From: Prochlorococcus sp. scB245a_519A13
GTDB lineage: Bacteria; Cyanobacteriota; Cyanobacteriia; PCC-6307; Cyanobiaceae
Assembly (NCBI GenBank): GCA_000634415.1
Contig: JFNH01000098.1
Location: 1-64,000, forward strand
Length of the DNA: 64,000 bases
Reading direction: 5' to 3'
The position numbers and the translations under genes were made by a program. The notes under the pieces are model-generated. The model saw only the letters and a program-made list of their open reading frames with translations, was not told the DNA's origin and did no database searches. Position 1 is the stretch's first letter; each line of letters starts with the position of its first letter. This document shows, in pieces, positions 1-64,000 of the stretch.

Positions 1-477
1 GATGGTTTAAAAGAAACAAAAAAAGGAAACGGTCAAGCTCTAACAAAAAAGCCCTTAGTTGTCTTAGTTAATGAGGGTTCTGCTAGTGCTAGTGAAATAG
101 TTTCTGGTGCAATAAAAGATAACAAAAGAGGAAAATTAGTTGGGAAGAAAACATTTGGTAAAGGTCTAGTTCAATCCATGAGAACTTTAGTTGATGGTTC
201 AGGTCTAACTGTTACAGTCGCTAAGTATTTAACTCCGAACGGCACTGATATAAACAAATCTGGAATTATTCCTGACATAGAAGTAAGAATGAATATAAAC
301 CCTATACTTCAAAGAGAGATAGGAACTAGAAAAGATAAACAATATAGAGCTGGTGAAAAAGAGTTAATAAATATAATTAATAGAAAGAATCAGATAAGCG
401 AATTTAATCCCGACACCACAAACCTCAATGCATTCCTAAAAATTAATAAGGAAAATAAAGTATTTTCATTAAATTAA
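1..477 (+). CDS. ctpA: Carboxyl-terminal processing protease, 3' part only
   Basis: C-terminal end of an S41-family serine protease; the gene is cut by the window edge and reading frame 1 is open from base 1. The catalytic serine lies in NEGSASASEI (about residues 24-33 of the visible part) and the catalytic lysine in KTFGKGLVQS. In this family a Ser/Lys dyad cleaves C-terminal tails; CtpA of cyanobacteria matures the D1 protein of photosystem II at the lumenal side. Which Ctp paralogue this is cannot be told without the PDZ and N-terminal parts. Its stop overlaps the convergent nadA stop by 4 bp. Confidence 0.9.
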   Translation, partial: DGLKETKKGNGQALTKKPLVVLVNEGSASASEIVSGAIKDNKRGKLVGKKTFGKGLVQSMRTLVDGSGLTVTVAKYLTPNGTDINKSGIIPDIEVRMNINPILQREIGTRKDKQYRAGEKELINIINRKNQISEFNPDTTNLNAFLKINKENKVFSLN

Positions 478-1388
478 TTACTCATATCCAGCATTCTTTT
501 TATTGGCACATAGGCTCTTCTTATTATTTCTGGGTCTAGTTCAATAGACGGGGAATTATTTTTCAAACAATCAAGAATTTTTTCTAAAGTATTTAATTTC
601 ATATATGGACACTCGTTACATTTACAACCTTCTACATCGGGAACTTCAATAAAAATTTTATTAGGTTCTTTCTTTTTCATTTGATGAATTATTCCAGGTT
701 CAGTTAGTACCATGTAAGTTTTAGATGGATCTTTACTTACGAAATCAAGCAGCTTACTTGTTGATCCAATAAAGTCTGAGAGAATTAGTAAATTTTGACT
801 ACATTCAGGATGAGCAATTACTTTTGATCCTGGATTTTGATATTTTAATTTTAGAAGTGCTTCTTCACTAAATGATTCATGAACAATGCAGCTGCCAGGC
901 CATAATTTAAGATCTCTTCCTGAATTTTTCTGTACCCATCTCCCAAGGTTCTGATCTGGCGCAAATATTATCTTTTTATCTTCAGGTATCTTTTTAATTA
1001 ATGAGACTGCATTACTGCTTGTACATATCAGATCACTTTGAGCTTTTACTTCTGCAGTGCAATTTATATAACTCACGACATAGTGATCTGGATTTTCTTC
1101 CCTGAATTTTTGAAATTTATCTGAAGGACAATCGTCTGCTAATGAGCATCCTGCGTCAATATCTGGTAATAGGACTGTTTTATTAGGGCTAAGTATTTTT
1201 GCGGTTTCGGCCATAAAGTGCACACCGCAAAAAATTATTATATCTGCGTCATTATTTGCAGCTTTCCTAGATAAATCTAATGAATCGCCAATAAAATCTG
1301 CAATTTCCTGAATCTCTGGAGCTTGATAATAGTGCGCAAGAATAATTGCATTAGCTTTTACGCAACGCTCCTTTATTTCAGAAATCAA
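474..1388 (-). CDS. nadA: Quinolinate synthase A
   Basis: Condenses iminoaspartate with dihydroxyacetone phosphate to quinolinate in de novo NAD synthesis, using a [4Fe-4S] cluster. The 304-residue length is normal. Family motifs seen: HYYQAPEIQEIADFIGDSL near the N-terminus, FCGVHFMAETAK, SYINCTAEVKA, DLICTSSNA, HPECSQN and CKCNECPYM; the cysteines in YINCTAE and near the C-terminus are of the kind that hold the cluster. Convergent with ctpA, with a 4-bp overlap of stops. The start is the first ATG and fits the family N-terminus. Confidence 0.96.
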   Translation of the reverse strand: MISEIKERCVKANAIILAHYYQAPEIQEIADFIGDSLDLSRKAANNDADIIIFCGVHFMAETAKILSPNKTVLLPDIDAGCSLADDCPSDKFQKFREENPDHYVVSYINCTAEVKAQSDLICTSSNAVSLIKKIPEDKKIIFAPDQNLGRWVQKNSGRDLKLWPGSCIVHESFSEEALLKLKYQNPGSKVIAHPECSQNLLILSDFIGSTSKLLDFVSKDPSKTYMVLTEPGIIHQMKKKEPNKIFIEVPDVEGCKCNECPYMKLNTLEKILDCLKNNSPSIELDPEIIRRAYVPIKRMLDMSN

Positions 1389-1491
1389 ATCCTCTTCGTT
1401 TTGAACTGATTTCTGTTTTGCAGTAGAAGTTATACTGTTCAGGATTTAGAATATCTCTACATAGATTATATGCCTTTAAACAGAAAAAATT

Positions 1492-2325
1492 CTGACAAAT
1501 TTAAAAATTGCTATTGTTGGTGACTGTCATGGTCAATGGTCTGAATCAGACCTGAAAGTTTTATCGATTATCAAACCAAATATTGTTTTATTTGTTGGTG
1601 ATATTTCTGATGGAAGTGTCAAAATAATTAAAAAAATCAATGAGATCAAAATTCCTACTTTTGTGATTTTAGGAAATCATGATAGAGGGAAAGATTCTAC
1701 AGGCGAAACTCTCTCAAAGCAGATACGTGTTCTTGGTGAAAAATATTGTGCATGGGATTTGAAAGTTTTTAATAATCAAATAAATTTATTGTCTGCTAGA
1801 CCATGTAGTTCTGGCGGCGGCTATTATCTTTCAAAAGAAGTTAAAGGCGTTTATGGACCTATAACCGAACAAGATTCAATAAATAAAATTATCAAATGTT
1901 CAGAAGAGACTATTGAAGAAATACCTCTAATAATTATGTCTCATGCTGGTCCTGCGGGTTTAGGTTCAGAACCTAAAAGCATTTGTGGGAAAGACTGGAA
2001 ATTACCCTCTTTAGATTGGGGAGATAGAGATTTGTCTGCTGCTATTTCTCAAATACAAAAGAGAAGAAAAGTTGATCTTGTAATTTTTGGGCATATGCAC
2101 AACCGGCTTAAAAGAAATCTTGGTTTAAGAGAGATGTTTAAAATTGATAGCAAAGGAACAATTTATTTCAACACTGCTGTAGTACCAAGATATAAAACTG
2201 ATGAAGATGGGAAATTGCTAATTAACTTTTCATGGATTGAGTTTGAAAATAAGGAATTAAGGCATGTTTCTCATCGATGGTATTCAGAGTCTGGTGAAAT
2301 TCGTGAAGAAGATAAATTTTTTTAG
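1492..2325 (+). CDS. Calcineurin-like metallophosphoesterase with non-canonical start
   Basis: Cytoplasmic two-metal phosphoesterase resembling the cyanobacterial/plant TIGR04168 family; substrate unknown. Metal-binding motifs in order: IAIVGDCHGQW (GDxH), FVGDISDG (GD), ILGNHDRG (GNHD), SHAGPAG and FGHMHNR (GHxH). The first two motifs lie upstream of the first usual start codon (GTG at 1663), so translation must begin earlier. The frame is open from 1480 (stop at 1477) and offers only ATT 1489, CTG 1492 or ATT 1507. CTG 1492 is chosen arbitrarily. An ATG at 1470 is out of frame and stops within 18 codons, so a 1-nt indel is the alternative. Confidence 0.85.
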   Translation: MTNLKIAIVGDCHGQWSESDLKVLSIIKPNIVLFVGDISDGSVKIIKKINEIKIPTFVILGNHDRGKDSTGETLSKQIRVLGEKYCAWDLKVFNNQINLLSARPCSSGGGYYLSKEVKGVYGPITEQDSINKIIKCSEETIEEIPLIIMSHAGPAGLGSEPKSICGKDWKLPSLDWGDRDLSAAISQIQKRRKVDLVIFGHMHNRLKRNLGLREMFKIDSKGTIYFNTAVVPRYKTDEDGKLLINFSWIEFENKELRHVSHRWYSESGEIREEDKFF

Positions 2326-2348
2326 GATTAAATATCTCTGATCATATT

Positions 2349-3146
2349 TTAAGTATTATTGGGCTTTTCATATCTTGAAAATAATGTTTGAGACAAGATA
2401 TAACCCGCAATTCCTGCAGCTGTAAAAGCTAATCCATTTTTAAATAAAGGTAATAAATCATTTGTTCTGGATATTATCGGTGCTAAACCAAAAATTCCAA
2501 ATAACATTCCCCATAAAGGAGAAAGAAGAGCTAAAAATCCAATTGAAATGACTTGACCTTCTTTTCTTGGGGCAGAGGCAAAACCTGCTACTAAACCTCC
2601 AAGAATCGATGTACATAAAGTCCATACATATTGCTCTTTGGGTAGGCCAGGGACAACTTGGCATCCTCCTCTTTCGAGACAAATCTTTACTGAATCAATT
2701 GCATCTAATACTGCACCATCCTCACCATGATCTTTAACATAGTATTGGTTGCCAAATCTTGTTTGAAGTTCAACCCAAAATAACCTTGGCATAAAATTAA
2801 AATAAGCCTCTCCGACGTTAAAGTTCAGCAAATTTCCCCCTCTAGGGTCCGCAACTATCAACAAACTTGTCTCATCTAAATCCCAATAGTCCTTTATTGC
2901 ACTACCAGGTGAACTATCAAACTGAGATAAATATTTAATTTTCCACCCACTTTCAATTTCTAGATTATTGAGCTTTTCCTCTAAAGATTTTTTCTGATTA
3001 GGGCTTAATGTTTTAGCTAAATCAATTACTGGTGTTTTTTCTTCTGGTAAGAGATTTGGATTATTTATAGCGAAAACGGGTTTATGTGAAATTAAAACTA
3101 ATATAGATAGAAATATTCCTAATAAATAGTTAATCTTTGAAGGCAT
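2349..3146 (-). CDS. TPM-domain membrane protein, Psb32-like
   Basis: 265 residues: signal peptide or anchor at 5-26 (ending PVFA), a TPM domain at about 35-170 (TPVIDLAKTLSP, ESGWKIKYLSQ, LLIVADPRGGNLLNFNVG), then two or three hydrophobic segments at about 178-250. TPM domains with this layout occur in cyanobacterial Psb32, linked to photosystem II protection and repair; assignment to Psb32 itself is inference. It is divergent from the methyltransferase gene, whose start is 31 bp away, so the two promoters must share that short gap. Confidence 0.7.
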   Translation of the reverse strand: MPSKINYLLGIFLSILVLISHKPVFAINNPNLLPEEKTPVIDLAKTLSPNQKKSLEEKLNNLEIESGWKIKYLSQFDSSPGSAIKDYWDLDETSLLIVADPRGGNLLNFNVGEAYFNFMPRLFWVELQTRFGNQYYVKDHGEDGAVLDAIDSVKICLERGGCQVVPGLPKEQYVWTLCTSILGGLVAGFASAPRKEGQVISIGFLALLSPLWGMLFGIFGLAPIISRTNDLLPLFKNGLAFTAAGIAGYILSQTLFSRYEKPNNT

Positions 3147-3177
3147 AAATAAGTTCTGTCTTTTTATATTTTCGCCG

Positions 3178-4368
3178 ATGAATAGCTTACCCGCGAATAA
3201 TCCAGATTGGTTAATAAAAAAAATAATAAAAATGGGTGGGACTATAAGTTTTTATGACTTTATGAATTTCGCATTAAATGATCCTATTAATGGTTATTAC
3301 GGCAGTGGTAAAGCTGAATTAGGCGTTCGAGGAGATTTTGTTACATCACCCTCTTTATCTGATGATTTTGCTTTTTTGGTTGGTAAACAAATAGAAGATT
3401 GGTTGATTCAGTTCAAAAATAGTTTTTTATCTAATCAGAAATTAGCTGTAATTGAATTTGGAGCAGGAGATGGAAGCTTTATGAGTGGATTAATTAAATA
3501 TTTTTTAGAAAATAACAAGAATTTTTTGGAAGGAGTTTCTTTTGTAATTATTGAACCTAATGAAGGGATGGTAGAAAAACAAAAAAATAAATTGGAAGAA
3601 TTTTTAAACTTAGGCATTGATATTTTATGGAAAGGTTTGGATGAAGTAGAGGAAAATAATATAAACGGAATAGTTCTTGCAAATGAGGTTTTGGATGCTT
3701 TGCCAGTAGAGAGAATAACCTTCTCAAAAGGAAAATTACTTCGACAAGCAGTTTCTATAGATAAAAAATCTCATAAATTATATTTTGATGAAATGCTTAT
3801 TACAAGTGAATTAAGAAAAAGTATTGAACTTGCTAAAAGTGAGTTGGGAATCACTATTCCGCCAGAAGATGCTCTTGAAGGATGGACTACAGAATGGCAT
3901 ATAGATAACACAAAATGGTTAAAAGCTATTTATCAAAAAATTAATAATGGTATTTTATTGATTATTGATTACGCTAAAGAAGCCAAAAAATACTACAACT
4001 CTAAGCATTCTGATGGGACTATAGTTTCTTATGAAAATCAAAAAATGACGAATAATGTCCTAGATTCTCCTGGAAATTGCGATTTAACATCTCATGTGTG
4101 CATAGAAACTTTAATTAATGATGCTGAGACTCTTGGATTTGATACTGTTGGAATAACTAAACAAGGAGAGGCTTTGTTGGCACTTGGATTGGCAGAGAGA
4201 CTTTATGGGATTCAGAAAGAATTTAAGGAGGATTTATCGAATGCCCTTTTAAGAAGAGAGGCATTACTTAGACTCGTTGATCCTGTTTGTTTAGGTGACT
4301 TTAAGTGGTTTGTCTTAAAAAAGTTTAATGAGAAGAAAATGAATATAAATTCAACCTGTTTGCGTTAA
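3178..4368 (+). CDS. DUF185/MidA-type SAM-dependent methyltransferase
   Basis: 396-residue protein of the COG1565 family (mitochondrial NDUFAF7/MidA relatives). N-terminal motif [20 protein letters not shown], then [13 protein letters not shown] motif I is [12 protein letters not shown] at about residue 96, and [16 protein letters not shown] follows. Mitochondrial relatives methylate an arginine of a complex I subunit; the cyanobacterial target is not known to me. Its stop overlaps the convergent aroB stop by 4 bp (4365-4368). Confidence 0.85.
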
Positions 4369-5456
4369 GAAAAAAACTTTAAAAATAATGAATCTTCTAC
4401 GTCATCATATATGTCAACAGCACCAATTTTTTTCGGTAATATGAATCTCATTTTGCCATTACGAACTTTCTTGTCGCCCATAAGAATTGTTAGAACCTCT
4501 TTTTTATTTATTTTGGGGATTTCAGTAGGAAGATCGTAACTCTCTAATAGAATTTGCTGTCTTTCTAATTCTTCTTTAGACCATAACCCTTTCTCAATTG
4601 CTATTTTTCCAGCAATATTCATACCAATTGATATTGCCTCACCATGTAGAAATTTGCCGTATCCACATAAATTTTCAATAACGTGACCAAAAGAATGACC
4701 ATAATTCAATATTGCTCTAACACCATTTTCATGTTCGTCTTGCGAAACAATATGTGACTTTGTTTTTATTGAACTATCAATTATTTTAATTAGATATTCA
4801 TTCTTGAGATTTATAAGCTCATTCTTGTTTTTTTCAATTTCTAAGTATTCGAAAAGTTCTTTATCTTTTATTACTCCGTATTTTATTACTTCGGCCATGC
4901 CTGCACTAAATTCTCTTTTGGGCAAACTTTTTAAAGTTTCTGGATCAATAAAAACTGCTTTAGGTTGATTGAAAGCTCCAATTAAATTCTTACCTTTTGG
5001 ATGATTTACTCCTGTTTTTCCTCCCACAGATGAATCAACCATTGATAATAATGTTGTTGGAATCTGAATATATTCGATACCTCTCAGCCAAGTCGCAGCT
5101 GCAAAACCACTTACATCTCCAACAATTCCTCCTCCAAGGGCAATAATTATTGAATTTCTATCTAAGCCAAATTCAAATGCTACATCATATATTTCACTTA
5201 AGGTTTTTAAGTTTTTATATGATTCTCCAGCCTTGATAAGGAACATTTTGGCCTGAAATTTATTATCTTTTAAATTATTTAAAAATCTTTCTCCATACAA
5301 ATCTGATATTTCTTCATTTGAAATCACAAGTATTTTTCTATTCTTTGTTATTCCAATTTTTAAAAGTTCTTCGCTGATATTATTCAGTATCCCTGCTTCT
5401 AAAGTTACTTCGTATGACTTATCGCCTAATGGGACTAATATTTTTCTCTTATTCAC
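4365..5456 (-). CDS. aroB: 3-dehydroquinate synthase
   Basis: Second step of the shikimate pathway: DAHP to 3-dehydroquinate, NAD- and metal-dependent. 363 residues, normal length. Signature blocks: [18 protein letters not shown] (NAD), [20 protein letters not shown], a [13 protein letters not shown] helix, and metal-binding histidines in [10 protein letters not shown] and [10 protein letters not shown]. Start ATG at 5456 gives the expected N-terminus ([10 protein letters not shown]-like). Divergent from purK across 125 bp. Confidence 0.97.
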
Positions 5457-5581
5457 AATTGATTACCTAGTTAAAATTTATAAATATTTGGTATTAAATA
5501 ATTTATATATTAGCAAAATCTAAGCTCTAGATCCTTAAAAATTCAGTTGTTAAGAATTAGAAATGGTAATAAAATCATGCT

Positions 5582-6772
5582 ATGAGTTTTAAAAAAAATA
5601 TAAACGATATTAAGAAAAATTATTCCCTAGGAATAATTGGAGGTGGTCAACTGGCTTTGATGCTAACCGAGGCAGCAAAAAAAAGAGATCTAGAAGTATG
5701 TGTGCAAACAAAATCTTGTGATGATCCTGCTGGTTTAAAAGCAGATCATGTCATAGAAGCTGATCCTTTAAAGATAAGAGGTAATAAATCATTAATTAAT
5801 GAGTGTGAGAAAATAATTTTTGAAAATGAATGGATAAAAATTGATAAATTAAATTTAATTGACAATAAAGATATTTTTGTTCCAAGCCTTAATGCAATTA
5901 AGCCATTAGTTGATAGGTTTTCTCAAAAAAAATTAATAGACAGAATGAATATTCCCTGCCCAAAATGGATAAGTATTGAAGATTTTAAAAATCTCTCGGA
6001 TGAGGAAATCAATAATTGGACTTTTCCTCTTATGGCAAAATCAAATAAAGGTGGATATGACGGCAAAGGGAACAGAAAAATAAAGACAAAAGAAGATTTA
6101 GATATTTTTTTAACAGAGAATAGTTCTAATGAATGGTTAATAGAAGAATGGATAGAGTATGAAAAAGAACTGGCTCTTGTTGGTTCGAGAGATAGGACCG
6201 GTAAGATAAGATTCTTTCCAATAGTTGAAACGTTCCAATCAAACCATGTTTGTGATTGGGTTCTTGCACCTGGAACAAGTGAATATGATTTGAACTTATT
6301 TGCAATAAATATTTTCTCTTCAATAGTCAATGAACTTAATTACGTTGGAGTTTTAGCTATTGAATTCTTCTATGGAGATAATGGTCTTTTAATTAATGAA
6401 ATAGCTCCAAGAACACATAACTCAGCTCATTTCTCTATTGAAGCTTGCACTTCAAGTCAGTTTGATCAGTATGTTTGCATTTCCTCTGGGATAATGCCAC
6501 CTGAAATTAAAATGAACTGTGAAGGTGCAATTATGATAAATCTACTGGGGTTGAAAAAGAATTTCCCAATCTCAATGGAAACCAGAATTAAAATGTTATC
6601 TGAAATTGAGGGTTCTAATATTCATTGTTATGGCAAATCTCGCGAAATTCTGGGAAGAAAAATGGCGCACATCACATTTTTATTAAATGGTAAAACGCAT
6701 TCAGAAAGATATGATGAAGCTCAAATTTTATTAACTATGGTAAGAGACATTTGGCCATCTCCAAATGCATAA
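5582..6772 (+). CDS. purK: N5-carboxyaminoimidazole ribonucleotide synthase
   Basis: ATP-grasp enzyme of purine synthesis that carboxylates AIR to N5-CAIR. 396 residues. N-terminal GIIGGGQLALMLTEAAK, the ATP-grasp loop KSNKGGYDGKG at about residue 160, and INEIAPRTHNSAHFSIEAC near residue 275 are typical. It is followed by the 6S RNA in the same direction, the arrangement known from other cyanobacteria, where purK and 6S RNA can be co-transcribed. Confidence 0.96.
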   Translation: MSFKKNINDIKKNYSLGIIGGGQLALMLTEAAKKRDLEVCVQTKSCDDPAGLKADHVIEADPLKIRGNKSLINECEKIIFENEWIKIDKLNLIDNKDIFVPSLNAIKPLVDRFSQKKLIDRMNIPCPKWISIEDFKNLSDEEINNWTFPLMAKSNKGGYDGKGNRKIKTKEDLDIFLTENSSNEWLIEEWIEYEKELALVGSRDRTGKIRFFPIVETFQSNHVCDWVLAPGTSEYDLNLFAINIFSSIVNELNYVGVLAIEFFYGDNGLLINEIAPRTHNSAHFSIEACTSSQFDQYVCISSGIMPPEIKMNCEGAIMINLLGLKKNFPISMETRIKMLSEIEGSNIHCYGKSREILGRKMAHITFLLNGKTHSERYDEAQILLTMVRDIWPSPNA

Positions 6773-6789
6773 AAAAATAAGTTAGAGTT

Positions 6790-6972
6790 AGATTACTGGA
6801 TCTTTGGTTAAGTTCTTCTTTATGTGCTCTGATCTGACTCTCTTTCGACATGAGGAGACTGTCGTGATGCGGTAGTAAACCGATCTTGTAATCGGAAACG
6901 AAAGCCCACTTTGAATCCTCTTCTGGCATTTCCAGGTCGATGCAGCAGAGAACTGACGGGGATCCGGTATTA
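6790..6972 (+). ncRNA. ssrS: 6S RNA (cyanobacterial 6Sa/SsaA/Yfr7)
   Basis: Directly behind purK, the conserved position of the cyanobacterial 6S gene. The ends pair: TACTGGATC at 6794-6802 with GATCCGGTA at 6961-6969 (8 Watson-Crick plus one G-U). The interior is relatively GC-rich for this genome and contains short complementary arms around a central region, consistent with the long interrupted hairpin of 6S RNA, which mimics an open promoter and binds sigma-70-type RNA polymerase. About 180 nt fits. The exact 5' end is not determined. A minus-strand ORF over it (6735-6980) is rejected. Confidence 0.85.
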
Positions 6973-7024
6973 CCTATCAAACTGCTTGTTATTACAGGCT
7001 TTTGGTAGGTATTTTATTTTTTTG
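6971..7024 (+). terminator. Rho-independent terminator of purK/6S RNA
   Basis: TACCTATCAAA (6971-6981) pairs with TTTTGGTAGGTA (7000-7011) over 11 bp including one G-U. A run of 12 Ts broken by one A follows at 7012-7024. Confidence 0.85.
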
Positions 7025-7081
7025 GAATAACTGAGCTGTTTTTATTTTCTATCAGTGTAAATAATTTATTTGCCAAAATAC

Positions 7082-7132
7082 TTGACGATCCATTTCTAAT
7101 GTATTTATATTAGTAGTACACATGTATTACTA
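7082..7132 (+). promoter_or_regulatory. Promoter and LexA-like dyad of DUF1651 gene 1
   Basis: -35 TTGACG (7082-7087), 18-bp spacer, -10 TATATT (7106-7111). The predicted start near 7118 lies inside a 22-bp imperfect dyad at 7111-7132 (18 of 22 positions symmetric) whose core AGTACACATGTATT (7116-7129) matches the cyanobacterial SOS-box consensus I recall (RGTACNNNDGTWCB) except for one T in place of C. The same arrangement recurs before the second DUF1651 gene. The leader would be only about 19 nt and carries no Shine-Dalgarno for the 7137 ATG. Confidence 0.6.
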
Positions 7133-7136
7133 AGTA

Positions 7137-7436
7137 ATGACTTTAGGAGGAGCTAATGTTTGGACTAATTTTTCTTACGGTTATCGTAATGAGTCCCCAA
7201 GTGGTTGGTTGCTTAGCCCAGACCGTAGCAGATTAATTTTATTTATGAGGAATAAAAAATCTCCAAGAAATAGTATGAGAATTTTTGCTCATACATATTA
7301 TGCAAATGATCTTGGTGAGCCAATGGCAATTAAATCATCCACTCAAATGTATTTGGATAATGCTTGGGATAAATGGCATGACCTTCAATTAGAAGGTTGG
7401 ACTTTTGAAGAACTTGAATTTCCTGAATCTGTATGA
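7137..7436 (+). CDS. DUF1651 family protein, copy 1
   Basis: 99-residue soluble protein of unknown function. It shows the DUF1651 pattern: PSGWLL, a hydrophobic strand with ILFM, THTYYANDLGEP and a C-terminal AWDKWHDLQLEGW. It is a paralogue of the gene at 9582; the first 12 codons are nearly identical at DNA level while the rest has diverged. Only one in-frame ATG is possible, since a stop sits two codons upstream. It heads a run of three overlapping genes (next starts at 7433 and 7563) and contains a +1-frame nested ORF with its own ribosome binding site (7156-7236). Confidence 0.85.
   Translation: MTLGGANVWTNFSYGYRNESPSGWLLSPDRSRLILFMRNKKSPRNSMRIFAHTYYANDLGEPMAIKSSTQMYLDNAWDKWHDLQLEGWTFEELEFPESV
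7156..7236 (+). CDS. Nested +1-frame ORF, lipobox-like hydrophobic peptide
   Basis: 26 codons inside the DUF1651 gene. AGGAGG at 7145-7150 sits 5 nt before this ATG, an ideal ribosome binding site. The peptide starts MFGLIFLTVIVMSPQ, continues VVGCL and ends TVAD: a short hydrophobic stretch followed by a lipobox-like VVGC. The second DUF1651 gene has an equally long counterpart at 9601-9681. Part of the similarity is forced by the overlapping DUF1651 frame, so coding status is a hypothesis. Confidence 0.4.
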   Translation: MFGLIFLTVIVMSPQVVGCLAQTVAD

Positions 7437-7573
7437 CTAACTTAAATCCAATCAAAAAGAAATTATCAAAAGTAGATAGAAAGATATCTATGCAAGACCC
7501 ATCAAAATTATTAGCAGAATTTTTTAATGGCGTTGTCATTGAGCTTGATGAAGAATATAAATATGACTCATAA
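7433..7573 (+). CDS. Small hypothetical protein (46 aa)
   Basis: Starts at an ATGA overlap with the DUF1651 stop, so translational coupling is likely. Basic N-terminus (NPIKKKLSKVDRK) and acidic C-terminus (ELDEEYKYDS). No recognised domain. The next gene starts 11 nt before its stop. The chain of overlaps supports a real operon. Confidence 0.55.
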   Translation: MTNLNPIKKKLSKVDRKISMQDPSKLLAEFFNGVVIELDEEYKYDS

Positions 7574-7715
7574 AGAATTGATAGATCAAGTTTCCGCAAA
7601 TTTATTTAAACAAAGTGGAAGGTTAGAAAGCAGAAGATCTTGGTTGGCAATGAGAAATTATCTTGAACAATTAGATACCGAACAACTTAAATCCATGCTT
7701 AAGGACCACGGATGA
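7563..7715 (+). CDS. Small hypothetical protein (50 aa)
   Basis: Begins MTHKELIDQVSANLF and continues with an amphipathic helical pattern (RSWLAMRNYLEQLDTEQLKSML). A longer reading from 7527 exists, but ATG 7563 is preferred because earlier residues overlap the 46-aa gene. Third gene of the DUF1651 run; if the dyad at 7111 binds LexA, it would be co-regulated. Function unknown. Confidence 0.6.
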   Translation: MTHKELIDQVSANLFKQSGRLESRRSWLAMRNYLEQLDTEQLKSMLKDHG

Positions 7716-7716
7716 T

Positions 7717-7839
7717 TTAAAAACTTTTTTTAGTTTTTATTTTTTTCTTAATTCTCAGAAAACCGTAAGTTGCAAAGCCAACCAAAAACATATCCAAGTA
7801 AATATGCCAAGTAGGAAAAATCTGGTGTATTAATTCCAT
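7717..7839 (-). CDS. Small single-span membrane protein (40 aa), coupled to ligase-like gene
   Basis: ATG shares its A with the TAA of the ligase-like gene (TAATG), the classic coupling junction. One membrane span (HIYLDMFLVGFATYGFL) followed by a very basic tail (RIKKKIKTKKSF). Inference: a membrane-anchored partner of the upstream protein or an unrelated small membrane protein. It ends 1 bp from the convergent 50-aa gene. Confidence 0.55.
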   Translation of the reverse strand: MELIHQIFPTWHIYLDMFLVGFATYGFLRIKKKIKTKKSF

Positions 7840-8588
7840 TAACGTTTTATTGCCACTTGCCAATAAGGATAATCTAAATTTGATTTTTCTCTAATCAATT
7901 GTAATTTTCTAGAATTTATTTTTACTACTATTCCATCTGTTGGATATTTACTAAAAAGCTTCCCTTCTAGCCATTGTTTTCTAAATACTTCAACTTGGCT
8001 CGTAAAGTTGCATGAAATATCCTGAGGGATCATGAAGCCAAGCTTTGAAAGACTTTTTTTGGACTCATATTGATTAAGTGTTGAATTAAGTATTTGAAAT
8101 GCGCAGAAGCTAAGACTTTCAGAAAATCCTTCTTTAGCTCTTAGAAATCCAGAAGCGATCCGCTGGGAGATATTTGGACTTTGGTTGGGTGCATATAATT
8201 CACCTCTAACTTGAAGAACTCCTCGTAAAGGGAGATTATTGGGAATGTCTTGGACTTTAATAAGTTTACTAGTAACGTCTGCCCCTTTTCTTGAAATTGC
8301 TTTCTCAAAGGTGCCATCCCTATATTGCAAAGCAACAGCACAACCATCAATTTTTGGTTCAATTAATAATCTGGTATCTACTAATAATCCTTTCAAAAAT
8401 TCATCTATTGAATCCTTTTCTAATGAAGGTAAAACTAGTTTATTTTTCTTTTTAAAGTAATCACAATTTGGGTTTGTTCTTAATAAATTTTTTTCAAGTT
8501 GGTCGAACTGCTGATCAGAGATTAAAGCATTACCATTTCTATAATTATCGTCATACCACTCAATTCGTTCTTCTAAATAAGTCTTCAT
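7839..8588 (-). CDS. Stand-alone NAD-dependent DNA ligase adenylation domain protein
   Basis: 249 residues, against about 670 for LigA. Domain Ia-like start (IEWYDDNYRNGNALISDQQFDQLEKNL) is followed by the nucleotidyltransferase core: motif I EPKIDGCAVALQY with the lysine of KxDG, the SRKGADVT block, VRGELYAP (motif III), and YPTDGIVVKIN (motif IV). It stops right after a motif V-like WQVAIKR. OB fold, zinc finger, HhH and BRCT domains are absent. It may form an enzyme-adenylate but lacks the usual DNA-sealing modules. Third of four same-strand genes; TAAATG joins it to the gene upstream. Confidence 0.85.
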   Translation of the reverse strand: MKTYLEERIEWYDDNYRNGNALISDQQFDQLEKNLLRTNPNCDYFKKKNKLVLPSLEKDSIDEFLKGLLVDTRLLIEPKIDGCAVALQYRDGTFEKAISRKGADVTSKLIKVQDIPNNLPLRGVLQVRGELYAPNQSPNISQRIASGFLRAKEGFSESLSFCAFQILNSTLNQYESKKSLSKLGFMIPQDISCNFTSQVEVFRKQWLEGKLFSKYPTDGIVVKINSRKLQLIREKSNLDYPYWQVAIKR

Positions 8589-8795
8589 TTAATAGGATGG
8601 CTTAAGTTTTTGGTCAGGTATCCAACTTGGTTTATCTATAATCCATTTTTCTCTATCTTCAAATTTAACAGTCCATAAAAGAAATGAAGAAATTTCTTTT
8701 AGAGTTATGCCAACCAAATATCTTGTTTTTGGACTTATTGATATAAATCCAAATAATAATATTAATAAAATAAGTTTAAACATACCTTTAATCAT
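8589..8795 (-). CDS. Small membrane protein (68 aa)
   Basis: One membrane span (FKLILLILLFGFISIS) and a soluble C-terminus rich in Trp and Lys (DREKWIIDKPSWIPDQ). Start chosen at ATG 8795; 8783 is possible, and 8855 would overlap the gene upstream. Its TAA is directly followed by the ATG of the ligase-like gene. No family recognised. Confidence 0.55.
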   Translation of the reverse strand: MIKGMFKLILLILLFGFISISPKTRYLVGITLKEISSFLLWTVKFEDREKWIIDKPSWIPDQKLKPSY

Positions 8796-8826
8796 ATAAA
8801 AACTCAGCGTAATTTTTGCGAACTTT

Positions 8827-9084
8827 TTAATTAATGCAATTCTTATAACCCTCAATCTTTGCTAGTTCATCAATATTCAAACCTGTTTCTTCTAGTAAAG
8901 TTTCTCCTATATCTTCCTTATTAAATTTAGTTAAAGCTGCTTTAGTAGAGTACTTAATACATTGGTTTTTGTATTTTGCTTCTTTGACAACAGGAGATAA
9001 ATAAAAACCAAACAAGATGATAAAAGCCCCATAGGTTACAACTTTTCTATGGTTTTTCCACCATTCATAAAATTTATTGGACAC
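8827..9084 (-). CDS. Small single-span protein with two distal cysteines (85 aa)
   Basis: N-in membrane span at about 15-33, then SPVVKEAKYKNQCIKY and a C-terminal GYKNCIN. The two cysteines (about residues 42 and 83) lie beyond the span. The pattern resembles the proteins at 16472 and 47677. First gene of the four-gene run ending with the ligase-like gene. Confidence 0.6.
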   Translation of the reverse strand: MSNKFYEWWKNHRKVVTYGAFIILFGFYLSPVVKEAKYKNQCIKYSTKAALTKFNKEDIGETLLEETGLNIDELAKIEGYKNCIN

Positions 9085-9152
9085 GAAAAATACATGACTA
9101 TTTCTATTTTAAATTGACTGTCAACAAATTACTTTAGAAATTTAAGGATTGG

Positions 9153-9389
9153 TTAATTTATTGTTTTTTCATTAATAGATTTAACCCAAGAGTAATATCT
9201 TGATTTTCTAATCCTTTGCTCTTTCGATACTAATCTATCCGCAGATTCTAGGGGTGATTCTCCTTTCTTAACTTTTGTTGTAATAGAAATACCAAAACCT
9301 TTTGCTTCAATTTTTGCAATGCCACCCTCTAAAAAAAATAAAAAAGACCAACCTTTATTCCATCCTAAATAGAAGGGATTTCGATACAT
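9153..9389 (-). CDS. Hypothetical protein (78 aa)
   Basis: Begins MYRNPFYLGWNKGWSFLFF, contains GGIAKIEAKGFGISI and a basic C-terminal half (SKEQRIRKSRYYSW). No recognised family. Divergent from the second DUF1651 gene across about 190 bp. Confidence 0.5.
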   Translation of the reverse strand: MYRNPFYLGWNKGWSFLFFLEGGIAKIEAKGFGISITTKVKKGESPLESADRLVSKEQRIRKSRYYSWVKSINEKTIN

Positions 9390-9529
9390 TACATTTTGCC
9401 GAATATGCTCTTTAATGTTATTTTCTTTTTTAAGTTATTACTTGTATACACTATTACCAAATAAGAAGTTTACGGCAGAATATTTCTGGGAAGTAATTTT
9501 CGTAATTAAATAATTTTTTGGATGAATAC

Positions 9530-9576
9530 TTGACGTCCAGGAGTAGTACATTTATATTAATAGTACAACTGTATTA
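9530..9576 (+). promoter_or_regulatory. Promoter and LexA-like box of DUF1651 gene 2
   Basis: -35 TTGACG (9530-9535), 17-bp spacer, -10 TATATT (9553-9558), then AGTACAACTGTATT (9562-9575), again one base off the recalled SOS-box consensus and with the same C-to-T change as in copy 1. The ATG follows 6 nt later. Sequence and layout parallel 7082-7132. Confidence 0.6.
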
Positions 9577-9581
9577 TCTCA

Positions 9582-9872
9582 ATGACATCAGGAGTAGCTA
9601 ATGTTCGGACTAATTTTTATAGTGGCAGCCTTATTGACACCCCAACTGGCTGGTTGTTTAACAAAAAAAGTGGTTTATTAATTCTTTTTGAGAGTTATAA
9701 GAAATCTCTATCTAATAATGTAAAAGTTTATACTCACCTTTTCTATGCAAATGAATTAGGTGAACCAGCCCAGCTTAAAAATTCGAGACTGCATTCTATT
9801 GAGTGTGCTTGCGAAACATGGGATGAATTAGTTTCAGGAGGTTGGCAAATTGTTACTAGTAAATTCCACTAA
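9582..9872 (+). CDS. DUF1651 family protein, copy 2
   Basis: 96 residues; same pattern as copy 1: TPTGWLFN, HLFYANELGEPAQL, then CETWDELVSGGWQ. Codons for ANV and TNF near the start are identical to copy 1 even at third positions, although later parts have diverged. It has a nested +1 ORF at 9601. The downstream neighbour (9875, 2 nt after the stop) is a Cys-rich protein, unlike the partners of copy 1. Confidence 0.85.
   Translation: MTSGVANVRTNFYSGSLIDTPTGWLFNKKSGLLILFESYKKSLSNNVKVYTHLFYANELGEPAQLKNSRLHSIECACETWDELVSGGWQIVTSKFH
9601..9681 (+). CDS. Nested +1-frame ORF, lipobox-like peptide, copy 2
   Basis: 26 codons, same length and position as the ORF at 7156. AGGAG at 9590-9594 lies 6 nt upstream. 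Peptide starts MFGLIFIVAALLTPQ, continues LAGCL and ends KKVVY; LAGC is a good lipobox. Identical to copy 1 at MFGLIF, PQ and GCL. Expression is not shown; overlap with DUF1651 constrains it. Confidence 0.4.
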   Translation: MFGLIFIVAALLTPQLAGCLTKKVVY

Positions 9873-9874
9873 TC

Positions 9875-10081
9875 ATGTTTAAGGTAAATCCTTCAAAATG
9901 TGAATATCTAAAAGAATCTATCCTAAAAAGAAAACGTACAAAGATTTGTATTACTTGCAATCACTTTCGCTACAGCACTATAGAAACTTTTGCTACTGTC
10001 TTGATATGTCCAGGATACGAAAAACGTATACTACAGGGTGATCATTTACTTAAAGGTTGTGAATGTTGCAAAAAAATATGA
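9875..10081 (+). CDS. Small cysteine-rich protein (68 aa)
   Basis: Seven cysteines, including KICITCNHF, VLICPGYEK and GCECCKKI, which suggest metal (zinc) binding; very basic middle (SILKRKRTK). Starts 2 nt after the DUF1651 stop, so probably in that transcript. No family recognised. Confidence 0.65.
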   Translation: MFKVNPSKCEYLKESILKRKRTKICITCNHFRYSTIETFATVLICPGYEKRILQGDHLLKGCECCKKI

Positions 10082-10208
10082 CTATATTTTCTCCTGAAGG
10101 ATCTTAATTCTTATCCAATTAACCTTTTCTAGGTACAGATATTTAATTATGTAAACAAAGCATTATTTTATACAACTTAAAAAAATCTTTTTAAGTAATT
10201 TGAAAATT

Positions 10209-10310
10209 ATGATTCAATTTTACTTCTCAATATTTCTATTAGTTGTGCTTACATTTTTTGCACTTTTATTAGATGCACCAGAATTGGCTACTCTAATTCA
10301 AACATTTTAG
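10209..10310 (+). CDS. Tiny membrane protein (33 aa)
   Basis: Single hydrophobic span (FYFSIFLLVVLTFFALLL) followed by DAPELATLIQTF. It has its own downstream terminator at 10318. Size and shape recall small photosynthetic-complex subunits but I recognise none. Confidence 0.45.
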   Translation: MIQFYFSIFLLVVLTFFALLLDAPELATLIQTF

Positions 10311-10317
10311 AAAATAA

Positions 10318-10350
10318 TAAATCAGCATTTTTACTGATTTACTTTCTTTA
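10318..10350 (+). terminator. Terminator after the 33-aa gene
   Basis: TAAATCAG (10318-10325) pairs with CTGATTTA (10334-10341), 8-nt loop, followed by a T-rich tract (CTTTCTTTAT). Confidence 0.6.
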
Positions 10351-10392
10351 TAAGTAAGACTTAAGTTTAACTTGTTGAATAGGAGGGATCTA

Positions 10393-10434
10393 ATGATTGA
10401 CAGTCCACCAGAGGAGTTAAATTATAAAATTTAA
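10393..10434 (+). CDS. 13-codon mini-ORF with perfect Shine-Dalgarno
   Basis: AGGAGG at 10381-10386 lies 6 nt before ATG 10393. The peptide is MIDSPPEELNYKI. A strong terminator follows 26 nt after its stop (10461). Either a micro-peptide or a small RNA with a ribosome-binding element. The ribosome binding site is much stronger than for most genes here. Confidence 0.35.
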   Translation: MIDSPPEELNYKI

Positions 10435-10460
10435 ATCTAGATAAAACTAATGCTAAATCT

Positions 10461-10496
10461 GGAATGAATCTTATTTTTGAGATTCATTCCTTTTTA
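10461..10496 (+). terminator. Strong terminator behind the mini-ORF
   Basis: GGAATGAATC (10461-10470) and GATTCATTCC (10481-10490) form a perfect 10-bp stem with a 10-nt loop, followed by five Ts. Confidence 0.85.
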
Positions 10497-10606
10497 ATTT
10501 CTTTCTAAAAAAATGTGAAATTATAAATATTAAATTTTTAAAATAAAAAAATCTGTACATATTAAAATGATTTTATGTCAAAGACACTTGTAGTACGTGA
10601 TTAACT

Positions 10607-10789
10607 TTACCTGAATCCAAAACCAGTTTTTTGCTCCTCCTTTTCTGCCCATTCATTCATAATTAGTTTTAGTAAACTTTTAACTTCCAAATTCGAAGCA
10701 TCAGTATCTTTTTGAAGATTTATACAAATGTTTTTAATTTCCTCATAAGCATTATCAATTAAGATTGTTTTTTGATCTGGATTAGCCAT
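10607..10789 (-). CDS. Small hypothetical protein (60 aa)
   Basis: Helical, acidic protein (ILIDNAYEEIKNICINLQKD) ending MNEWAEKEEQKTGFGFR. Its C-terminal half loosely resembles the 69-aa protein at 12523 (both have a central helix and an NEW motif). Lies 6 nt behind the gene at 10796 and probably shares its transcript. Confidence 0.5.
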   Translation of the reverse strand: MANPDQKTILIDNAYEEIKNICINLQKDTDASNLEVKSLLKLIMNEWAEKEEQKTGFGFR

Positions 10790-10795
10790 AGAATT

Positions 10796-10993
10796 TTAAA
10801 ATGCTCCATTACAATTGAACCCGCTGCAGTTAATAACCCTAAAAATATTCAATACAAAGTTGTGGAATCTTTCATCATAAAAAAATGCCCAGGTTGTAAA
10901 TATAGCAAAACCAGAGACAGCAAAAGCAGCATATTGAAGCCAATGTATTCCATAGCTGTCTAATCCATTTTTATCAAAATCAGAATTACTCAA
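10796..10993 (-). CDS. Small membrane protein (65 aa)
   Basis: One span (WLQYAAFAVSGFAIFTTWAFF) after a hydrophilic N-terminus (SNSDFDKNGLDSYG), ending with two cysteines (INCSGFNCNGAF). Unrecognised. First gene of a two-gene run with 10607-10789. Confidence 0.55.
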   Translation of the reverse strand: MSNSDFDKNGLDSYGIHWLQYAAFAVSGFAIFTTWAFFYDERFHNFVLNIFRVINCSGFNCNGAF

Positions 10994-11088
10994 TTGCTTT
11001 TTTACTTATAATAAAAATTTTTTTTTTAAAAGGAGAGTTTGTTTTGAACGAGAGATTTATTTTCTTTAAAACTTAAAATTTTTATATT

Positions 11089-11343
11089 TTAAATAAAACC
11101 AGGTATTATCCATCCAAAAAAACCGTAGTTTATTATCAAAGCTAAAAAACCAATCATAGCTAATCTTCCATTTGTTATTTCGGCATTTTTCCAAAATTTA
11201 CCCATGTAGTTTTTTATTTTTTTAGAATTTTTATCTATCAAATAATTTGGTTCTAAAGGTTCCTGTAACCTTTTGATAGCGTATAAAGTGAATTGAGTAG
11301 TAATTGCGATGATAACAACTATAAAACTAGTAAGAGCATCCAT
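11089..11343 (-). CDS. hli: High-light-inducible protein (HLIP)
   Basis: 84 residues with the chlorophyll-binding motif AEITNGRLAMIGFLALI (ExxNGRxAMxGF) and an N-terminal hydrophobic segment (SFIVVIIAITTQFTLYA), longer than minimal HLIPs. HLIPs bind chlorophyll and carotenoid and protect photosystems and chlorophyll intermediates under high light. Thylakoid membrane protein. Confidence 0.93.
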   Translation of the reverse strand: MDALTSFIVVIIAITTQFTLYAIKRLQEPLEPNYLIDKNSKKIKNYMGKFWKNAEITNGRLAMIGFLALIINYGFFGWIIPGFI

Positions 11344-11686
11344 TTTTATATTTCATGTGTGATCAATTAGTAAGCCAAAGAGTAAGTGACATTTGTATGT
11401 ATCAAACATTCCTTATTTCTGCTTTATTGACAGAGGACTTAACTTGAATTATTAATGAATGTAACATATTTAAAAAAAAATAGTATGAATTCTTACTTTT
11501 TCTTTGGATTTAACACTTTTAAAGACTAAAGTGTTACATTAATGTGTTAATGATATCCTGTCACGTTTCTTAATTGAATTGCATAAATAATAATTTGTTT
11601 CGTCAAATCAGATGATATATTAAATTTTTAATAGGAATATACATTTAATATAAATTACTTAAAATATATCCAATAACTAGAAATTA
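11344..11686. other. Gap upstream of hli, with an inverted repeat
   Basis: No gene seen. TAACACTTT (11511-11519) and AAAGTGTTA (11528-11536) form a perfect 9-bp dyad with an 8-nt loop. It overlaps GTTACATT (11533-11540), which equals one half of the HLR1 element bound by RpaB; the second half is poor. About 170-200 bp upstream of hli. Confidence 0.4.
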
Positions 11687-11806
11687 TTACTTTTGCTTGA
11701 TTTCAGGAAGGTAAAATTTATTGCCTAATGTATAACCTATCGACATAAGTACGAACCCAATGAGTTGAGGTAAATGAGAATTTGCTAAAGAGATTTTTTC
11801 AATCAT
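11687..11806 (-). CDS. Tiny membrane protein (39 aa)
   Basis: Begins MIEKISLANSHLPQ, then one weakly hydrophobic span (LIGFVLMSIGYTLG) and NKFYLPEIKQK. No family recognised. Support is an intact frame and a membrane span typical of this region. Confidence 0.45.
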   Translation of the reverse strand: MIEKISLANSHLPQLIGFVLMSIGYTLGNKFYLPEIKQK

Positions 11807-11857
11807 TTCTCAATCTATAAATTAATATCATAATAAAAATTTTTTAATACCGTAAGT

Positions 11858-12043
11858 CTATTTTCTTTTTGATTCTTTAATTTCCCCAGATTTTTTTAGT
11901 GAATTAACAAGCCTTTCATTTTCTGTTTTTAAATTTTCTAATGCAGATTTTGTGAATTGTTCTTTAGCCTCAAATTTTGCTGAACTTATAGCTTTTTTAT
12001 TAGGGAGTTTTTTCTTCGGTTCTGGCTTCATATTAAACAACAT
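11858..12043 (-). CDS. Small basic helical protein (61 aa)
   Basis: Lys/Glu-rich (MKPEPKKKLPNKKAISSA) with a predicted long helix or coiled coil (ALENLKTENERLVNSLKK). The start could also be the ATG at residue 5. Unknown function. Confidence 0.5.
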   Translation of the reverse strand: MLFNMKPEPKKKLPNKKAISSAKFEAKEQFTKSALENLKTENERLVNSLKKSGEIKESKRK

Positions 12044-12130
12044 TTTAAAAAATTTTAGAAGTTATTTTTTTTGCATTAGGTATTATTTTTTACAGTTTTC
12101 TGGTTAATAATATTTGTTTACATAGAAAAA

Positions 12131-12343
12131 TTAATCTTTATCTTTTGGGAGGCTTAACCATCCAGAAGTCCATTCTGATTTTAGTTTTGTCCATAGGATC
12201 CTTTTAATATCTTTTTTATTTTTGGTTGGAAAAATATCAACCCATCTATCTTCATTTTTACCACCATAAGCTTTAACTTGAAAATGCCTATTACCATTAA
12301 TAGTTTTTGGAGCTGTCCAACAAAGAGTAGGAGGCCATTTCAT
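12131..12343 (-). CDS. TIGR02450/DUF2389 Trp-rich small protein
   Basis: 70 residues with the family pattern: LCWTAPKTINGNRHFQVK, then WVDIFPTK and LWTKLKSEWTSGWLSLP. Found widely in cyanobacteria and proteobacteria; function unknown. Length is typical. Confidence 0.85.
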   Translation of the reverse strand: MKWPPTLCWTAPKTINGNRHFQVKAYGGKNEDRWVDIFPTKNKKDIKRILWTKLKSEWTSGWLSLPKDKD

Positions 12344-12367
12344 GAGAAATTTTAAAATTTTAAAAAA

Positions 12368-12454
12368 CTAAAGATTGCTTTGCCCAGTTAAAACTAAACC
12401 ATAATATGCAATTGTACCAAGGATAAGTACGATACCTAGTATTCTAATAATCAT
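12368..12454 (-). CDS. Tiny membrane protein (28 aa)
   Basis: A single span (IIRILGIVLILGTIAYYGLV) and a short polar tail (LTGQSNL). Intact frame between two genes of the same strand; otherwise unsupported. Confidence 0.4.
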   Translation of the reverse strand: MIIRILGIVLILGTIAYYGLVLTGQSNL

Positions 12455-12522
12455 GATTTAATTTTTTAAATCATATTATATTAGAGAAATTTTATGAATT
12501 TGAGTTGAAGATTTAATATTTT

Positions 12523-12732
12523 CTAATTTTTTCTTTTTTTATTTCTAACTATGGAGTGGCAAGATTCAGGATGCCATTCATTCTGAATTTTGCCAATAAA
12601 ATCATAAATAAATGAATCGGGACATCCAGTTTCTTTTTGAAGTTCTGAAAGTTCTTCTTTAATGAATTCATATACACTCGTTATTACTCCTAAATTTTCT
12701 TCTTGAGAGGGAGCCCATTTTTTATTCTCCAT
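12523..12732 (-). CDS. Small hypothetical protein (69 aa)
   Basis: Helical (ITSVYEFIKEELSELQKETG), with KIQNEWHPESCHS and a basic C-terminus. Its start lies inside the last codons of the gene at 12722 (11-bp overlap), which implies co-translation. Confidence 0.55.
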   Translation of the reverse strand: MENKKWAPSQEENLGVITSVYEFIKEELSELQKETGCPDSFIYDFIGKIQNEWHPESCHSIVRNKKRKN

Positions 12733-12913
12733 TAATATTTTTTAAATTATTTTCCACAATATCGTAATAGGTTATGTCTCCATAATCAGCATCTGAACAA
12801 CACAAATCTCCATATAGTTCCTCTAACAAATTGTACGCATCTGAATACTTATCAAAACTTTGAGCTGTTAATTCATCATCTTTCCCATCAATTCTAATTA
12901 TTTTGTAGGTCAT
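12722..12913 (-). CDS. Small acidic protein (63 aa)
   Basis: Starts MTYKIIRIDGKDDELTAQSF and has YSDAYNLLEELYGDLCC, an alpha/beta-looking small protein; the CC pair is notable. Overlaps the next gene by 11 bp. No family recognised. Confidence 0.55.
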   Translation of the reverse strand: MTYKIIRIDGKDDELTAQSFDKYSDAYNLLEELYGDLCCSDADYGDITYYDIVENNLKNINGE

Positions 12914-12976
12914 ATTTGAATTAAATGCAAAAAGTATTTTTTTTGATTCACTAAGATCATTTTATAAATAAAAATC

Positions 12977-13183
12977 TTATTTAGGAGTATTAGTTGGATA
13001 AAGCTTCTGAATTTTATTTTTCTGAATTTCTAATTTTCTTCTTTCATATTTTTTTTCCATTATTTTTCTGATAAATAATTGTGGGATAAGCCAAACTAAC
13101 GCGATAGCTATAGCCATGAAAGCAGGATTTCTCCACGTTAACCTAATAATCTCTTGTATAAATTCTTGATTGAAAATTTCCAT
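12977..13183 (-). CDS. Small membrane protein with basic helix (68 aa)
   Basis: One span (PAFMAIAIALVWLIPQLFI) followed by a long charged helix (RKIMEKKYERRKLEIQKNK). Function unknown. Confidence 0.55.
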   Translation of the reverse strand: MEIFNQEFIQEIIRLTWRNPAFMAIAIALVWLIPQLFIRKIMEKKYERRKLEIQKNKIQKLYPTNTPK

Positions 13184-13348
13184 ACATTAAATTTTAATGA
13201 AAAAAATATCTTTGCTTTCTTTTATAAATTTTTTAAATTTCATAATTCATCATAACCTTAAAAAATCTAATAAGGAATTTTATAAATTTTTTCTTTTTCT
13301 AGTTCGTTTTCTTTTATATTTGGATTTAGATTATTTTTTTGTTTAGAG

Positions 13349-14014
13349 ATGTCGACTTATCTAATAACAGGTTCAAATAGGGGAATTGGATTAGAACTAT
13401 GTAGGCAAATTTATAAGAGGGGAGATAATGTAATTGCAACGTGTAGGAAAGCTTCAAAAGAACTTAGAGATTTAGGAGTGAGGATTGAAGAGAATATAGA
13501 AATATCTTCAGATGAGTCGATATCAAATTTGTGTAAAAAACTATCTGGAGTTAATTTAGATTGCTTAATTCATAATGCAGGAATTTATGAATTTAATGCT
13601 TTCGAAAACTTAGAAAAGAAAAGTATTTTGCGGCAATTTGAAATCAATGCATTGAGCCCAATATGTATGACTAAATCACTTAAACATTTTTTAAAAAGAT
13701 CTTCTAAAGTTGCTTTTATCACAAGTAGAATGGGATCTATTGAAGATAATACATCAGGAAGTTCTTATGGTTACAGGATGTCTAAAGTCGCTTTGTCCAT
13801 GGCAGCAAAATCACTTTCTATAGATTTATCAAGAGAAGATATTTATGTAGCTATTTTGCATCCTGGATTAGTGAGTACAAGAATGACTGGCTTTACAAGA
13901 AATGGAATTAGTCCTGAAGAATCAGCAAATGGCCTTTTAAAACGTATTGATTCTTTAAATAAAGATAACTCGGGTACGTTTTGGCATGCCAATGGAGAAG
14001 TTTTGCCTTGGTAA
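13349..14014 (+). CDS. Short-chain dehydrogenase/reductase
   Basis: 221-residue Rossmann-fold oxidoreductase. Motifs: TGSNRGIGLE (TGxxxGIG cofactor loop) at residue 7, LIHNAGIYE (NAG), ITSRMGS (catalytic Ser) and YGYRMSK (YxxxK). The layout resembles CsgA/sniffer-like carbonyl reductases, NADPH-preferring (ATCRK after strand 2). Substrate unknown. The only ordinary-sized enzyme in this stretch of tiny genes. Confidence 0.93.
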   Translation: MSTYLITGSNRGIGLELCRQIYKRGDNVIATCRKASKELRDLGVRIEENIEISSDESISNLCKKLSGVNLDCLIHNAGIYEFNAFENLEKKSILRQFEINALSPICMTKSLKHFLKRSSKVAFITSRMGSIEDNTSGSSYGYRMSKVALSMAAKSLSIDLSREDIYVAILHPGLVSTRMTGFTRNGISPEESANGLLKRIDSLNKDNSGTFWHANGEVLPW

Positions 14015-14147
14015 TATCAATACATTTATCTTGAAGAGATTTATATCTTTAATTTGTTAAAAAAATTTTAAATTTTTAACGAATTTCTTTTCTTGTTTAA
14101 TTCTTTTGGTTATCTTTAAAAAAAACATTAGTAAAGGAGGTGATTCA

Positions 14148-14270
14148 TTGTCGTATCTACCGAAAAATGCGGTTATCAAAGGGACCGTGAATTTAGTATC
14201 TTCATCACATTCATCGGTCTCTTTTTCTTTAATTAAGAAAAAAGGTTTTATCATTAATAGATTTATATAA
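14148..14270 (+). CDS. Possible 40-aa ORF with TTG start and perfect Shine-Dalgarno
   Basis: AAAGGAGGTGA at 14133-14143 is fully complementary to the 16S rRNA 3' end and lies 4 nt before TTG 14148. The product starts with SYLPKNAVIKGTVNLVSSS after the initiator and ends KKKGFIINRFI. A good terminator follows (14292). The minus-strand ORF over the same bases (14057-14275) has no such support. Confidence 0.4.
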   Translation: MSYLPKNAVIKGTVNLVSSSHSSVSFSLIKKKGFIINRFI

Positions 14271-14291
14271 ATCAATCAATTAATAATTAAA

Positions 14292-14327
14292 AGCTCTGCA
14301 TCTCAGGTAGTTGCAGGGCTTTTTTTT
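14292..14327 (+). terminator. Rho-independent terminator
   Basis: AGCTCTGCA (14292-14300) pairs with TGCAGGGCT (14312-14320), with one G-U, followed by seven Ts. It ends the small plus-strand transcription unit. Confidence 0.85.
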
Positions 14328-14357
14328 ATGAATTTAAATAGCCTTTCAAAATTTAAT

Positions 14358-14459
14358 CTATCTTTTTTGGCCAAAGTAAATTAAGGCTAAAAAAGATAAA
14401 GTGCTTACCAAAGCAATTAAGTACCACCCGGTAGAGGAGTTGCTTGTTACTTCTGTCAT
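14358..14459 (-). CDS. Tiny membrane protein (33 aa)
   Basis: One span (WYLIALVSTLSFLALIYFG) after a polar start (MTEVTSNSSTG). Its ATG follows directly the TAA of the 29-aa gene (TAAATG). Last of four tightly linked small membrane genes. Confidence 0.55.
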   Translation of the reverse strand: MTEVTSNSSTGWYLIALVSTLSFLALIYFGQKR

Positions 14460-14549
14460 TTATTTTGATTTATCGGAGGAATTGATTATTTGAGTAAAAA
14501 TCACAATTGACATCATTAAAAAAACTAAAAGGATGTAAGTTACGTTCAT
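14460..14549 (-). CDS. Tiny membrane protein (29 aa)
   Basis: MNVTYILLVFLMMSIVIF forms a single span with a polar tail (TQIINSSDKSK). Joined by TAAATG to both neighbours, which argues for real translation. Confidence 0.55.
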   Translation of the reverse strand: MNVTYILLVFLMMSIVIFTQIINSSDKSK

Positions 14550-14804
14550 TTATAGAAAAATGCTAATTATCAAAAAGATTATTCCTAGAACTACCGTAAC
14601 AATTGCTGCATCTACTAATAAGTCTTTCCATGTATAACTTTTAAGCATCCTTGTTTTATCTTCTTCACTCATAAGGTTTTTTAACCACGTCCAATCTAAA
14701 ATCTGTGTCAATGCAACACCAAAAATTAAATGACCAAACAAAATTCCAATTAGATCAATTCTAGAAATATCTTTAGTGAGACTTGTAATAATAAAAAAGT
14801 CCAC
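14550..14804 (-). CDS. Two-span membrane protein (84 aa)
   Basis: Hydrophobic segments at about 18-36 (IGILFGHLIFGVALTQIL) and 62-84 (LLVDAAIVTVVLGIIFLIIS), with a charged loop (SEEDKTRMLKSYTWKD). The start is GTG sharing its G with the TAG of the upstream gene. Function unknown. Confidence 0.6.
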   Translation of the reverse strand: MDFFIITSLTKDISRIDLIGILFGHLIFGVALTQILDWTWLKNLMSEEDKTRMLKSYTWKDLLVDAAIVTVVLGIIFLIISIFL

Positions 14805-15031
14805 TAGCTTTTTTCTTTATTAGATAAGGCACCACCTTCTTCTTTGTATTTTTCCCAAGCTTCACTTATTTTCGCTTTAGAGAAATTTTGTTTTCCCTCA
14901 GAGAATTTATTTTTAAGGTTATTTAAACTATTGGTCAGTTCTTTTTTTGTTGGTTCATCAAGAAAGTTTGATGTTAATTTCCATAAATACCAGCTACTAG
15001 CTAGAAGAAGAATCAATCCGAGTAATTGCAT
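14804..15031 (-). CDS. Anchored helical protein (75 aa)
   Basis: N-terminal span (LLGLILLLASSWYLWKL) and a long charged helix (KKELTNSLNNLKNKFSEGK). First gene of the four-gene run; its stop overlaps the next GTG start. Confidence 0.6.
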   Translation of the reverse strand: MQLLGLILLLASSWYLWKLTSNFLDEPTKKELTNSLNNLKNKFSEGKQNFSKAKISEAWEKYKEEGGALSNKEKS

Positions 15032-15122
15032 ATTAGTTTTTTCCCATCCTACAACTTTTCAAATGGTTTCGATAAATTAATTTATTTAATACCTGTAGAA
15101 ATTTTTTTTGACCTCAATAAAA

Positions 15123-15278
15123 TTAAAACTTTAACCAGTGGAAAAATATTCTATCCAGCAGCCATATAGTTAGACCCCCTTCTAGGAAAGCCAACCAATA
15201 CATCACATAATCAGAAAATCCCATTTGCTCTTTTACTGTTTTAATTAATTTTTTGTGAGCTTGAATGAGATCTTTCAT
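15123..15278 (-). CDS. Small membrane protein (51 aa)
   Basis: Charged N-terminal helix (DLIQAHKKLIKTVKEQMG) then an aromatic-rich hydrophobic half (DYVMYWLAFLEGGLTIWLL, then DRIFFHWLKF). Intact frame, just upstream of the four-gene run. Unrecognised. Confidence 0.6.
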   Translation of the reverse strand: MKDLIQAHKKLIKTVKEQMGFSDYVMYWLAFLEGGLTIWLLDRIFFHWLKF

Positions 15279-15292
15279 GAAGAATAAAATTT

Positions 15293-15544
15293 TTAAACCT
15301 GCTGATTTTCTTTTATTAAGAATCCCTTACCGTAACATGATAAACAGGTTTTAGTTTCATCTAATGAAATTCTTAGAAAACCTGCTCCATTACATCTAAA
15401 GCAATTTACTTTAGATGTTGAGTAAAGTTTTGACTTAATTTTAGCAGCACGGTTTAAGTAAGAAACAGTTTCTTTACGACCGTTAGCTTGAGCAGCTTTA
15501 TTTAAAAGCTTCTTATAACTGACTTTTAGTTCTTGGGTATTCAT
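15293..15544 (-). CDS. DnaJ-type zinc-finger small protein (83 aa)
   Basis: C-terminal half has two CxxCxGxG modules (CFRCNGAGF and CLSCYGKGF) as in the central zinc domain of DnaJ; the N-terminal half is a helical basic region (VSYKKLLNKAAQANGRKE). No J domain. Such single zinc modules are common in cyanobacterial assembly factors; role here unknown. Confidence 0.75.
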   Translation of the reverse strand: MNTQELKVSYKKLLNKAAQANGRKETVSYLNRAAKIKSKLYSTSKVNCFRCNGAGFLRISLDETKTCLSCYGKGFLIKENQQV

Positions 15545-15811
15545 CTTTTGAAAGAAACAAGGATTCGAATACAGGGAAAATAATTGTTTATATAATTAAA
15601 AAAAAACTAGAAATTTTCCGTTTATATTTCTGATCAAATCTCTTATTGATATTTAAATAATATAACTAGGATTTGCTTTATATGTTTAGTATCTGGAGTA
15701 TTCACATGTATATTTAATAGAAATTTTATATTTGATAAATTAAAAATATTTTGGATAATCATTCAAAAAATCATTATTTCCACCTATAAAAAATGTTTTA
15801 GCTCTAATAAA

Positions 15812-15937
15812 TCATCCAGCCTTTTTGAGGTTTTTTACTAAAAAATCATTTTCATTAGTAAGAACTTTAAGCTTAGATTTTTTCAAATCTTTTTTGATTT
15901 CGAGATTTAAATCCTTTTTTGTCTCATTTAGAGTCAT
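15812..15937 (-). CDS. Small charged protein (41 aa)
   Basis: MTLNETKKDLNLEIKKDLKK followed by SKLKVLTNENDFLVKNLKKAG; soluble and helical. Supported only by the intact frame. Confidence 0.4.
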   Translation of the reverse strand: MTLNETKKDLNLEIKKDLKKSKLKVLTNENDFLVKNLKKAG

Positions 15938-16471
15938 AAGATTTGTTCTTAAAATTATTTAAAATACATATGTGATCATAGTGCTCTCAAAAAAAATTTG
16001 TGGATAGTTTTTTCTTAAAAGAAAATAATATTTTATTTTGCACATAGAAATTCAAATTTAATCAACATATTGTGGAAAACCCTGTTGAAAAACGCTTAAA
16101 AAGTGGATAACTCGTCGGGAGCATTATCAAAACAAGCTTTTCTGGAAAAAATTTTAAGTATTAATACTTCATCAAAAAAAATAAAATATAGTTTAAAAAG
16201 TAACATAATCTCTTGCCATAACTGTGGGATCATTACTTTTTAAAAAAGATAAATTTTCTATACCAGAAGCTTATGTTAATAAAAAAATTAAAAAGTTTTT
16301 TCTTCATGATGTATCAAATTGAAAATTAAAGTGAAGAAAAATCAATCTAAACTTGAAATTTTTGATTTTTGTCATAGCTGATTAAAAAAATGTTTAATTC
16401 GGTTTTCTCTATGCAAATATTTCTCAAAACTAAAATCAATCAAATAAATTTGGATAAGTTAATCACCAAAA
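15938..16471. other. 534-bp gap with DnaA-box-like sites
   Basis: No convincing gene. Three 9-mers in the same orientation resemble DnaA boxes: CTATCCACA (15999-16007), TTTTCCACA (16071-16079) and TTATCCACT (16102-16110), all read on the minus strand. A 14-bp perfect palindrome AAGTATTAATACTT lies at 16156-16169. No dnaA or dnaN is in the window. Confidence 0.45.
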
Positions 16472-16708
16472 ATGACAGAAGAAAAAAAGGATTCAAAAAA
16501 ATGTTCTGGAAAGAAAAACATCATGTTTGCCTATGGTTTTATGCAACTAGGTTCTAGTTTCATATCGGCAATAGCATTAGCTGCAATAGCTTTTGGATTC
16601 TGTTCAGTAAAAAAAGAATTTAAACTATTTAATAAATGTGTTGCAGAAATTATTGAAGATGGTGGTACGAATTCTGAGGCCGTAAGGTATTGCAATGGGG
16701 GAAATTAA
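16472..16708 (+). CDS. Small membrane protein with distal cysteines (78 aa)
   Basis: Hydrophobic core at about 17-44, then KKEFKLFNKCVAEIIEDG and SEAVRYCNGGN. The motif C...C-x-GG at the C-terminus recalls the protein at 47677 (NFCYGG). Polar, Lys-rich N-terminus (EEKKDSKKCSGKK). Function unknown. Confidence 0.65.
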   Translation: MTEEKKDSKKCSGKKNIMFAYGFMQLGSSFISAIALAAIAFGFCSVKKEFKLFNKCVAEIIEDGGTNSEAVRYCNGGN

Positions 16709-16729
16709 AATCCCTCTCAGATTAATTAA

Positions 16730-16972
16730 ATGGATTCAACCTGTGATTTGATTATTGATTTCTTAAAAGAGGAGCCAATTGGAGAAACTGATCATTTTAT
16801 TTGGTTCATAACAGATATTGGCATTGTTGCCCTATTTAAAAGAGAGGAAAACTTTGAAACTTATAGTTCAAATGTCGAAATTGAGGCAAATAAAATTGCT
16901 TTAGATATAACAAAAGAAGAGAAAGAGTACCTAAAAATAAAAGAGAGACATCTTTTCTTGTTTTATTCATAA
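16730..16972 (+). CDS. Hypothetical protein (80 aa)
   Basis: Acidic soluble protein (DLIIDFLKEEPIGETDHFIW, then ITDIGIVALFKREENF) with a charged C-terminal helix. 21 nt behind the 78-aa gene and probably co-transcribed. No family recognised. Confidence 0.55.
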   Translation: MDSTCDLIIDFLKEEPIGETDHFIWFITDIGIVALFKREENFETYSSNVEIEANKIALDITKEEKEYLKIKERHLFLFYS

Positions 16973-16992
16973 TCTAGGATTTAGTCCTTGAT

Positions 16993-17187
16993 TTAGTAAG
17001 ATGGCTCAAGGTTAAAGGCCGGCTCCAAAATATTGTTTTCGCTAACTAATTCGTAGGTTAGCTCTTTATTTAGGGCATTTATATAAGATGTATAAAGTTT
17101 TCCCCAAACAAATTCAAATTCATCTTTACTTAAATTCTTGAAAAGAATTTCTCCTTTGAAGTAAATGTGATAAGAATCATTCATCAT
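16993..17187 (-). CDS. Hypothetical protein (64 aa)
   Basis: Begins MMNDSYHIYFKGEILFKNLS, with KDEFEFVWGKLYTSY. The 'xHIYxKxxxLFxNLSxxEF' opening looks like a conserved picocyanobacterial small-protein family; recalled only loosely. Function unknown. Confidence 0.55.
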   Translation of the reverse strand: MMNDSYHIYFKGEILFKNLSKDEFEFVWGKLYTSYINALNKELTYELVSENNILEPAFNLEPSY

Positions 17188-17281
17188 GGAAAATTAATCT
17201 TATCCTTTTTAACGCAGTGAAATATGTATGTAGTATTAGGTGCTACTAAAAGGAATTTATATTTAGAAGTTAGAAATACTT

Positions 17282-17593
17282 TTAGACTATCCGTGTATTC
17301 ATTTTTTGTTTTTTGAATAATCCGACTGTCTCATCAAGATCCATACAAGGCTGAATACTTATATCCATTAACCTTCTCCAAGGATGCCATTGCTTCCAAA
17401 TTGTCTCAAGAGAATCTGCACTCACTACAGAATGTCCAATACCATTTTGAACCATAAAAATCCAAGAATGAACCTCATAGTTTTCAGGTCTGTTTTGGGG
17501 ACCACCTGATTCATACCAATTAATTAGCATTTCTGCCCCTTCTTCTTGATCCTCGCCATCAGTAAATTCGTAGGAAATCAAATACCTTTGCAT
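17282..17593 (-). CDS. DUF3303-like protein
   Basis: 103 residues. Pattern fits DUF3303: YLISYEFTDGEDQEEGAEM, WYESGGPQNRP, HSWIFMVQNGIGHSVV and IWKQWHPWRRLMDISIQP. Small cytoplasmic alpha/beta protein of unknown function, common in cyanobacteria. Confidence 0.7.
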   Translation of the reverse strand: MQRYLISYEFTDGEDQEEGAEMLINWYESGGPQNRPENYEVHSWIFMVQNGIGHSVVSADSLETIWKQWHPWRRLMDISIQPCMDLDETVGLFKKQKMNTRIV

Positions 17594-17694
17594 ATAGATT
17601 ATTATTAAAATCTCTAAACTATTTTAACTCTTGATTTAGATATTGCCTCCCAATTTAATTAATGCTATGAAGTTTATAAAAGTGATTGTTTTAA

Positions 17695-17799
17695 ATGACC
17701 AAAAGATTTGGGAAAATTAAAAAGAATATTTTGACTAATTTATCTTTTATAAATAAGACAATCTTGAAGTATTTTCAAAACCATGATCTGTTCGTATAG
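17695..17799 (+). CDS. Doubtful small ORF (34 aa)
   Basis: MTKRFGKIKKNILTNLSFIN followed by KTILKYFQNHDLFV. The only ORF in the gap 17594-17876; no clear ribosome binding site and no known relative. Listed so that the gap is not left blank. Confidence 0.2.
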   Translation: MTKRFGKIKKNILTNLSFINKTILKYFQNHDLFV

Positions 17800-17876
17800 C
17801 TCCAGTTAACAGATAAAATTTGATACTTTTTAAAAAACCTTAAATTAGTTACCATATTTGTACTGCATAGATACCA

Positions 17877-18260
17877 ATGATAAATAAAAAGGGTCAAAGC
17901 GATCCAATTGATAATTTAGAGTATGAAAAAGTTCTAGAAGAAGAAATAATTAATTCGTACGAAAGTAAATTTCAGAAAGATACTGAAGAAGATAGTAAAA
18001 AGATTAAATTTTACAGACTTAAAAGAACTCCATTAGAAATACTAAATAGGTCATTTTTCTTTTTCTTTATTGGAAGTTTTCTTTTCTCTTTGTTTTTAGC
18101 TTATTCAGAAAGTAAGTTATGGTTCATACTTTATGTAATAAGTGCATTGTCATGTGTTTTCTATACTCCTAACAGAAAGGCACTTAAAGAATTAATAGCA
18201 GCTTGGCCAAATATAGAGGATCTCATTAAAGGGAGGAGTTTGTGGAGAAAAGGCAAGTAA
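17877..18260 (+). CDS. Two-span membrane protein (127 aa)
   Basis: Acidic N-terminal 45 residues, then RTPLEILNRSFFFFFIGSF leading into two spans at about 60-95, ending NIEDLIKGRSLWRKGK. Unknown function. Followed at 8 nt by two more small genes. Confidence 0.65.
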   Translation: MINKKGQSDPIDNLEYEKVLEEEIINSYESKFQKDTEEDSKKIKFYRLKRTPLEILNRSFFFFFIGSFLFSLFLAYSESKLWFILYVISALSCVFYTPNRKALKELIAAWPNIEDLIKGRSLWRKGK

Positions 18261-18267
18261 AAAAATT

Positions 18268-18360
18268 ATGAAACCGTTAAATACATTTAAAAAGTGGTTA
18301 TTAAATATTCTTGTGTCATACATTGAGGGCACCAACAAGAAGAAAGAGGATAAAAAATGA
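18268..18360 (+). CDS. Tiny basic protein (30 aa)
   Basis: MKPLNTFKKWLLNILVSYIE followed by GTNKKKEDKK. Its stop TGA overlaps the next ATG (ATGA). Probably the middle gene of a three-gene transcript. Confidence 0.5.
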   Translation: MKPLNTFKKWLLNILVSYIEGTNKKKEDKK

Positions 18361-18494
18361 GTCTAATAAAGGTTGGAATTATTGTTGAAATATTTTTGTT
18401 TTTAGTAGTTTTTTTATGGGTTAGGAAACTAACTAGTAATAAAGGTAGACAACCATCTCTATCAAAAAAAACAATTAAAAATCTCAAATTTTAG
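18357..18494 (+). CDS. Tiny membrane protein (45 aa)
   Basis: Span VGIIVEIFLFLVVFLWV, then a basic tail (RKLTSNKGRQPSLSKK). Coupled through ATGA to the 30-aa gene. Single-span shape with basic tail recurs throughout this region. Confidence 0.55.
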   Translation: MSLIKVGIIVEIFLFLVVFLWVRKLTSNKGRQPSLSKKTIKNLKF

Positions 18495-18571
18495 AATTTT
18501 GATCACAAAATAAGGAATCTTTATAAAGAGATTAAATTTATGGGGAATTTATTTACTTTTTTTCTCTCACT

Positions 18572-18970
18572 TTGTATGTGAAATCGGTTAGAACATCTAC
18601 ATCGTTCTTAAAAAATATGGTTTCCTCCATTCAAGGTCTTGCTCCAATAACCAATCCATTAAACAGTGTCTTAAGAGAAAAGAAACTAATAAATGTTGAT
18701 CAGAAGTTTATTCAACTTGTTTCTCTGGCAGAAGGGTTACCTCGTACAGAGGTTATTGAAAGTGGTAGAAATTATTGGAGAGGTGTTTGTAGAAGCTTGA
18801 TTTTTAGATTTCCTGACGATCTTGAAATTTTAAAGCTTGATGTTAGAAGTTATGTAGATAGATCAAAAGGAATTATTCAGATAAGATCTGCTGCAAGATT
18901 AGGGCAATCAGATTTAGGCGTTAATCTAAGAAGAGTGGAATACTTGTTTAATCAATTAGAGAAATTTTAA
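18572..18970 (+). CDS. DUF1499 family protein
   Basis: C-terminal half matches DUF1499: RFPDDLEILKLDVRSY, then IIQIRSAARLGQSDLGVNLRRVEYL. Function unknown; family members are often periplasmic or lumenal. There is no ATG at a sensible place: TTG 18572 or GTG 18578 must serve, or ATG 18617 with loss of the N-terminus. An ATG at 18540 in another frame starts a hydrophobic MGNLFTFFLSLCM peptide, so a small frameshift at the N-terminus is possible. Confidence 0.75.
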   Translation: MYVKSVRTSTSFLKNMVSSIQGLAPITNPLNSVLREKKLINVDQKFIQLVSLAEGLPRTEVIESGRNYWRGVCRSLIFRFPDDLEILKLDVRSYVDRSKGIIQIRSAARLGQSDLGVNLRRVEYLFNQLEKF

Positions 18971-19048
18971 TTAATCTATTTTTTATAAATTGTAAGGTTC
19001 TTTTTACTAAATAGTTGTGCTTTAATTCATAAGAATATTTGAAATGCC

Positions 19049-19180
19049 ATGGTAAAAATAATCTTAGTTGGAATTATTGTCGCGCTTGTATATTCTCAAC
19101 CTGACCTTCGTCTTACCGTAGCTGATTGGTTAAAAGCAGCTTCTGATTTTCTTATTGAATCGGTACAAGTAAAACCTTGA
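19049..19180 (+). CDS. Small membrane-associated protein (43 aa)
   Basis: MVKIILVGIIVALVYSQPD followed by LRLTVADWLKAASDFLI: short N-terminal span, then an amphipathic helix. Intact frame; unknown function. Confidence 0.5.
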   Translation: MVKIILVGIIVALVYSQPDLRLTVADWLKAASDFLIESVQVKP

Positions 19181-19198
19181 ATTAATTTTAATGAAGCA

Positions 19199-19285
19199 TT
19201 AAATAAGACCTGAAACAGTAATCATTTGTTTAATGCATACAGCTACGAAAATAAATATTATTATCCTGCTTAATATATATATCAC
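19199..19285 (-). CDS. Tiny membrane protein (28 aa, GTG start)
   Basis: GTG-initiated MIYILSRIIIFIFVAVCI followed by KQMITVSGLI. Hydrophobic single span, convergent with the 43-aa gene. Evidence is only the frame and composition. Confidence 0.35.
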   Translation of the reverse strand: MIYILSRIIIFIFVAVCIKQMITVSGLI

Positions 19286-19362
19286 TTAAACAAATAAATA
19301 GTTTTAGGAACATAATAGAAAATTTTTTTGAAATTTTTGAATAGTTAACGATAATAAGGGAT

Positions 19363-20418
19363 ATGAAGCTTAGATTATTTGAGTTCTATTTTATTAAAGA
19401 CTATTTAAGGCCTTGGTTTGGTCTTATTTATTCTTTATTCTTTCTGTTTTTTTTAGGTGCAATTGGCTATCGAATAACAGAGGGATGGGAATGGAGTGAT
19501 TGCTTATGGATGGTTCTGATCACAATAACCACTATTGGTTTTGGAGAAGTTCAACCTCTAAGTCCTGAAGGCAGGATCGTTACTGTTTTAGTAATCGTTG
19601 GCGGATTGATTTTTATTCAATTTACCTTTCAAAAAGCTGTTAGATTATTCGAATCCGGCTATTTTCAAAGAGTAAACGAATTACGTTTTAAAAGACTTCT
19701 TAGAAAAATGGAAAATCATGTAATTTTGTGTGGATATGGGAGGGTAGGTCAGGAAATATCTAACCAAATAAAAACGCAAAATATTCCAATAATTGTTGTT
19801 GAGAGTGATGAAGATAGAAAAAAGATTGCGGAAGAAAATGGTTTAGAAGTACTTTGTGCTGACGCCACTCTTGATGAGACGTTAAAACTAGCAGGATTAG
19901 AAAAATGCAAAAGTTTGGTTGTTACCTTGCCTAATGATGCTGCAAATTTATATGTGGTTTTAAGCGCTAAAGGAATAAGAAGTTCTATAAGAGTAATTGC
20001 AAGAGCTGGGACTGAAGAAGCTGCAAGCAAATTGAGATTAGCTGGAGCAAGTATAGTCGTAAGCCCTTATATAGCTGCAGGAAGAGCAATGGCATCAATG
20101 GCTTTAAGACCAATAGCCATTGATTTTTTAGATCTTTTAGCAGGAAGTGAATGTGAAATTGAAGAATTTGAATTAAGTAATGATATTAGTCTTTTTGAAA
20201 CTGCAGAGAAAAGATCACTTTCTGAACTTGGAATAGGTAAAAAGAGTGGGGCTAAAATATTAGCCATTAAGGAAAACGAAAAGTTGTTTACTAACCCTGG
20301 CGGTAATTTCATTCTTCAACCAGGTCAGGTATTAATAGCATTTGGTAGTAAAGAACAACTAAATATCTTGAACGGATTATTAGGAAATCTTGTAATAGCA
20401 GTAGAGTTATTAAAGTAG
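19363..20418 (+). CDS. Two-span potassium channel with RCK (TrkA-N) domain
   Basis: 351 residues. Span 1 at about 20-40, pore helix with selectivity filter TTIGFGEVQP instead of the usual TVGYGD, span 2 at 65-88, then an RCK domain starting HVILCGYGRVGQEI (GxGxxG) and a C-terminal TrkA-C-like domain (LSNDISLFETAEKRSL, GKKSGAKILAI). Gates cation flow in response to a ligand bound by RCK. Filter GFG/E suggests a K+ channel with variant filter; ion selectivity unproven. Confidence 0.92.
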   Translation: MKLRLFEFYFIKDYLRPWFGLIYSLFFLFFLGAIGYRITEGWEWSDCLWMVLITITTIGFGEVQPLSPEGRIVTVLVIVGGLIFIQFTFQKAVRLFESGYFQRVNELRFKRLLRKMENHVILCGYGRVGQEISNQIKTQNIPIIVVESDEDRKKIAEENGLEVLCADATLDETLKLAGLEKCKSLVVTLPNDAANLYVVLSAKGIRSSIRVIARAGTEEAASKLRLAGASIVVSPYIAAGRAMASMALRPIAIDFLDLLAGSECEIEEFELSNDISLFETAEKRSLSELGIGKKSGAKILAIKENEKLFTNPGGNFILQPGQVLIAFGSKEQLNILNGLLGNLVIAVELLK

Positions 20419-20544
20419 ATAGATCGAGATTAAGAATTAATAGCTAAATTAGTTGTAAGTGAAATAAATCAAATGAAAATATTTAAATGAGATTTAAAGC
20501 TGCTTTAAACTAAATAATCTATAAAAAATAGTAGAAATAATTTT

Positions 20545-20715
20545 ATTATTCATCCAAGCAAAGTAGTCAAAGATCCAAAAATCAACGATACTTATTACGA
20601 TCCAGATGTTGATAAGCTTTATCAATATGTAAAAATTGGTGACTTTCCGCAAGAATGGGTAGTGACAAATATAGATGAAGATGACGATTATTATTATGCT
20701 TCGATGGGATATTAA
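20545..20715 (+). CDS. Small acidic ORF without a standard start codon
   Basis: Frame open from 20518 to the TAA at 20713, encoding (I)IHPSKVVKDPKINDT and later FPQEWVVTNIDEDDDYYYAS. Composition looks protein-like, but no ATG or TTG and only a late GTG exists in frame. ATT at 20545 or 20548 is the only early near-cognate start. Either ATT-initiated, or the remnant of a gene that lost its start. Confidence 0.35.
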   Translation: MIHPSKVVKDPKINDTYYDPDVDKLYQYVKIGDFPQEWVVTNIDEDDDYYYASMGY

Positions 20716-20745
20716 TTTAAATATCCATTATTAAATTAAATAAGT

Positions 20746-20787
20746 TTGTCTCTTTAATATTTTGTGTGAGGAAGATTAAAGAGACAA
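20746..20787. terminator. 13-bp perfect inverted repeat
   Basis: TTGTCTCTTTAAT (20746-20758) and ATTAAAGAGACAA (20775-20787), 16-nt loop. No T-run on the plus strand; on the minus strand it is followed by a short T-rich stretch. Likely a transcript end or processing hairpin between the acidic ORF and phoB. Confidence 0.5.
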
Positions 20788-20931
20788 TCTAAACATAAGT
20801 AAAAAGGTTTAAGGTTAAATTAAAAAGGCAATAAGATCAAATAAAAAAAATAAGGTCTTAATGTAAAGTAAATATGAAATAATTACATCAAATAATTTTG
20901 ATTATATAAAATAAAATTGTTGGAACTTTAC

Positions 20932-21660
20932 ATGGCTATTAAAGATCATAAAAGTTTGCAAGACTCAAAAATTCTTCTTGTAGAGGATGATAAGAGTATT
21001 AGGCTGACAGTCAGTGAGGCGTTGAATAGCGAAGGTTTTACAGTATCAAGTTTCAAAGACGGTTTAAGTGCCTTAGATTTTATTACTAATGATATTAAAA
21101 AAGATGTTGACCTAATAATTCTAGATTTAATGTTGCCAGGGCTAAATGGATTAGAGTTATGCAGAAAAATAAGAGATGAAGAAGACTATACCCCCATACT
21201 AATTTTGAGTGCTAAAGATAATGAATCAGACAGGGTTCTTGGTTTAGAGGTTGGTGCAGATGATTATTTAACAAAACCTTTTGGTTTAAATGAATTAATT
21301 GCTAGATCTAGAGCCTTAATAAGAAGATCTAAACGAAATAAAAAATATATAGAAAAATCAAAAACTGTTCTCGAGTTTAATCACATAAAAATGTTTTTGG
21401 AAGAATGTAGGGTAACTTCTTTTGATAGAGAAATAATATTATCTCCAAAAGAATTTAAATTGTTAGAGTTATTTATGAAAAATCCAAAAAGGGTATGGTC
21501 AAGAGATTTAATACTTGAAAAAATTTGGGAAATTGACTTTATTGGTGATACTAAAACTGTAGATGTTCATGTTAGGTGGCTCAGAGAGAAATTAGAAGAA
21601 GATCCCTCAGCTCCAAAGTTTCTTAAAACTGTAAGAGGTTTTGGATATAAGTTTGGATGA
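20932..21660 (+). CDS. phoB: OmpR-family response regulator, PhoB-type
   Basis: Receiver domain: VEDDKSIR acidic pocket, phospho-acceptor Asp in IILDLMLPG, switch Ser in LSAKD, Lys in TKPFG. Winged-helix DNA-binding domain at about 140-240 (LSPKEFKLLELFMKNP, VDVHVRWLREKL, VRGFGYKFG). ATG 20932 is chosen over TTG 20917. Genome context (histidine kinase next, phosphate genes around) points to PhoB, which binds tandem 8-mers such as those upstream of the porin and pstC genes here. Confidence 0.88.
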   Translation: MAIKDHKSLQDSKILLVEDDKSIRLTVSEALNSEGFTVSSFKDGLSALDFITNDIKKDVDLIILDLMLPGLNGLELCRKIRDEEDYTPILILSAKDNESDRVLGLEVGADDYLTKPFGLNELIARSRALIRRSKRNKKYIEKSKTVLEFNHIKMFLEECRVTSFDREIILSPKEFKLLELFMKNPKRVWSRDLILEKIWEIDFIGDTKTVDVHVRWLREKLEEDPSAPKFLKTVRGFGYKFG

Positions 21661-22817
21661 AAATGAAAACACTACAAGAAGTATTATTTTTTTTACATCA
21701 GAAGTGGAAAATAAAAGTCAAGCATTTTTCTCAATCAAAAGAAAAAAAATTTGAAGTTGATAAAAATAAGTATAAAAAAACTATTGATTTCCCATTTGAT
21801 AAAATTAGACCTCAAGAAGTGTTGTCTTGGTTAGATTATTCATCGCAAGGGTGGATAATCTTATCATCTGATCTAACAATAAAATTTATCAATCAGAAAG
21901 CTTTATCTCTTATTAGGGTTATCAAATATAAAGATGTTATTGGAAAAGCAATTAATGATATTAATGAGCTTGAAGTACTTAGTAATAAAATTCTATATTT
22001 AAGAAAAAAAGATTTCCCATTCAATCTTGATTTCACAATTGCGGGAGTACCCATTTCGGTAAATATTGTTAGAGGAAGGAAAAAGAATTATTTAATATTA
22101 TTGGAAAGTAAATTATCAATTGAATCGATAAAAAAACGACAAAATCAATTAATTAATGATGTGTCTCATGAACTGAAAACTCCTCTTACATCACTTATCT
22201 TAATTGGGGAAAGACTTGAATCAGTAGTATCAAAAAAGGATAAGTATCTTGTTAAAAGACTTAAGAAAGAGTCAAAAAGATTAAGAAAAATGGCCGAAGA
22301 GACTTTAGAGCTTTCTAAGCTAGAAAGTAGCGAAGATTTTAATAAAAACAAAAAAATATCTATTTCAGATTTGATTATGGAATCTTGGCAAACACTAAAA
22401 CCGCTTGCAGAAAAAAAGGATATAAAAATAAATTTATTTTCTCCAACAAAATATTATATATCTGGGGATATTGAAAATTTAAAAAGAGCATTTATAAATA
22501 TTTTAGATAATGCTATTCGTTATTCCCCAACAAAAGAGGGCATACAAATTGAAATTTTTAAGAGAGATAGCTCTGTTGTTATAAGAGTTAGAGATAAAGG
22601 TATTGGATTAGAAGAAAATGAATCAAATGACATTTTTTCTCGTTTTTATCGTGGGGATCCATCAAGGACTAAATTTAAGAAAAGTGGAAGTGGTTTAGGT
22701 CTTTCAATTACAAAAAAAATAATTAATAACAATAAAGGTTTTATAAAGGCATTTAATCATAAAGATGGTGGAGCGATTATTGAAACTATCTTTCCGTGTC
22801 TTAATACAGATTTATAG
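21657..22817 (+). CDS. phoR: Sensor histidine kinase, PhoR-type
   Basis: 386 residues, overlapping phoB by 4 bp (ATGA). PAS-like region at about 60-150, H-box VSHELKTPLTSL (phospho-His) near residue 170, N-box LDNAIRYSP, G1 DKGIGL, F-box FSRFYRGD and G2 GSGLGLSI. I find no transmembrane segment, so it looks cytoplasmic or peripherally attached, unlike enterobacterial PhoR. Partner of PhoB in the phosphate-starvation response. Confidence 0.87.
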   Translation: MKMKTLQEVLFFLHQKWKIKVKHFSQSKEKKFEVDKNKYKKTIDFPFDKIRPQEVLSWLDYSSQGWIILSSDLTIKFINQKALSLIRVIKYKDVIGKAINDINELEVLSNKILYLRKKDFPFNLDFTIAGVPISVNIVRGRKKNYLILLESKLSIESIKKRQNQLINDVSHELKTPLTSLILIGERLESVVSKKDKYLVKRLKKESKRLRKMAEETLELSKLESSEDFNKNKKISISDLIMESWQTLKPLAEKKDIKINLFSPTKYYISGDIENLKRAFINILDNAIRYSPTKEGIQIEIFKRDSSVVIRVRDKGIGLEENESNDIFSRFYRGDPSRTKFKKSGSGLGLSITKKIINNNKGFIKAFNHKDGGAIIETIFPCLNTDL

Positions 22818-22824
22818 GGAAAAT

Positions 22825-23151
22825 TTAAAAAATATTAGGACATGATTTTTCTGCAATAAATTTTTTTAAATTCAAAACCCCTTCTCTTGTAAAAAGAATG
22901 CTTCCTTCTTTGGAGTCATCTGCCCAATAAGAATCTCTTTTGCCAATAGCTAACCAAAGCCTATCAGGTAATGTTGGCATGTACATACTCTCGAAAGCAG
23001 ATGTTCCAATGTCATTTTCTTCTTTCATATCTTTGCAGGCTTCTATCATTAGTTTGGGTCGATTTAAATAATGCCTGACACCCTGCCAATAATATTTTGT
23101 TTCAGCTTTAACTGGGGCGATGAATAAAATAATAAATATTAGGTATTTCAT
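22825..23151 (-). CDS. Secreted hypothetical protein (108 aa)
   Basis: Signal peptide MKYLIFIILFIAPVKA, mature part starts ETKYYWQGVRHYLNR and carries two Cys (EACKDMKEE and KSCPNIF). Convergent with phoR, inside the phosphate cluster; possibly Pho-related but no Pho box is seen before it. Unrecognised family. Confidence 0.65.
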   Translation of the reverse strand: MKYLIFIILFIAPVKAETKYYWQGVRHYLNRPKLMIEACKDMKEENDIGTSAFESMYMPTLPDRLWLAIGKRDSYWADDSKEGSILFTREGVLNLKKFIAEKSCPNIF

Positions 23152-23186
23152 GATTTAACTTTTTTTAATTATAAGAACTGCAAAAA

Positions 23187-23214
23187 AAAGCCACCTTATA
23201 TAAAAGGTGACTTT
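23187..23214 (-). terminator. Terminator of the phosphatase-like gene
   Basis: On the minus strand AAAGTCACCTT pairs with AAGGTGGCTTT (one G-U), followed by a run of Ts (the A-run at 23182-23189). Confidence 0.8.
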
Positions 23215-23229
23215 TATTAGTAGTTTTAA

Positions 23230-25512
23230 CTAGATTTTTCCAATATTTAAGAAAAGAGTTTCACCAGTTGATTTCTTTCCAGTCCCGTCGTTGTCAGTTG
23301 AAATCCATGCTTGCCCTTCGCTTGTTATCGCTAAGCCTTCAACCTTTTCAAGGATAAAACCACCCGTAGATTGCATTACTGGTTTTAGATCAGTAACTAA
23401 CTCTTTTTCAACTAAAGGATAAAGTCTGGGAGGAATATTAGTCTGAAGACCTTCGAAAATAACATCATCTAAATCTATTTTATATATAGCTTTCAATTTC
23501 GCTTTCTTTCCATAAAAACTATCTCTTTCGATTACATAAAGTGCCCCGTCATGGTAAGTCAATTCTGAAATGCCAACGCCACCTTTTTTGATCCTATCTA
23601 ATTGATAATTTACGGCCCCCCACTGTTTGGTTTTTAAATTATAGGAAAGGATCTTAGTAGTATTGAAAGTATCATCACCCCAAGGCTTCTGTTGAGCAAT
23701 ATAAAGAATGTCCCCATTCCTTGTTATGCCTTCAAAACCAGGATTTTTAGCATAATTAAGATATGAAGGTGGTGGAGTTATCTTCTCTAAAATTTCACCA
23801 TCTGAGCTTACATGGTAGATTGCAGGAGGATGTTCATCTAGCTTTTTCTTGATTCCTTCAGTAGAAATGTAGAATCCACCATTACCATCAGTAGTAATAC
23901 CCTCTTGATCCATAAATAATGCAGTCTTACCATCTAGCTTTATATCTATAGCTCTTTCTAATAGTGCTGGGGAAGATGAAGGATCAATAACGTAAATTCT
24001 TGGCTGAGTTTTAAAAGTCCCATCATTTACAGCATAAATTTTACCGTCATCACCAGCCACCATTCCACTTATCGCACCCCAAGATACAAATTCAAGGCCA
24101 TTTTCATTTGTTAAATGTGGGTATGAAGCAGGAGCATCTTGTAGTTGATAAATAGTCACATGAGAAGATAAACCAGGTTCTTTTTTGTTGTAGTCTTTTT
24201 CATTTGCTGAGGCAATTAATCCCCTCTCTGGAATTGCGACAAATCCCTCTGGTCCAATGCCTGATGGAAGTAATTGAGTAAGCAAAGGTTGATTTAGTTC
24301 TGTGATATCGTAAACAGCTACTATCCCAGCTCGTTCAGCACCAACAAATAAATAGGGCGTACCATTAATTTTTGAATATGTAACTGACTCAGGTTCTACT
24401 CCCTTTTTACCTGCTCTCCCATCTTGGAAATGACCTATTTGTGCAATTGCTCTTTCTAGTCTATTTGCATCTTCATAAACTACTGTTCCATCTTTTTTAA
24501 AAATAGTCCAGGATCTTGAACCACCTCTTTTTGCCTGACTTGGATCAATATGCTTGTAATCGCCTTCATTTGCTGTTGCAAAATGGTCATTATCAATCCA
24601 AGTAAGACCATCGGGTTCTCTTCTTACATTCTTTAGTTTGCTTTTAAATTTATGTGCTCCATCTTTCTTTGTATCCATTCCTGCCATTTGTTTTACAACT
24701 CCTGCCGAGAAATGTGAAATTACATTTCCATCTTTATCAATTACTGCAAGATGATTGTTTTCTTGAAGAGAGACAACTGTTTCACCAAGATCATTAATAG
24801 CAACGAATTCTGGTTCGGGATCAAAAGGAGCTATTTCGGATAAGCCTGTTAAATCTACTTTTTTAATTGAGTTACATTGTATTTTTCCTCTTTTGTTTAA
24901 CTTCACAAGAGAAACATAACCTGGAGGATTAATTTGAATGCCATTGTCATCAATTTGAGGGATAAATCCATTTTTATATTCTTCATCCCTCTCATTCTCT
25001 ATAGCGACAGCTAGAAATGTTCCGTCTGGTGAAACAAAAACGCTATCAGGCTGCCCACCTAAATCACATTCTTTTACTGCTTTTCTTGTTTCTAAATTGT
25101 ATTGAACTAAAGCTCCTGAAGGATTTGTATAACTTTCAGATGTATTCGAACCTATATAAGCATTGTTTCCAAGTGCTGCAATTCCAGTGGGTTCTGCTTC
25201 CAGTTCAACAACTCCCAATGCTTTAGGTTTTGCAGGGTCTGAGATATCAACTAAACCTACTACTCCTAGATCGCTATCTGTATACATCAAAGTCTTACCA
25301 TCTTCTGATGCAGTAACAACTTCTGAAGAAGTTTTGGTTGTAGATTTTGATCCCTCTGGTAAATTATCACTTACATTGAAAGAAGAAATTCTGTTGAAGT
25401 TTTTTTCATTTGCCCAGTATTTTGTATTCCAATTTGCAAATCCGCTACTTGTAGAGGAGGCGACGATTGCAAGTAATGCAGAAAAACTTGCAGCAGCTAA
25501 TGTTTTTTTCAT
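23230..25512 (-). CDS. Secreted phytase-like esterase / PhoX-type alkaline phosphatase candidate
   Basis: 760 residues with signal peptide (LAAASFSALLAIVASS, cleavage near SGFA). N-terminal half is a beta-propeller-like region (VDISDPAKPKALGVVELEAE, PDSVFVSPDGTFLAVAIENE) as in choice-of-anchor-I proteins; the C-terminal half from about 470 resembles esterase-like activity of phytase (MDQEGITTDGNGGFYISTEG, NPGFEGITRNGDILYIAQQ, EKVEGLAITSEGQAW). It sits where marine Prochlorococcus carries the gene described as a calcium-dependent alkaline phosphatase. Hydrolysis of organic phosphate in the periplasm is inferred. Confidence 0.75.
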   Translation of the reverse strand: MKKTLAAASFSALLAIVASSTSSGFANWNTKYWANEKNFNRISSFNVSDNLPEGSKSTTKTSSEVVTASEDGKTLMYTDSDLGVVGLVDISDPAKPKALGVVELEAEPTGIAALGNNAYIGSNTSESYTNPSGALVQYNLETRKAVKECDLGGQPDSVFVSPDGTFLAVAIENERDEEYKNGFIPQIDDNGIQINPPGYVSLVKLNKRGKIQCNSIKKVDLTGLSEIAPFDPEPEFVAINDLGETVVSLQENNHLAVIDKDGNVISHFSAGVVKQMAGMDTKKDGAHKFKSKLKNVRREPDGLTWIDNDHFATANEGDYKHIDPSQAKRGGSRSWTIFKKDGTVVYEDANRLERAIAQIGHFQDGRAGKKGVEPESVTYSKINGTPYLFVGAERAGIVAVYDITELNQPLLTQLLPSGIGPEGFVAIPERGLIASANEKDYNKKEPGLSSHVTIYQLQDAPASYPHLTNENGLEFVSWGAISGMVAGDDGKIYAVNDGTFKTQPRIYVIDPSSSPALLERAIDIKLDGKTALFMDQEGITTDGNGGFYISTEGIKKKLDEHPPAIYHVSSDGEILEKITPPPSYLNYAKNPGFEGITRNGDILYIAQQKPWGDDTFNTTKILSYNLKTKQWGAVNYQLDRIKKGGVGISELTYHDGALYVIERDSFYGKKAKLKAIYKIDLDDVIFEGLQTNIPPRLYPLVEKELVTDLKPVMQSTGGFILEKVEGLAITSEGQAWISTDNDGTGKKSTGETLFLNIGKI

Positions 25513-25534
25513 TTAGTGCTTAAGAAAATACTCT

Positions 25535-25559
25535 TACATAATTACTTTTATAAGTTAAG
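25535..25559 (-). promoter_or_regulatory. Possible single Pho-box 8-mer and -10 of the phosphatase-like gene
   Basis: On the minus strand CTTAACTT (25559-25552), 11 nt, then TATGTA (25540-25535). The 11-nt distance equals that at the porin and pstC genes. The second 8-mer upstream is poor, so support is modest. Confidence 0.4.
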
Positions 25560-25610
25560 AAAAGAAAATTAATTTATTAAGAACTATTTAAAGTTAAAAA
25601 CTATAAAAAA

Positions 25611-25640
25611 AAGACCTGCATTTAGCAGGTCTTTTTAATG
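25611..25640 (-). terminator. Terminator of the porin gene
   Basis: AAAGACCTGC and GCAGGTCTTT form a 10-bp perfect stem with a 5-nt loop (25611-25635); on the minus strand it is followed by Ts (A-run at 25604-25613). Confidence 0.85.
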
Positions 25641-25669
25641 TGTGTAAGATTTCTAAATTAAATTTTAAT

Positions 25670-27019
25670 TTAGAACTTAAATGTTGTTTTAACCATAACA
25701 CCAGTTTGATCTGGAGTTCCAACTGTTGCTTGCTCCTTGATGAAAACAAGTGGTGTTATTGTCATACCATCATTAACTGGGTATGAGTAATAAGCTTCAT
25801 ACATTAGCTCTTCTGTTTGGTTCTCGAGTTGACCACCAGATGTACCTAAAGCAGCACCTAATTCTCCTGCACCTAGGTCTCCATTGATTCCAACGAAGTA
25901 GTTGATTGACTCATTAGCAGTTGCAGCTGCACCACCAATATCACCAAATTCATAACCAGCACTGACATTTAAACCGCTATCAAATGAGTAGAAACCGTTT
26001 AATGCTGTGTATACATTTTCGTTAACTCCAGATTCAACTGATCCATAAGTTACAGAAAGACCGTAGTTATCACCAACGTAAGCTAGGTTAGCAGCGTAAG
26101 CGTCGACGTTTTCCTTAGTCATGAGACCTGCTTCATTACCTGCATAACCTAAAGCAGCAGTAAAGCCATTATCGAAGTCATATTCTGCCATGGCAGTAGC
26201 ACCAGCATTATCAATATTGGCGTTTACATTACCACAATCATCAAGAGTGTCAGATGGACCACCATAAGCACATGCTGTTGTGAAAATTTTACTACCGTCT
26301 ACCCCATCAGTAACCATAGCAGTAACGCTATCCCCGATAGGGAATTTGTAAGCAACACCGTCAACTTTTAAAGCGTCGGCTGTGTTATTAAGGCCGAATT
26401 CATCAACTGGGTTACCTGAAAGTCCATTACCAGAATCAATAGCGACAGATAATTGATCTTCACCAGTAAAACTAGTTTTTATTTTGGTATCAAAAGTGTA
26501 TTGGAAAGCAACAGCCTCGTCACCATCAGTATTTGTAGCAGTGACACCTTTACCGTCAACAGCACCGATTGCCATATTAACTTTGAATGATGCGGTAGAT
26601 GTTTCAGAAAAACTTCCAGCTTCGATTGTATTTACACGAGCTTCAAGGCCATCCACTCTTCCTTTCATAATTGCCAACTCAGAACCAAGCTCATCACTTA
26701 GTCTATTGATTGCAGCTCCGTTCATTAAGCCTTCACCACCTGCAATTAAATTGTTTAATTCAGCAGCAGCTTCTAAACGGGTAACTGAGTTACCATTAAA
26801 TCTAGGACTATTTGTTAGATCCTTTAATGAATCGTAAGCCCAATCTCCTGGGAATAAAGTATCTGATTTGAAATCACCTAAAGATACTAAATTGTTAGAG
26901 TTTGTATAATCACTAAGATCTGTTGAATTGATCTCAGTTGCATTTACTGCGAAACCTGATGCCAAAGTAATGATGGCAGGAGCAGCAATTAATTTTTGAA
27001 AAAGTTTCATGAACCTCAA
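25670..27019 (-). CDS. SLH-domain outer-membrane porin (PhoE-like in context)
   Basis: 449 residues: signal peptide (LIAAPAIITLASGFAVNA), an S-layer homology region (FPGDWAYDSLKDLTNSPR, VTRLEAAAELNNLIAGG) at 55-95, a short coiled coil (MKGRVDGLEARVNTIEAG), then beta-barrel strands to a C-terminal aromatic (VMVKTTFKF). Typical of the cyanobacterial Som/iron-uptake porin family. Position beside pstS and a Pho box 45 nt upstream support a role in phosphate entry. Two cysteines (TTACAYGGP, DDCGNV) could form a loop disulphide. Confidence 0.88.
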   Translation of the reverse strand: MRFMKLFQKLIAAPAIITLASGFAVNATEINSTDLSDYTNSNNLVSLGDFKSDTLFPGDWAYDSLKDLTNSPRFNGNSVTRLEAAAELNNLIAGGEGLMNGAAINRLSDELGSELAIMKGRVDGLEARVNTIEAGSFSETSTASFKVNMAIGAVDGKGVTATNTDGDEAVAFQYTFDTKIKTSFTGEDQLSVAIDSGNGLSGNPVDEFGLNNTADALKVDGVAYKFPIGDSVTAMVTDGVDGSKIFTTACAYGGPSDTLDDCGNVNANIDNAGATAMAEYDFDNGFTAALGYAGNEAGLMTKENVDAYAANLAYVGDNYGLSVTYGSVESGVNENVYTALNGFYSFDSGLNVSAGYEFGDIGGAAATANESINYFVGINGDLGAGELGAALGTSGGQLENQTEELMYEAYYSYPVNDGMTITPLVFIKEQATVGTPDQTGVMVKTTFKF

Positions 27020-27046
27020 ACACGTAAATGTGGATAAATATCCAAA

Positions 27047-27082
27047 TTCATAACAACGAATTTAGGTTAAGAAACGGGTAAG
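27047..27082 (-). promoter_or_regulatory. Pho box and -10 of the porin gene
   Basis: Minus strand: CTTACCCG, TTT, CTTAACCT (27082-27064), 11 nt, TATGAA (27052-27047). CTTAACCT equals the recalled cyanobacterial Pho-box unit; units repeat every 11 bp. Confidence 0.7.
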
Positions 27083-27103
27083 AAATAAAGTCAAAAAGGA
27101 AAA

Positions 27104-27133
27104 TTTAAACAGACCTTAAACTTCCCTTAAATT
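27104..27133 (+). promoter_or_regulatory. Tandem Pho-box-like 8-mers
   Basis: TTTAAACA-GAC-CTTAAACT-TCC-CTTAAATT: three units on an 11-bp period between the porin gene and pstS, oriented toward pstS but 220 bp from its start. Target promoter unclear. Confidence 0.5.
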
Positions 27134-27247
27134 TAATCAAAAAATGTTTACTTATTTCGAGATTTTTTTAATAAAAGTTAAAAACTATACTATGTTTATT
27201 CCAAAATATTTTTAAAACAAAACGAAAAAAAAGCCAATTTAGTATTT

Positions 27248-27277
27248 AGTTTAAGAAGGGGTTAAGAGTTAATTAAC
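27248..27277 (-). promoter_or_regulatory. Pho-box-like pair upstream of pstS
   Basis: Minus strand CTTAACCC (27266-27259) and CTTAAACT (27255-27248), 3 nt apart; a weaker third unit at 27270-27277. About 76 bp before the pstS ATG. A -10-like TATAAA lies at 27312. Orientation is opposite to pstS. Confidence 0.45.
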
Positions 27278-27352
27278 CACAGGATAAAATTTTAATTAGT
27301 AAGTATTTGTGTATAAATTCGGTGCTATATATATGGAGTCTTTCATTTAATC

Positions 27353-28348
27353 ATGACATCCATGAACATAGCTAAGAAAGCTTTGGTTCTCACTTCTGCA
27401 GTAGCCATTGCTGCTGGTACAAGTGTTCCTGGCACAAGTGTTTCTGCTAAAACAAGATTAAGTGGTGCTGGAGCATCATTTCCTGCCAAAATTTACACTC
27501 GTTGGTTCAAAGATTTAGCCTCTTCAGGCGGACCAAGAGTAAACTACCAGGCTGTTGGTTCAGGCTCTGGAAGAAAAGCTTTTATTGATCAGACAGTAAA
27601 CTTTGGTGCTTCTGATGATCCTATGAAGGCTAAAGATATAGCAAAGGTAACAAGAGGATTAGTACAGATTCCTATGGTTGGTGGAACTATTGCTTTTGGT
27701 TATAACTACGACTGCGATTTGAAACTTACTCAAGAGCAAGCAGTACAAGTTGCTATGGGTATGATTAAGAACTGGAAGGAAGTTGGTTGTAGGCCTGGCA
27801 AATTAACTTGGGCACATCGTTCTGACGGATCAGGTACAACTAAAGCTTTCACAAACTCTATGGAAGCATTTTCACCAACATGGACATTAGGAACAGGTAA
27901 ATCTGTTAAATGGCCTTCAGGTGTTGGTGCTAAAGGTAATTCAGGTGTAGCTGGTGTTATACAAAACACTCCTGGTGCAATTGGCTATGTTAACCAGTCA
28001 TACATTAAAGGTAATGTAAAAGCTGCTGCTCTTCAAAATCTTTCAGGTGAGTTCCTAAAACCATCTGTAGAAGCAGGAGCTAAGGCTCTTAATGGTATTA
28101 CTCTAGATGAAAATCTTGCTGGTAAAAATCCTAATCCAACTGCAAAAGGAGCATACCCTATAGCATCATTAACATGGATACTTGCTTATGAAGAGGGTAA
28201 TGGTAGAAACACTAAAGCTATCAAACAAGCCTTTAATACATTGTTAAGTGATGAGTATCAAGATAAAGCTCCATCACTTGGATTTGTCCCCTTAAAAGGA
28301 GATATTCTTGAGAAGTCAAGAGCTGCTGTAAAAAGAATCGGTAAATAA
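27353..28348 (+). CDS. pstS: Phosphate ABC transporter substrate-binding protein
   Basis: 331 residues with signal peptide (KALVLTSAVAIAAGTSV). Phosphate-site motifs: LSGAGASFPAKIYTRW, NYQAVGSGSGRKAFI, VNFGASDDPM and HRSDGSGTTKAF. Periplasmic high-affinity phosphate capture for PstCAB, whose genes lie 4.4 kb downstream. ATG 27353 or 27362 possible. Ends in its own terminator. Confidence 0.96.
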   Translation: MTSMNIAKKALVLTSAVAIAAGTSVPGTSVSAKTRLSGAGASFPAKIYTRWFKDLASSGGPRVNYQAVGSGSGRKAFIDQTVNFGASDDPMKAKDIAKVTRGLVQIPMVGGTIAFGYNYDCDLKLTQEQAVQVAMGMIKNWKEVGCRPGKLTWAHRSDGSGTTKAFTNSMEAFSPTWTLGTGKSVKWPSGVGAKGNSGVAGVIQNTPGAIGYVNQSYIKGNVKAAALQNLSGEFLKPSVEAGAKALNGITLDENLAGKNPNPTAKGAYPIASLTWILAYEEGNGRNTKAIKQAFNTLLSDEYQDKAPSLGFVPLKGDILEKSRAAVKRIGK

Positions 28349-28365
28349 ACCGTAAGACAATATTT

Positions 28366-28396
28366 AAAAGGAGGAATTTATTTCCTCCTTTTTTTT
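28366..28396 (+). terminator. Terminator of pstS
   Basis: AAAAGGAGGAA (28366-28376) and TTCCTCCTTTT (28382-28392) form an 11-bp perfect stem with a T-run. It abuts the chrA stop codon (28395) on the opposite strand. Confidence 0.92.
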
Positions 28397-29621
28397 ATGC
28401 AAACAAATATTTTGATAAACCCAATATTAAAGAAAAAAGAATGAGTATGTAGGTGGGAACTACTTTTAAAAAAGATAATAGTGTGGAGATTAAAACTATA
28501 AAAATAGAGATAATTAAAAAGAATTTTGATGAAAAACTATCTTCAATTAAATTAAAGCCAGAGAAAATAACTGCTCCAGGAATTGTATTGATCACTCCTT
28601 CGATAAAGTAATTAACAGATTTAAATCTGTTTTTTATGAAGCCTTTCCCAAAAACAAAAATCAAAATAAAACTTGGTAAAAATATTGCAAACGTTGCTAT
28701 AAATGAATATTTTAGAGCCTCATTAATACCTCCAATTGAAAAACCTGCTTTATATCCAATAAAACTTGTAGTTAATAAGACAGGACCAGGTGTTATCTGG
28801 CCAATCATTATCCCATCTATAAATTCATTATTTGTTAACCATCCTTGCGAGACAACATAATCACTCATTAGCGGAATGATTACTAATCCGCCTCCAAATA
28901 TAAAAAGTCCCGATTTGAAAAAGAAAAAAAACAGATTAAGATAATTTACTAAAAACTTTGAGTTTAAAGAATCCTTCAAAAAATTATAGAACTTAAAAAT
29001 ATCTAAAAAGAGTGTACTACTCAAAAATGACGTTGTTGAAAATATAGATAAAGGGATCAAGCTGTAAAAATTATCTTTGAATTTCCGTAATAATATATTT
29101 AACAATCCTGCAATAGTAAGAATTGTTATGAGTGGAAATTGAATACTATTATATTTAGCAAATATAAGTAGAAATAATATTGAGCTGGAGAATAATATTC
29201 GATCAAACTTTAATCTTTTTTTTAATAGAACTAAAGAGAATGAAAAAATTATTCCTGCAATAATAGGAGGATTAAAATAAATTAAATCTTTTAAGAATTT
29301 TGATCCTGATCCAATTTGCCAAAAAAAACTTAGAGCTAATACCGAAACGAATCCTGGGATAATGAAACTTATACCGGATACCAATCCACCAAGATATCCA
29401 TTAATTTTAAGACCTATATATATTGCTAATTGAGTAGATATTGGTCCTGGAAGTATTTGACATAATCCAATACCTTTTTCAAAAGATTGAGTTGAAATCA
29501 ATTTTTTATTATTTATAAGTTCATCTTCGAATAAGGAAATATGAGCATAGGGTCCTCCAAAACTTAAAATACCAATTTTTAGGAAAATTTTTGCAAGTTC
29601 AATTAAGGATATTTTTGCCAT
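28395..29621 (-). CDS. chrA: ChrA-type chromate/anion transporter
   Basis: 408-residue membrane protein made of two homologous halves: [19 protein letters not shown] and [19 protein letters not shown] in the first, [16 protein letters not shown] and [18 protein letters not shown] in the second. Family members export chromate; here it lies between pstS and the arsenate genes, so another oxyanion or sulphate-type substrate is possible. Separate from arsJ by 30 bp on the same strand. Confidence 0.9.
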
Positions 29622-29651
29622 TTAAATATTCTAATTTCTAAAAATTAGTTT

Positions 29652-30911
29652 CTATGGTGATGATAAGCTTTGTTTGATTGATGGTAATTTAAGACTCGAA
29701 ATCCAAGATAATAATATTAGAAGTGATGAAAAATAAAGACAATATTGAAGACCAATACTAGGATTTCTCCCAATCATAAATAGTAAGCCAGATAGTAATG
29801 TTCCAACTAGTCTTCCAGCAGCATTTGCCATGTAATAGAAGCCAACATTTAAACTGACTTTTTCATTATCAGAGTAGGCCAAAATCATATAAGAATGTGT
29901 AGAGGAATTCATTGCAAAAACAAATCCAAAAATAGTAAGTCCTAAAATTATTGCTATTGATGGAGAACTTTCTCTCCATAATGCGACTCCTATCAAAGTT
30001 GGTATTACCATTAATACGGCACTCCAAAATTGGATAGCTTTACGATCTGGACTTTCTTTCTGGCCCCATATCCTTCTAATTGCTGGAGCAGAAGCCTGAA
30101 CAATTCCATAACCTATTACCCAGGCCCCAAGAAATAATCCTATTTCCATGTAGTCCCAACCAAATGCCATATCTAGGAATACTGGAAGAGCTACAACAAA
30201 CCAAACATCTCTTGCTCCAAAAAGAAAGAATCTTGCTGCAGAAAGAATATTTATGGCATTTGATTTTGAAAAAAGATCATTAAAAGCTGGTTTGGTTTTC
30301 ATCTTGCCAATTTCTCCAGGTAAAATTAATGTCAATAAAAAGGCTAAGATGAGTCCAAAACCCATAATTCCTACAGCATTATTGAATCCAAATAACTTAT
30401 ATAAAAGTCCACCCAAGAAAAAGCCAACTCCCTTAAGAGCATTTTTAGATCCAGTTAAAATAGCAACCCATTTAAAAAGTTGTTTTTGGCCAGTATTATT
30501 GCCATCATTTGTCTCTGGGACTACTGTCTTAACAGCACTTTTAGCACTCATTTTGTTTAAATCTTTTGCTATCCCACTAACTGCTTGAGCAACCATAACG
30601 TATGCGACACTAAAAATTACTGGCCAATCTTCCTTAACTGGAATAAGCATAAAAAGAGCGATGATTTGCAGGATAGTCCCAATCCATAAAGTAAGCCTTA
30701 ATCCATATCTTGCTCCTATCCAGCCACCATAAAGATTAGTAATTATTCCAAAAAACTCATAAAAAAGGAAAAGTAAAGCAATTTGTAGAGTTGTGTAACC
30801 TAGCTCATGAAAGTGACCAACAACTAATAATCTTAATGCGCCGTCAGTAAGCGTGAACGCCCAATAGTTTGCTGTTACAACACTATATTGTTGAATATTA
30901 GATAACTTCAT
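29652..30911 (-). CDS. arsJ: Organoarsenical efflux MFS transporter ArsJ
   Basis: 419 residues, about 12 spans, MFS fold (YGGWIGARYGLRLTLW loop after span 2). It lies 11 nt behind a GAPDH gene that faces an ArsR regulator, the diagnostic arsR/gapdh/arsJ arrangement. Known role: exports 1-arseno-3-phosphoglycerate, which then decays to arsenate outside. Assignment rests mainly on this context. Confidence 0.88.
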   Translation of the reverse strand: MKLSNIQQYSVVTANYWAFTLTDGALRLLVVGHFHELGYTTLQIALLFLFYEFFGIITNLYGGWIGARYGLRLTLWIGTILQIIALFMLIPVKEDWPVIFSVAYVMVAQAVSGIAKDLNKMSAKSAVKTVVPETNDGNNTGQKQLFKWVAILTGSKNALKGVGFFLGGLLYKLFGFNNAVGIMGFGLILAFLLTLILPGEIGKMKTKPAFNDLFSKSNAINILSAARFFLFGARDVWFVVALPVFLDMAFGWDYMEIGLFLGAWVIGYGIVQASAPAIRRIWGQKESPDRKAIQFWSAVLMVIPTLIGVALWRESSPSIAIILGLTIFGFVFAMNSSTHSYMILAYSDNEKVSLNVGFYYMANAAGRLVGTLLSGLLFMIGRNPSIGLQYCLYFSSLLILLSWISSLKLPSIKQSLSSP

Positions 30912-30922
30912 AAAGACATAAA

Positions 30923-31945
30923 TTAAATCTCTTTTTTGATTACATATTCAGTAAGATCTGCAAGTCTGCAGCTGTAACCCCACTCGTTGTCATACCAAGC
31001 GTATATCTTTAATAAATTTGAATTAACAACCATCGTTGATAAACTATCAACTATTGAACTTCTAGAGTCATTTACATAATCTGCAGAAACTAAAGGTCTT
31101 TCCTCGTAGCCAAGAATTCCTTTTAAATAAGTTTCTGAAGCTTCCTTTAGTGCCAAATTTACTTGTTCAGTTGTCACTTCTTTATTTAATTCAAAAACCG
31201 CATCAGTTAAAGAGCCATTAAGTAGAGGAACTCTTACTGCATGCCCATTTAATTTTCCTTTTAATTCTGGAAAGATCTCAGCAATAGCTTTAGCAGATCC
31301 AGTGGTAGTAGGGATTAAACTTTGCATACATCCTCTTGCTCTCCTCAAATCACTTTTATAAAAATCTACAGGAACTTGAGTGTTGGTAACATCATGAATA
31401 GTTGTAATAGCGCCGTGCTTAATAGAAAAATTTTCATTGATTACCTTTACTATTGGAGCTAAACAATTTGTAGTGCAAGATGCAGCAGTTACTAATTTAT
31501 GTTTGGAAGGGTCGTAAAGACTTTGATTTATACCGTAAACAATATTAAGTGATTCGGCTTCTGCAACAACTCCTTTAACTGGACAAGCTACTATTACTCT
31601 TTTCATCCCTAGAGAATCAAAATAGGGATTTAGTTTGTCTGGCTTTTTATTCTTTCCTGTACATTCCAAAATAATATCTACAGAAGATTTTTCCCAAGGA
31701 ACATCAAGATAATTTTTAAAAGATGTGTAGTCTAATTTCTTTCCCTCAATTATTATTTCTTCTTCTTTAACCTTTATATCTTTCCCCCATCTGCCATGGA
31801 CTGAATCGAATTCGAGTAAATGCGCAGCGGCATTCGAATCTCCTGCTATCTCATTTATATGAGTTATTTCTATATCAGCTCTATCCCATAATGCTCTGAA
31901 AACTAATCTGCCAATTCTTCCAAAACCATTAATTCCAATTTTCAT
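30923..31945 (-). CDS. ArsJ-associated glyceraldehyde-3-phosphate dehydrogenase
   Basis: Starts [18 protein letters not shown] (NAD-binding GxGxxG); catalytic Cys in [11 protein letters not shown], then [16 protein letters not shown]. 340 residues from ATG 31945; a longer reading from 31972 exists, but its extra nine residues run into the operator side. In the arsJ system this enzyme uses arsenate instead of phosphate to make 1-arseno-3-phosphoglycerate. The NEIAGD cofactor segment differs from the glycolytic INDL type. Confidence 0.9.
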
Positions 31946-31974
31946 AACTTTGAAATTTTCTATATAAATCATAC

Positions 31975-32008
31975 ATCAAAATATTTTGATATATCAAGAT
32001 GTTTTGAT
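31975..32008. promoter_or_regulatory. ArsR operator candidates
   Basis: ATCAAAATATTTTGAT (31975-31990) is a perfect 16-bp palindrome; ATCAAGATGTTTTGAT (31993-32008) is an imperfect copy 18 bp further. Both lie between the divergent GAPDH and arsR genes and match the dyad type bound by ArsR/SmtB repressors. Confidence 0.75.
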
Positions 32009-32062
32009 TAATGAGATCTTTTTTATTTAAGCTATATTTAAAAGAATCTAAATACTTTAAAA

Positions 32063-32383
32063 TTGTTAAAAGAGAGTAGCAAAGTAAAAAAAGAAAATAT
32101 ATCTAAGTTTATGGTTTCATTTTCTGATCCTTTTAGGCTAGAAATAATTGACCTAATGATGGATGGAGAAGTTTGTGTTTGCGATATTATGAAATTAACT
32201 AAATTGTCTCAATCAAGAATTTCATATCACATAAAAATTTTGAAGGAAGCTGGTCTTATCTCAGATAGGCAAGAAGGTAGATGGGTGTATTACAGCCTAA
32301 ATAAAGAATCTCTCTTTTTGATCAAGGAATGGATAACTTCTTTGACAGATTATTCCTCAAATAGAAAACGTTGTTGTGAATAA
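32063..32383 (+). CDS. arsR: ArsR-family arsenite-responsive repressor
   Basis: 106 residues (TTG start). Winged helix with the metalloid site EVCVCDIMKLT, equivalent to ELCVCDL of ArsR, then recognition helix SQSRISYHIKILKEAG and wing DRQEGRWVYYSL; an extra CC pair at the C-terminus could also bind metalloid. Divergent from GAPDH-arsJ, whose promoter region has two matching dyads. Confidence 0.92.
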   Translation: MLKESSKVKKENISKFMVSFSDPFRLEIIDLMMDGEVCVCDIMKLTKLSQSRISYHIKILKEAGLISDRQEGRWVYYSLNKESLFLIKEWITSLTDYSSNRKRCCE

Positions 32384-32401
32384 ATTATATTTTTGTTTTT
32401 A

Positions 32402-32608
32402 TTAATTAACTTCTGATTCCCTGTCATAAGTCATTCCTGATTGTTCCATCCACTCAGCTTTAGTTTTGCAATTTTGTTTGTGATTAAAGATGTGAAAACC
32501 TTCTATAATAATCATTATTGATAGAAGCAAAACAGGAATAAAATATACAGGGGAAGATATTACTTCTTTATATTTGATTTGAGCAATAAATTCCCTGTAT
32601 TTAAACAT
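32402..32608 (-). CDS. Small membrane protein (68 aa), probably Pho-regulated
   Basis: Span SSPVYFIPVLLLSIMIIIEG after a charged N-terminus, then NHKQNCKTKAEWMEQSGMTY. Unknown function. A Pho box with the 11-nt spacing lies upstream (32628-32663). Convergent with arsR, divergent from pstC. Confidence 0.65.
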   Translation of the reverse strand: MFKYREFIAQIKYKEVISSPVYFIPVLLLSIMIIIEGFHIFNHKQNCKTKAEWMEQSGMTYDRESEVN

Positions 32609-32627
32609 TCCCTCAGTTCCTATTCAA

Positions 32628-32663
32628 TAAATAATATTCACCTATGGTTAAGTAAAGTTAAAG
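32628..32663 (-). promoter_or_regulatory. Pho box and -10 before the 68-aa gene
   Basis: Minus strand: CTTTAACT, TTA, CTTAACCA (32663-32645), 11 nt, TATTTA (32633-32628). The ATG follows 19 nt later. Confidence 0.65.
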
Positions 32664-32720
32664 AAAAAATTTTTGAAGAAATTAATTTAAGGATGTTATC
32701 TTTTCATGACTTTCATATAC

Positions 32721-32756
32721 CTTTAAGTCCTCTTAAAGTCTTTTCCAATATTTAAT
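32721..32756 (+). promoter_or_regulatory. Pho box and -10 before pstC
   Basis: CTTTAAGT, CCT, CTTAAAGT (32721-32739), 11 nt, TTTAAT (32751-32756). Same spacing as at the porin and 68-aa genes. pstC starts at 32786. Confidence 0.6.
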
Positions 32757-32785
32757 AGTAGATTTGTAGATATATTCTTTTTTTA

Positions 32786-33733
32786 ATGGAAGAGAAATTA
32801 ACTCTTTTCAAGAATCGTAAAAGATTCGGAATTGAAAAAAATATAGATTTAATCTTTAAAAATACAACCCTAGCCTTGTCTAGTTTTGTTGCAATAGTAC
32901 TTTTTGGAATTATTTTAGTAGTCTTTTTTCAGTCATTTGAATCATTTTCAAGGTATGGCTTAAATTTTCTAGTAACTTCTGAATGGAATCCAGTAAAAGA
33001 TGAATATGGAGCTTTTACAGCAATATATGGGACATTAGTTACTTCTCTTCTTTCATTATTGATTACTATCCCTTTAGGTGTTGGAACTGCGATATTTATT
33101 ACAGAGGATTTTGTTCCGAAATTTGTCAGAGAAATAGTAGGTTCATTTGTTGAATTACTAGCAGCTATACCATCTGTCGTATTGGGATTATGGGCGATAT
33201 TTGTTATGGAACCTTTCTTTAGAGAGTTTTTTGTTTTTTTACATAAATTCTTTGGTTGGATTCCTTTATTTAGTTCGGAGCCTGCAGGTCGGAATTCACT
33301 TTTAGCGATAATAATTTTAGTGGTAATGCTTTTACCAATAGTGACCTCGATAGCTAGAGATAGTCTGAATCAAGTTCCCAAAAAGCTTAGGAATGCTTCC
33401 TATGGAATTGGTGCAAGTAGATGGAAAACTATATTTTCGGTAATTTTGCCTGCGGCATTATCAGGAATTATGGCAGGTGTTCTATTGGCGTTAGGCAGGG
33501 CAATGGGTGAAACCATGGCTGTCACGATGATTATTGGAAATTCTAATGTATTTAGTTGGTCACTATTATCTCCTGGATATACCATCTCTTCTATGCTCGC
33601 AAACCAGTTTGGTGAAGCCGATGGAAGTCAGGTCTCATCACTTTTTTATGCGGCTTTTGTACTAATGATCCTATCTTTAGTGGTTAATATCTTTGCTCAA
33701 TGGCTAGTTAAGAAATTTAGTCTCAAATATTAG
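32786..33733 (+). CDS. pstC: Phosphate ABC transporter permease PstC
   Basis: 315 residues, six spans, permease motif ASYGIGASRWKTIFSVILP (EAA-type loop) and AIYGTLVTSLLSLLITIPLG near the start of the domain. Inner-membrane half of the phosphate channel with PstA. pstA begins at the base after its stop. Confidence 0.95.
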   Translation: MEEKLTLFKNRKRFGIEKNIDLIFKNTTLALSSFVAIVLFGIILVVFFQSFESFSRYGLNFLVTSEWNPVKDEYGAFTAIYGTLVTSLLSLLITIPLGVGTAIFITEDFVPKFVREIVGSFVELLAAIPSVVLGLWAIFVMEPFFREFFVFLHKFFGWIPLFSSEPAGRNSLLAIIILVVMLLPIVTSIARDSLNQVPKKLRNASYGIGASRWKTIFSVILPAALSGIMAGVLLALGRAMGETMAVTMIIGNSNVFSWSLLSPGYTISSMLANQFGEADGSQVSSLFYAAFVLMILSLVVNIFAQWLVKKFSLKY

Positions 33734-34633
33734 ATGATTATGAATTCTCTTTATTACCAGAAAAAACTATCACGAAATGTAGGAGATAAATTCTTTACTT
33801 CTTTATCAGTTTTTTGTGCACTCATTGCAATTCTTCCTTTGATTTTTGTGGTTACATATATTCTTATTAAAGGGGGAGCTCAAATCACACCAGAATTATT
33901 TACTTTAGAACCAAATCCTCCTGGAGATGATTTAGATGCGGGAGGAATTAATCCTGCATTAATTGGGACACTAGTTATTACAACTATTGCTTCAATTATT
34001 GCCATACCAGTAGGTGTTGGCGGTGGCATATATCTAGCTGAATATTCAAACGGAGGACCTTTTTCAAAATTTATTAGATTCGGAGTTAATGTTTTAGCTG
34101 GTGTTCCCTCAATAATTGCCGGTGTATTTATTTATGCCTTAATCGTTTCAACAAAAATTTTATTTGGCAGTATGTACAGTGGTTTTGCAGGAGGTATGGC
34201 TCTTTCAATATTGATGTTGCCTACAGTTATAAAAACTACTGATGAAGGTTTAAAGTTAGTACCAAATGAATTAAGGTATGCTTCTCTAGGCATAGGAGCA
34301 AGTATGTATACAACAATATTAAAAATAACTTTACCCACAGCATTTAGATCTATTGCTACTGGGGTTGTGCTTGGAATCGCAAGGGCTGCAGGCGAAACAG
34401 CACCTTTGATATTTACTGCTTTATTTTCTTACTACTACATAGTAGGTTTTGAAGATTTGTTTTACGAGATGGGCTCATTAGCTGTTTTGATATATAATTT
34501 TGCCCTTGAACCTTATGATGCACAGAATAAACTAGCCTGGGCGGCTTCCTTTATTCTTGTCATATCAATACTAACAGTTAATATTTTTTCAAGGATATTT
34601 GCCGCTTTTACTGAGAAAACTAAGAGGGTATGA
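33734..34633 (+). CDS. pstA: Phosphate ABC transporter permease PstA
   Basis: 299 residues, six spans; [20 protein letters not shown] and the loop [19 protein letters not shown], followed by [15 protein letters not shown]. Starts directly after the pstC TAG; ends 1 nt before the pstB ATG. Pairs with PstC. Confidence 0.95.
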
Positions 34634-34634
34634 A

Positions 34635-35444
34635 ATGATTAAAAACACTAAAAAGTCGCAAAAGAAAAACATTTTATCTCTTGAGGATGTTTCTATTAGT
34701 TATGGCACTTTTGAAGCGGTAAAAAATGTTTTTTTAAATTTTAAAGCAGGAGATATAACTTCACTCATTGGCCCTTCTGGTTGTGGTAAATCAACCGTTC
34801 TTAGAGCTTTGAATAGAATGAACGATTTAATCCCTAACTGTTCGTTAAAAGGGACAGTCCTCTTTGATGGAACTAATATCTATGACAAAAGAGTAGATCC
34901 AGTTGAAGTTAGAAGAAGAATCGGAATGGTTTTTCAGCAACCTAATCCTTTTCCAAAATCTATCTACGAAAATATTGCATTCGGAGCAAGAATCAATGGC
35001 TTTACGGGAGATATGGATGAATTAGTGGAAAGTTCCTTGAGAAAAGCTGCTGTATGGAGTGAATGTAAGGATAAATTAAATGATAGTGGTTACTCTTTAT
35101 CTGGTGGACAACAACAGAGATTATGTATTGCTCGAACCATCGCAATTGAGCCTGAAATAATTCTCATGGATGAGCCATGCTCAGCTTTAGATCCAATCTC
35201 TACTTTGAAAATAGAAGAGACGATGCACGAACTTAAGAAGAATTACACAATAATAATCGTTACCCATAATATGCAGCAGGCATTAAGAGTCAGTGATATG
35301 ACTGCTTTCTTTAATGCAGTTGAATACGAAGATGGTGATGGAGGGAAAGTCGGCTATCTTGCCGAATTTGATTCTACTAAGAAAATTTTTAACTCTCCAA
35401 AAGAAAAAACCACTCAGGAATATATATCAGGTAAATTTGGTTAA
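34635..35444 (+). CDS. pstB: Phosphate ABC transporter ATPase
   Basis: 269 residues from ATG 34635 (a longer frame from 34599 overlaps pstA and is not needed). Walker [11 protein letters not shown]-loop [20 protein letters not shown] (PstB-specific), signature [16 protein letters not shown], Walker [15 protein letters not shown]-loop VTHNMQQ. Powers phosphate import. Confidence 0.96.
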
Positions 35445-35551
35445 TGTTTAATTTTTACTTTAAAAAGAAAGATTTTTAGCTTTAAAACGGATAAAGGGTA
35501 GACAAACAGTATAAATACCTATATAGTAATTTCGAATTAGTAAGTTTATCT

Positions 35552-35785
35552 TTGAAAAACTACCCTTTTCTACCTTTCTTGATTTTTGCAGGGGCTCTCA
35601 TAACAACTGCAACAATAGGGTTACCTGTATTTACTTCATAATTTAAGAGTATTTCTATTTCAGGTAATCTTATGGTTTCAATATTAAATAAAGAATTAAT
35701 TGGAAGTCCTAATAAAACCTTAAAAAAGGGAAATTTATTTGACTTTATAAAAAAAAAGAGAGAATATGAATCTGTGTGGGAGTGA
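35552..35785 (+). pseudogene. Interrupted small ORF (possible remnant)
   Basis: Two ORFs share one frame and are separated by a single TAA at 35639: TTG 35552-35641 (KNYPFLPFLIFAGALITT, one span, 29 aa) and ATG 35672-35785 (MVSILNKELIGSPNKTLKKG, 37 aa). Readthrough would give one anchored protein of about 77 residues. Either a nonsense mutation or two unrelated tiny genes. The minus-strand ORF over it is a shadow. Confidence 0.3.
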
Positions 35786-35838
35786 AAAATCTGTATTAAA
35801 ACCATTTTTAAGAGTGGTTAATTTCTAATTTATTTATC

Positions 35839-35985
35839 ATGGATAAAACTAAAGAACAGTTAGAAAAATTAAGAGAAGTAGCAGAAGCATCTCTTACAAA
35901 AACGGATGAACTTCAAAAAGTTCTTGCTCAAATCGAAGCTTTAATGTCTAGAGAAGAATCACAAACATTATCAAAAAAGAAATAA
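35839..35985 (+). CDS. Small helical protein (48 aa)
   Basis: MDKTKEQLEKLREVAEASLT followed by KTDELQKVLAQIEALMS: a single long charged helix, possibly coiled coil. Intact frame downstream of the interrupted ORF. Function unknown. Confidence 0.55.
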   Translation: MDKTKEQLEKLREVAEASLTKTDELQKVLAQIEALMSREESQTLSKKK

Positions 35986-36096
35986 TTATTTAAAAAATAA
36001 TTTTAGGTTTTGTACTTTTAATTACACCTCTACAAATACATTGTAGTTATTAATTGGTTATGCAGAACCCGTTCCAAAGTTTTCTGTTAGGTCTCT

Positions 36097-36144
36097 AGGT
36101 CTTACCTTCTTTAAGTAAAAGACCTCTTTAATTTGTTTTTTTTA
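36097..36144 (+). terminator. Terminator-like hairpin
   Basis: AGGTCTT (36097-36103) pairs with AAGACCT (36119-36125); a T-rich tract with eight consecutive Ts follows. It closes the 180-nt gap after the 48-aa gene, which may hold a 3' UTR or small RNA. Confidence 0.6.
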
Positions 36145-36167
36145 TTATATTTTTATAAACTGCTTAT

Positions 36168-36470
36168 TTAGTTGATTACTTTATAGATTTCTTTCAAGCA
36201 GACATTTACATCGAAAGATTCAGTATTTACAACCTCTAAGCCTGTTTTTTCTGTAACTTCAACAGTTGCATTACATTCGTCTTGTTTAAGAGCCATATAA
36301 CTTGGCTTTATGTCTTCAATATCTAATTCAACACTTGATTCAGTATTTTCCTTATATTGTTCCATTACTAATGTAAGTGCCTCTATCTCAACGGAAAAAT
36401 TATCATTTGCTTTTGCTTCAAATGAAATTACAAGAAATGGGAATAAAATCAAGGCTATTAATTTTTTCAT
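36168..36470 (-). CDS. Secreted hypothetical protein (100 aa)
   Basis: Signal peptide MKKLIALILFPFLVISFEAKA, mature protein with two Cys (QDECNATVEV and DVNVCLKEIY) that could form a disulphide. No family recognised. Confidence 0.65.
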   Translation of the reverse strand: MKKLIALILFPFLVISFEAKANDNFSVEIEALTLVMEQYKENTESSVELDIEDIKPSYMALKQDECNATVEVTEKTGLEVVNTESFDVNVCLKEIYKVIN

Positions 36471-36675
36471 TTCTATAAAAAATGTTTATTTTTTTTATAA
36501 CGTGGATTGTCTGCTAAGGAAAGGGTCATTAGCTTTATAAAATTTTTATTATCTATTTTTACTCGCAAATAGATTTACTAATCTTAAATTAATTGATAGA
36601 AAAACTAATCGAGACTATTAAGTATAAATTGGTATATTTAAATGAAAAATTTAAGTCACTTCAACAGGATTTTTC

Positions 36676-37326
36676 TTAAGATTTTAGTTCGATAATTTCT
36701 TCTTCAGAAACAATTGCCCATTTTTTAAATGACTTTTTGCAGGGATATCCTCCTGTTAAGTCTCCAAATGCAGGAATATATAAAACATTTTTATTCATAT
36801 CCATCGCAAAGCACCTAAATGATAATTTATCCCCTTTGTTTTTTAAATAGATTTTTGGATGATAATGTCCACAAATATTTAAGGTTTTATTGCTTTCTAA
36901 ATTGACTGGCTCATGGCTAAAAGTAATATTTTTAGTTTTTCTAATATCAAAAATTTTTATATTTTTAATATCACAACCTACATCGTGATTTCCTAGGACT
37001 AGTTCAACTTTAGTTTTTAGTAGTTCAGGAAGATCCTCAACTTTTTTTTGAAGAGTTTTATCTATTGAATATTTGCTGTGGAATAAATCTCCCAATATTA
37101 TTAACTTTTTAGGACTATATTTTTTTACTAGTTTTTCTATTCTTGCGAAATTGTCTTTATCTGAATTATTAGTAAGAGGGATACCATTTTTCTGAAAATA
37201 ATCAGCTTTACCAAGATGAATATCGCATATTAACAACTCTTTTGTTTCCGGTAGAAATAACGCTCTTGAAGGAAGCATCTCTAACAAAGTATCTTCCCAA
37301 GAAAATTTAAAAGAACTTTTTTTCAT
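36676..37326 (-). CDS. pdeM: Ligase-associated metallophosphoesterase
   Basis: 216 residues with calcineurin-type motifs: ICDIHLGKADYFQ, ILGDLFHSKYSID, LVLGNHDVGCD, HEPVN and ICGHYHPKIYL. Fourth gene of the exonuclease/ligase/helicase/phosphoesterase operon, starting right after the helicase stop. Family members hydrolyse phosphodiesters in vitro; the repair role is inferred from the conserved gene set (TIGR04123 type). Confidence 0.9.
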   Translation of the reverse strand: MKKSSFKFSWEDTLLEMLPSRALFLPETKELLICDIHLGKADYFQKNGIPLTNNSDKDNFARIEKLVKKYSPKKLIILGDLFHSKYSIDKTLQKKVEDLPELLKTKVELVLGNHDVGCDIKNIKIFDIRKTKNITFSHEPVNLESNKTLNICGHYHPKIYLKNKGDKLSFRCFAMDMNKNVLYIPAFGDLTGGYPCKKSFKKWAIVSEEEIIELKS

Positions 37327-39813
37327 TTAATCACTATATTTTTTTATAAGTTTTTCTACTCTTTTTTCTATTGGTTCATTGCTTAAAGTATTTTTAAGTC
37401 TTTCTACTAATAAAGGGAAAGCAAAAGGAGTTGGAGTTTTTATCTCGTTTAATAGCATTTTTAAATTTTTTAATCTCTCTAATGATCTAGATATTCTTTT
37501 ATTTTCTAATTGATATTCTTTAACTTCTTGATGCGATTGTTTTATCAAAAGATGGCCTTCTTCATATTTAGTAAAGACATCGTAAAAAAGACTTGAACTT
37601 ATTTGAAGTTGAGAGGAGGTTTTTGTTTTGGTTGGATTATTTTGATTTACAAGTCCACTTATTTGGGCAATATTTTTAAATCTACGTTTTGTTAATTCTG
37701 AAAAATTAATTGCATTTTCTAGATCTTCTTCTAATTTTTTGTTATTCAAAAAGTAATCAGCTTCTTTTTTTATTATGGAAAAATCATAATCTTCTGCGGT
37801 AGTTAAGCTGAATCCAAAATCATTAGCAGTAATACTAAATGTGGATTGTTTTAATTTTGCCAATCTCAAAGCCCATAAAAATGCAATTCCTTCATTTACA
37901 AATTTGCCATCAAGTGTAAAAGCAAAAAGATTTGTTAAATCCTTGGTTTTATAAATTTCTATAAGGAATTCTTCTTTCTTTGGAATATTTGAAAGAACTT
38001 TTTGTTTCTTCAATATTGGGCGTAATGAATTGAGTTCAGGATTTAAGGAATCATAATTTTCTAGTTCGTTGCATATATCTATTTCTTTTCTCAAACTCTC
38101 ACAAAGTAGATCAGAAATTGCCATTTGACCTCCAACCCACGCAGGAATTAGAGAACTTTTTTTTGTTGATTTTTTTACGTATAAGATCATATCTCTAATT
38201 CTTATAAATTGAAGCATTTTGCCGGCGAAGTAAAATGTATCTCCAGGATTTAATTTTGAAGCAAAATTCTCCTCTAAATTACCTAAAGATTTGCCTTTCA
38301 TATATTTGACTTTCACAAATTTGTCACTTGTAATTGTCCCAATATTAAACTTATGCATTCTTATTAAAGATTTGTCTTTTACAAAATATTTAAAGGTTTC
38401 ATTATTATTTTTGGATTCTTCTTTAACTATCTTTTTATATTTTGGGTATGCTTTAAGACATTTTCCTCCATATTCTAAAAAGTCAAGACACCAATTCCAA
38501 TCTTGATCTTTTAAGTTTCTATAACTCCAGCAATTCTTAATTCTTTCTTTCTCAATGTTCGGATCAAAGCCATTTCCGCATGCTAAACTTATTAGATGTT
38601 GAAGAAGTACATCATAAGATAATTCAGGAAGTCTAATTTCCTCAGATATACCACTTTTTATTATTCTTCTCATTGCACTAATCTCAAATAACTCCAAAGA
38701 ATTAGTAGGCATAAAAATTATTTTTGATTTCCCGCCTGGTCTATGAGCACTTCTTCCCGCTCTTTGGATTAGTCTAGCTAAATTCTTTGCACTACCAATT
38801 TGTACTATTTGATCTACAGGTTGGAAGTCAACTCCCAAATCTAACGAGCTGGTGCAGACTACCCATTTTATTAATCCATCTTTAACTCCTTCTTCAACTC
38901 TTTTTCTATCCTCTTTATCGAGGGAGCTGTGATGAAGTGCGATTTTGTCTCCCATCTCTGGCAGAAAAAATTTAAGACATTGATACCATCTTTCAGATTG
39001 GTTTCTTGTATTGGTGAATAATAAAGTACTTTTATTTTTATTTAGGATTTTTAAAAGTGAAGAATGACTTCTGATGCCTAGATGGCCGCTCCATGGAAAG
39101 GTCGTTTCCTCCTCTGGCAAAACGCTTATAATTTCTATCTCTTTTTGAATATTTGTACTTATAATTTTGGGTTTAATAGCGCTAATCCCAACTATTGCTC
39201 TTGCTGCTTCTTCAATATTTCCAATAGTTGCAGACATTGCCCAAATTTGTAAATTTTTTATATTACCTCTTAGCCAACTTAAAGATAACTCGCACTGGTT
39301 TCCTCTTTTACTACCCATCAATTCATGCCATTCATCAATAATTATTGATGACAACTCCTTGAACAGATTATTAGATTCTTTATTAGAAAGTAAAAGAGAT
39401 AAAGACTCTGGAGTGGTAATAAGAATATTAGGTGGTTTAGCTAGTTGCTTTTTCTTTTCATATGGGGTTGTATCTCCGTTCCTAATTTGGACAGTGATTT
39501 CTTTATTAAAATGAAAAGCTGCTATTTGTATGGAATTTTTTAAATCTCTACTTAGTGCTTTTAAAGGGGTTATTAATAATATATTCACACTTTTATTATT
39601 TTTGGGATCATCTATCTTTGATAGAGGTCCCATTAATGCAGCATAAGTTTTGCCGCATCCAGTAGGAACTTGTATTATTCCACTCTCTCCATTTAAGAAT
39701 GCTTCCCAAGATTCAATCTGATAGGGTAATGGCTCCCATCCATTTGTGGAGAAAAACTGTTTAATTTTAGAAATTAAATTATTTTGCTTATTATTTTTCG
39801 TAATATTTTTCAT
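37327..39813 (-). CDS. Ligase-associated Lhr-like DEXH helicase
   Basis: 828 residues. Motif I VPTGCGKTYAAL, Ia TPLKALSRDL, II IIIDEWHEL, III MSATIGN, IV-V TNTRNQSERW and STLDLGVDFQPVD-like region, VI QRAGRSAHRPGG. Long C-terminal Lhr-type extension. Overlaps the ligase gene by 4 bp. 3'-to-5' nucleic acid unwinding in a ligase-associated DNA damage response is the expected role (TIGR04121 type). Confidence 0.92.
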   Translation of the reverse strand: MKNITKNNKQNNLISKIKQFFSTNGWEPLPYQIESWEAFLNGESGIIQVPTGCGKTYAALMGPLSKIDDPKNNKSVNILLITPLKALSRDLKNSIQIAAFHFNKEITVQIRNGDTTPYEKKKQLAKPPNILITTPESLSLLLSNKESNNLFKELSSIIIDEWHELMGSKRGNQCELSLSWLRGNIKNLQIWAMSATIGNIEEAARAIVGISAIKPKIISTNIQKEIEIISVLPEEETTFPWSGHLGIRSHSSLLKILNKNKSTLLFTNTRNQSERWYQCLKFFLPEMGDKIALHHSSLDKEDRKRVEEGVKDGLIKWVVCTSSLDLGVDFQPVDQIVQIGSAKNLARLIQRAGRSAHRPGGKSKIIFMPTNSLELFEISAMRRIIKSGISEEIRLPELSYDVLLQHLISLACGNGFDPNIEKERIKNCWSYRNLKDQDWNWCLDFLEYGGKCLKAYPKYKKIVKEESKNNNETFKYFVKDKSLIRMHKFNIGTITSDKFVKVKYMKGKSLGNLEENFASKLNPGDTFYFAGKMLQFIRIRDMILYVKKSTKKSSLIPAWVGGQMAISDLLCESLRKEIDICNELENYDSLNPELNSLRPILKKQKVLSNIPKKEEFLIEIYKTKDLTNLFAFTLDGKFVNEGIAFLWALRLAKLKQSTFSITANDFGFSLTTAEDYDFSIIKKEADYFLNNKKLEEDLENAINFSELTKRRFKNIAQISGLVNQNNPTKTKTSSQLQISSSLFYDVFTKYEEGHLLIKQSHQEVKEYQLENKRISRSLERLKNLKMLLNEIKTPTPFAFPLLVERLKNTLSNEPIEKRVEKLIKKYSD

Positions 39814-41450
39814 GATTTTTTTTTCATTAGTTCATAAGCATTCTCTAAGCTATCTGCATCATTAATTTTTTTATCTTTTCTCCATTTTGTTATTCTTGGA
39901 AATCGTACTGCTATGCCTGACTTATGACGTTTAGAAATTTGTATTTTCTCAAAAGATATTTCGAATACCATTTCTGGTTTTAACGATCGAACAGGACCAA
40001 ATTTTTCTATTGTATTTTTTCTTATCCATTTATCTAGCTCTTTAATCTCAATATTCGTTAAACCAGAATATGCACTTGCAAATTTAATTAATTCCTTGTT
40101 TCTCCATAATGCAAAACTGTAATCTGTATACAGACCAGCTCTTCTCCCGCTACCGCCCTTTGCGTAAATTAGAACAGCATCCAGTTGCATAGGATCAACT
40201 TTATATTTCCACCAAATACCTTTCTTCCTACCAGAGGAGTATATAGAAGTCTTTTTCTTAATTATTAATCCTTCAGTATTATTTTCTCGAGATTTTTCTT
40301 TATAAGTTAAAGCATCAGGCCAATCTTTAGGAAAAATTAAATCACATATTTTGAAAATATCAGAGATATTATTCTCAGTTTTAATTTGCCATTTTGAAAA
40401 ATATTTTTCTAACTCAATTCTTCTATTTTCTAATTTAATTTCTCTTATATCTCTCCCATTAATCTCTAAAAGATCATAAGCAATAAAAATAATTGGATAT
40501 TTTATTTGGATTGATCTAGTAGGAGACTTTCTATTTATTCTTTTTTGAAGTAAAGAAAAATCAAAGGCAATTTGTTCTTTAAAATTCCAAACTAATAATT
40601 CCCCATCAAGAACAAAATCATCTTTTATATGTGACATTTTCTCTACTAATTCTGGGAAAGATTCATTTACTAATTCTTGCCCTCTTGTCCATAACGAAAC
40701 ATTGCCTGATCTTTTAATTAATTGCATCCTTATACCGTCGTATTTCCATTCAAATTGAAAATCATTTATTGAATTTTTGAAGATTTTATCTTCAATAGTA
40801 TTTGCTAAAAGAAATGGAAATGGTTTGGAATTTAACTCTTGAAGATTGATATTCTTGTTAATTAAAAATTCATATGAATCAATTGAAGGTTTAAAATCAC
40901 CCATCAACCTATGAGAAATAATCTCTTCCTCAATATTAATTAGTTTTGATATTGATTTTGTGATTAATCCGATAGAGACTCCTACTCTAAAAGTTCCTGT
41001 AAGAATTTTATTAAAAATTAGATGGTTATCTTCAGGCAATGTTTCCCAAAGATTTTTAATTTCTAAATTTTTCTCCTCTTCATTAAGTTTTGATAATGCA
41101 GGTATTGTTTCGCTTAGTAATTCATTGAGACTTATATTTGATAATTTCTTTTTCCTAGAATTAGTTTTATTTTTAAGTAATAACGTTATTACCTCAGCAG
41201 AATCACCAACTTTTAAATAACAAATATCAATTAACCATTGAGGATATTCGTATATTTGAGAAAAAAGATTTTTTAAATATCTTCCACTAATAAATCTCTT
41301 ATTACTTTTTCCAGTTAGTAAATATATTGCCCATGAATTATCTATTGGATCATTAGATAAAAAATAATTTTTTAAAACTTCAATTTTATTATTTGTACTA
41401 TTAATTGAATCTAGATCGCCAAATAATTCTGAAAACTTTTTTAAGCTCAT
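39810..41450 (-). CDS. ATP-dependent DNA ligase (LigC/B-type, repair operon)
   Basis: 546 residues. Adenylation motif I EWKYDGIRMQL (Lys in KxDG) at about residue 236, motif III LDGELLVWN, motif IV TEGLIIKKK, motif V GIWWKYKVDPMQLDAV, OB-fold C-terminus. N-terminal DNA-binding domain (GTFRVGVSIGLITKSI). Two nt after the exonuclease stop and overlapping the helicase start by 4 bp. Seals nicks with ATP, in addition to the essential NAD ligase expected elsewhere. Confidence 0.93.
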   Translation of the reverse strand: MSLKKFSELFGDLDSINSTNNKIEVLKNYFLSNDPIDNSWAIYLLTGKSNKRFISGRYLKNLFSQIYEYPQWLIDICYLKVGDSAEVITLLLKNKTNSRKKKLSNISLNELLSETIPALSKLNEEEKNLEIKNLWETLPEDNHLIFNKILTGTFRVGVSIGLITKSISKLINIEEEIISHRLMGDFKPSIDSYEFLINKNINLQELNSKPFPFLLANTIEDKIFKNSINDFQFEWKYDGIRMQLIKRSGNVSLWTRGQELVNESFPELVEKMSHIKDDFVLDGELLVWNFKEQIAFDFSLLQKRINRKSPTRSIQIKYPIIFIAYDLLEINGRDIREIKLENRRIELEKYFSKWQIKTENNISDIFKICDLIFPKDWPDALTYKEKSRENNTEGLIIKKKTSIYSSGRKKGIWWKYKVDPMQLDAVLIYAKGGSGRRAGLYTDYSFALWRNKELIKFASAYSGLTNIEIKELDKWIRKNTIEKFGPVRSLKPEMVFEISFEKIQISKRHKSGIAVRFPRITKWRKDKKINDADSLENAYELMKKKS

Positions 41451-41452
41451 AT

Positions 41453-42439
41453 TTATTTGCCGAATAAAAGGACATTTATTGATTCCTTTTCAACTAAATA
41501 TTTACTTAAGGCTTCACTATCTCCATGATGAAAAAATACATTTTTTGCTTCAGACTTTTTTACAACTTCCAGAATTCCATCCCAATCTGCATGATCAGAG
41601 ATTGCGAATCCTTTATCATATCCTGATCTTTTTCTTAGAGCTCTTATTGACATCCATCCACTCGCGAAAGCTGTTTGAATGTTTTTGAAATTTTTTAAAT
41701 AAGAACCCTTACTTAAAGATGGGGGTAATAATATAAGACTTCCTTTAAGTTCATCTATCTTTTTTTTATTTTCAATTTTTATAGTATCTTTAATATCAAT
41801 TCCAAGTTCCCTATAACTATTGTTCATCTTGTGAATACTGCCATGGGAATAAATATTACCTTTAAAATTTGTTTGACTAATTTCGTTTAACAATCTCTGA
41901 GCTTTTCCAAGTGAATAGCAGAAAAGTAAAGAAGTTTTTTCTGGTGAATTAATTATCCATTTTGAAATATCATTTGCTATTTTATTTGATTCATCCCATT
42001 TAAATATTGGCAAACCAAAAGTACATTCGCTTATTAAATAATCAGTTTTTACTATTTCATATTGTTTGCAGGTCTGATCTTTTTGAAGCTTAAAGTCACC
42101 TGAAATAAGCCATTTTTCTTCAGCAAAAATAAACCTTATTTGACTAGATCCAAGGATGTGACCGGATGGATGAAAAGAAATATTAATGCCATTTATCTTA
42201 AATTCTTCTCCATATTCAAAAGTCTTAATTTTGATATTAGCTCCAAATCTTTCTTTAAGAAGTATCGCAGTTTCCTTAGTAGAAATGTATTCTTCACAGC
42301 CAAATGTAAAGTGATCAAAATGAGCATGAGTTATTAATGCCTTTTTTACTGGCTTGCTTGGATCAATCCAAATATCAGCAAGTTCACAATAAAGATTTCC
42401 CTCTCTGTATCTAATTAAATATTCTTGTTTAGTTCTCAA
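41453..42439 (-). CDS. Ligase-associated DNA exonuclease (metallo-beta-lactamase fold)
   Basis: 328 residues. Metal motif THAHFDHFTFG (HxHxDH), then GHILGSSQIRF, ISGDFKLQKD (Asp ligand) and AISDHADWDGIL with C-terminal FFHHGDSEA. SNM1/beta-CASP-like organisation, TIGR04122 type. First gene of the four-gene operon; the promoter must lie in the 35 bp before it or further upstream. Confidence 0.9.
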   Translation of the reverse strand: MRTKQEYLIRYREGNLYCELADIWIDPSKPVKKALITHAHFDHFTFGCEEYISTKETAILLKERFGANIKIKTFEYGEEFKINGINISFHPSGHILGSSQIRFIFAEEKWLISGDFKLQKDQTCKQYEIVKTDYLISECTFGLPIFKWDESNKIANDISKWIINSPEKTSLLFCYSLGKAQRLLNEISQTNFKGNIYSHGSIHKMNNSYRELGIDIKDTIKIENKKKIDELKGSLILLPPSLSKGSYLKNFKNIQTAFASGWMSIRALRKRSGYDKGFAISDHADWDGILEVVKKSEAKNVFFHHGDSEALSKYLVEKESINVLLFGK

Positions 42440-42474
42440 AACATCATCTCTTACAATGAAGTTAATTTAGCTAA

Positions 42475-42888
42475 TTATGCCCACGCTTGTTTTGATAAAG
42501 CTATGGCTGAAATTGTTATTAAAGCAATAACTACAAATTTGTTACTCCAATTAATCATTAATGAACTAATTTTGTTGAAAGAAACTCTATTAGATGGCAC
42601 GATCTTTTTTTTATTCATAATGTGATGATTTTCATTATTCTCTAAGTAATTTAAATTTTTAATCTCATTTATTAATTTAGATTCGCAAGTTGAGAGTTGC
42701 TCTACTTGATTTAATAAATCAATATCTTGTGGTCTTAATAAATTATTTAATTCTTTAATTTGTATCTCATTTTTTTCTATAAATTCATTAACTATTTTAT
42801 CTGTATCTAAACCATTCTTTATTTTTAAAAGAATATCATCTCTTTCCCAGGATTTTTCAAGAGAATTTAAAATTTTGCTTATACTCAT
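42475..42888 (-). CDS. Tail-anchored hypothetical protein (137 aa)
   Basis: Helical soluble N-terminal part (SISKILNSLEKSWERDDILL) and a C-terminal span (KFVVIALITISAIALS). No family recognised. Lies 35 bp upstream of the repair operon on the same strand and may be its leading gene. Confidence 0.6.
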   Translation of the reverse strand: MSISKILNSLEKSWERDDILLKIKNGLDTDKIVNEFIEKNEIQIKELNNLLRPQDIDLLNQVEQLSTCESKLINEIKNLNYLENNENHHIMNKKKIVPSNRVSFNKISSLMINWSNKFVVIALITISAIALSKQAWA

Positions 42889-42972
42889 TTTAAGTATTTT
42901 TACTTATAATAAAGAAATATTTTTTTCTTCCGTGATTTATTCTTTTAAGTTATTAGAAAAAATAAGTTTTAT

Positions 42973-43254
42973 TTAAGATTTGCGAATCAGTCTGTTTGGG
43001 AAATAGCTTATTCTTGCTTTTTCTAAAATTTTTCTAGAACTGCTTTTAGCTTTGACGTTAGTTAAATTAACAACTTCATCTGATACATTTTTACCCGTTT
43101 CAAAATAAATCTTAATTTTTTCTAATTCTTGTTTATTTAATCTTTTTGTCGCACCTTTTGCGTTTATTCCAAGCTTCTTGCAGGCTAATAATATTCTATT
43201 ACTTTCGACATTAAGATCTTTGGCAATAGTAAAAATTGGAGTGTTGATAGACAT
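42973..43254 (-). CDS. Stand-alone IF2-N domain protein (93 aa)
   Basis: Residues 6-50 (PIFTIAKDLNVESNRILLAC, KLGINAKGATKRLNKQ) match the small helical domain at the N-terminus of bacterial IF-2; the C-terminal 40 residues are basic. No GTPase domain. Possible RNA/ribosome or DNA-binding adaptor; function unknown. Confidence 0.75.
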   Translation of the reverse strand: MSINTPIFTIAKDLNVESNRILLACKKLGINAKGATKRLNKQELEKIKIYFETGKNVSDEVVNLTNVKAKSSSRKILEKARISYFPNRLIRKS

Positions 43255-43352
43255 TATTTTCTTTAACTATAGAATTTATTATTAATAATATATTTATAAA
43301 TTAGAAATTAAAAATATTTTTAACTATTATTAATTTCAATGTTTTTGTTTAA

Positions 43353-44672
43353 TTAGGCTACTTCATCTTCGAAATTATTTAAATCATTAAACTTTTTTTT
43401 CATGGTTGGGTTATTTCTAGTTAATTTCTTTACTGTTAAATCTTGAGATTTGCTATCAGCGGATAAGAGATGTTTTTTTGAAAGAATTAAAGCTTCCTTA
43501 GTTTTTTGTAAATGGGTTATTGATTTATCAATTTCTGAAATTGCATCATTAAATCTATCTTGGGCAAGTGAAACATTTTTACCAACAGCATTTTTGAATT
43601 GCTCAAGAGTACTTTCAAAATTAGTAATGTCATAATTCTCGCGTTTCATTAAATCAATTTGTGATTTGTATTTTAAGGTTTCTATAGATGCATTTCTTAG
43701 CAGAGAAATAATAGGCAAGAAAAATTGCGGTCTTATGACATACATCTTTGGAAATCTATGAGATACATCTACTATGCCTGCATTATATAGATCACTATCT
43801 GGTTCTAATAAAGAAACGAGTACTGCATACTCACAAGATTTTTGCCTTCTATCTTTATCTAATTCTTTTAAAAAATCTTCGTTTTTTCTTTTATTAGTTC
43901 CATTTAAACTTTCATTCTTCATTTCAAACATTATGGATACGACTTCGATTTTATTTTCATCAAACTCTCTAAATATATAGTCTCCTTTACTTCCAGAAGT
44001 AGCATCATTATCCTTTTCGAAATATGAGTTCTTAAACGCAGACGCACGATTCAGATTAAATTGGGTTTCACAATGGATTTCTAAGGATTCCCCTACCATC
44101 TTTGTAGATAATCTAGATTTCATTTCTCTTAACTCCTGAATAGTCAGGTCCCTTTCACTAATTTTGCTTTTAAACTTTTCTTCAATTAATTTTTCATTAA
44201 TTGAATGTTCAAGCCTCATCTTTTCAATGGAATTTGTTAGAGAATAGTTTTCTTTTTCTAAATTAGTAACAGCTTCACTTACTTTGTTTTTTAGAGATAA
44301 TTCTGAAATTAAAGACTGGTTTTTAATTTCATCCTTTAACTTGATTAATTCATTGTTCAGTGAATTAATTTTATTTGTTGCTTGATTTTTTAAATCATTA
44401 AGAGCAGTTGTTTTCTTTTCTTCAGCTATTTTTAATTTATATTCAAGAGTTTGGATCTCAGATTCTTTAATACGATTTTGCTCTAAAAAATTTATCTTTA
44501 ACTCATTTTTTAAAATTTCCAAAGCTTTTTTATTATCTTCTTCAGCCAAGATAAGTCTTTCTTTTATTTGCTTATTAAATTCTTCGTCTTTTATCTGAAG
44601 AAGTATTTCTTCAAAGCTGCTGGGATCAATTCGGAAAGTTTTGCCGCATGAAGGACATTTAATATCTTTCAT
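43353..44672 (-). CDS. DUF2130 protein with long coiled coil
   Basis: 439 residues. N-terminal half-ribbon KCPSCGKTF, coiled coil at about 25-185, DUF2130 core from about 190 (MVGESLEIHCETQFN, GSKGDYIFRE, SIMFEMKNES, CEYAVLVSLLEPDSD, MYVIRPQFFLPIISLLRN). The D-x(n)-ExK arrangement resembles restriction-endonuclease-like folds; nuclease activity is not established. Confidence 0.88.
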   Translation of the reverse strand: MKDIKCPSCGKTFRIDPSSFEEILLQIKDEEFNKQIKERLILAEEDNKKALEILKNELKINFLEQNRIKESEIQTLEYKLKIAEEKKTTALNDLKNQATNKINSLNNELIKLKDEIKNQSLISELSLKNKVSEAVTNLEKENYSLTNSIEKMRLEHSINEKLIEEKFKSKISERDLTIQELREMKSRLSTKMVGESLEIHCETQFNLNRASAFKNSYFEKDNDATSGSKGDYIFREFDENKIEVVSIMFEMKNESLNGTNKRKNEDFLKELDKDRRQKSCEYAVLVSLLEPDSDLYNAGIVDVSHRFPKMYVIRPQFFLPIISLLRNASIETLKYKSQIDLMKRENYDITNFESTLEQFKNAVGKNVSLAQDRFNDAISEIDKSITHLQKTKEALILSKKHLLSADSKSQDLTVKKLTRNNPTMKKKFNDLNNFEDEVA

Positions 44673-44803
44673 TTTTTAATTACAAAATTAATATTAGAAG
44701 GGATTTAATATTCGAATTATTTAAAAAGAATATTATTCTTGACTAAGAATAAACAATGAACTAATATTATGCATTAAAAAATAAAGTAATTACTCAATAA
44801 AAG

Positions 44804-45172
44804 TTATATTAATCCTGATTCCTTAAGAATGTTTATTTTATTTGCTAATTCTATATCTGCAGAGGATATTGAGCGGTCTAAAGTTTTGTGCGATGAAACT
44901 GTATAACCACTATCATCAACAAATTCGTCTTCCCCATCATTTAAGTGGGCATTTTCATTTTGGAGATCTTTAAAATTATTCGACTTGAATATATTTGACT
45001 TGCTGATATTACTATATCCAAAATTCGCAATTCCTCTGGCATCTAATGCTTCCTCAACTAATATTCCAACTACTTTAGATCTACTTATAGATTCGCTCTT
45101 GGATATTTCATCAATAATTTCAAGTACTCTTTTTCTGGGAAGATATCCTATCCTTTTAACTTTATTTTCCAT
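44804..45172 (-). CDS. Ribbon-helix-helix-like regulator (122 aa)
   Basis: Start at ATG 45172 (MENKVKRIGYLPRKRVLEII); RIGYLPRKRVLEIIDEISKS followed by ISRSKVVGILVEEALD fits a strand-helix-helix CopG-type DNA-binding fold. C-terminal region is Asn/Ser-rich and acidic, with a final helix (ADIELANKINILKESGLI). Target unknown. Confidence 0.6.
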   Translation of the reverse strand: MENKVKRIGYLPRKRVLEIIDEISKSESISRSKVVGILVEEALDARGIANFGYSNISKSNIFKSNNFKDLQNENAHLNDGEDEFVDDSGYTVSSHKTLDRSISSADIELANKINILKESGLI

Positions 45173-45401
45173 AATTCTTTCCATATGTCAATATTGTAAC
45201 ACTTCTGTCAAATTAATTCAGATTTTGATTCATAGCACTTATGTATAAATTTAAATAGTAGAATTAAAGTAAAATTTCAAAGAACACTCATTCAAAGTTA
45301 ATTCTCAAATACTCATGGGGATAGTTTTAAATGCTTCTTTTAATTACTTTTTCAGTTTGGTTCTGATTTTTGAAATTTTCTAAATTTAAATTCCAAATAT
45401 T

Positions 45402-45605
45402 ATGAAAGATAAACTATATGATAATGCTGATAGCTTTGCAATGTCATTTGATGAGGAATGGGAAAATGTTGATTGTGATGATATACGATTAAAGATAGAT
45501 AAGGTATTAGAACTTTTATCTAATCATCCTTTTTTCATATCTAATCCTGAAAATGCTAGAAAAATGGCAGAATTTAGGATATTTTCATTAAAAAAATTTC
45601 AATAA
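45402..45605 (+). CDS. Hypothetical protein (67 aa)
   Basis: Acidic helical protein (MSFDEEWENVDCDDIRLKI, LSNHPFFISNPENARKMA). No family recognised. The 217-bp gap before it holds nothing else I can name. Confidence 0.5.
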   Translation: MKDKLYDNADSFAMSFDEEWENVDCDDIRLKIDKVLELLSNHPFFISNPENARKMAEFRIFSLKKFQ

Positions 45606-45661
45606 TTATTTTTAAATTTTTAAAGTTAATTTTTTTAAAATCAATTTTAATTACTTAAGAT

Positions 45662-45835
45662 TTAAATAGTTGGTGAATTAAAAAATCCCTTACTGTATAA
45701 AAATATTATTATGCCAATAATTGGACCTATCCCAAAAACAAAAAGTACTAATTTCGCAGAATTTTTTGTTTGACCCAATTTTTGATCTTTTAAATTTGAA
45801 TTAGTTTGTTTTTTTTTAGAGTTTTTCTTTTTCAT
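45662..45835 (-). CDS. Small membrane protein (57 aa)
   Basis: ATG 45835 gives MKKKNSKKKQTNSNLKD and a span (AKLVLFVFGIGPIIGIIIF). A longer frame from 46006 runs into the divergent gene at 45971 and is not preferred. Unknown function. Confidence 0.6.
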   Translation of the reverse strand: MKKKNSKKKQTNSNLKDQKLGQTKNSAKLVLFVFGIGPIIGIIIFLYSKGFFNSPTI

Positions 45836-45970
45836 GAAGAATATACTACTACAATTCGACTTTAAAAGATTTTGATATGTTATTGGGTTTGAAAAAATTT
45901 TCAAATTGACAAAACTTATATGGGAGTCAAAAAAGATCGTATTGTATAATGTAAAGAATATAAAGGAAAT

Positions 45971-46168
45971 ATGAGCGCAACTAAGAGAGAGGAAGTTTGT
46001 TCTCACCTTAGATATATAAGGTTAGAGCTTAGAGAGATGCATCAAATGCTCATCAAAGAAGATTTGTTGCCAGATCTTAATGAAGCAAAGGAAGTACTTG
46101 CACAGCTTGATGCTTTATTGGATTTATTATCAGAAAAAAAAGTAACCAAGATAAAAAGTCAATTTTGA
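45971..46168 (+). CDS. Hypothetical helical protein (65 aa)
   Basis: MSATKREEVCSHLRYIRLEL followed by LPDLNEAKEVLAQLDALLD; two amphipathic helices. No family recognised. Confidence 0.6.
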   Translation: MSATKREEVCSHLRYIRLELREMHQMLIKEDLLPDLNEAKEVLAQLDALLDLLSEKKVTKIKSQF

Positions 46169-46192
46169 GAGCTTTAAGTTAAATTGATTGTA

Positions 46193-46387
46193 TTAAAGAT
46201 AATTTGTAGCTGATTCTATTTTTTTTCTATTGTCGTGCATCTGTTCTAATTTATTGTAAATTTCTTTAATTTGGATTTGTATTAGATCGGTCGAATGTAT
46301 ATTACTTAACGCATCTAATGTTGATAGAAGGCTTTCTTTGGCTTCAATTAAATGTCTACATTCTTTACTGCCTGCTTCGTATGACAT
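46193..46387 (-). CDS. Hypothetical helical protein (64 aa)
   Basis: SKECRHLIEAKESLLSTLDA and IKEIYNKLEQMHDNRKKIES. Convergent with the 65-aa gene, 24 bp apart; both are small two-helix proteins. Confidence 0.5.
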   Translation of the reverse strand: MSYEAGSKECRHLIEAKESLLSTLDALSNIHSTDLIQIQIKEIYNKLEQMHDNRKKIESATNYL

Positions 46388-46530
46388 AGGATTAATATAA
46401 TTAAAACTATTATCTTAAATATATTAAAAATTCTTCCGTATTGCTTGATACTCTTATTAAATCCATGCTTATTATTGTAATTTTCAATACAGAATATGAA
46501 TTTTTTTTTACTAAGATTCAATAAAAACAA

Positions 46531-46713
46531 ATGAAAGAAAACTCCTACGATTATAAATTCTGTATTGATTTGGCACTAGAAAATGCAAAAAAAAGAATTA
46601 ATTTATTAGATAATTTTGATAAAAAGTGTGTTCTAGAAGAATATAAAGAATGGATTAATGATGGTTTAAATAAGCATAAGGTTTTACTACTAAGAGATGA
46701 TCCGATCATCTAG
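46531..46713 (+). CDS. Hypothetical protein (60 aa)
   Basis: MKENSYDYKFCIDLALENAK followed by VLEEYKEWINDGLNKHK; charged, helical. No family recognised. Confidence 0.5.
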   Translation: MKENSYDYKFCIDLALENAKKRINLLDNFDKKCVLEEYKEWINDGLNKHKVLLLRDDPII

Positions 46714-46733
46714 GAAATATGTAAAAATATTTT

Positions 46734-46829
46734 TTAATTCTTTGAACTAGAAGTAACCCTAAATAAAAAATAAAGACTTACGATAAAAATCACTGACAGA
46801 ATAAAAGTTAATGATGAAAAACTATCCAT
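46734..46829 (-). CDS. Tiny membrane protein (31 aa)
   Basis: MDSFSSLTFILSVIFIVSL with YFLFRVTSSSKN: a single span with a short polar tail. Intact frame between two other small genes. Confidence 0.45.
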   Translation of the reverse strand: MDSFSSLTFILSVIFIVSLYFLFRVTSSSKN

Positions 46830-46888
46830 ATCTATATTAATTAAAAAATTTATTTAACTATAGCAGTTGAGTTAAATAATTCCTGCAT

Positions 46889-47017
46889 TCAATTTTCTTT
46901 CAAAAGTGAAAGAATAAATTTATTCAAACTTTCTTTTTCTAAAAATATTTTTTTCTTCTTATAAGTCTTTAATTTCTTAAAAATTAAATCAATTAAGTGT
47001 TCTGATTTTGGAGTCAT
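46889..47017 (-). CDS. Small basic protein (42 aa)
   Basis: MTPKSEHLIDLIFKKLKTY then KKKKIFLEKESLNKFILSL; strongly basic, helical. Ten bp after the lipoprotein gene on the same strand. Confidence 0.4.
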   Translation of the reverse strand: MTPKSEHLIDLIFKKLKTYKKKKIFLEKESLNKFILSLLKEN

Positions 47018-47026
47018 ATATTAAAT

Positions 47027-47377
47027 TTATTTTTCCAATAAATAAATTTTCTCTTCACCTATTTTATCTGGCTTTGTTATTTTACATCCTTTATCTTTTT
47101 CCATATTGCAATCTTTTGAAGCAGGAACAGATTTCCAGGTACAAATTTTTTCTTGGGATTCTTCTTTTAAAATATTCCATCCATCATCTAAGTATTCTGA
47201 AATACCATCCTCTCCACAAGAAAACTTTATTTCCATTCTTTTCTTTTCTGAATTAGGATTATCCTCAATATTTTTTTCCAAATTATTTGTGGGATACTCT
47301 TGATTAGTGGATGTCCTACAAGAAATTAAGGAAATTGCGATTAAAATTAACATAGGAACTTGTTTTATTATTTTCAT
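47027..47377 (-). CDS. Small lipoprotein (116 aa)
   Basis: Lipoprotein signal with lipobox (MLILIAISLISCRTS; ISC). Mature part has four cysteines (FSCGEDG, KICTWKS, KDCNMEK, KGCKITK) likely forming two disulphides in the periplasm. No family recognised. Confidence 0.65.
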   Translation of the reverse strand: MKIIKQVPMLILIAISLISCRTSTNQEYPTNNLEKNIEDNPNSEKKRMEIKFSCGEDGISEYLDDGWNILKEESQEKICTWKSVPASKDCNMEKDKGCKITKPDKIGEEKIYLLEK

Positions 47378-47418
47378 TTTTTTAACTTTTGATGATTCTA
47401 AATTATTTAAATTATAGT

Positions 47419-47595
47419 TTATTTTGATTCTATTAATTTTAATAGTTTATCCATTTTATGCATCAAGTCTTTTACATCACTTGGCTTCGGTAATATTAAT
47501 TCTTCCGTAACTTCTAAATGCATTTTCTTTAAGTTTTGCCTCAAATCTTTTAAATGCATTTTTACGTTTTCCTTCTTTTGTTTTATATCAGTCAT
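47419..47595 (-). CDS. Small basic helical protein (58 aa)
   Basis: MTDIKQKKENVKMHLKDLRQ and LPKPSDVKDLMHKMDKLLKL; Met/His/Lys-rich helices. Intact frame; function unknown. Confidence 0.5.
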   Translation of the reverse strand: MTDIKQKKENVKMHLKDLRQNLKKMHLEVTEELILPKPSDVKDLMHKMDKLLKLIESK

Positions 47596-47676
47596 AAGAA
47601 TAAAATTAAAACTTTATTAAATTTAAAGTTACTATCATAATATTTAGATGCTTATTTATAGAAAATAATTCAAAAT

Positions 47677-48123
47677 TTAATTTTTTAAATTTTCAATATC
47701 ATAGATTTCTTCGCCACCATAACAAAAATTTGTAGATAACATTTTTATTTCTCTATTACTAATTCCGATTGTATTTTTATTTTTAATAATATAATTTTTA
47801 GCAACCGCTTCACAATCTAATTTATTTTTTGCATGTTTAATAACTGGAAAAAAATATACCAATGTAGTAATCACAGAAAAAAATATTATTATTGATTTTT
47901 TTTCATTTTTAATAAATTCTTTAGATGTTCTTTTGGCTTTTAATATTTTTATTAGTAATTTATCTGGTAAGCCTATTTGAACAAATAATATCTCTACCCA
48001 CCATGGAAGCTCCTTATCTTTCTTTTTCTTTAAGTTTGAGGAAGTATTCATTTTCTTGGCTTCATAGTTTTGGTTTTTCAGTACTTTGGGATTAGTTGTT
48101 TCTTTTTTATTCATATCATCCAA
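47677..48123 (-). CDS. Single-span protein with distal cysteines (148 aa)
   Basis: Basic cytoplasmic N-terminal 75 residues, a span at about 80-97 (IIIFFSVITTLVYFFPVI), then KHAKNKLDCEAVAKNYI and MLSTNFCYGGEE. Same design as the proteins at 8827 and 16472. Confidence 0.6.
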   Translation of the reverse strand: MDDMNKKETTNPKVLKNQNYEAKKMNTSSNLKKKKDKELPWWVEILFVQIGLPDKLLIKILKAKRTSKEFIKNEKKSIIIFFSVITTLVYFFPVIKHAKNKLDCEAVAKNYIIKNKNTIGISNREIKMLSTNFCYGGEEIYDIENLKN

Positions 48124-48241
48124 TGATTTTTTGGAATGTAGAGGTTTTATTTTGATTTGGAAACTATATCTTTATTTTATAAGTTTTAATTTAATTTATC
48201 TATGAATTTGAGTATTGTTAATCTGTATTTAGAATTTTTAA

Positions 48242-48511
48242 ATGGCAAAAAAAAGAAGGAAGTTAAATAAAGATTTTGAGAGAAAAATATATTCATCAAA
48301 AAAAAATGTCGAATTAGTACTGGCAAAAATCTATGATATCGATGATGAAGACATACAAAAAGAATATATGAGCGCCTTTAACAAAGTGGTTTACTTATAT
48401 GATGAATTAAAAGAAGATTACGAACGACAAGGATTTTCTGATGATTCTGAAGAACTTTTCACAAGCTATAAAAATGCATTTAATCTTTTCGAATCAGAAT
48501 TTGAAATTTAA
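48242..48511 (+). CDS. Hypothetical protein (89 aa)
   Basis: Very basic start (MAKKRRKLNKDFERK) and an acidic helical remainder (YDIDDEDIQKEYMSAFNKVV). No family recognised. Confidence 0.55.
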   Translation: MAKKRRKLNKDFERKIYSSKKNVELVLAKIYDIDDEDIQKEYMSAFNKVVYLYDELKEDYERQGFSDDSEELFTSYKNAFNLFESEFEI

Positions 48512-48524
48512 ATTCAATTTCTAA

Positions 48525-48731
48525 TTACCTTTTGTAAGGGGTTATAGGTATTTCAATTAGCTTTCCTTTTTTGAGATCAGATCTTTTCTCTTTTAAATTT
48601 TTGATACATAAAGATACTCTTTTCTCCTTTAAGCAAAATCTTTTTATTTGGTAATCAGTAAGCGATAATGATTTACTACTAAATGAAAAAAATGCTAATA
48701 AAAATATAAAAAAATTTAATACCAATTTCAT
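48525..48731 (-). CDS. Secreted hypothetical protein (68 aa)
   Basis: Signal peptide (LVLNFFIFLLAFFSFSSKSL), mature LTDYQIKRFCLKEKRVSLCI with a Cys pair, basic C-terminus. Unknown function. Confidence 0.55.
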   Translation of the reverse strand: MKLVLNFFIFLLAFFSFSSKSLSLTDYQIKRFCLKEKRVSLCIKNLKEKRSDLKKGKLIEIPITPYKR

Positions 48732-48772
48732 TTGTTCTCTCCTAAGTATTTTCTAATACTCTAATTTAATTA

Positions 48773-49045
48773 CTAATTATAAAGATCTATGATTTCTTTT
48801 AATTCATCTTTACTTAACTCTGTTGAAATAAAAACTTCTTGAGCTGTATTACCCTTTCTTGCGATTGCTTTATATCCGTTTATAGTTTTTACTGACAATC
48901 TAATTATCAATTTAGAGGATCTTCCCCTGGCTCTTGAAATAACAGCTGGAGTTATTGTCTTGATATTATTTTGCAGTGCTAATTTTTGAAGTATTGGAAT
49001 TAGACCTTCTATATTTGTACTATGATTTAAAACTAACCTTCCCAA
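48773..49045 (-). CDS. DUF2103 protein
   Basis: GRLVLNHSTNIEGLIPIL, ITPAVISRARG, IIRLSVKTINGYKAIARKG and QEVFISTELSKDEL match a small cyanobacterial family with a possible metal site (NHST). TTG 49045 gives a normal-length product of 90 residues. The frame is open up to ATG 49189, but that start would lie inside petN on the other strand. Confidence 0.72.
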   Translation of the reverse strand: MGRLVLNHSTNIEGLIPILQKLALQNNIKTITPAVISRARGRSSKLIIRLSVKTINGYKAIARKGNTAQEVFISTELSKDELKEIIDLYN

Positions 49046-49161
49046 TTTAAATTTTATTTCAATTCTATTGGGAAAATTTTGTTTCTGAGAAATTAACTTT
49101 AGCTTTAAAATGATTAAAAATTTTGAAGTTCTGTTATATTTATTAAAACGCTTAAATTCTA

Positions 49162-49263
49162 ATGATCTTTCAAATAGGCTGGGCAGCATTGGCTGCTATT
49201 TTTACTTTTTCAATTGCCATGGTTGTTTGGGGAAGAAATGGGGACGGATCCATTGACATATGA
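49162..49263 (+). CDS. petN: Cytochrome b6f complex subunit PetN
   Basis: 33 residues: one span and the family signature [21 protein letters not shown], with a slightly extended tail (GDGSIDI). PetN is an essential small subunit of the b6f complex in the thylakoid membrane. TGA overlaps the next ATG (ATGA). Too short for usual ORF cut-offs. Confidence 0.94.
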
Positions 49264-49400
49264 TTTCATTTTTAACTTATGAAGTCTATTTAAGTAAATT
49301 TCTTATCTTAACATCGTTTGTTTTACTGATATTCATAACATTAGCTGTAATTTATATATCCTATGTCTCTTGGAAAGATAAAAAAAGATTAAAAAAATAG
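49260..49400 (+). CDS. Small membrane protein coupled to petN (46 aa)
   Basis: Overlaps the petN stop by 4 bp. One span ([19 protein letters not shown]) and a basic tail ([10 protein letters not shown]). The coupling suggests a thylakoid protein made with PetN; function unknown. Confidence 0.6.
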
Positions 49401-49403
49401 TTA

Positions 49404-50015
49404 TTATTTCTTTTGATTTTTTTTCTTATCCTTAATTCTAAGCTCTTCAATTAATTCTTTTGCTTGTTCCATTTTTGATATGCTACTTTTGTAGATTCCA
49501 ATATCTTTTTCTGCTTTATTAGCAGATAAGCCTAACTTCTCAAAAATATCAGAGGTCATCTTATTTTTATCTGATTCATTTTTTTCTTTGAAATCTTGGG
49601 AGTTTGAAAATAATATATATATCCCTAAGTTCAAAATCCTTGAAGGATAAAGTTTAGTATCACTTTTTTCTACTAATAATTTTAAAATATCTTTAGATGT
49701 TTTATCCTTAAATTCTTTTTGAGACTTTTTAGATATTTCATTAATTTCCTTCGCCTCAAAATTTGAAGAACTGCATAAAGATTCAAAAAGTAGATCTAAG
49801 TGTTTTTCAGGTTGATATCCTTTCATTAATTCTTTGAATGTTTCGGTGAGGCCGACACAAAAGAGGCAATCTTGCGTAAATTCATTTTGATGGTTCAAAA
49901 GATTAAGTTCGACAAGCATTTCATCAACTATTCTTTTATATAAACCTGGAATGACGTAAGGAAATTTTTCATGAAATAACTTTTTGCTATCTGAAACAGT
50001 CAATTTTTCTTTCAA
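49404..50015 (-). CDS. psb29: Photosystem II biogenesis protein Psb29/Thf1
   Basis: TVSDSKKLFHEKFPYVIPG then LYKRIVDEMLVELNLLNHQN, CLFCVGLTETFKELMKGY and a basic coiled-coil C-terminus (SKMEQAKELIEELRIKDKKK) are diagnostic. Thf1 interacts with FtsH in photosystem II repair and thylakoid formation; ftsH is close by. Start is TTG 50015 or 50003, as no ATG precedes the conserved region. Divergent from clpP. Confidence 0.93.
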   Translation of the reverse strand: MKEKLTVSDSKKLFHEKFPYVIPGLYKRIVDEMLVELNLLNHQNEFTQDCLFCVGLTETFKELMKGYQPEKHLDLLFESLCSSSNFEAKEINEISKKSQKEFKDKTSKDILKLLVEKSDTKLYPSRILNLGIYILFSNSQDFKEKNESDKNKMTSDIFEKLGLSANKAEKDIGIYKSSISKMEQAKELIEELRIKDKKKNQKK

Positions 50016-50095
50016 TTTTTTATATGTAAACCTTAATAAGGTTAGCGTATGTTGACTCAATATCGTTAATATCTAATAAACAGATAAATATTATT

Positions 50096-50683
50096 ATGAT
50101 CCCTTTAGTTTTAGAAGAATCGGGCGGTAGTGAAAGAGTCTTTGATATTTATTCGAGACTATTAAGAGAGAGAATAATCTTTTTGGGAGAACAAGTTACT
50201 AGTGAAACTGCTAATAGAATTGTTGCTCAATTATTGTTCCTCGAGGCAGAGGATCCAGATAAGGACATTTATATGTACATAAATTCACCTGGAGGATCCG
50301 TATATGACGGGTTGGGTATCTTTGACACAATGCAACATGTAAAGCCTGACATTCATACAGTTTGTGTTGGCTTAGCAGCTAGTATGGGTGCATTTTTGCT
50401 CGCCGCAGGTACTAAAGGTAAAAGAAGCAGCCTTAGACATTCAAGAATAATGATTCATCAACCACTTGGAGGTGCTAGAGGGCAAGCAAGTGATATAAGA
50501 ATTCAAGCAGATGAAATTTTGTTCTTAAAAGAAAGACTAAATACTGAATTATCAGAAAGAACTGGAAAGGATTATGACACAATCAAGGAAGATACAGATA
50601 GAGATTTTTATATGTCCCCAAACGAAGCTGTTGAGTACGGTTTAATTGATATGGTGTTAGATAAGAAACCAATAAAAGTTTAG
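50096..50683 (+). CDS. clpP: ATP-dependent Clp protease proteolytic subunit
   Basis: 195 residues. Catalytic Ser in [11 protein letters not shown], His in [10 protein letters not shown], Asp in [11 protein letters not shown]. Forms the tetradecameric chamber used with ClpC/ClpX. One of several cyanobacterial ClpP paralogues (which one cannot be settled here). Its stop overlaps the convergent ftsH stop by 4 bp. Confidence 0.96.
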
Positions 50684-52593
50684 CTTAATAATTGCGGTGT
50701 TCTTTCTTTCTCAGGAATTTTGGTGAATTTGGAGAGAATACTTACAAATTCATCACCATCTAATGTTTCTTTTTCGATTAATAGGTCAACTATCTTATCC
50801 ATAGCTTCTCTATTTTTGCTTACTATATCGTAGGTTTCTTTGTAACATTCTTTGACCATTATTCTTACACTTTCATCTATTTGTTTAGAGATTGAATCAG
50901 AAACTTCACTTCTAGTCATTAAATCTCTACCAACAAATACTTCTTGATTACCACTTTCTAAAGCTATCGGACCTAAATTACTCATTCCAAATCTAGTAAC
51001 CATTTGGCGGGCCATTGAAGCAACTTGTTGGAAGTCACCTCCAGCTCCTGTTGTAATCTCACCTTCTCCAAAAACTACATCTTCAGCAGCTCTTCCACCT
51101 AAAGCACCCATTATCCTAGCTTTTAATTGCGCCCTGCTAACAAGGGTTTGTTCATCATCTGGTGTAAACCAAGTTAATCCTTTAGCTTGACCCCTTGGAA
51201 TGACGGTTACTTTTTGAACAGGATCATGGGCTTTGACAAGTGAACCTATGAGAGCATGGCCAACTTCATGATAAGCAATTAATCTCTTGCTTCTACCATC
51301 TGTTAATGGAGAACCTTCCATTCCTGCGACAATCCTATCTACAGAGTCATCAATTTCTGAGATACTTATAGAGTCTTTCCTTCTCCTGGCTGTTAATATA
51401 GCAGCCTCATTTAACAAATTTGCTAAATCTGCTCCAGTAAAACCTGGTGTTCTTCTCGCAATGCTTTCAAGCGTTAAATCCTCTTGAAGTTTCTTATTCC
51501 TTGCATGAACTTCCAATATTGATAGTCTGCCCTTGATATCTGGTGCATCTACGGTTACCTGTCGATCAAATCTGCCTGGTCTCATTAAAGCTGAATCTAA
51601 AACATCGGGCCTGTTTGTTGCTGCAATTATTATTATGCCACTATTACCTTCGAAACCATCCATTTCAGTAAGTAATTGATTGAGAGTTTGTTCTCTCTCA
51701 TCATTACCTCCACCAATACCTGCCCCTCTTTGCCTTCCGACTGCATCAATTTCATCAATAAAAATTAAACAGGGACTATTCTCTTTAGCTCTTTTGAAAA
51801 GATCTCTAACTCTACTAGCGCCTACACCAACAAACATTTCAACAAATTCAGAACCTGATAATGAGAAGAATGGCACACCTGCTTCACCTGCAATTGCTTT
51901 AGCTAAAAGGGTTTTACCGGTACCAGGAGGCCCCACCAATAAAACTCCTTTTGGAATTCTTGCTCCTACAGAAGTAAATTTTTCTGGTTTTTTCAGAAAA
52001 GTGACAACTTCTTGCAAATCCTGTTTAGCTTCATTAACGCCTGCAACATCATCGAATACAACTCCTGTTTCAGCTTCCATTGCAAATCTTGCTTTAGTTT
52101 TTCCAAACTGCATTGCTTGTCCAGGACCTCCAGGCATACCATTTGACCTTCTCGCTAACAAAATTAAACCTCCAATCAAGATAGCCGGGAAAAGTAAATT
52201 ACCTAAAATTCCTAATGCAGGAGGAGCTGTTTTTATTGGATGTACATCAAAACTAATTCCCTCATTTTTTAAAATACTTATAAGTTCAGGTGTTAATCCG
52301 GGAAGATCTACACGCAACCTTTGGACTTTATTATCTAAATCCGAATCTATTGTCTCTATTACTGCATTTCTGCCTCCCTCAAAAATATCAACAGATGTAA
52401 CCCTTCCCGAATTAATGTAATCTAAAAATCTGCCGTAACTAACTCTTGCTACCGCTGAATTTCTTGGTGCAACAGTTGTGCCATTAGATTTAAGAGAATC
52501 AACGTTGCTTGAGGATAAAAATTGGTAGGAAAGTGCTATTACTAAAAGTATAGGTAAAGCCCATAAAATTAATGTTTTAAATTTTTGATTCAT
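50680..52593 (-). CDS. ftsH: ATP-dependent zinc metalloprotease FtsH
   Basis: 637 residues from ATG 52593 (a longer frame to 52635 is not needed). N-terminal span ([19 protein letters not shown]), lumenal region, second span ([19 protein letters not shown]), AAA+ domain with Walker A GPPGTGKT, Walker [39 protein letters not shown], and zinc site HEVGHAL. Degrades damaged D1 in photosystem II repair; neighbours psb29 and sipA fit. Confidence 0.97.
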
Positions 52594-52700
52594 TAATTTG
52601 TAGATAGTCAATTCTAGGATTCTAGAATGAATCAATGCATTTCGTTGATATTTTCTCTAACTTTATGCTTATATTACTCTTTAATCTATCTAATTTATAA

Positions 52701-52910
52701 ATGAAATTTGAGATCAACGATAAGGTTAAGTTGATTGCGCCAGTCTCTTATTTGAAGACTTCAGATAATATGCCGATGTTAAGACCACCAGATCTAGTGG
52801 CAATTGATGAAATTGGGGAAATAATTTCAATTAAATCCCCAGATACTGTTGAAGTAAAGTTTAGGAGAGGTTCGTTTTTAATAGATATTGATAAGATTGA
52901 GAAAAACTAA
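52701..52910 (+). CDS. sipA: SipA-like regulator (DUF3148)
   Basis: 69-residue SH3-like barrel: INDKVKLIAPVSYLKTSDN, MPMLRPPDLVAIDEIGEII, VEVKFRRGSFLID. The MPMLRPPD block is characteristic of SipA, which binds the NblS (Hik33) sensor kinase and influences high-light and stress signalling. Convergent with the peptidase pair. Confidence 0.88.
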   Translation: MKFEINDKVKLIAPVSYLKTSDNMPMLRPPDLVAIDEIGEIISIKSPDTVEVKFRRGSFLIDIDKIEKN

Positions 52911-52911
52911 T

Positions 52912-54129
52912 CTAAAAGTTTTTCTTCCACCTGTTAGAAATTTCTAAACATATATTTTTATTTCCAGAAATACTCAGAAAAGGTTTTGAAAAAAACTTGT
53001 TAGTTAATTTCAAAATATCTAACGAAGATATTTCCTCTATTATTGAATTTAAATCGTTCTCAGAAATTGGTGAAATACCATAACTAACTAACTGTATCTT
53101 TCTCTGTAAAATTTCATCTAGTGATTGATTCCCTAATAAAAAAGAACCTTTTAGTTTTTCTTTAGCTAAAAATATTTCAGCATCAGTCAACGGATTTAAA
53201 AGTAAATTTTTCCATAGTGTTAATAATAGTTCAAAAGCAAAAAGTGCTTGATCATTAGATACGGATAAATAAATTAAAAATGGAGCATTTCCACTCCTGA
53301 TAGGATAATAAACACCTAAATCGTAAGTGATCCCATGTTTTTCTCTAAAAAGTTTAAATAAAGCAGCGCTCATTCCATAAGATAAATATGACTCCAAAAC
53401 CTTAAGAGGAAAATATTCACTACTTTTTCGCGAGCAAGTTTGGTTCCCGATCATTATTATTGTTTGATTTGAATCATTATTAATGTAATCAAATCTATTC
53501 GCAGTATTTAAATTATGATTTAAAAGATCTAATTTTTCTTTTAAGACTTTTTTTTCAAGTGTTCCAAAATTTTCTCCATTTATTTCGGGATTATTTGAAA
53601 TTAAATACTTTTCTCTATTTTTTAAATTTTTAAACTCAAGCAAAACATCTTCATAGGTAATCTTTGAGACATCATTAGCATTTCCTATTGTATTAAAAGC
53701 ATAAGGATGATTTGCGTAAACATTTTTTCTCCATTTTGCAAAACAAATATTAAATGGATTCTCTTTATCTTTTTTTATGAAATTAATTGAGGATTTTTTT
53801 ACTTTTTGAAATTCAATTTCTAAGAGAGTTGGTTTATTAATTATTAAATCTAATAAGGGGAATAATTTGCTGAAATGTTCATTTAGGGATTTAATGCTTA
53901 TTGAAATACCATCTTCAAATATTTCTTGATTTAATTCTGCGCCATAGGACTCAATATACTCCGAAAGAGTGAAATTATTGAATCCATCACATCCTCTGGT
54001 AAGTAATGAACAAAGGATCTTGTTTATACCTTTTTTGCCAGTACTATCCATATCACTCCCTCCTTTAATCCAAATTGAAGCAGTTGAAAAATTTCTTTTT
54101 TTATTATTTAAAAAATATTTTTTTAACAT
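52912..54129 (-). CDS. M16 peptidase-like protein lacking the zinc motif
   Basis: 405 residues of the insulinase fold (FSTASIWIKGGSDMDSTGKK, YSLISNNPEI-like and GITYDLGVYYPIRSG regions). No HxxEH: the corresponding site reads GINKILCSLLTRG. Overlaps the active subunit by 7 bp, so the pair probably forms an active/inactive heterodimer as in bacterial PqqL/YmxG-type pairs. Confidence 0.85.
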   Translation of the reverse strand: MLKKYFLNNKKRNFSTASIWIKGGSDMDSTGKKGINKILCSLLTRGCDGFNNFTLSEYIESYGAELNQEIFEDGISISIKSLNEHFSKLFPLLDLIINKPTLLEIEFQKVKKSSINFIKKDKENPFNICFAKWRKNVYANHPYAFNTIGNANDVSKITYEDVLLEFKNLKNREKYLISNNPEINGENFGTLEKKVLKEKLDLLNHNLNTANRFDYINNDSNQTIIMIGNQTCSRKSSEYFPLKVLESYLSYGMSAALFKLFREKHGITYDLGVYYPIRSGNAPFLIYLSVSNDQALFAFELLLTLWKNLLLNPLTDAEIFLAKEKLKGSFLLGNQSLDEILQRKIQLVSYGISPISENDLNSIIEEISSLDILKLTNKFFSKPFLSISGNKNICLEISNRWKKNF

Positions 54130-55373
54130 TTACTAGGGGATGCAACTAAAGTGTATTTCTCGCCACGAATATATTCTGTTATCTCTTTGAAGTTATCCAA
54201 GTCATCCCAATATTTTAAATGTCTCTCTAAATCATTTATTGAAGATTTTCTTCCCCAAAGAAGTTCATTTCCAAAGAACGAAGAGAGTTGTGTAGATGTC
54301 TCTAAATTAAAGATATAATTACTTTTCACAATATTTATTGCTTTTTTTATTTCATCCAAAGCCAAAGCTTTACAATTTGAGATTTCATCTATTGTTTTAT
54401 TAATTTGTTTTTCCACTAAAGCAATATCTTTGGACTCACAACTTGCTTCCATTATAAATAATCCTCCTAATTCTCCAGCATTTACATCTACATATACTGA
54501 TTCAACAAGATTACTATCTTCTTTTAAAATTTTAACTAATCTGCTGTTTCTTCCTACAGAGAGAATTGACGCTAATATCTCAAGCCCAATAATGTTTTTT
54601 TGATCATTTATGTTTGGGATAAACCAAGCCATAAATATTCTTGAAAACTCTAAATTATCAAACTTAACTGACTCTCTACCATTCCTAATTTTTAAAGAAG
54701 GTATATTTTTTTGGTTTATTAATTTTGGGCTTTCTTTTATGTCAGATAGATCACTTTTTTCAAAAATTTTATAAATTTCTTCAGATAAATTTCCAGCAAT
54801 TGCAATACATATTTTTTCAGCAGTGTAATGCTTGCTGTGAAATTTCACAAGGTCATTTATCTCTAAGTTTTTAATACTATGTTCAGTTCCCAAAATCGAA
54901 TTGGAATAATTCGGACTTAACCAAACCCTTTTTAAAAAATAATTAAATAGTCTTTCTTCAGGCTGATCATTTTGTTGTTTTATTTCATCAATAACTACCC
55001 CTTTTTCTTTTAAAAATTCATCAGGATTAAAAACTGGAGCAACTACAATATTTGTCAAAAGAGCAAGTGATTCTTTAAAGTTACTGGGTGGAACTAATAC
55101 ATGGTAATGTACATCATCATAACCAGTTGAAGCGTTACTTATTCCGCCTAGTGATTCAATTTTATGGTCAAACTCACCTGGCATTATTTTGTTAGATCCT
55201 TTAAAAATCATATGTTCTAGAAAATGAGCAGTGCCGTTTTTATCAACATCCTCAAATGAAGAACCTGCTTTGCACCAAATATCAATGCTTATAAGCGGCA
55301 ATTCTTTATTATCCACAAACACACATCGAGTTTTGCTTGAATGGGTGTAGTAATAAACATCTCCTACGTTCAT
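54123..55373 (-). CDS. M16 zinc peptidase, active subunit
   Basis: 416 residues. Zinc motif HFLEHMIFKGS (HxxEH) at about residue 46, downstream Glu in the GVVIDEIKQQND region, and ALLTNIVVAPVF. Processing peptidase-like; substrate unknown. First gene of the two-gene unit, divergent from pcyA. Confidence 0.93.
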   Translation of the reverse strand: MNVGDVYYYTHSSKTRCVFVDNKELPLISIDIWCKAGSSFEDVDKNGTAHFLEHMIFKGSNKIMPGEFDHKIESLGGISNASTGYDDVHYHVLVPPSNFKESLALLTNIVVAPVFNPDEFLKEKGVVIDEIKQQNDQPEERLFNYFLKRVWLSPNYSNSILGTEHSIKNLEINDLVKFHSKHYTAEKICIAIAGNLSEEIYKIFEKSDLSDIKESPKLINQKNIPSLKIRNGRESVKFDNLEFSRIFMAWFIPNINDQKNIIGLEILASILSVGRNSRLVKILKEDSNLVESVYVDVNAGELGGLFIMEASCESKDIALVEKQINKTIDEISNCKALALDEIKKAINIVKSNYIFNLETSTQLSSFFGNELLWGRKSSINDLERHLKYWDDLDNFKEITEYIRGEKYTLVASPSKC

Positions 55374-55390
55374 TTCGGTTCCCTCTTTAA

Positions 55391-56139
<749 letters not shown>

Positions 56140-56140
<1 letters not shown>

Positions 56141-57056
56141 TGAAATTAAAAATATTAAAAAAATTATTTATTTATTTTTTTTTATTATTTACGCCAATAT
56201 CTCTTGGGGTTATTTCCTGTTCTGGAAATAATAAATCTAGTTCAAAATTTAAAGAGGAAATAACTTCAGATTTCATACCTCCTATTACAGCTGTTGCCGC
56301 ACTAGGTCAACTGTCTCCTTCGGGAGAGATTAGGCAATTGGCAGCTCCAATAAGTCAGTTTGGCTCTTCCCCTCGAATTGTCGAAATTTTAGTAAATGAA
56401 GGCGATTTCGTAAAAAAAGGTGATATCCTTGCAATCTTTGAAAATGGAGAAAAATTAATTGCGGATCTTGAAAGAAATGAAAATCTAATTAATACTATTA
56501 ACCAAGAAATTACCCTAAAGAAAGATCAGATTCAAAGGTATGAGTCAGCTTTGAGCAAAGATGTATATTCTTTTGTAGATTTTTCACAGGAAAAGATGAA
56601 TTATTAAAATTGCAAAAACATAAAATAAACCTTATCGGAGAACAAAAAAATATCAAGATAGATTTATTTAATTCAAAATTAAGGAGTCCAATTGATGGTT
56701 TTATCCTTGGAATAAATACGAGAGTTGGTGAGAGGCCTCAAAATGAAGGGATTTTGGATATTGGTTCTAGTCAAAAAATGGAAGCTTTAATAGAGGTTTA
56801 TGAATCTGACATCGATAGAGTCTTTATCTCTCAGAATGTTGAATTAAGCAGCGAGAATGGCGGTTTCCAAGAAAATCTTAAGGGAAAGGTTATTAGGATT
56901 AGTCCCCAGGTAAAGCAAAGAAAAGTGTTATCTACTGATCCAACAGGGGATGCTGATTCGCGAATTATCGAGGTACTAGTAAAACTAGATCAAGATTCTA
57001 TAGATATTGTTCAAAACTATGCAGGAATGAAAGTGATTGCAAAATTTATTCCCTAA
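56140..57056 (+). pseudogene. devB: DevB/HlyD-type membrane fusion protein, frameshifted
   Basis: First part 56140-56607: lipoprotein-like signal (LGVISCSGNN), VAALGQLSPSGEIRQLAAP and lipoyl-like VNEGDFVKKGDILAIF, then the coiled coil. Frame -1 continues from 56595 (DELLKLQKHKINLIGEQKN) through LRSPIDGFILGINTRVGE to 57056. One extra A in the AAAA run at 56591-56594 would restore one ORF of about 305 residues. True deletion, sequencing error or -1 frameshifting cannot be separated here. Overlaps devC by 1 bp, so the operon is otherwise intact. Confidence 0.85.
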
Positions 57057-58228
57057 TGAGTTTTTCCTTTTTTAAATTTAGAAAAATACCATTAGCTTGG
57101 TTATTATTAACCAGGCAACCATTAAGGCTCGCAGTTGCCATAGCTGGAATCAGTTTTGCAGGGATTTTGATGTTTATGCAATTAGGTTTTAGGGATGGTT
57201 TATTTGACACGAGCGTAACAATTCATAAACTTCTAGATACCGATCTTGTTTTAATAAGTCCAAGATCAAAAAGTTCTATAAGCATGAGTGGATTCCCAAA
57301 AAGAAGGTTAATTCAAACTCTCGCAGTAGAAGATGTTGAAAAAACTGCTCCCGTTAATCTAAATTATTTACTATGGAGAAATCCCGAAAATCTTAAAACT
57401 AGATCAATACTTGCATTAGGTTTTAATCCCTCAGATTCACTTCTTTTAGATAAGGGATTCTCAAAGAAAGCTTATAAATTGAGAAATCCATCAAGAGTTC
57501 TTTTTGACAAACTATCTAGACCTGAATTTGGACCGATTGAAGAATGGTTCTTATCTGAAAAAAAAGTTGAGACTGAGGTTGCTGGAAAAAGAGTAATTGT
57601 TGAGGGCCTTGTGGAGTTGGGACCATCTTTTGGTGCAGATGGTAATTTGATAACTAGTCGAGAAACCTTCTTAAGACTGTTTCCTGCTAATCCTCCAGGC
57701 AGTATAGAAATTGGTTTGGTAAAACTAAAAAGGGGATCTGATCCTGAATTGATTTCAAGGATATTAAATAACTCACTCCCAAATGATGTTAGGGTTCTTA
57801 CAAAAAAACAATTTATAGAATTTGAAAAAAATTATTGGAAAAATAGTACTGCAATAGGGTTTATATTCAGTTTGGGAGCTTTGATGGGTTTTGTTGTAGG
57901 GTGTGTGGTCGTTTATCAAATTCTTTACAGTGACGTTACAGATCACCTCCCAGAGTACGCAACTTTATTGGCAATGGGTTATCGACTTAAGTCCCTTTTC
58001 TTTGTCGTAGCTAGAGAGGGGTTTTTGCTAGCATTGTTTGGTTATTTACCTGCTTATTTCTCTGGTCAAATACTTTACTCAGTAATAAGAAGTTCTACTA
58101 AACTTCCAATAATAATGGACGCAGATAAAACTATTTTAATTTTCGTATTAGTTTTAGTTATGTGTATGGGGTCCGCCGCTGTTGCCATGCGTAAATTAGT
58201 TGACGCTGATCCTGCTGAAATTTTTTAA
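57056..58228 (+). CDS. devC: ABC exporter permease DevC
   Basis: 390 residues, FtsX/MacB-like fold: span near 22-42 (LAVAIAGISFAGILMFMQLG), large extracytoplasmic domain, then three C-terminal spans (FIFSLGALMGFVVGCVVVY, FLLALFGYLPAYFSGQILY, ILIFVLVLVMCMGSAAVAM). Ends DADPAEIF as usual. Works with DevB and DevA; the marine substrate is unknown (heterocyst glycolipids in Nostoc). Confidence 0.93.
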   Translation: MSFSFFKFRKIPLAWLLLTRQPLRLAVAIAGISFAGILMFMQLGFRDGLFDTSVTIHKLLDTDLVLISPRSKSSISMSGFPKRRLIQTLAVEDVEKTAPVNLNYLLWRNPENLKTRSILALGFNPSDSLLLDKGFSKKAYKLRNPSRVLFDKLSRPEFGPIEEWFLSEKKVETEVAGKRVIVEGLVELGPSFGADGNLITSRETFLRLFPANPPGSIEIGLVKLKRGSDPELISRILNNSLPNDVRVLTKKQFIEFEKNYWKNSTAIGFIFSLGALMGFVVGCVVVYQILYSDVTDHLPEYATLLAMGYRLKSLFFVVAREGFLLALFGYLPAYFSGQILYSVIRSSTKLPIIMDADKTILIFVLVLVMCMGSAAVAMRKLVDADPAEIF

Positions 58229-58241
58229 CGATTAAAAATAG

Positions 58242-58970
58242 ATGTTTAAAGTCAATAAATCAAAAAATAATATAAAAAACTTTAAAACAGTCTCAATAAA
58301 TAATTTGAGTCACTTTTATGGAAAAAATGAGAATAAAAAACAAGTTCTTAATGACGTTAATTTAAATATTGATAAAGGAGAGTTGGTTCTTTTAAAAGGT
58401 CCTTCTGGATGTGGTAAAACTACTCTTTTAACATTAATTGGTGCCTTGAGAACCTGTCAAAGTGGTGATTTAACTGTATTAAGTAATCAGCTAAATGGAG
58501 CATCAAGGAAAACGCGTCAGATTCTTAGAAGAAGTATTGGAATGATTTTTCAAGGTCACAATCTTCTGAGATGTTTAACAGCAGAACAAAATGTCCAAAT
58601 GGGTGCAGATTTAATAAAAGGTTTAACATATTTGCAAAGACGTGAAATAGCACGGAATTGGTTGTCAGCAGTAGGATTAGAAGAACATCACAAAAAGTTG
58701 CCAAATGACTTGTCTGGTGGTCAGAAACAGAGAGTAGCAATTGCTAGAGCTTTATCAGCCAACCCAAAACTTTTATTAGCTGATGAGCCCACTTCTGCTT
58801 TAGATAGCGTAACAGGAAGAGAAATAGTAACCCTTTTAAGAAAACTAGCAAAAGAGCAAAATTGTTCTGTACTTATGGTGACGCATGATCCAAGAATTTC
58901 TGATATGGCTGATAGGATATTAAATATGGAAGATGGTAAAATATATAGTGCTCATAGTGAGCTAATATAA
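58242..58970 (+). CDS. devA: ABC exporter ATP-binding protein DevA
   Basis: 242 residues. Walker A GPSGCGKTTLL, Q-loop IFQGHNLLRCLTAEQN, signature LSGGQKQRVAIARAL, Walker B LLADEPTSALD, H-loop VTHDPR. LolD/MacB subfamily. Third gene of devBCA. Confidence 0.95.
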   Translation: MFKVNKSKNNIKNFKTVSINNLSHFYGKNENKKQVLNDVNLNIDKGELVLLKGPSGCGKTTLLTLIGALRTCQSGDLTVLSNQLNGASRKTRQILRRSIGMIFQGHNLLRCLTAEQNVQMGADLIKGLTYLQRREIARNWLSAVGLEEHHKKLPNDLSGGQKQRVAIARALSANPKLLLADEPTSALDSVTGREIVTLLRKLAKEQNCSVLMVTHDPRISDMADRILNMEDGKIYSAHSELI

Positions 58971-58988
58971 TTAAAAGTTAAAAATTTC

Positions 58989-59138
58989 ATGTCTAAAAGA
59001 AGAAATTTAAAAAAAGAAAAGCAGGAACGTAATCGAGCCTATGCTAGAAAATTCAAAAAAAGGAAATTAAGGTCTGATGGAAGACCAGACGGTGGAAACG
59101 TTACAGGTACAGCAAATAATGGCGGTGCAGCTGATTAA
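58989..59138 (+). CDS. Small basic protein (49 aa)
   Basis: MSKRRNLKKEKQERNRAYAR, then a Gly/Asn-rich tail (DGGNVTGTANNGGAAD). Strongly basic first 30 residues suggest RNA or ribosome association. 18 bp after devA. Confidence 0.65.
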   Translation: MSKRRNLKKEKQERNRAYARKFKKRKLRSDGRPDGGNVTGTANNGGAAD

Positions 59139-59199
59139 GGAATATCTTTTTTTTTTATCTTTTATAGTTAAATATATTATGCATATTTGAGACATAATC

Positions 59200-60111
59200 A
59201 TGAATGTAAGTATTGTTATACCGACTTACAATAGATTACCTATTTTAGAGAAATGCCTCTTTGCTCTTGAGAATCAAAAATTAAATAAAAATATCAGTAA
59301 TTATGAAGTAATAGTAGTTGATGATGGTTCAACTGATGGGACAACCTCATGGATAAATAAAAACAAAGCTAATCTTCCACACGTTATTCTATTTCAGCAA
59401 GAACATGGTGGCCCTGCACTTGGAAGAAATCTAGGAGTAATTAAATCAAAATATGAAATTATTATATTCATTGATAGTGATCTTATTGTTTTAGACAATT
59501 TTATAAATTGCCACATAGAAAAATTACTTGCCTCTTGGAGAAAAAATAATAAAAAATGTTTTACCTATGGCTCGGTAGTCAATACATCTAATTTTATAAA
59601 TCCCCAGAGTGAAAAACATAAAATAATGGACACTTCTTTTGCATACTTTGCTACTGGGAATGTAGCGATATCAAAAGAATTGATTTTAAGTGTGGGATTA
59701 TTTGATACCTCTTTTAGTCTTTACGGTTGGGAGGATTTAGAACTTGGAGAAAGATTAAAAAAAATTGGGACAAAATTAATTAAATGCCCAAATGCAGTAG
59801 GTTTTCATTGGCATCCGCCATTTAATTGTGAACAAATAGATTCATTAATAGCTCAAGAAAAAGAGAGAGCAAAAATGGCTTTAGTGTTTTACAAGAAACA
59901 CCCAAATTTAAGGGTTAGATTTATGATTCAATTAACTCCTCTCCATAATTTACTTTGGCAAATTCTTTGCTTGGGAGGACTAATCAGTGTTGAAAGAATC
60001 CTCCCTTTATTAAGATTCCTAGTAAATGTAAGAAGAAATAGACTTGCACTTGAGTTATTTAGGATCCCTCTAAATATGATTTATATTAAACAGTTAACCA
60101 AATCAAGATAA
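59200..60111 (+). CDS. Glycosyltransferase family 2
   Basis: 303 residues: VSIVIPTYNRLPILEKCL, EVIVVDDGSTDGT, FIDSDLIVLD (DxD) and GWEDLELGERLKKIG (ED/Q-like acceptor motif). GT-A fold; C-terminal region hydrophobic without clear spans. Acceptor and sugar unknown; cell-envelope glycan synthesis is likely. Confidence 0.92.
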   Translation: MNVSIVIPTYNRLPILEKCLFALENQKLNKNISNYEVIVVDDGSTDGTTSWINKNKANLPHVILFQQEHGGPALGRNLGVIKSKYEIIIFIDSDLIVLDNFINCHIEKLLASWRKNNKKCFTYGSVVNTSNFINPQSEKHKIMDTSFAYFATGNVAISKELILSVGLFDTSFSLYGWEDLELGERLKKIGTKLIKCPNAVGFHWHPPFNCEQIDSLIAQEKERAKMALVFYKKHPNLRVRFMIQLTPLHNLLWQILCLGGLISVERILPLLRFLVNVRRNRLALELFRIPLNMIYIKQLTKSR

Positions 60112-60164
60112 AAAACTTTTAGAAATACACATCACTTGCTAGAATTGTTTAAATAAATTTCACA

Positions 60165-60228
60165 CATCTGACTGTTTCGGGTGAATTTTTAATATTAATT
60201 CCCCGTCAGATGGAGGCTAACCCGAAAC
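60165..60228 (+). promoter_or_regulatory. rpsB leader pseudoknot
   Basis: CATCTGAC (60165-60172) pairs with GTCAGATG (60205-60212); GTTTCGGGT (60174-60182) pairs with ACCCGAAAC (60220-60228). The two perfect stems (8 and 9 bp) interleave, an H-type pseudoknot with loops of 1, 22 and 7 nt. It lies just before rpsB and ends 11 nt from its ATG. A candidate S2 autoregulatory site by analogy with E. coli rpsB. A -10-like TAGAAT is at 60140. Confidence 0.8.
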
Positions 60229-60239
60229 CTTTTTAAATT

Positions 60240-60944
60240 ATGGCTGTTGTATCACTATCAGAAATGATGGAAGCTGGTGCTCATTTTGGGCATCAAACTA
60301 GACGTTGGAATCCCAAGATGTCTAAGTATATATATTGCGCGAGAAATGGAGTTCATATTATTGATCTTGTAAAAACAGCATTGTGTATGAACAATGCGTA
60401 TAAGTGGACGAGAAACGCTGCAAAAAGCGGTAAACGTTTCCTGTTTGTCGGCACAAAAAAACAAGCATCAGATGTAGTAGCTCAGGAAGCTGCACGCTGT
60501 GGAGCTGCATATGTGAATCAAAGATGGCTTGGAGGAATGTTGACTAATTGGACAACAATGAAAGCTAGGATCGAAAGATTAAAGGATCTAGAAAGAATGG
60601 AAAGTAGTGGTTCAATAGCAATGAGGCCGAAAAAAGAAGCTGCAGTATTAAGAAGAGAACTTGAAAGATTACAAAAATACTTAGGTGGACTTAAGGGTAT
60701 GAGAAGATTACCAGATGTAGTTGTATTGGTTGATCAGAGAAGAGAATCTAATGCAGTATTAGAAGCTAGAAAATTAGATATCTCATTAGTATCAATGTTG
60801 GATACTAATTGCGATCCGGATTTGTGTGAAGTTCCAATTCCTTGTAACGATGATGCCGTTAGATCTGTTCAACTTATTTTAGGAAGACTTGCAGATGCCA
60901 TAAATGAGGGTAGAAAGGGCTCTAATGCCGACAGAAAAAATTAA
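60240..60944 (+). CDS. rpsB: 30S ribosomal protein S2
   Basis: 234 residues: [61 protein letters not shown]. Normal length. Forms the usual rpsB-tsf unit. Confidence 0.98.
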
Positions 60945-60988
60945 ATTCCAATTTAAAACTTACTATTCACTTTTTTTTATTACTTCAA

Positions 60989-61645
60989 ATGGGAAACATT
61001 ACAGCAAAACTTGTAAAAGATCTTAGAGACAAAACTGGTGCAGGAATGATGGACTGCAAAAAAGCACTTAACGAAACCGATGGAAATCTAGATAAAGCTT
61101 TGGAATGGTTAAGAAAGAAAGGCATAGCTAGTGCTGAGAAGAAATCTGGAAGAGTAGCGGCCGAAGGGTCAATTGGTAGTTATATTCATACTGGATCAAG
61201 AGTCGGAGTTTTACTAGAATTAAATTGTGAAACTGATTTCGTTGCTAGAGGTGATATATTCCAATCTCTGTTGAAGGATGTCTCAATGCAAGTAGCAGCA
61301 TGCCCAAATGTTGAGTATGTATCAATTGATGAAATACCAGAAGATGTTGTTGAAAAAGAAAAGCAGATTGAAATGGGTAGGGATGATTTATCTGGAAAAC
61401 CAGAACAAATTAAAGAAAAAATAGTTGAAGGCAGAATAGCAAAAAGACTTAATGAGCTTGTTTTGCTTTCACAACCCTACATTAAAGATAGTTCTCTAAC
61501 AGTTGAGGATCTTGTTAAACAAGCAGCTGCAAAAATTGGAGAAAATATTAAAGTAAGACGCTTTACAAGATATACTTTGGGTGAAGGTATCGAAAAAAAT
61601 CAGATGGACTTTGCTGAAGAGGTCGCATCAATGCAAACAAACTAG
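60989..61645 (+). CDS. tsf: Elongation factor Ts
   Basis: 218 residues: [31 protein letters not shown]-type block, [25 protein letters not shown]. Nucleotide exchange factor of EF-Tu; short, as in cyanobacteria. Confidence 0.98.
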
Positions 61646-61649
61646 TCAC

Positions 61650-62735
61650 TTGAATGATTTGAATAATTTTAATAATTACATAGACATAGATAAAATTAAT
61701 TCTCAATTAGAGAAAGCAGAAATACAAAAAAGAATATTAACTAGAAAAATCTATAGGGAATATGAACTTTATCTTAATTTAGTGAGAGATCTACTTTTCA
61801 TCTCTGTAGAAAAAGGCCTTAATCAAATATATAGTTATCCAACAATTAATGATAATTTCTTAAATGAAAAAGAATTCTATAGTCTTTTTGAAAAAAAAAT
61901 AGGTAAATTAATATTAACGAATTTGCCCTTTTTAACAGTAGAACAATTAAAGATAAATGATATTGAAAAAAATAGAAATAAGGAAATTAATCTTAATATT
62001 TTGGATATTTCCACAAAAATAAAGGATGATCAAAAAGAAAAATTTCAATACGAAGATTGTTTTCAATTAAAAGAACCCACTCAGCTAGATATTACTGAAG
62101 ACTTTTCAAATACTTCTGAATATTATAAAGCGCATAATTTCGAGAGATTCGTATCACTTGATCTAGATAATAACCACCATAATAATTATTTATCTAAAAA
62201 CAATATTTTAGAAAATTTAGGAGTTGAAAAACAATTTATTTCCTCCTTACTTGAATTAATAGGAGAAGAAAAAGTGGAAAAACCAAGATATCAAGAAAAA
62301 GAAAATATCAATCAAATAGATAATTTACCAAAAAATCAGATTCTTAATAATTTTGATTTAATCGATAAGTCATTGGAAAATTTACTATTGAATCTTTCCT
62401 ATAATATTAACCAAGAATTATTCAAGGCAAATCTAATAAAAAAGATTATAACTAAGGATTCCTTTGATTACTTAGTAGGCAAAAATTTTATGATAAAACA
62501 TCCATATCCTTTTGTTATTAATTTCGAATTAAACTTAAATCGGTCATCACTAGTCGGCAATAATTTTCCAAGTATTATTTTCTTCAATATATCTACTGTT
62601 GAGTTAGAGTTTAAAAATTTAAATCTTTCTATTCAAAGGAACAAAATAAATGGGCTAAAAAATCAATTTCAGCGTTTGATTAAAAAAGAGACATATTGGA
62701 GGCAAAAAGAAATAACTTTGAATAAAATACGTTGA
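61650..62735 (+). CDS. Hypothetical cyanobacterial protein between tsf and recG
   Basis: About 361 residues from TTG 61650, 5 nt after the tsf stop. Helical N-terminus (IDKINSQLEKAEIQKRILTR), Asn/Lys-rich middle, and a conserved-looking C-terminus (FPSIIFFNISTVELEFKNLN). No domain recognised. Same strand and tight spacing suggest co-transcription with tsf and recG. Confidence 0.7.
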   Translation: MNDLNNFNNYIDIDKINSQLEKAEIQKRILTRKIYREYELYLNLVRDLLFISVEKGLNQIYSYPTINDNFLNEKEFYSLFEKKIGKLILTNLPFLTVEQLKINDIEKNRNKEINLNILDISTKIKDDQKEKFQYEDCFQLKEPTQLDITEDFSNTSEYYKAHNFERFVSLDLDNNHHNNYLSKNNILENLGVEKQFISSLLELIGEEKVEKPRYQEKENINQIDNLPKNQILNNFDLIDKSLENLLLNLSYNINQELFKANLIKKIITKDSFDYLVGKNFMIKHPYPFVINFELNLNRSSLVGNNFPSIIFFNISTVELEFKNLNLSIQRNKINGLKNQFQRLIKKETYWRQKEITLNKIR

Positions 62736-62757
62736 AAAATTAACTCTTTTTTCAAAT

Positions 62758-64000
62758 GTGACTATTAGTGGAAATAATAATAAATTAATTAAAGATTGGA
62801 TAAGACCTCTTCAAAAATCTCTTACAATTGAAACTGAAAACAAATTTATTAATACTTTAGGAAGAGAAAAATACTTTAATGATTATTTGCATGAATCTTT
62901 AAAAAAACTAGATAATCTAAATCTCTCAGACGAATATTTAAGGATATTTTATGAATTTTCTAAAAAATATAATGAATACAATAAATTAGATGAAAATCAA
63001 AGAAAAAGGTTAATTATAGATACAAGAAAAAATCTTTATAAACTAGGTAAAACTCTAGAAATAGAAAGTTCTAATAATGTTTTTCTGAATAAAGCTGATG
63101 CAAGTTTGTCTTTTGATTCAGATATTTCATTAATAAAAAATGTAGGGAAAGTTTATAAAAATAAGCTTAATGAATTAGGGATATTTCATATAAAAGATCT
63201 TATTAATTATTTCCCACGAACATATCTAGACTATACGAATAGAGTCAAGATAATAAATTTAAAACCAGATAATTTATACACGTGCATTGCAAACGTTAAA
63301 AGATTTTATATTCATAAGAGTAAAAAAAATAGTAATTTATCGATAATGAATATTGTCGTTTTTGATGAGACGTCTTCAATAAAGGTTACAAAATTTTTTT
63401 TAGGAAGAAGATTTAGATCTTACTCCTTCTTCACATCTCAAAAATCTTTGTATACTCCTGGTACCAAAATAGCAATTTCCGGTAAGGTAAAATTGACAGA
63501 GTATGGCAAAACTTTTGTAGATCCGCAGATTGAAATTCTTAAGGATAACAATGATAATTTTAATTTTTCAGGCAAAATATTACCCTTGTATTCATTAGGT
63601 GAAGCATTATCAAATATGAGTTTTATAAAACTTATGAAAAAGGTACTAATTTATGCAAAGCAATATCCAGAAATTTTAAATAAAAAGCAACTTGATTCAT
63701 TATCTTTATTATCAAAAGCAGAGGCGTTGATTAATATTCATTTTCCACCCACTCAACAGGCACTTATTGAGTCAAAAAAACGTTTGGTTTTTGATGAGTT
63801 ATTCTTACTTCAAATAAAGTTCCTACTTAGAAAAAGAAAGACGAATAAAAATGCAACTTCCCAACAATTACCTCAAAAGAAATCTTTATTAAAAGAATTT
63901 TTAAATACTTTTCCTTTTGAATTAACAAAATCTCAAGAAAATGTTTTAAATGAAATTAAGAAAGATTTATCTAGTCCCGTACCAATGTCTAGATTGCTTC
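62758..64000 (+). CDS. recG: ATP-dependent DNA helicase RecG, 5' part
   Basis: GTG start at 62758; the gene runs off the window (414 codons visible). N-terminal extension, then wedge domain (LIKNVGKVYKNKLNELGI, DLINYFPRTYLDY), OB-fold (KIAISGKVKLTEYGKTFVD) and the start of the helicase domain (LTKSQENVLNEIKKDL, PVPMSRLL). Reverses stalled forks. The long N-terminal extension is typical of cyanobacterial RecG. Confidence 0.93.
   Translation, partial: MTISGNNNKLIKDWIRPLQKSLTIETENKFINTLGREKYFNDYLHESLKKLDNLNLSDEYLRIFYEFSKKYNEYNKLDENQRKRLIIDTRKNLYKLGKTLEIESSNNVFLNKADASLSFDSDISLIKNVGKVYKNKLNELGIFHIKDLINYFPRTYLDYTNRVKIINLKPDNLYTCIANVKRFYIHKSKKNSNLSIMNIVVFDETSSIKVTKFFLGRRFRSYSFFTSQKSLYTPGTKIAISGKVKLTEYGKTFVDPQIEILKDNNDNFNFSGKILPLYSLGEALSNMSFIKLMKKVLIYAKQYPEILNKKQLDSLSLLSKAEALINIHFPPTQQALIESKKRLVFDELFLLQIKFLLRKRKTNKNATSQQLPQKKSLLKEFLNTFPFELTKSQENVLNEIKKDLSSPVPMSRLL

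Follow-up and report, generated by a model that had tools for sequence, protein, structure and literature searches.

In phage lambda, a small membrane-associated protein, Rz1, has its whole coding sequence inside the gene Rz, in the +1 frame, and constraint on the pair is divided, each protein being tolerant of change where the other is not (PMC5295617). In E. coli, DinQ (PMC3567139) and TisB are SOS-induced single-span peptides, each accompanied by an antisense RNA. In Prochlorococcus MED4, two genes with the DUF1651 domain (PF07864), PMM0684 and PMM0819, rise on infection by phage P-SSP7 (PMC5490813). PMM0684 is co-induced in mid to late infection with an antisense RNA, asMED4_07401, for which its authors argue protection and not degradation. 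Here we analyzed a 64,000-nucleotide stretch of Prochlorococcus sp. scB245a_519A13 (contig JFNH01000098.1, positions 1 to 64,000 of the forward strand; hereafter the window), which contains two DUF1651 genes, copy 1 and copy 2. Each encloses a second ORF that has its own start and stop and lies wholly inside the gene, in its +1 frame (Table 1).

The nested ORFs share some properties with each of these systems. Similar to Rz/Rz1, a small and probably membrane-associated protein would be encoded entirely in the +1 frame of a larger gene, with constraint divided between the two frames. However, Rz1 is a lipoprotein of the outer membrane whose coding sequence lies late in Rz (PMC5295617), whereas the peptide predicted here has 26 residues, starts 19 nt after the start of its host gene and has no conserved lipobox Cys. 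The host gene lies on a bacterial chromosome and carries a LexA-type box, and we claim no homology. With DinQ and TisB, the likeness would lie in a short, hydrophobic peptide, in the predicted LexA-type control and, for PMM0684, in the antisense RNA published for this gene. However, DinQ and TisB are stand-alone ORFs with shown toxicity, whereas our predicted peptide lies inside the gene of a conserved protein. PMM0684 and PMM0819 have the same domain as the window copies, and PMM0684 is syntenic with the window and carries both a LexA-type box and a nested ORF. They were published as single-product genes, and the accessible text of that report mentions neither the nested frame nor the box (PMC5490813). 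Our literature searches on DUF1651, PMM0684/PMM0819 and small ORFs, covering papers available without subscription, had neither a report of a nested frame in DUF1651 nor a Prochlorococcus ribosome-profiling study among the matches listed. The phage response of these genes was already known.

Table 1 Features of the window discussed in the text (SD, Shine-Dalgarno)
Feature	Position	Strand	Remark
6S RNA (SsaA/Yfr7)	6790..6974	+	Rfam RF00013, 94.3 bits; synteny marker with MED4 purK - yfr7 - PMM0684
Sigma-70-like promoter, copy 1 (TTGACG-18 nt-TATATT)	7082..7111	+	Consensus match only
LexA-type box AGTACACATGTATT, copy 1	7115..7128	+	Ends 8 nt before main ATG; group-A conservation
DUF1651 gene copy 1 (group A)	7137..7436	+	PF07864; substitutions in codons 38-96 follow the DUF1651 frame
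SD-like AGGAGG, copy 1	7145..7150	+	5 nt before nested ATG, inside DUF1651 codons 3-5; mean duplex -9.8 kcal/mol (120 genes)
Nested ORF copy 1, 26 aa	7156..7236	+	ATG to TAA; constraint only at first codons
Sigma-70-like promoter, copy 2 (TTGACG-17 nt-TATATT)	9530..9558	+	Consensus match only
LexA-type box AGTACAACTGTATT, copy 2	9562..9575	+	Ends 6 nt before main ATG; group-B conservation
DUF1651 gene copy 2 (group B)	9582..9872 (including stop)	+	PF07864, 50 bits, cut-off 22; counterpart of MED4 PMM0684
SD-like AGGAG, nested ORF copy 2	9590..9594	+	Mean duplex -6.7 kcal/mol (108 genes)
Nested ORF copy 2, 26 aa	9601..9681	+	Very likely under purifying selection as a protein

Of 400 genomes in the family, 337 have a PF07864 match. 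We compared 249 Prochlorococcus DUF1651 genes, sorted by sequence patterns and not by a tree into four paralogue groups: A (120 genes, with copy 1), B (108, with copy 2), C (11), and D (10). A first set of 141 genes with the N-terminal motif came from 120 stretches and the window; it represents 141 of 175 DUF1651 ORFs (177 matches minus two from L129, a repeat of the window). The 34 ORFs excluded for absence of the motif comprise 20 other-genus loci, eight Prochlorococcus ORFs with a short N-terminus and a remainder of incomplete, broken or distant ORFs. Because the excluded ORFs include two broken group members (L096 and L100), losses are slightly undercounted. The second set of 108 genes came from 81 further loci (160 minus 52 exact duplicates, with one ORF, L235, skipped). 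The N-terminal extension is absent from all 20 other-genus loci examined, so the nested ORF appears to be confined to Prochlorococcus within the loci examined. A nested ATG followed by exactly 26 codons is found in 113/120 genes of group A, 107/108 of B, 11/11 of C, and 8/10 of D. Substitutions were counted by parsimony on single-gene trees built on codons 38-96 and, as recombination would inflate such counts, tree-free and dereplicated versions were also run.

What the sequence-only reading had described in the window is there: the nested ATG at 7156 with its AGGAGG 5 nt upstream and 26 codons, a second DUF1651 gene with a nested frame of equal length, and, in both copies, the same codons at six unchanged residues (A, N, V, T, N, and F). 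The nested peptides read MFGLIFLTVIVMSPQVVGCLAQTVAD in copy 1 and MFGLIFIVAALLTPQLAGCLTKKVVY in copy 2. The DUF1651 proteins of the two copies are 40% identical (the profile match of copy 1 scores 41.3 bits for a cut-off of 22), and the W to R, T to S, and N to Y replacements between them are all silent in the nested frame. A 21-base pattern running from the SD to the nested start, with up to three mismatches, has two matches in the window and is absent from all 100 shuffles. The same reading had noted that the DUF1651 ATG has no SD, and this extends to the groups. Duplexes of -4 kcal/mol or below occur at the nested start of 120/120 group-A and 108/108 group-B genes but at the main start of just 1/120 and 0/108, respectively, against a background of 13% of the 971 plus-strand ATGs of the window. 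Mean energies at the nested start are -9.8, -6.7, -9.5, and -5.9 kcal/mol in groups A to D, compared with values between -0.4 and +0.6 kcal/mol at the main start across groups. The SD-like run stays while the residues it encodes vary (LGG, SGV, SGE, LVG, SGR, LRG, LRE, HRE), and it is lost in two group-D genes. The main ATG has become ATA in one group-B gene (it is present in 107/108) and is replaced by GCA in one group-C gene; the nested ORF is intact in both.

The strongest evidence that the nested frame is a gene comes from group B. The first position of a DUF1651 codon is the third position of a nested codon, and the codon rhythm of substitutions changes along the gene. Counts at main positions 1/2/3 are 19/18/57 in codons 1-6, 29/12/0 in codons 7-13, 34/18/17 in codons 14-22, and 16/7/20 in codons 23-33, that is, the DUF1651 frame, the nested frame over codons 7-22, a mixture, and the DUF1651 frame again afterwards. 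The SD and its spacer could account for part of the pattern in codons 1-6, but 107/108 genes retain the main ATG. The totals of 63/30/17 for codons 7-22 differ from the 99/65/152 of codons 38-96 (Fisher p=6.6e-10), and constraint is thereby split, with the nested frame holding codons 7-22 and the main frame codons 38-96. The nested dNN/dNS is 0.36 over codons 7-22 and 0.40 over codons 7-32, compared with 0.99 in the downstream control, whereas the other shifted frame gives 2.01 and 1.68 downstream. None of 149 substitutions in codons 7-32 created a nested stop, as against 16 of 312 in the control. Nested replacements are conservative (mean BLOSUM62 +0.59 for an expectation of -0.40; control -0.25 for -0.11).

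The periodicity of group B holds for the 55 genes of the first set (p=5e-9), for the 53 new genes alone (p=2e-4), and for dereplicated sets of 29 (p=3e-5) and eight genes (p=3e-4). Counting variable sites without a tree gave five first against no third positions in codons 7-13 (p=0.012); this test was weaker over codons 7-22 (11 first against four third positions, p=0.022, range 0.02-0.04) and not significant over codons 7-33 (p=0.09-0.2). Over the same DNA, groups B and C agree at 59% of nested but at 44% of DUF1651 positions, the nested value being higher in every pair. Between A and B, the values are 42% nested and 36% main, whereas the A-C, A-D, and C-D comparisons favor the main frame. 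The first 19 residues in group B have a mean hydropathy of 1.95, compared with 1.00 (sd 0.59) in the recoding null, and part of the hydrophobicity is forced by the main frame. The nested-frame periodicity and the dNN/dNS of group B make it very likely that copy 2 encodes a peptide maintained by purifying selection, and dual coding, as proposed in the sequence-only reading, is supported by codon statistics for this copy. The peptide of its MED4 counterpart PMM0684 is probably under purifying selection as well. Group C points in the same direction (dNN/dNS 0.38), its control of 8.22 reflecting a single NS change in nine usable sequences.

The situation is different for copy 1, where dual coding had been proposed from the flagged locus itself. 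The nested ATG is lost in 5/120 group-A genes (three ACG, one AAG, and one GTG, which could still initiate); three of the five losses are AAT to AAC changes silent in DUF1651. Two further genes have a nested frame shortened to 19 codons. Substitutions at main positions 1/2/3 number 6/2/5 in codons 7-13, 8/14/25 in codons 14-22, 26/10/79 in codons 23-33, and 79/72/197 in codons 38-96. Synonymous third-position changes are suppressed in codons 7-13 (4 observed vs 18.9 expected, Poisson 4e-5; codon 7 has three of them and codon 11 the fourth), but number 22 vs 27.7 expected in codons 14-22 and 65 vs 30.2 in codons 23-33. Purifying selection on the nested frame past the start was seen neither in group A (dNN/dNS 1.42 over codons 7-32, control 1.27) nor in group D (1.42, control 1.53). 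As suppression in group A is confined to the start, what is conserved in copy 1 is the start block and not the peptide. The absence of constraint past the start in groups A and D indicates that the peptide, if it matters, is dispensable in some paralogues. Copy 1 is probably a partly decayed paralogue whose nested frame is a decaying or start-only remnant, and we doubt that it makes a functional peptide. Overall, conservation of the nested start, SD and frame together with synonymous constraint makes a strong case for copy 2 and a weak one for copy 1. The suggestion of a lipoprotein-like micropeptide has to be abandoned for both copies: Cys19 changed to Tyr about eight times in group A and four times in group B, and group C mostly has Tyr at this site (all eight peptides listed of ten, with Cys in L104). 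In addition, no Lys or Arg precedes the hydrophobic run.

Upstream of both copies, a sigma-70-like match is followed by a box, RGTACNNNTGTAYT, common to the two genes. The leader of about 19 nt predicted for copy 1 in the sequence-only reading fits the match at 7082-7111, but this is a consensus match, and a scan for promoter-like sites found nine, fewer than in shuffles (15.1). Published cyanobacterial LexA consensuses are of the RGTACNNNDGTWCB or AGTACWNWTGTACT type (PMC3091678). In a relaxed form, the box precedes 119/120 A, 108/108 B, 11/11 C, and 9/10 D genes, and in a strict form 116, 100, 11, and 6, respectively. The 1.15-Mb genome of the window has the pattern at four places (copy 1, copy 2, before a RecA ORF, and before a 75-aa ORF), with one place for the reversed-pattern control. 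In the MED4-coordinate genome, eight places, including PMM0684 and the group-A gene, compare with one for the control, and the published MED4 boxes of recA (AGTACACATGTACT) and lexA (GGTACAAATGTATT) are recovered exactly among the eight. Copies 1 and 2 both have boxes ending in TGTATT, like the published MED4 lexA box, and not in TGTACT. Position near the promoter and conservation among orthologues, by which cyanobacterial LexA-regulon boxes are recognized, are both found for the DUF1651 genes. The term DUF1651 does not occur in the main text of the cyanobacterial LexA regulon predictions (PMC3091678), and its accessible passages do not name these genes. With these motif data, we consider with good confidence that the copy-2 nested ORF would be under LexA control. 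The 75-aa ORF has its box, AGTACATATGTATT, 8 nt upstream (L237:1363-1612, G000:C3) and contains one hydrophobic stretch; its box is also present at about 30.2-30.4 kb in four other genomes (G015, G022, G419, and G429). A second SOS-controlled small membrane protein is possible there.

The gene neighborhood links the window to MED4. Copy 1 is preceded by purK (5582-6772) and by a structured stretch in which ARAGORN found no tRNA and which is the 6S RNA. In MED4, yfr7 (6S) is reported at 652625..652844, between purK and PMM0684; in the MED4-coordinate genome, we found the 6S match at 652620-652804, followed by a DUF1651 gene (L095) at 652944. This position next to 6S identifies L095 as PMM0684, in agreement with the published purK - yfr7 - PMM0684 order. 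PMM0684 belongs to group C, its nested ORF reads MFGLIFLMAVVLIHPMAGYLTRKAAF, and by sequence it is nearest to copy 2 (56% identity). Copy 1 is 83% identical to the MED4 gene at 774462-774755, which is probably PMM0819 and the counterpart of copy 1. Downstream of that gene come two ORFs whose sequences we read as Hli-like. A small ORF (MTHKELIDQVSANLFKQSGRLESRRSWLAMRNYLEQLD...) comes after the group-A gene in the window (7527-7715), and a related form is present in the MED4-coordinate genome (L255:914-1081, minus strand), before two Hli-like ORFs. Downstream of copy 2, positions 10374-10497 show a weak match to the Yfr11 RNA family (35 bits, below the gathering threshold of 44).

Which explanations other than a selected peptide could produce this pattern? 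A nested ORF might arise by chance, as a by-product of AT-rich codon usage and conserved DUF1651 residues. Copy 1 lends itself to this, as 43% of the synonymous recodings in group A retain an ATG with exactly 26 codons and nested losses occur at ordinary rates, and group D fits as well. However, the same recodings yield the ORF in 6.7% of cases for group B (9.5% for C and 9.4% for D), whereas it is observed in 99.1% of group-B genes (94.2% in A), and a chance origin does not account for a substitution pattern that switches frame. Chance is therefore very unlikely to be the explanation. Programmed frameshifting would join the nested and DUF1651 frames into one fused protein. Internal SD-like sequences can stimulate frameshifting, and many group-B genes have a seven-A run in the nested frame from which a -1 shift would enter the DUF1651 frame. 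However, the run is missing in groups A and C and is interrupted in some group-B genes by changes of AAA to CAA, the nested ATG, not needed for frameshifting, is kept in 108/108 group-B genes, and the fusion would bypass the conserved GWL motif of DUF1651, all of which leave this a far-fetched mechanism.

Constraint on the RNA, already named as an alternative in the sequence-only reading, is the more serious contender. The start region would be kept for an unstructured or SD-bearing mRNA, for a small RNA or antisense site or for a regulatory second start, and the peptide would have no role. This would be enough to explain copy 1, where synonymous suppression is limited to codons 7-13 and absent beyond, and an antisense RNA to PMM0684 has been published. 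However, group B tolerates nested-synonymous changes over codons 7-22, and its nested replacements are conservative; as RNA constraint has no cause to track a codon frame, it cannot explain the nested-frame periodicity of copy 2. We regard it as unlikely. By comparison, we think it probable that copy 2 and its orthologues are SOS- and phage-responsive genes with two products and that copy 1 is a remnant of such a gene.

For such two-product genes, we propose the following sequence of events. A LexA-type operator would overlap the transcription start region. A single mRNA would offer two starts 19 nt apart, an SD-less ATG for DUF1651 and an SD-led ATG for the 26-residue peptide. Since a ribosome bound at either start should keep the other from being used, competition between the two products is expected. 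Judging from its composition alone, the hydrophobic peptide would most likely form a single membrane span. Substitution patterns show that protein-level selection keeps its frame, mostly under a disordered DUF1651 extension where the DUF1651 frame is nearly free. The box and the induction of PMM0684 suggest that the peptide would be made upon removal of LexA, either following DNA damage or in the course of phage infection. It may then act at the membrane similarly to TisB and DinQ, or as a brake on division or energy. The proposal is weakest in the function that it gives to the peptide; by analogy, a membrane effector of the DinQ/TisB sort is a tentative assignment for copy 2.

The DUF1651 protein itself was modeled for copy 2. 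The AlphaFold2 model has a mean pLDDT of 74.7, with residues 1-17 below 50 and a domain from residue 23. With such a low-confidence N-terminus, the nested gene covers a disordered extension together with the first strand. Foldseek returned nothing for the model at E<=0.001. With VIA-align (residues 14-96), PARP1/PARP2 WGR domains occupy the first 13 rows, but at Z 5.4-6.4 and about 3 A over 71-77 residues these alignments are below the level to trust, and sequence profiles gave no confirmation of a WGR kinship. A likeness to WGR, a DNA-break-binding domain, would be fitting for a gene with a LexA box. One could then imagine that high-light Prochlorococcus possess an SOS- or phage-triggered dual-coding gene for defense or dormancy, whose exclusive starts would give either DUF1651, possibly a DNA-break-binding fold, or an arrest peptide. 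This extended version is speculative, and we would not expect it to hold in full. If it were true, DNA damage or the breakdown of DNA by phages would be met by repair and arrest encoded in the same bases.

From a biological perspective, the host is among the most abundant photosynthetic organisms, and few selection-backed nested genes are, to our knowledge, described in bacterial chromosomes. Phenotypes of DUF1651 genes, such as phage yield or stress, could be due to the peptide and not to the annotated protein. A change of AAT to AAC at Asn7, silent in DUF1651, abolishes the nested ATG and offers a concrete test. For annotation, an SD-less start beside an out-of-frame SD-led start can flag a hidden gene.

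Finally, a phage origin of these genes was considered and rejected, as a tblastn search with the copy-2 protein against 50,697 phage records gave no match. In PHROGs, the copy-1 nested peptide has no match and the copy-2 peptide matches only phrog_35037 (E=0.12). A candidate viral contig of IMG/VR, IMGVR_UViG_2716884731_000001, carries near its end an A-type DUF1651 gene that has both the box and an intact nested ORF (L236:2979-3291).
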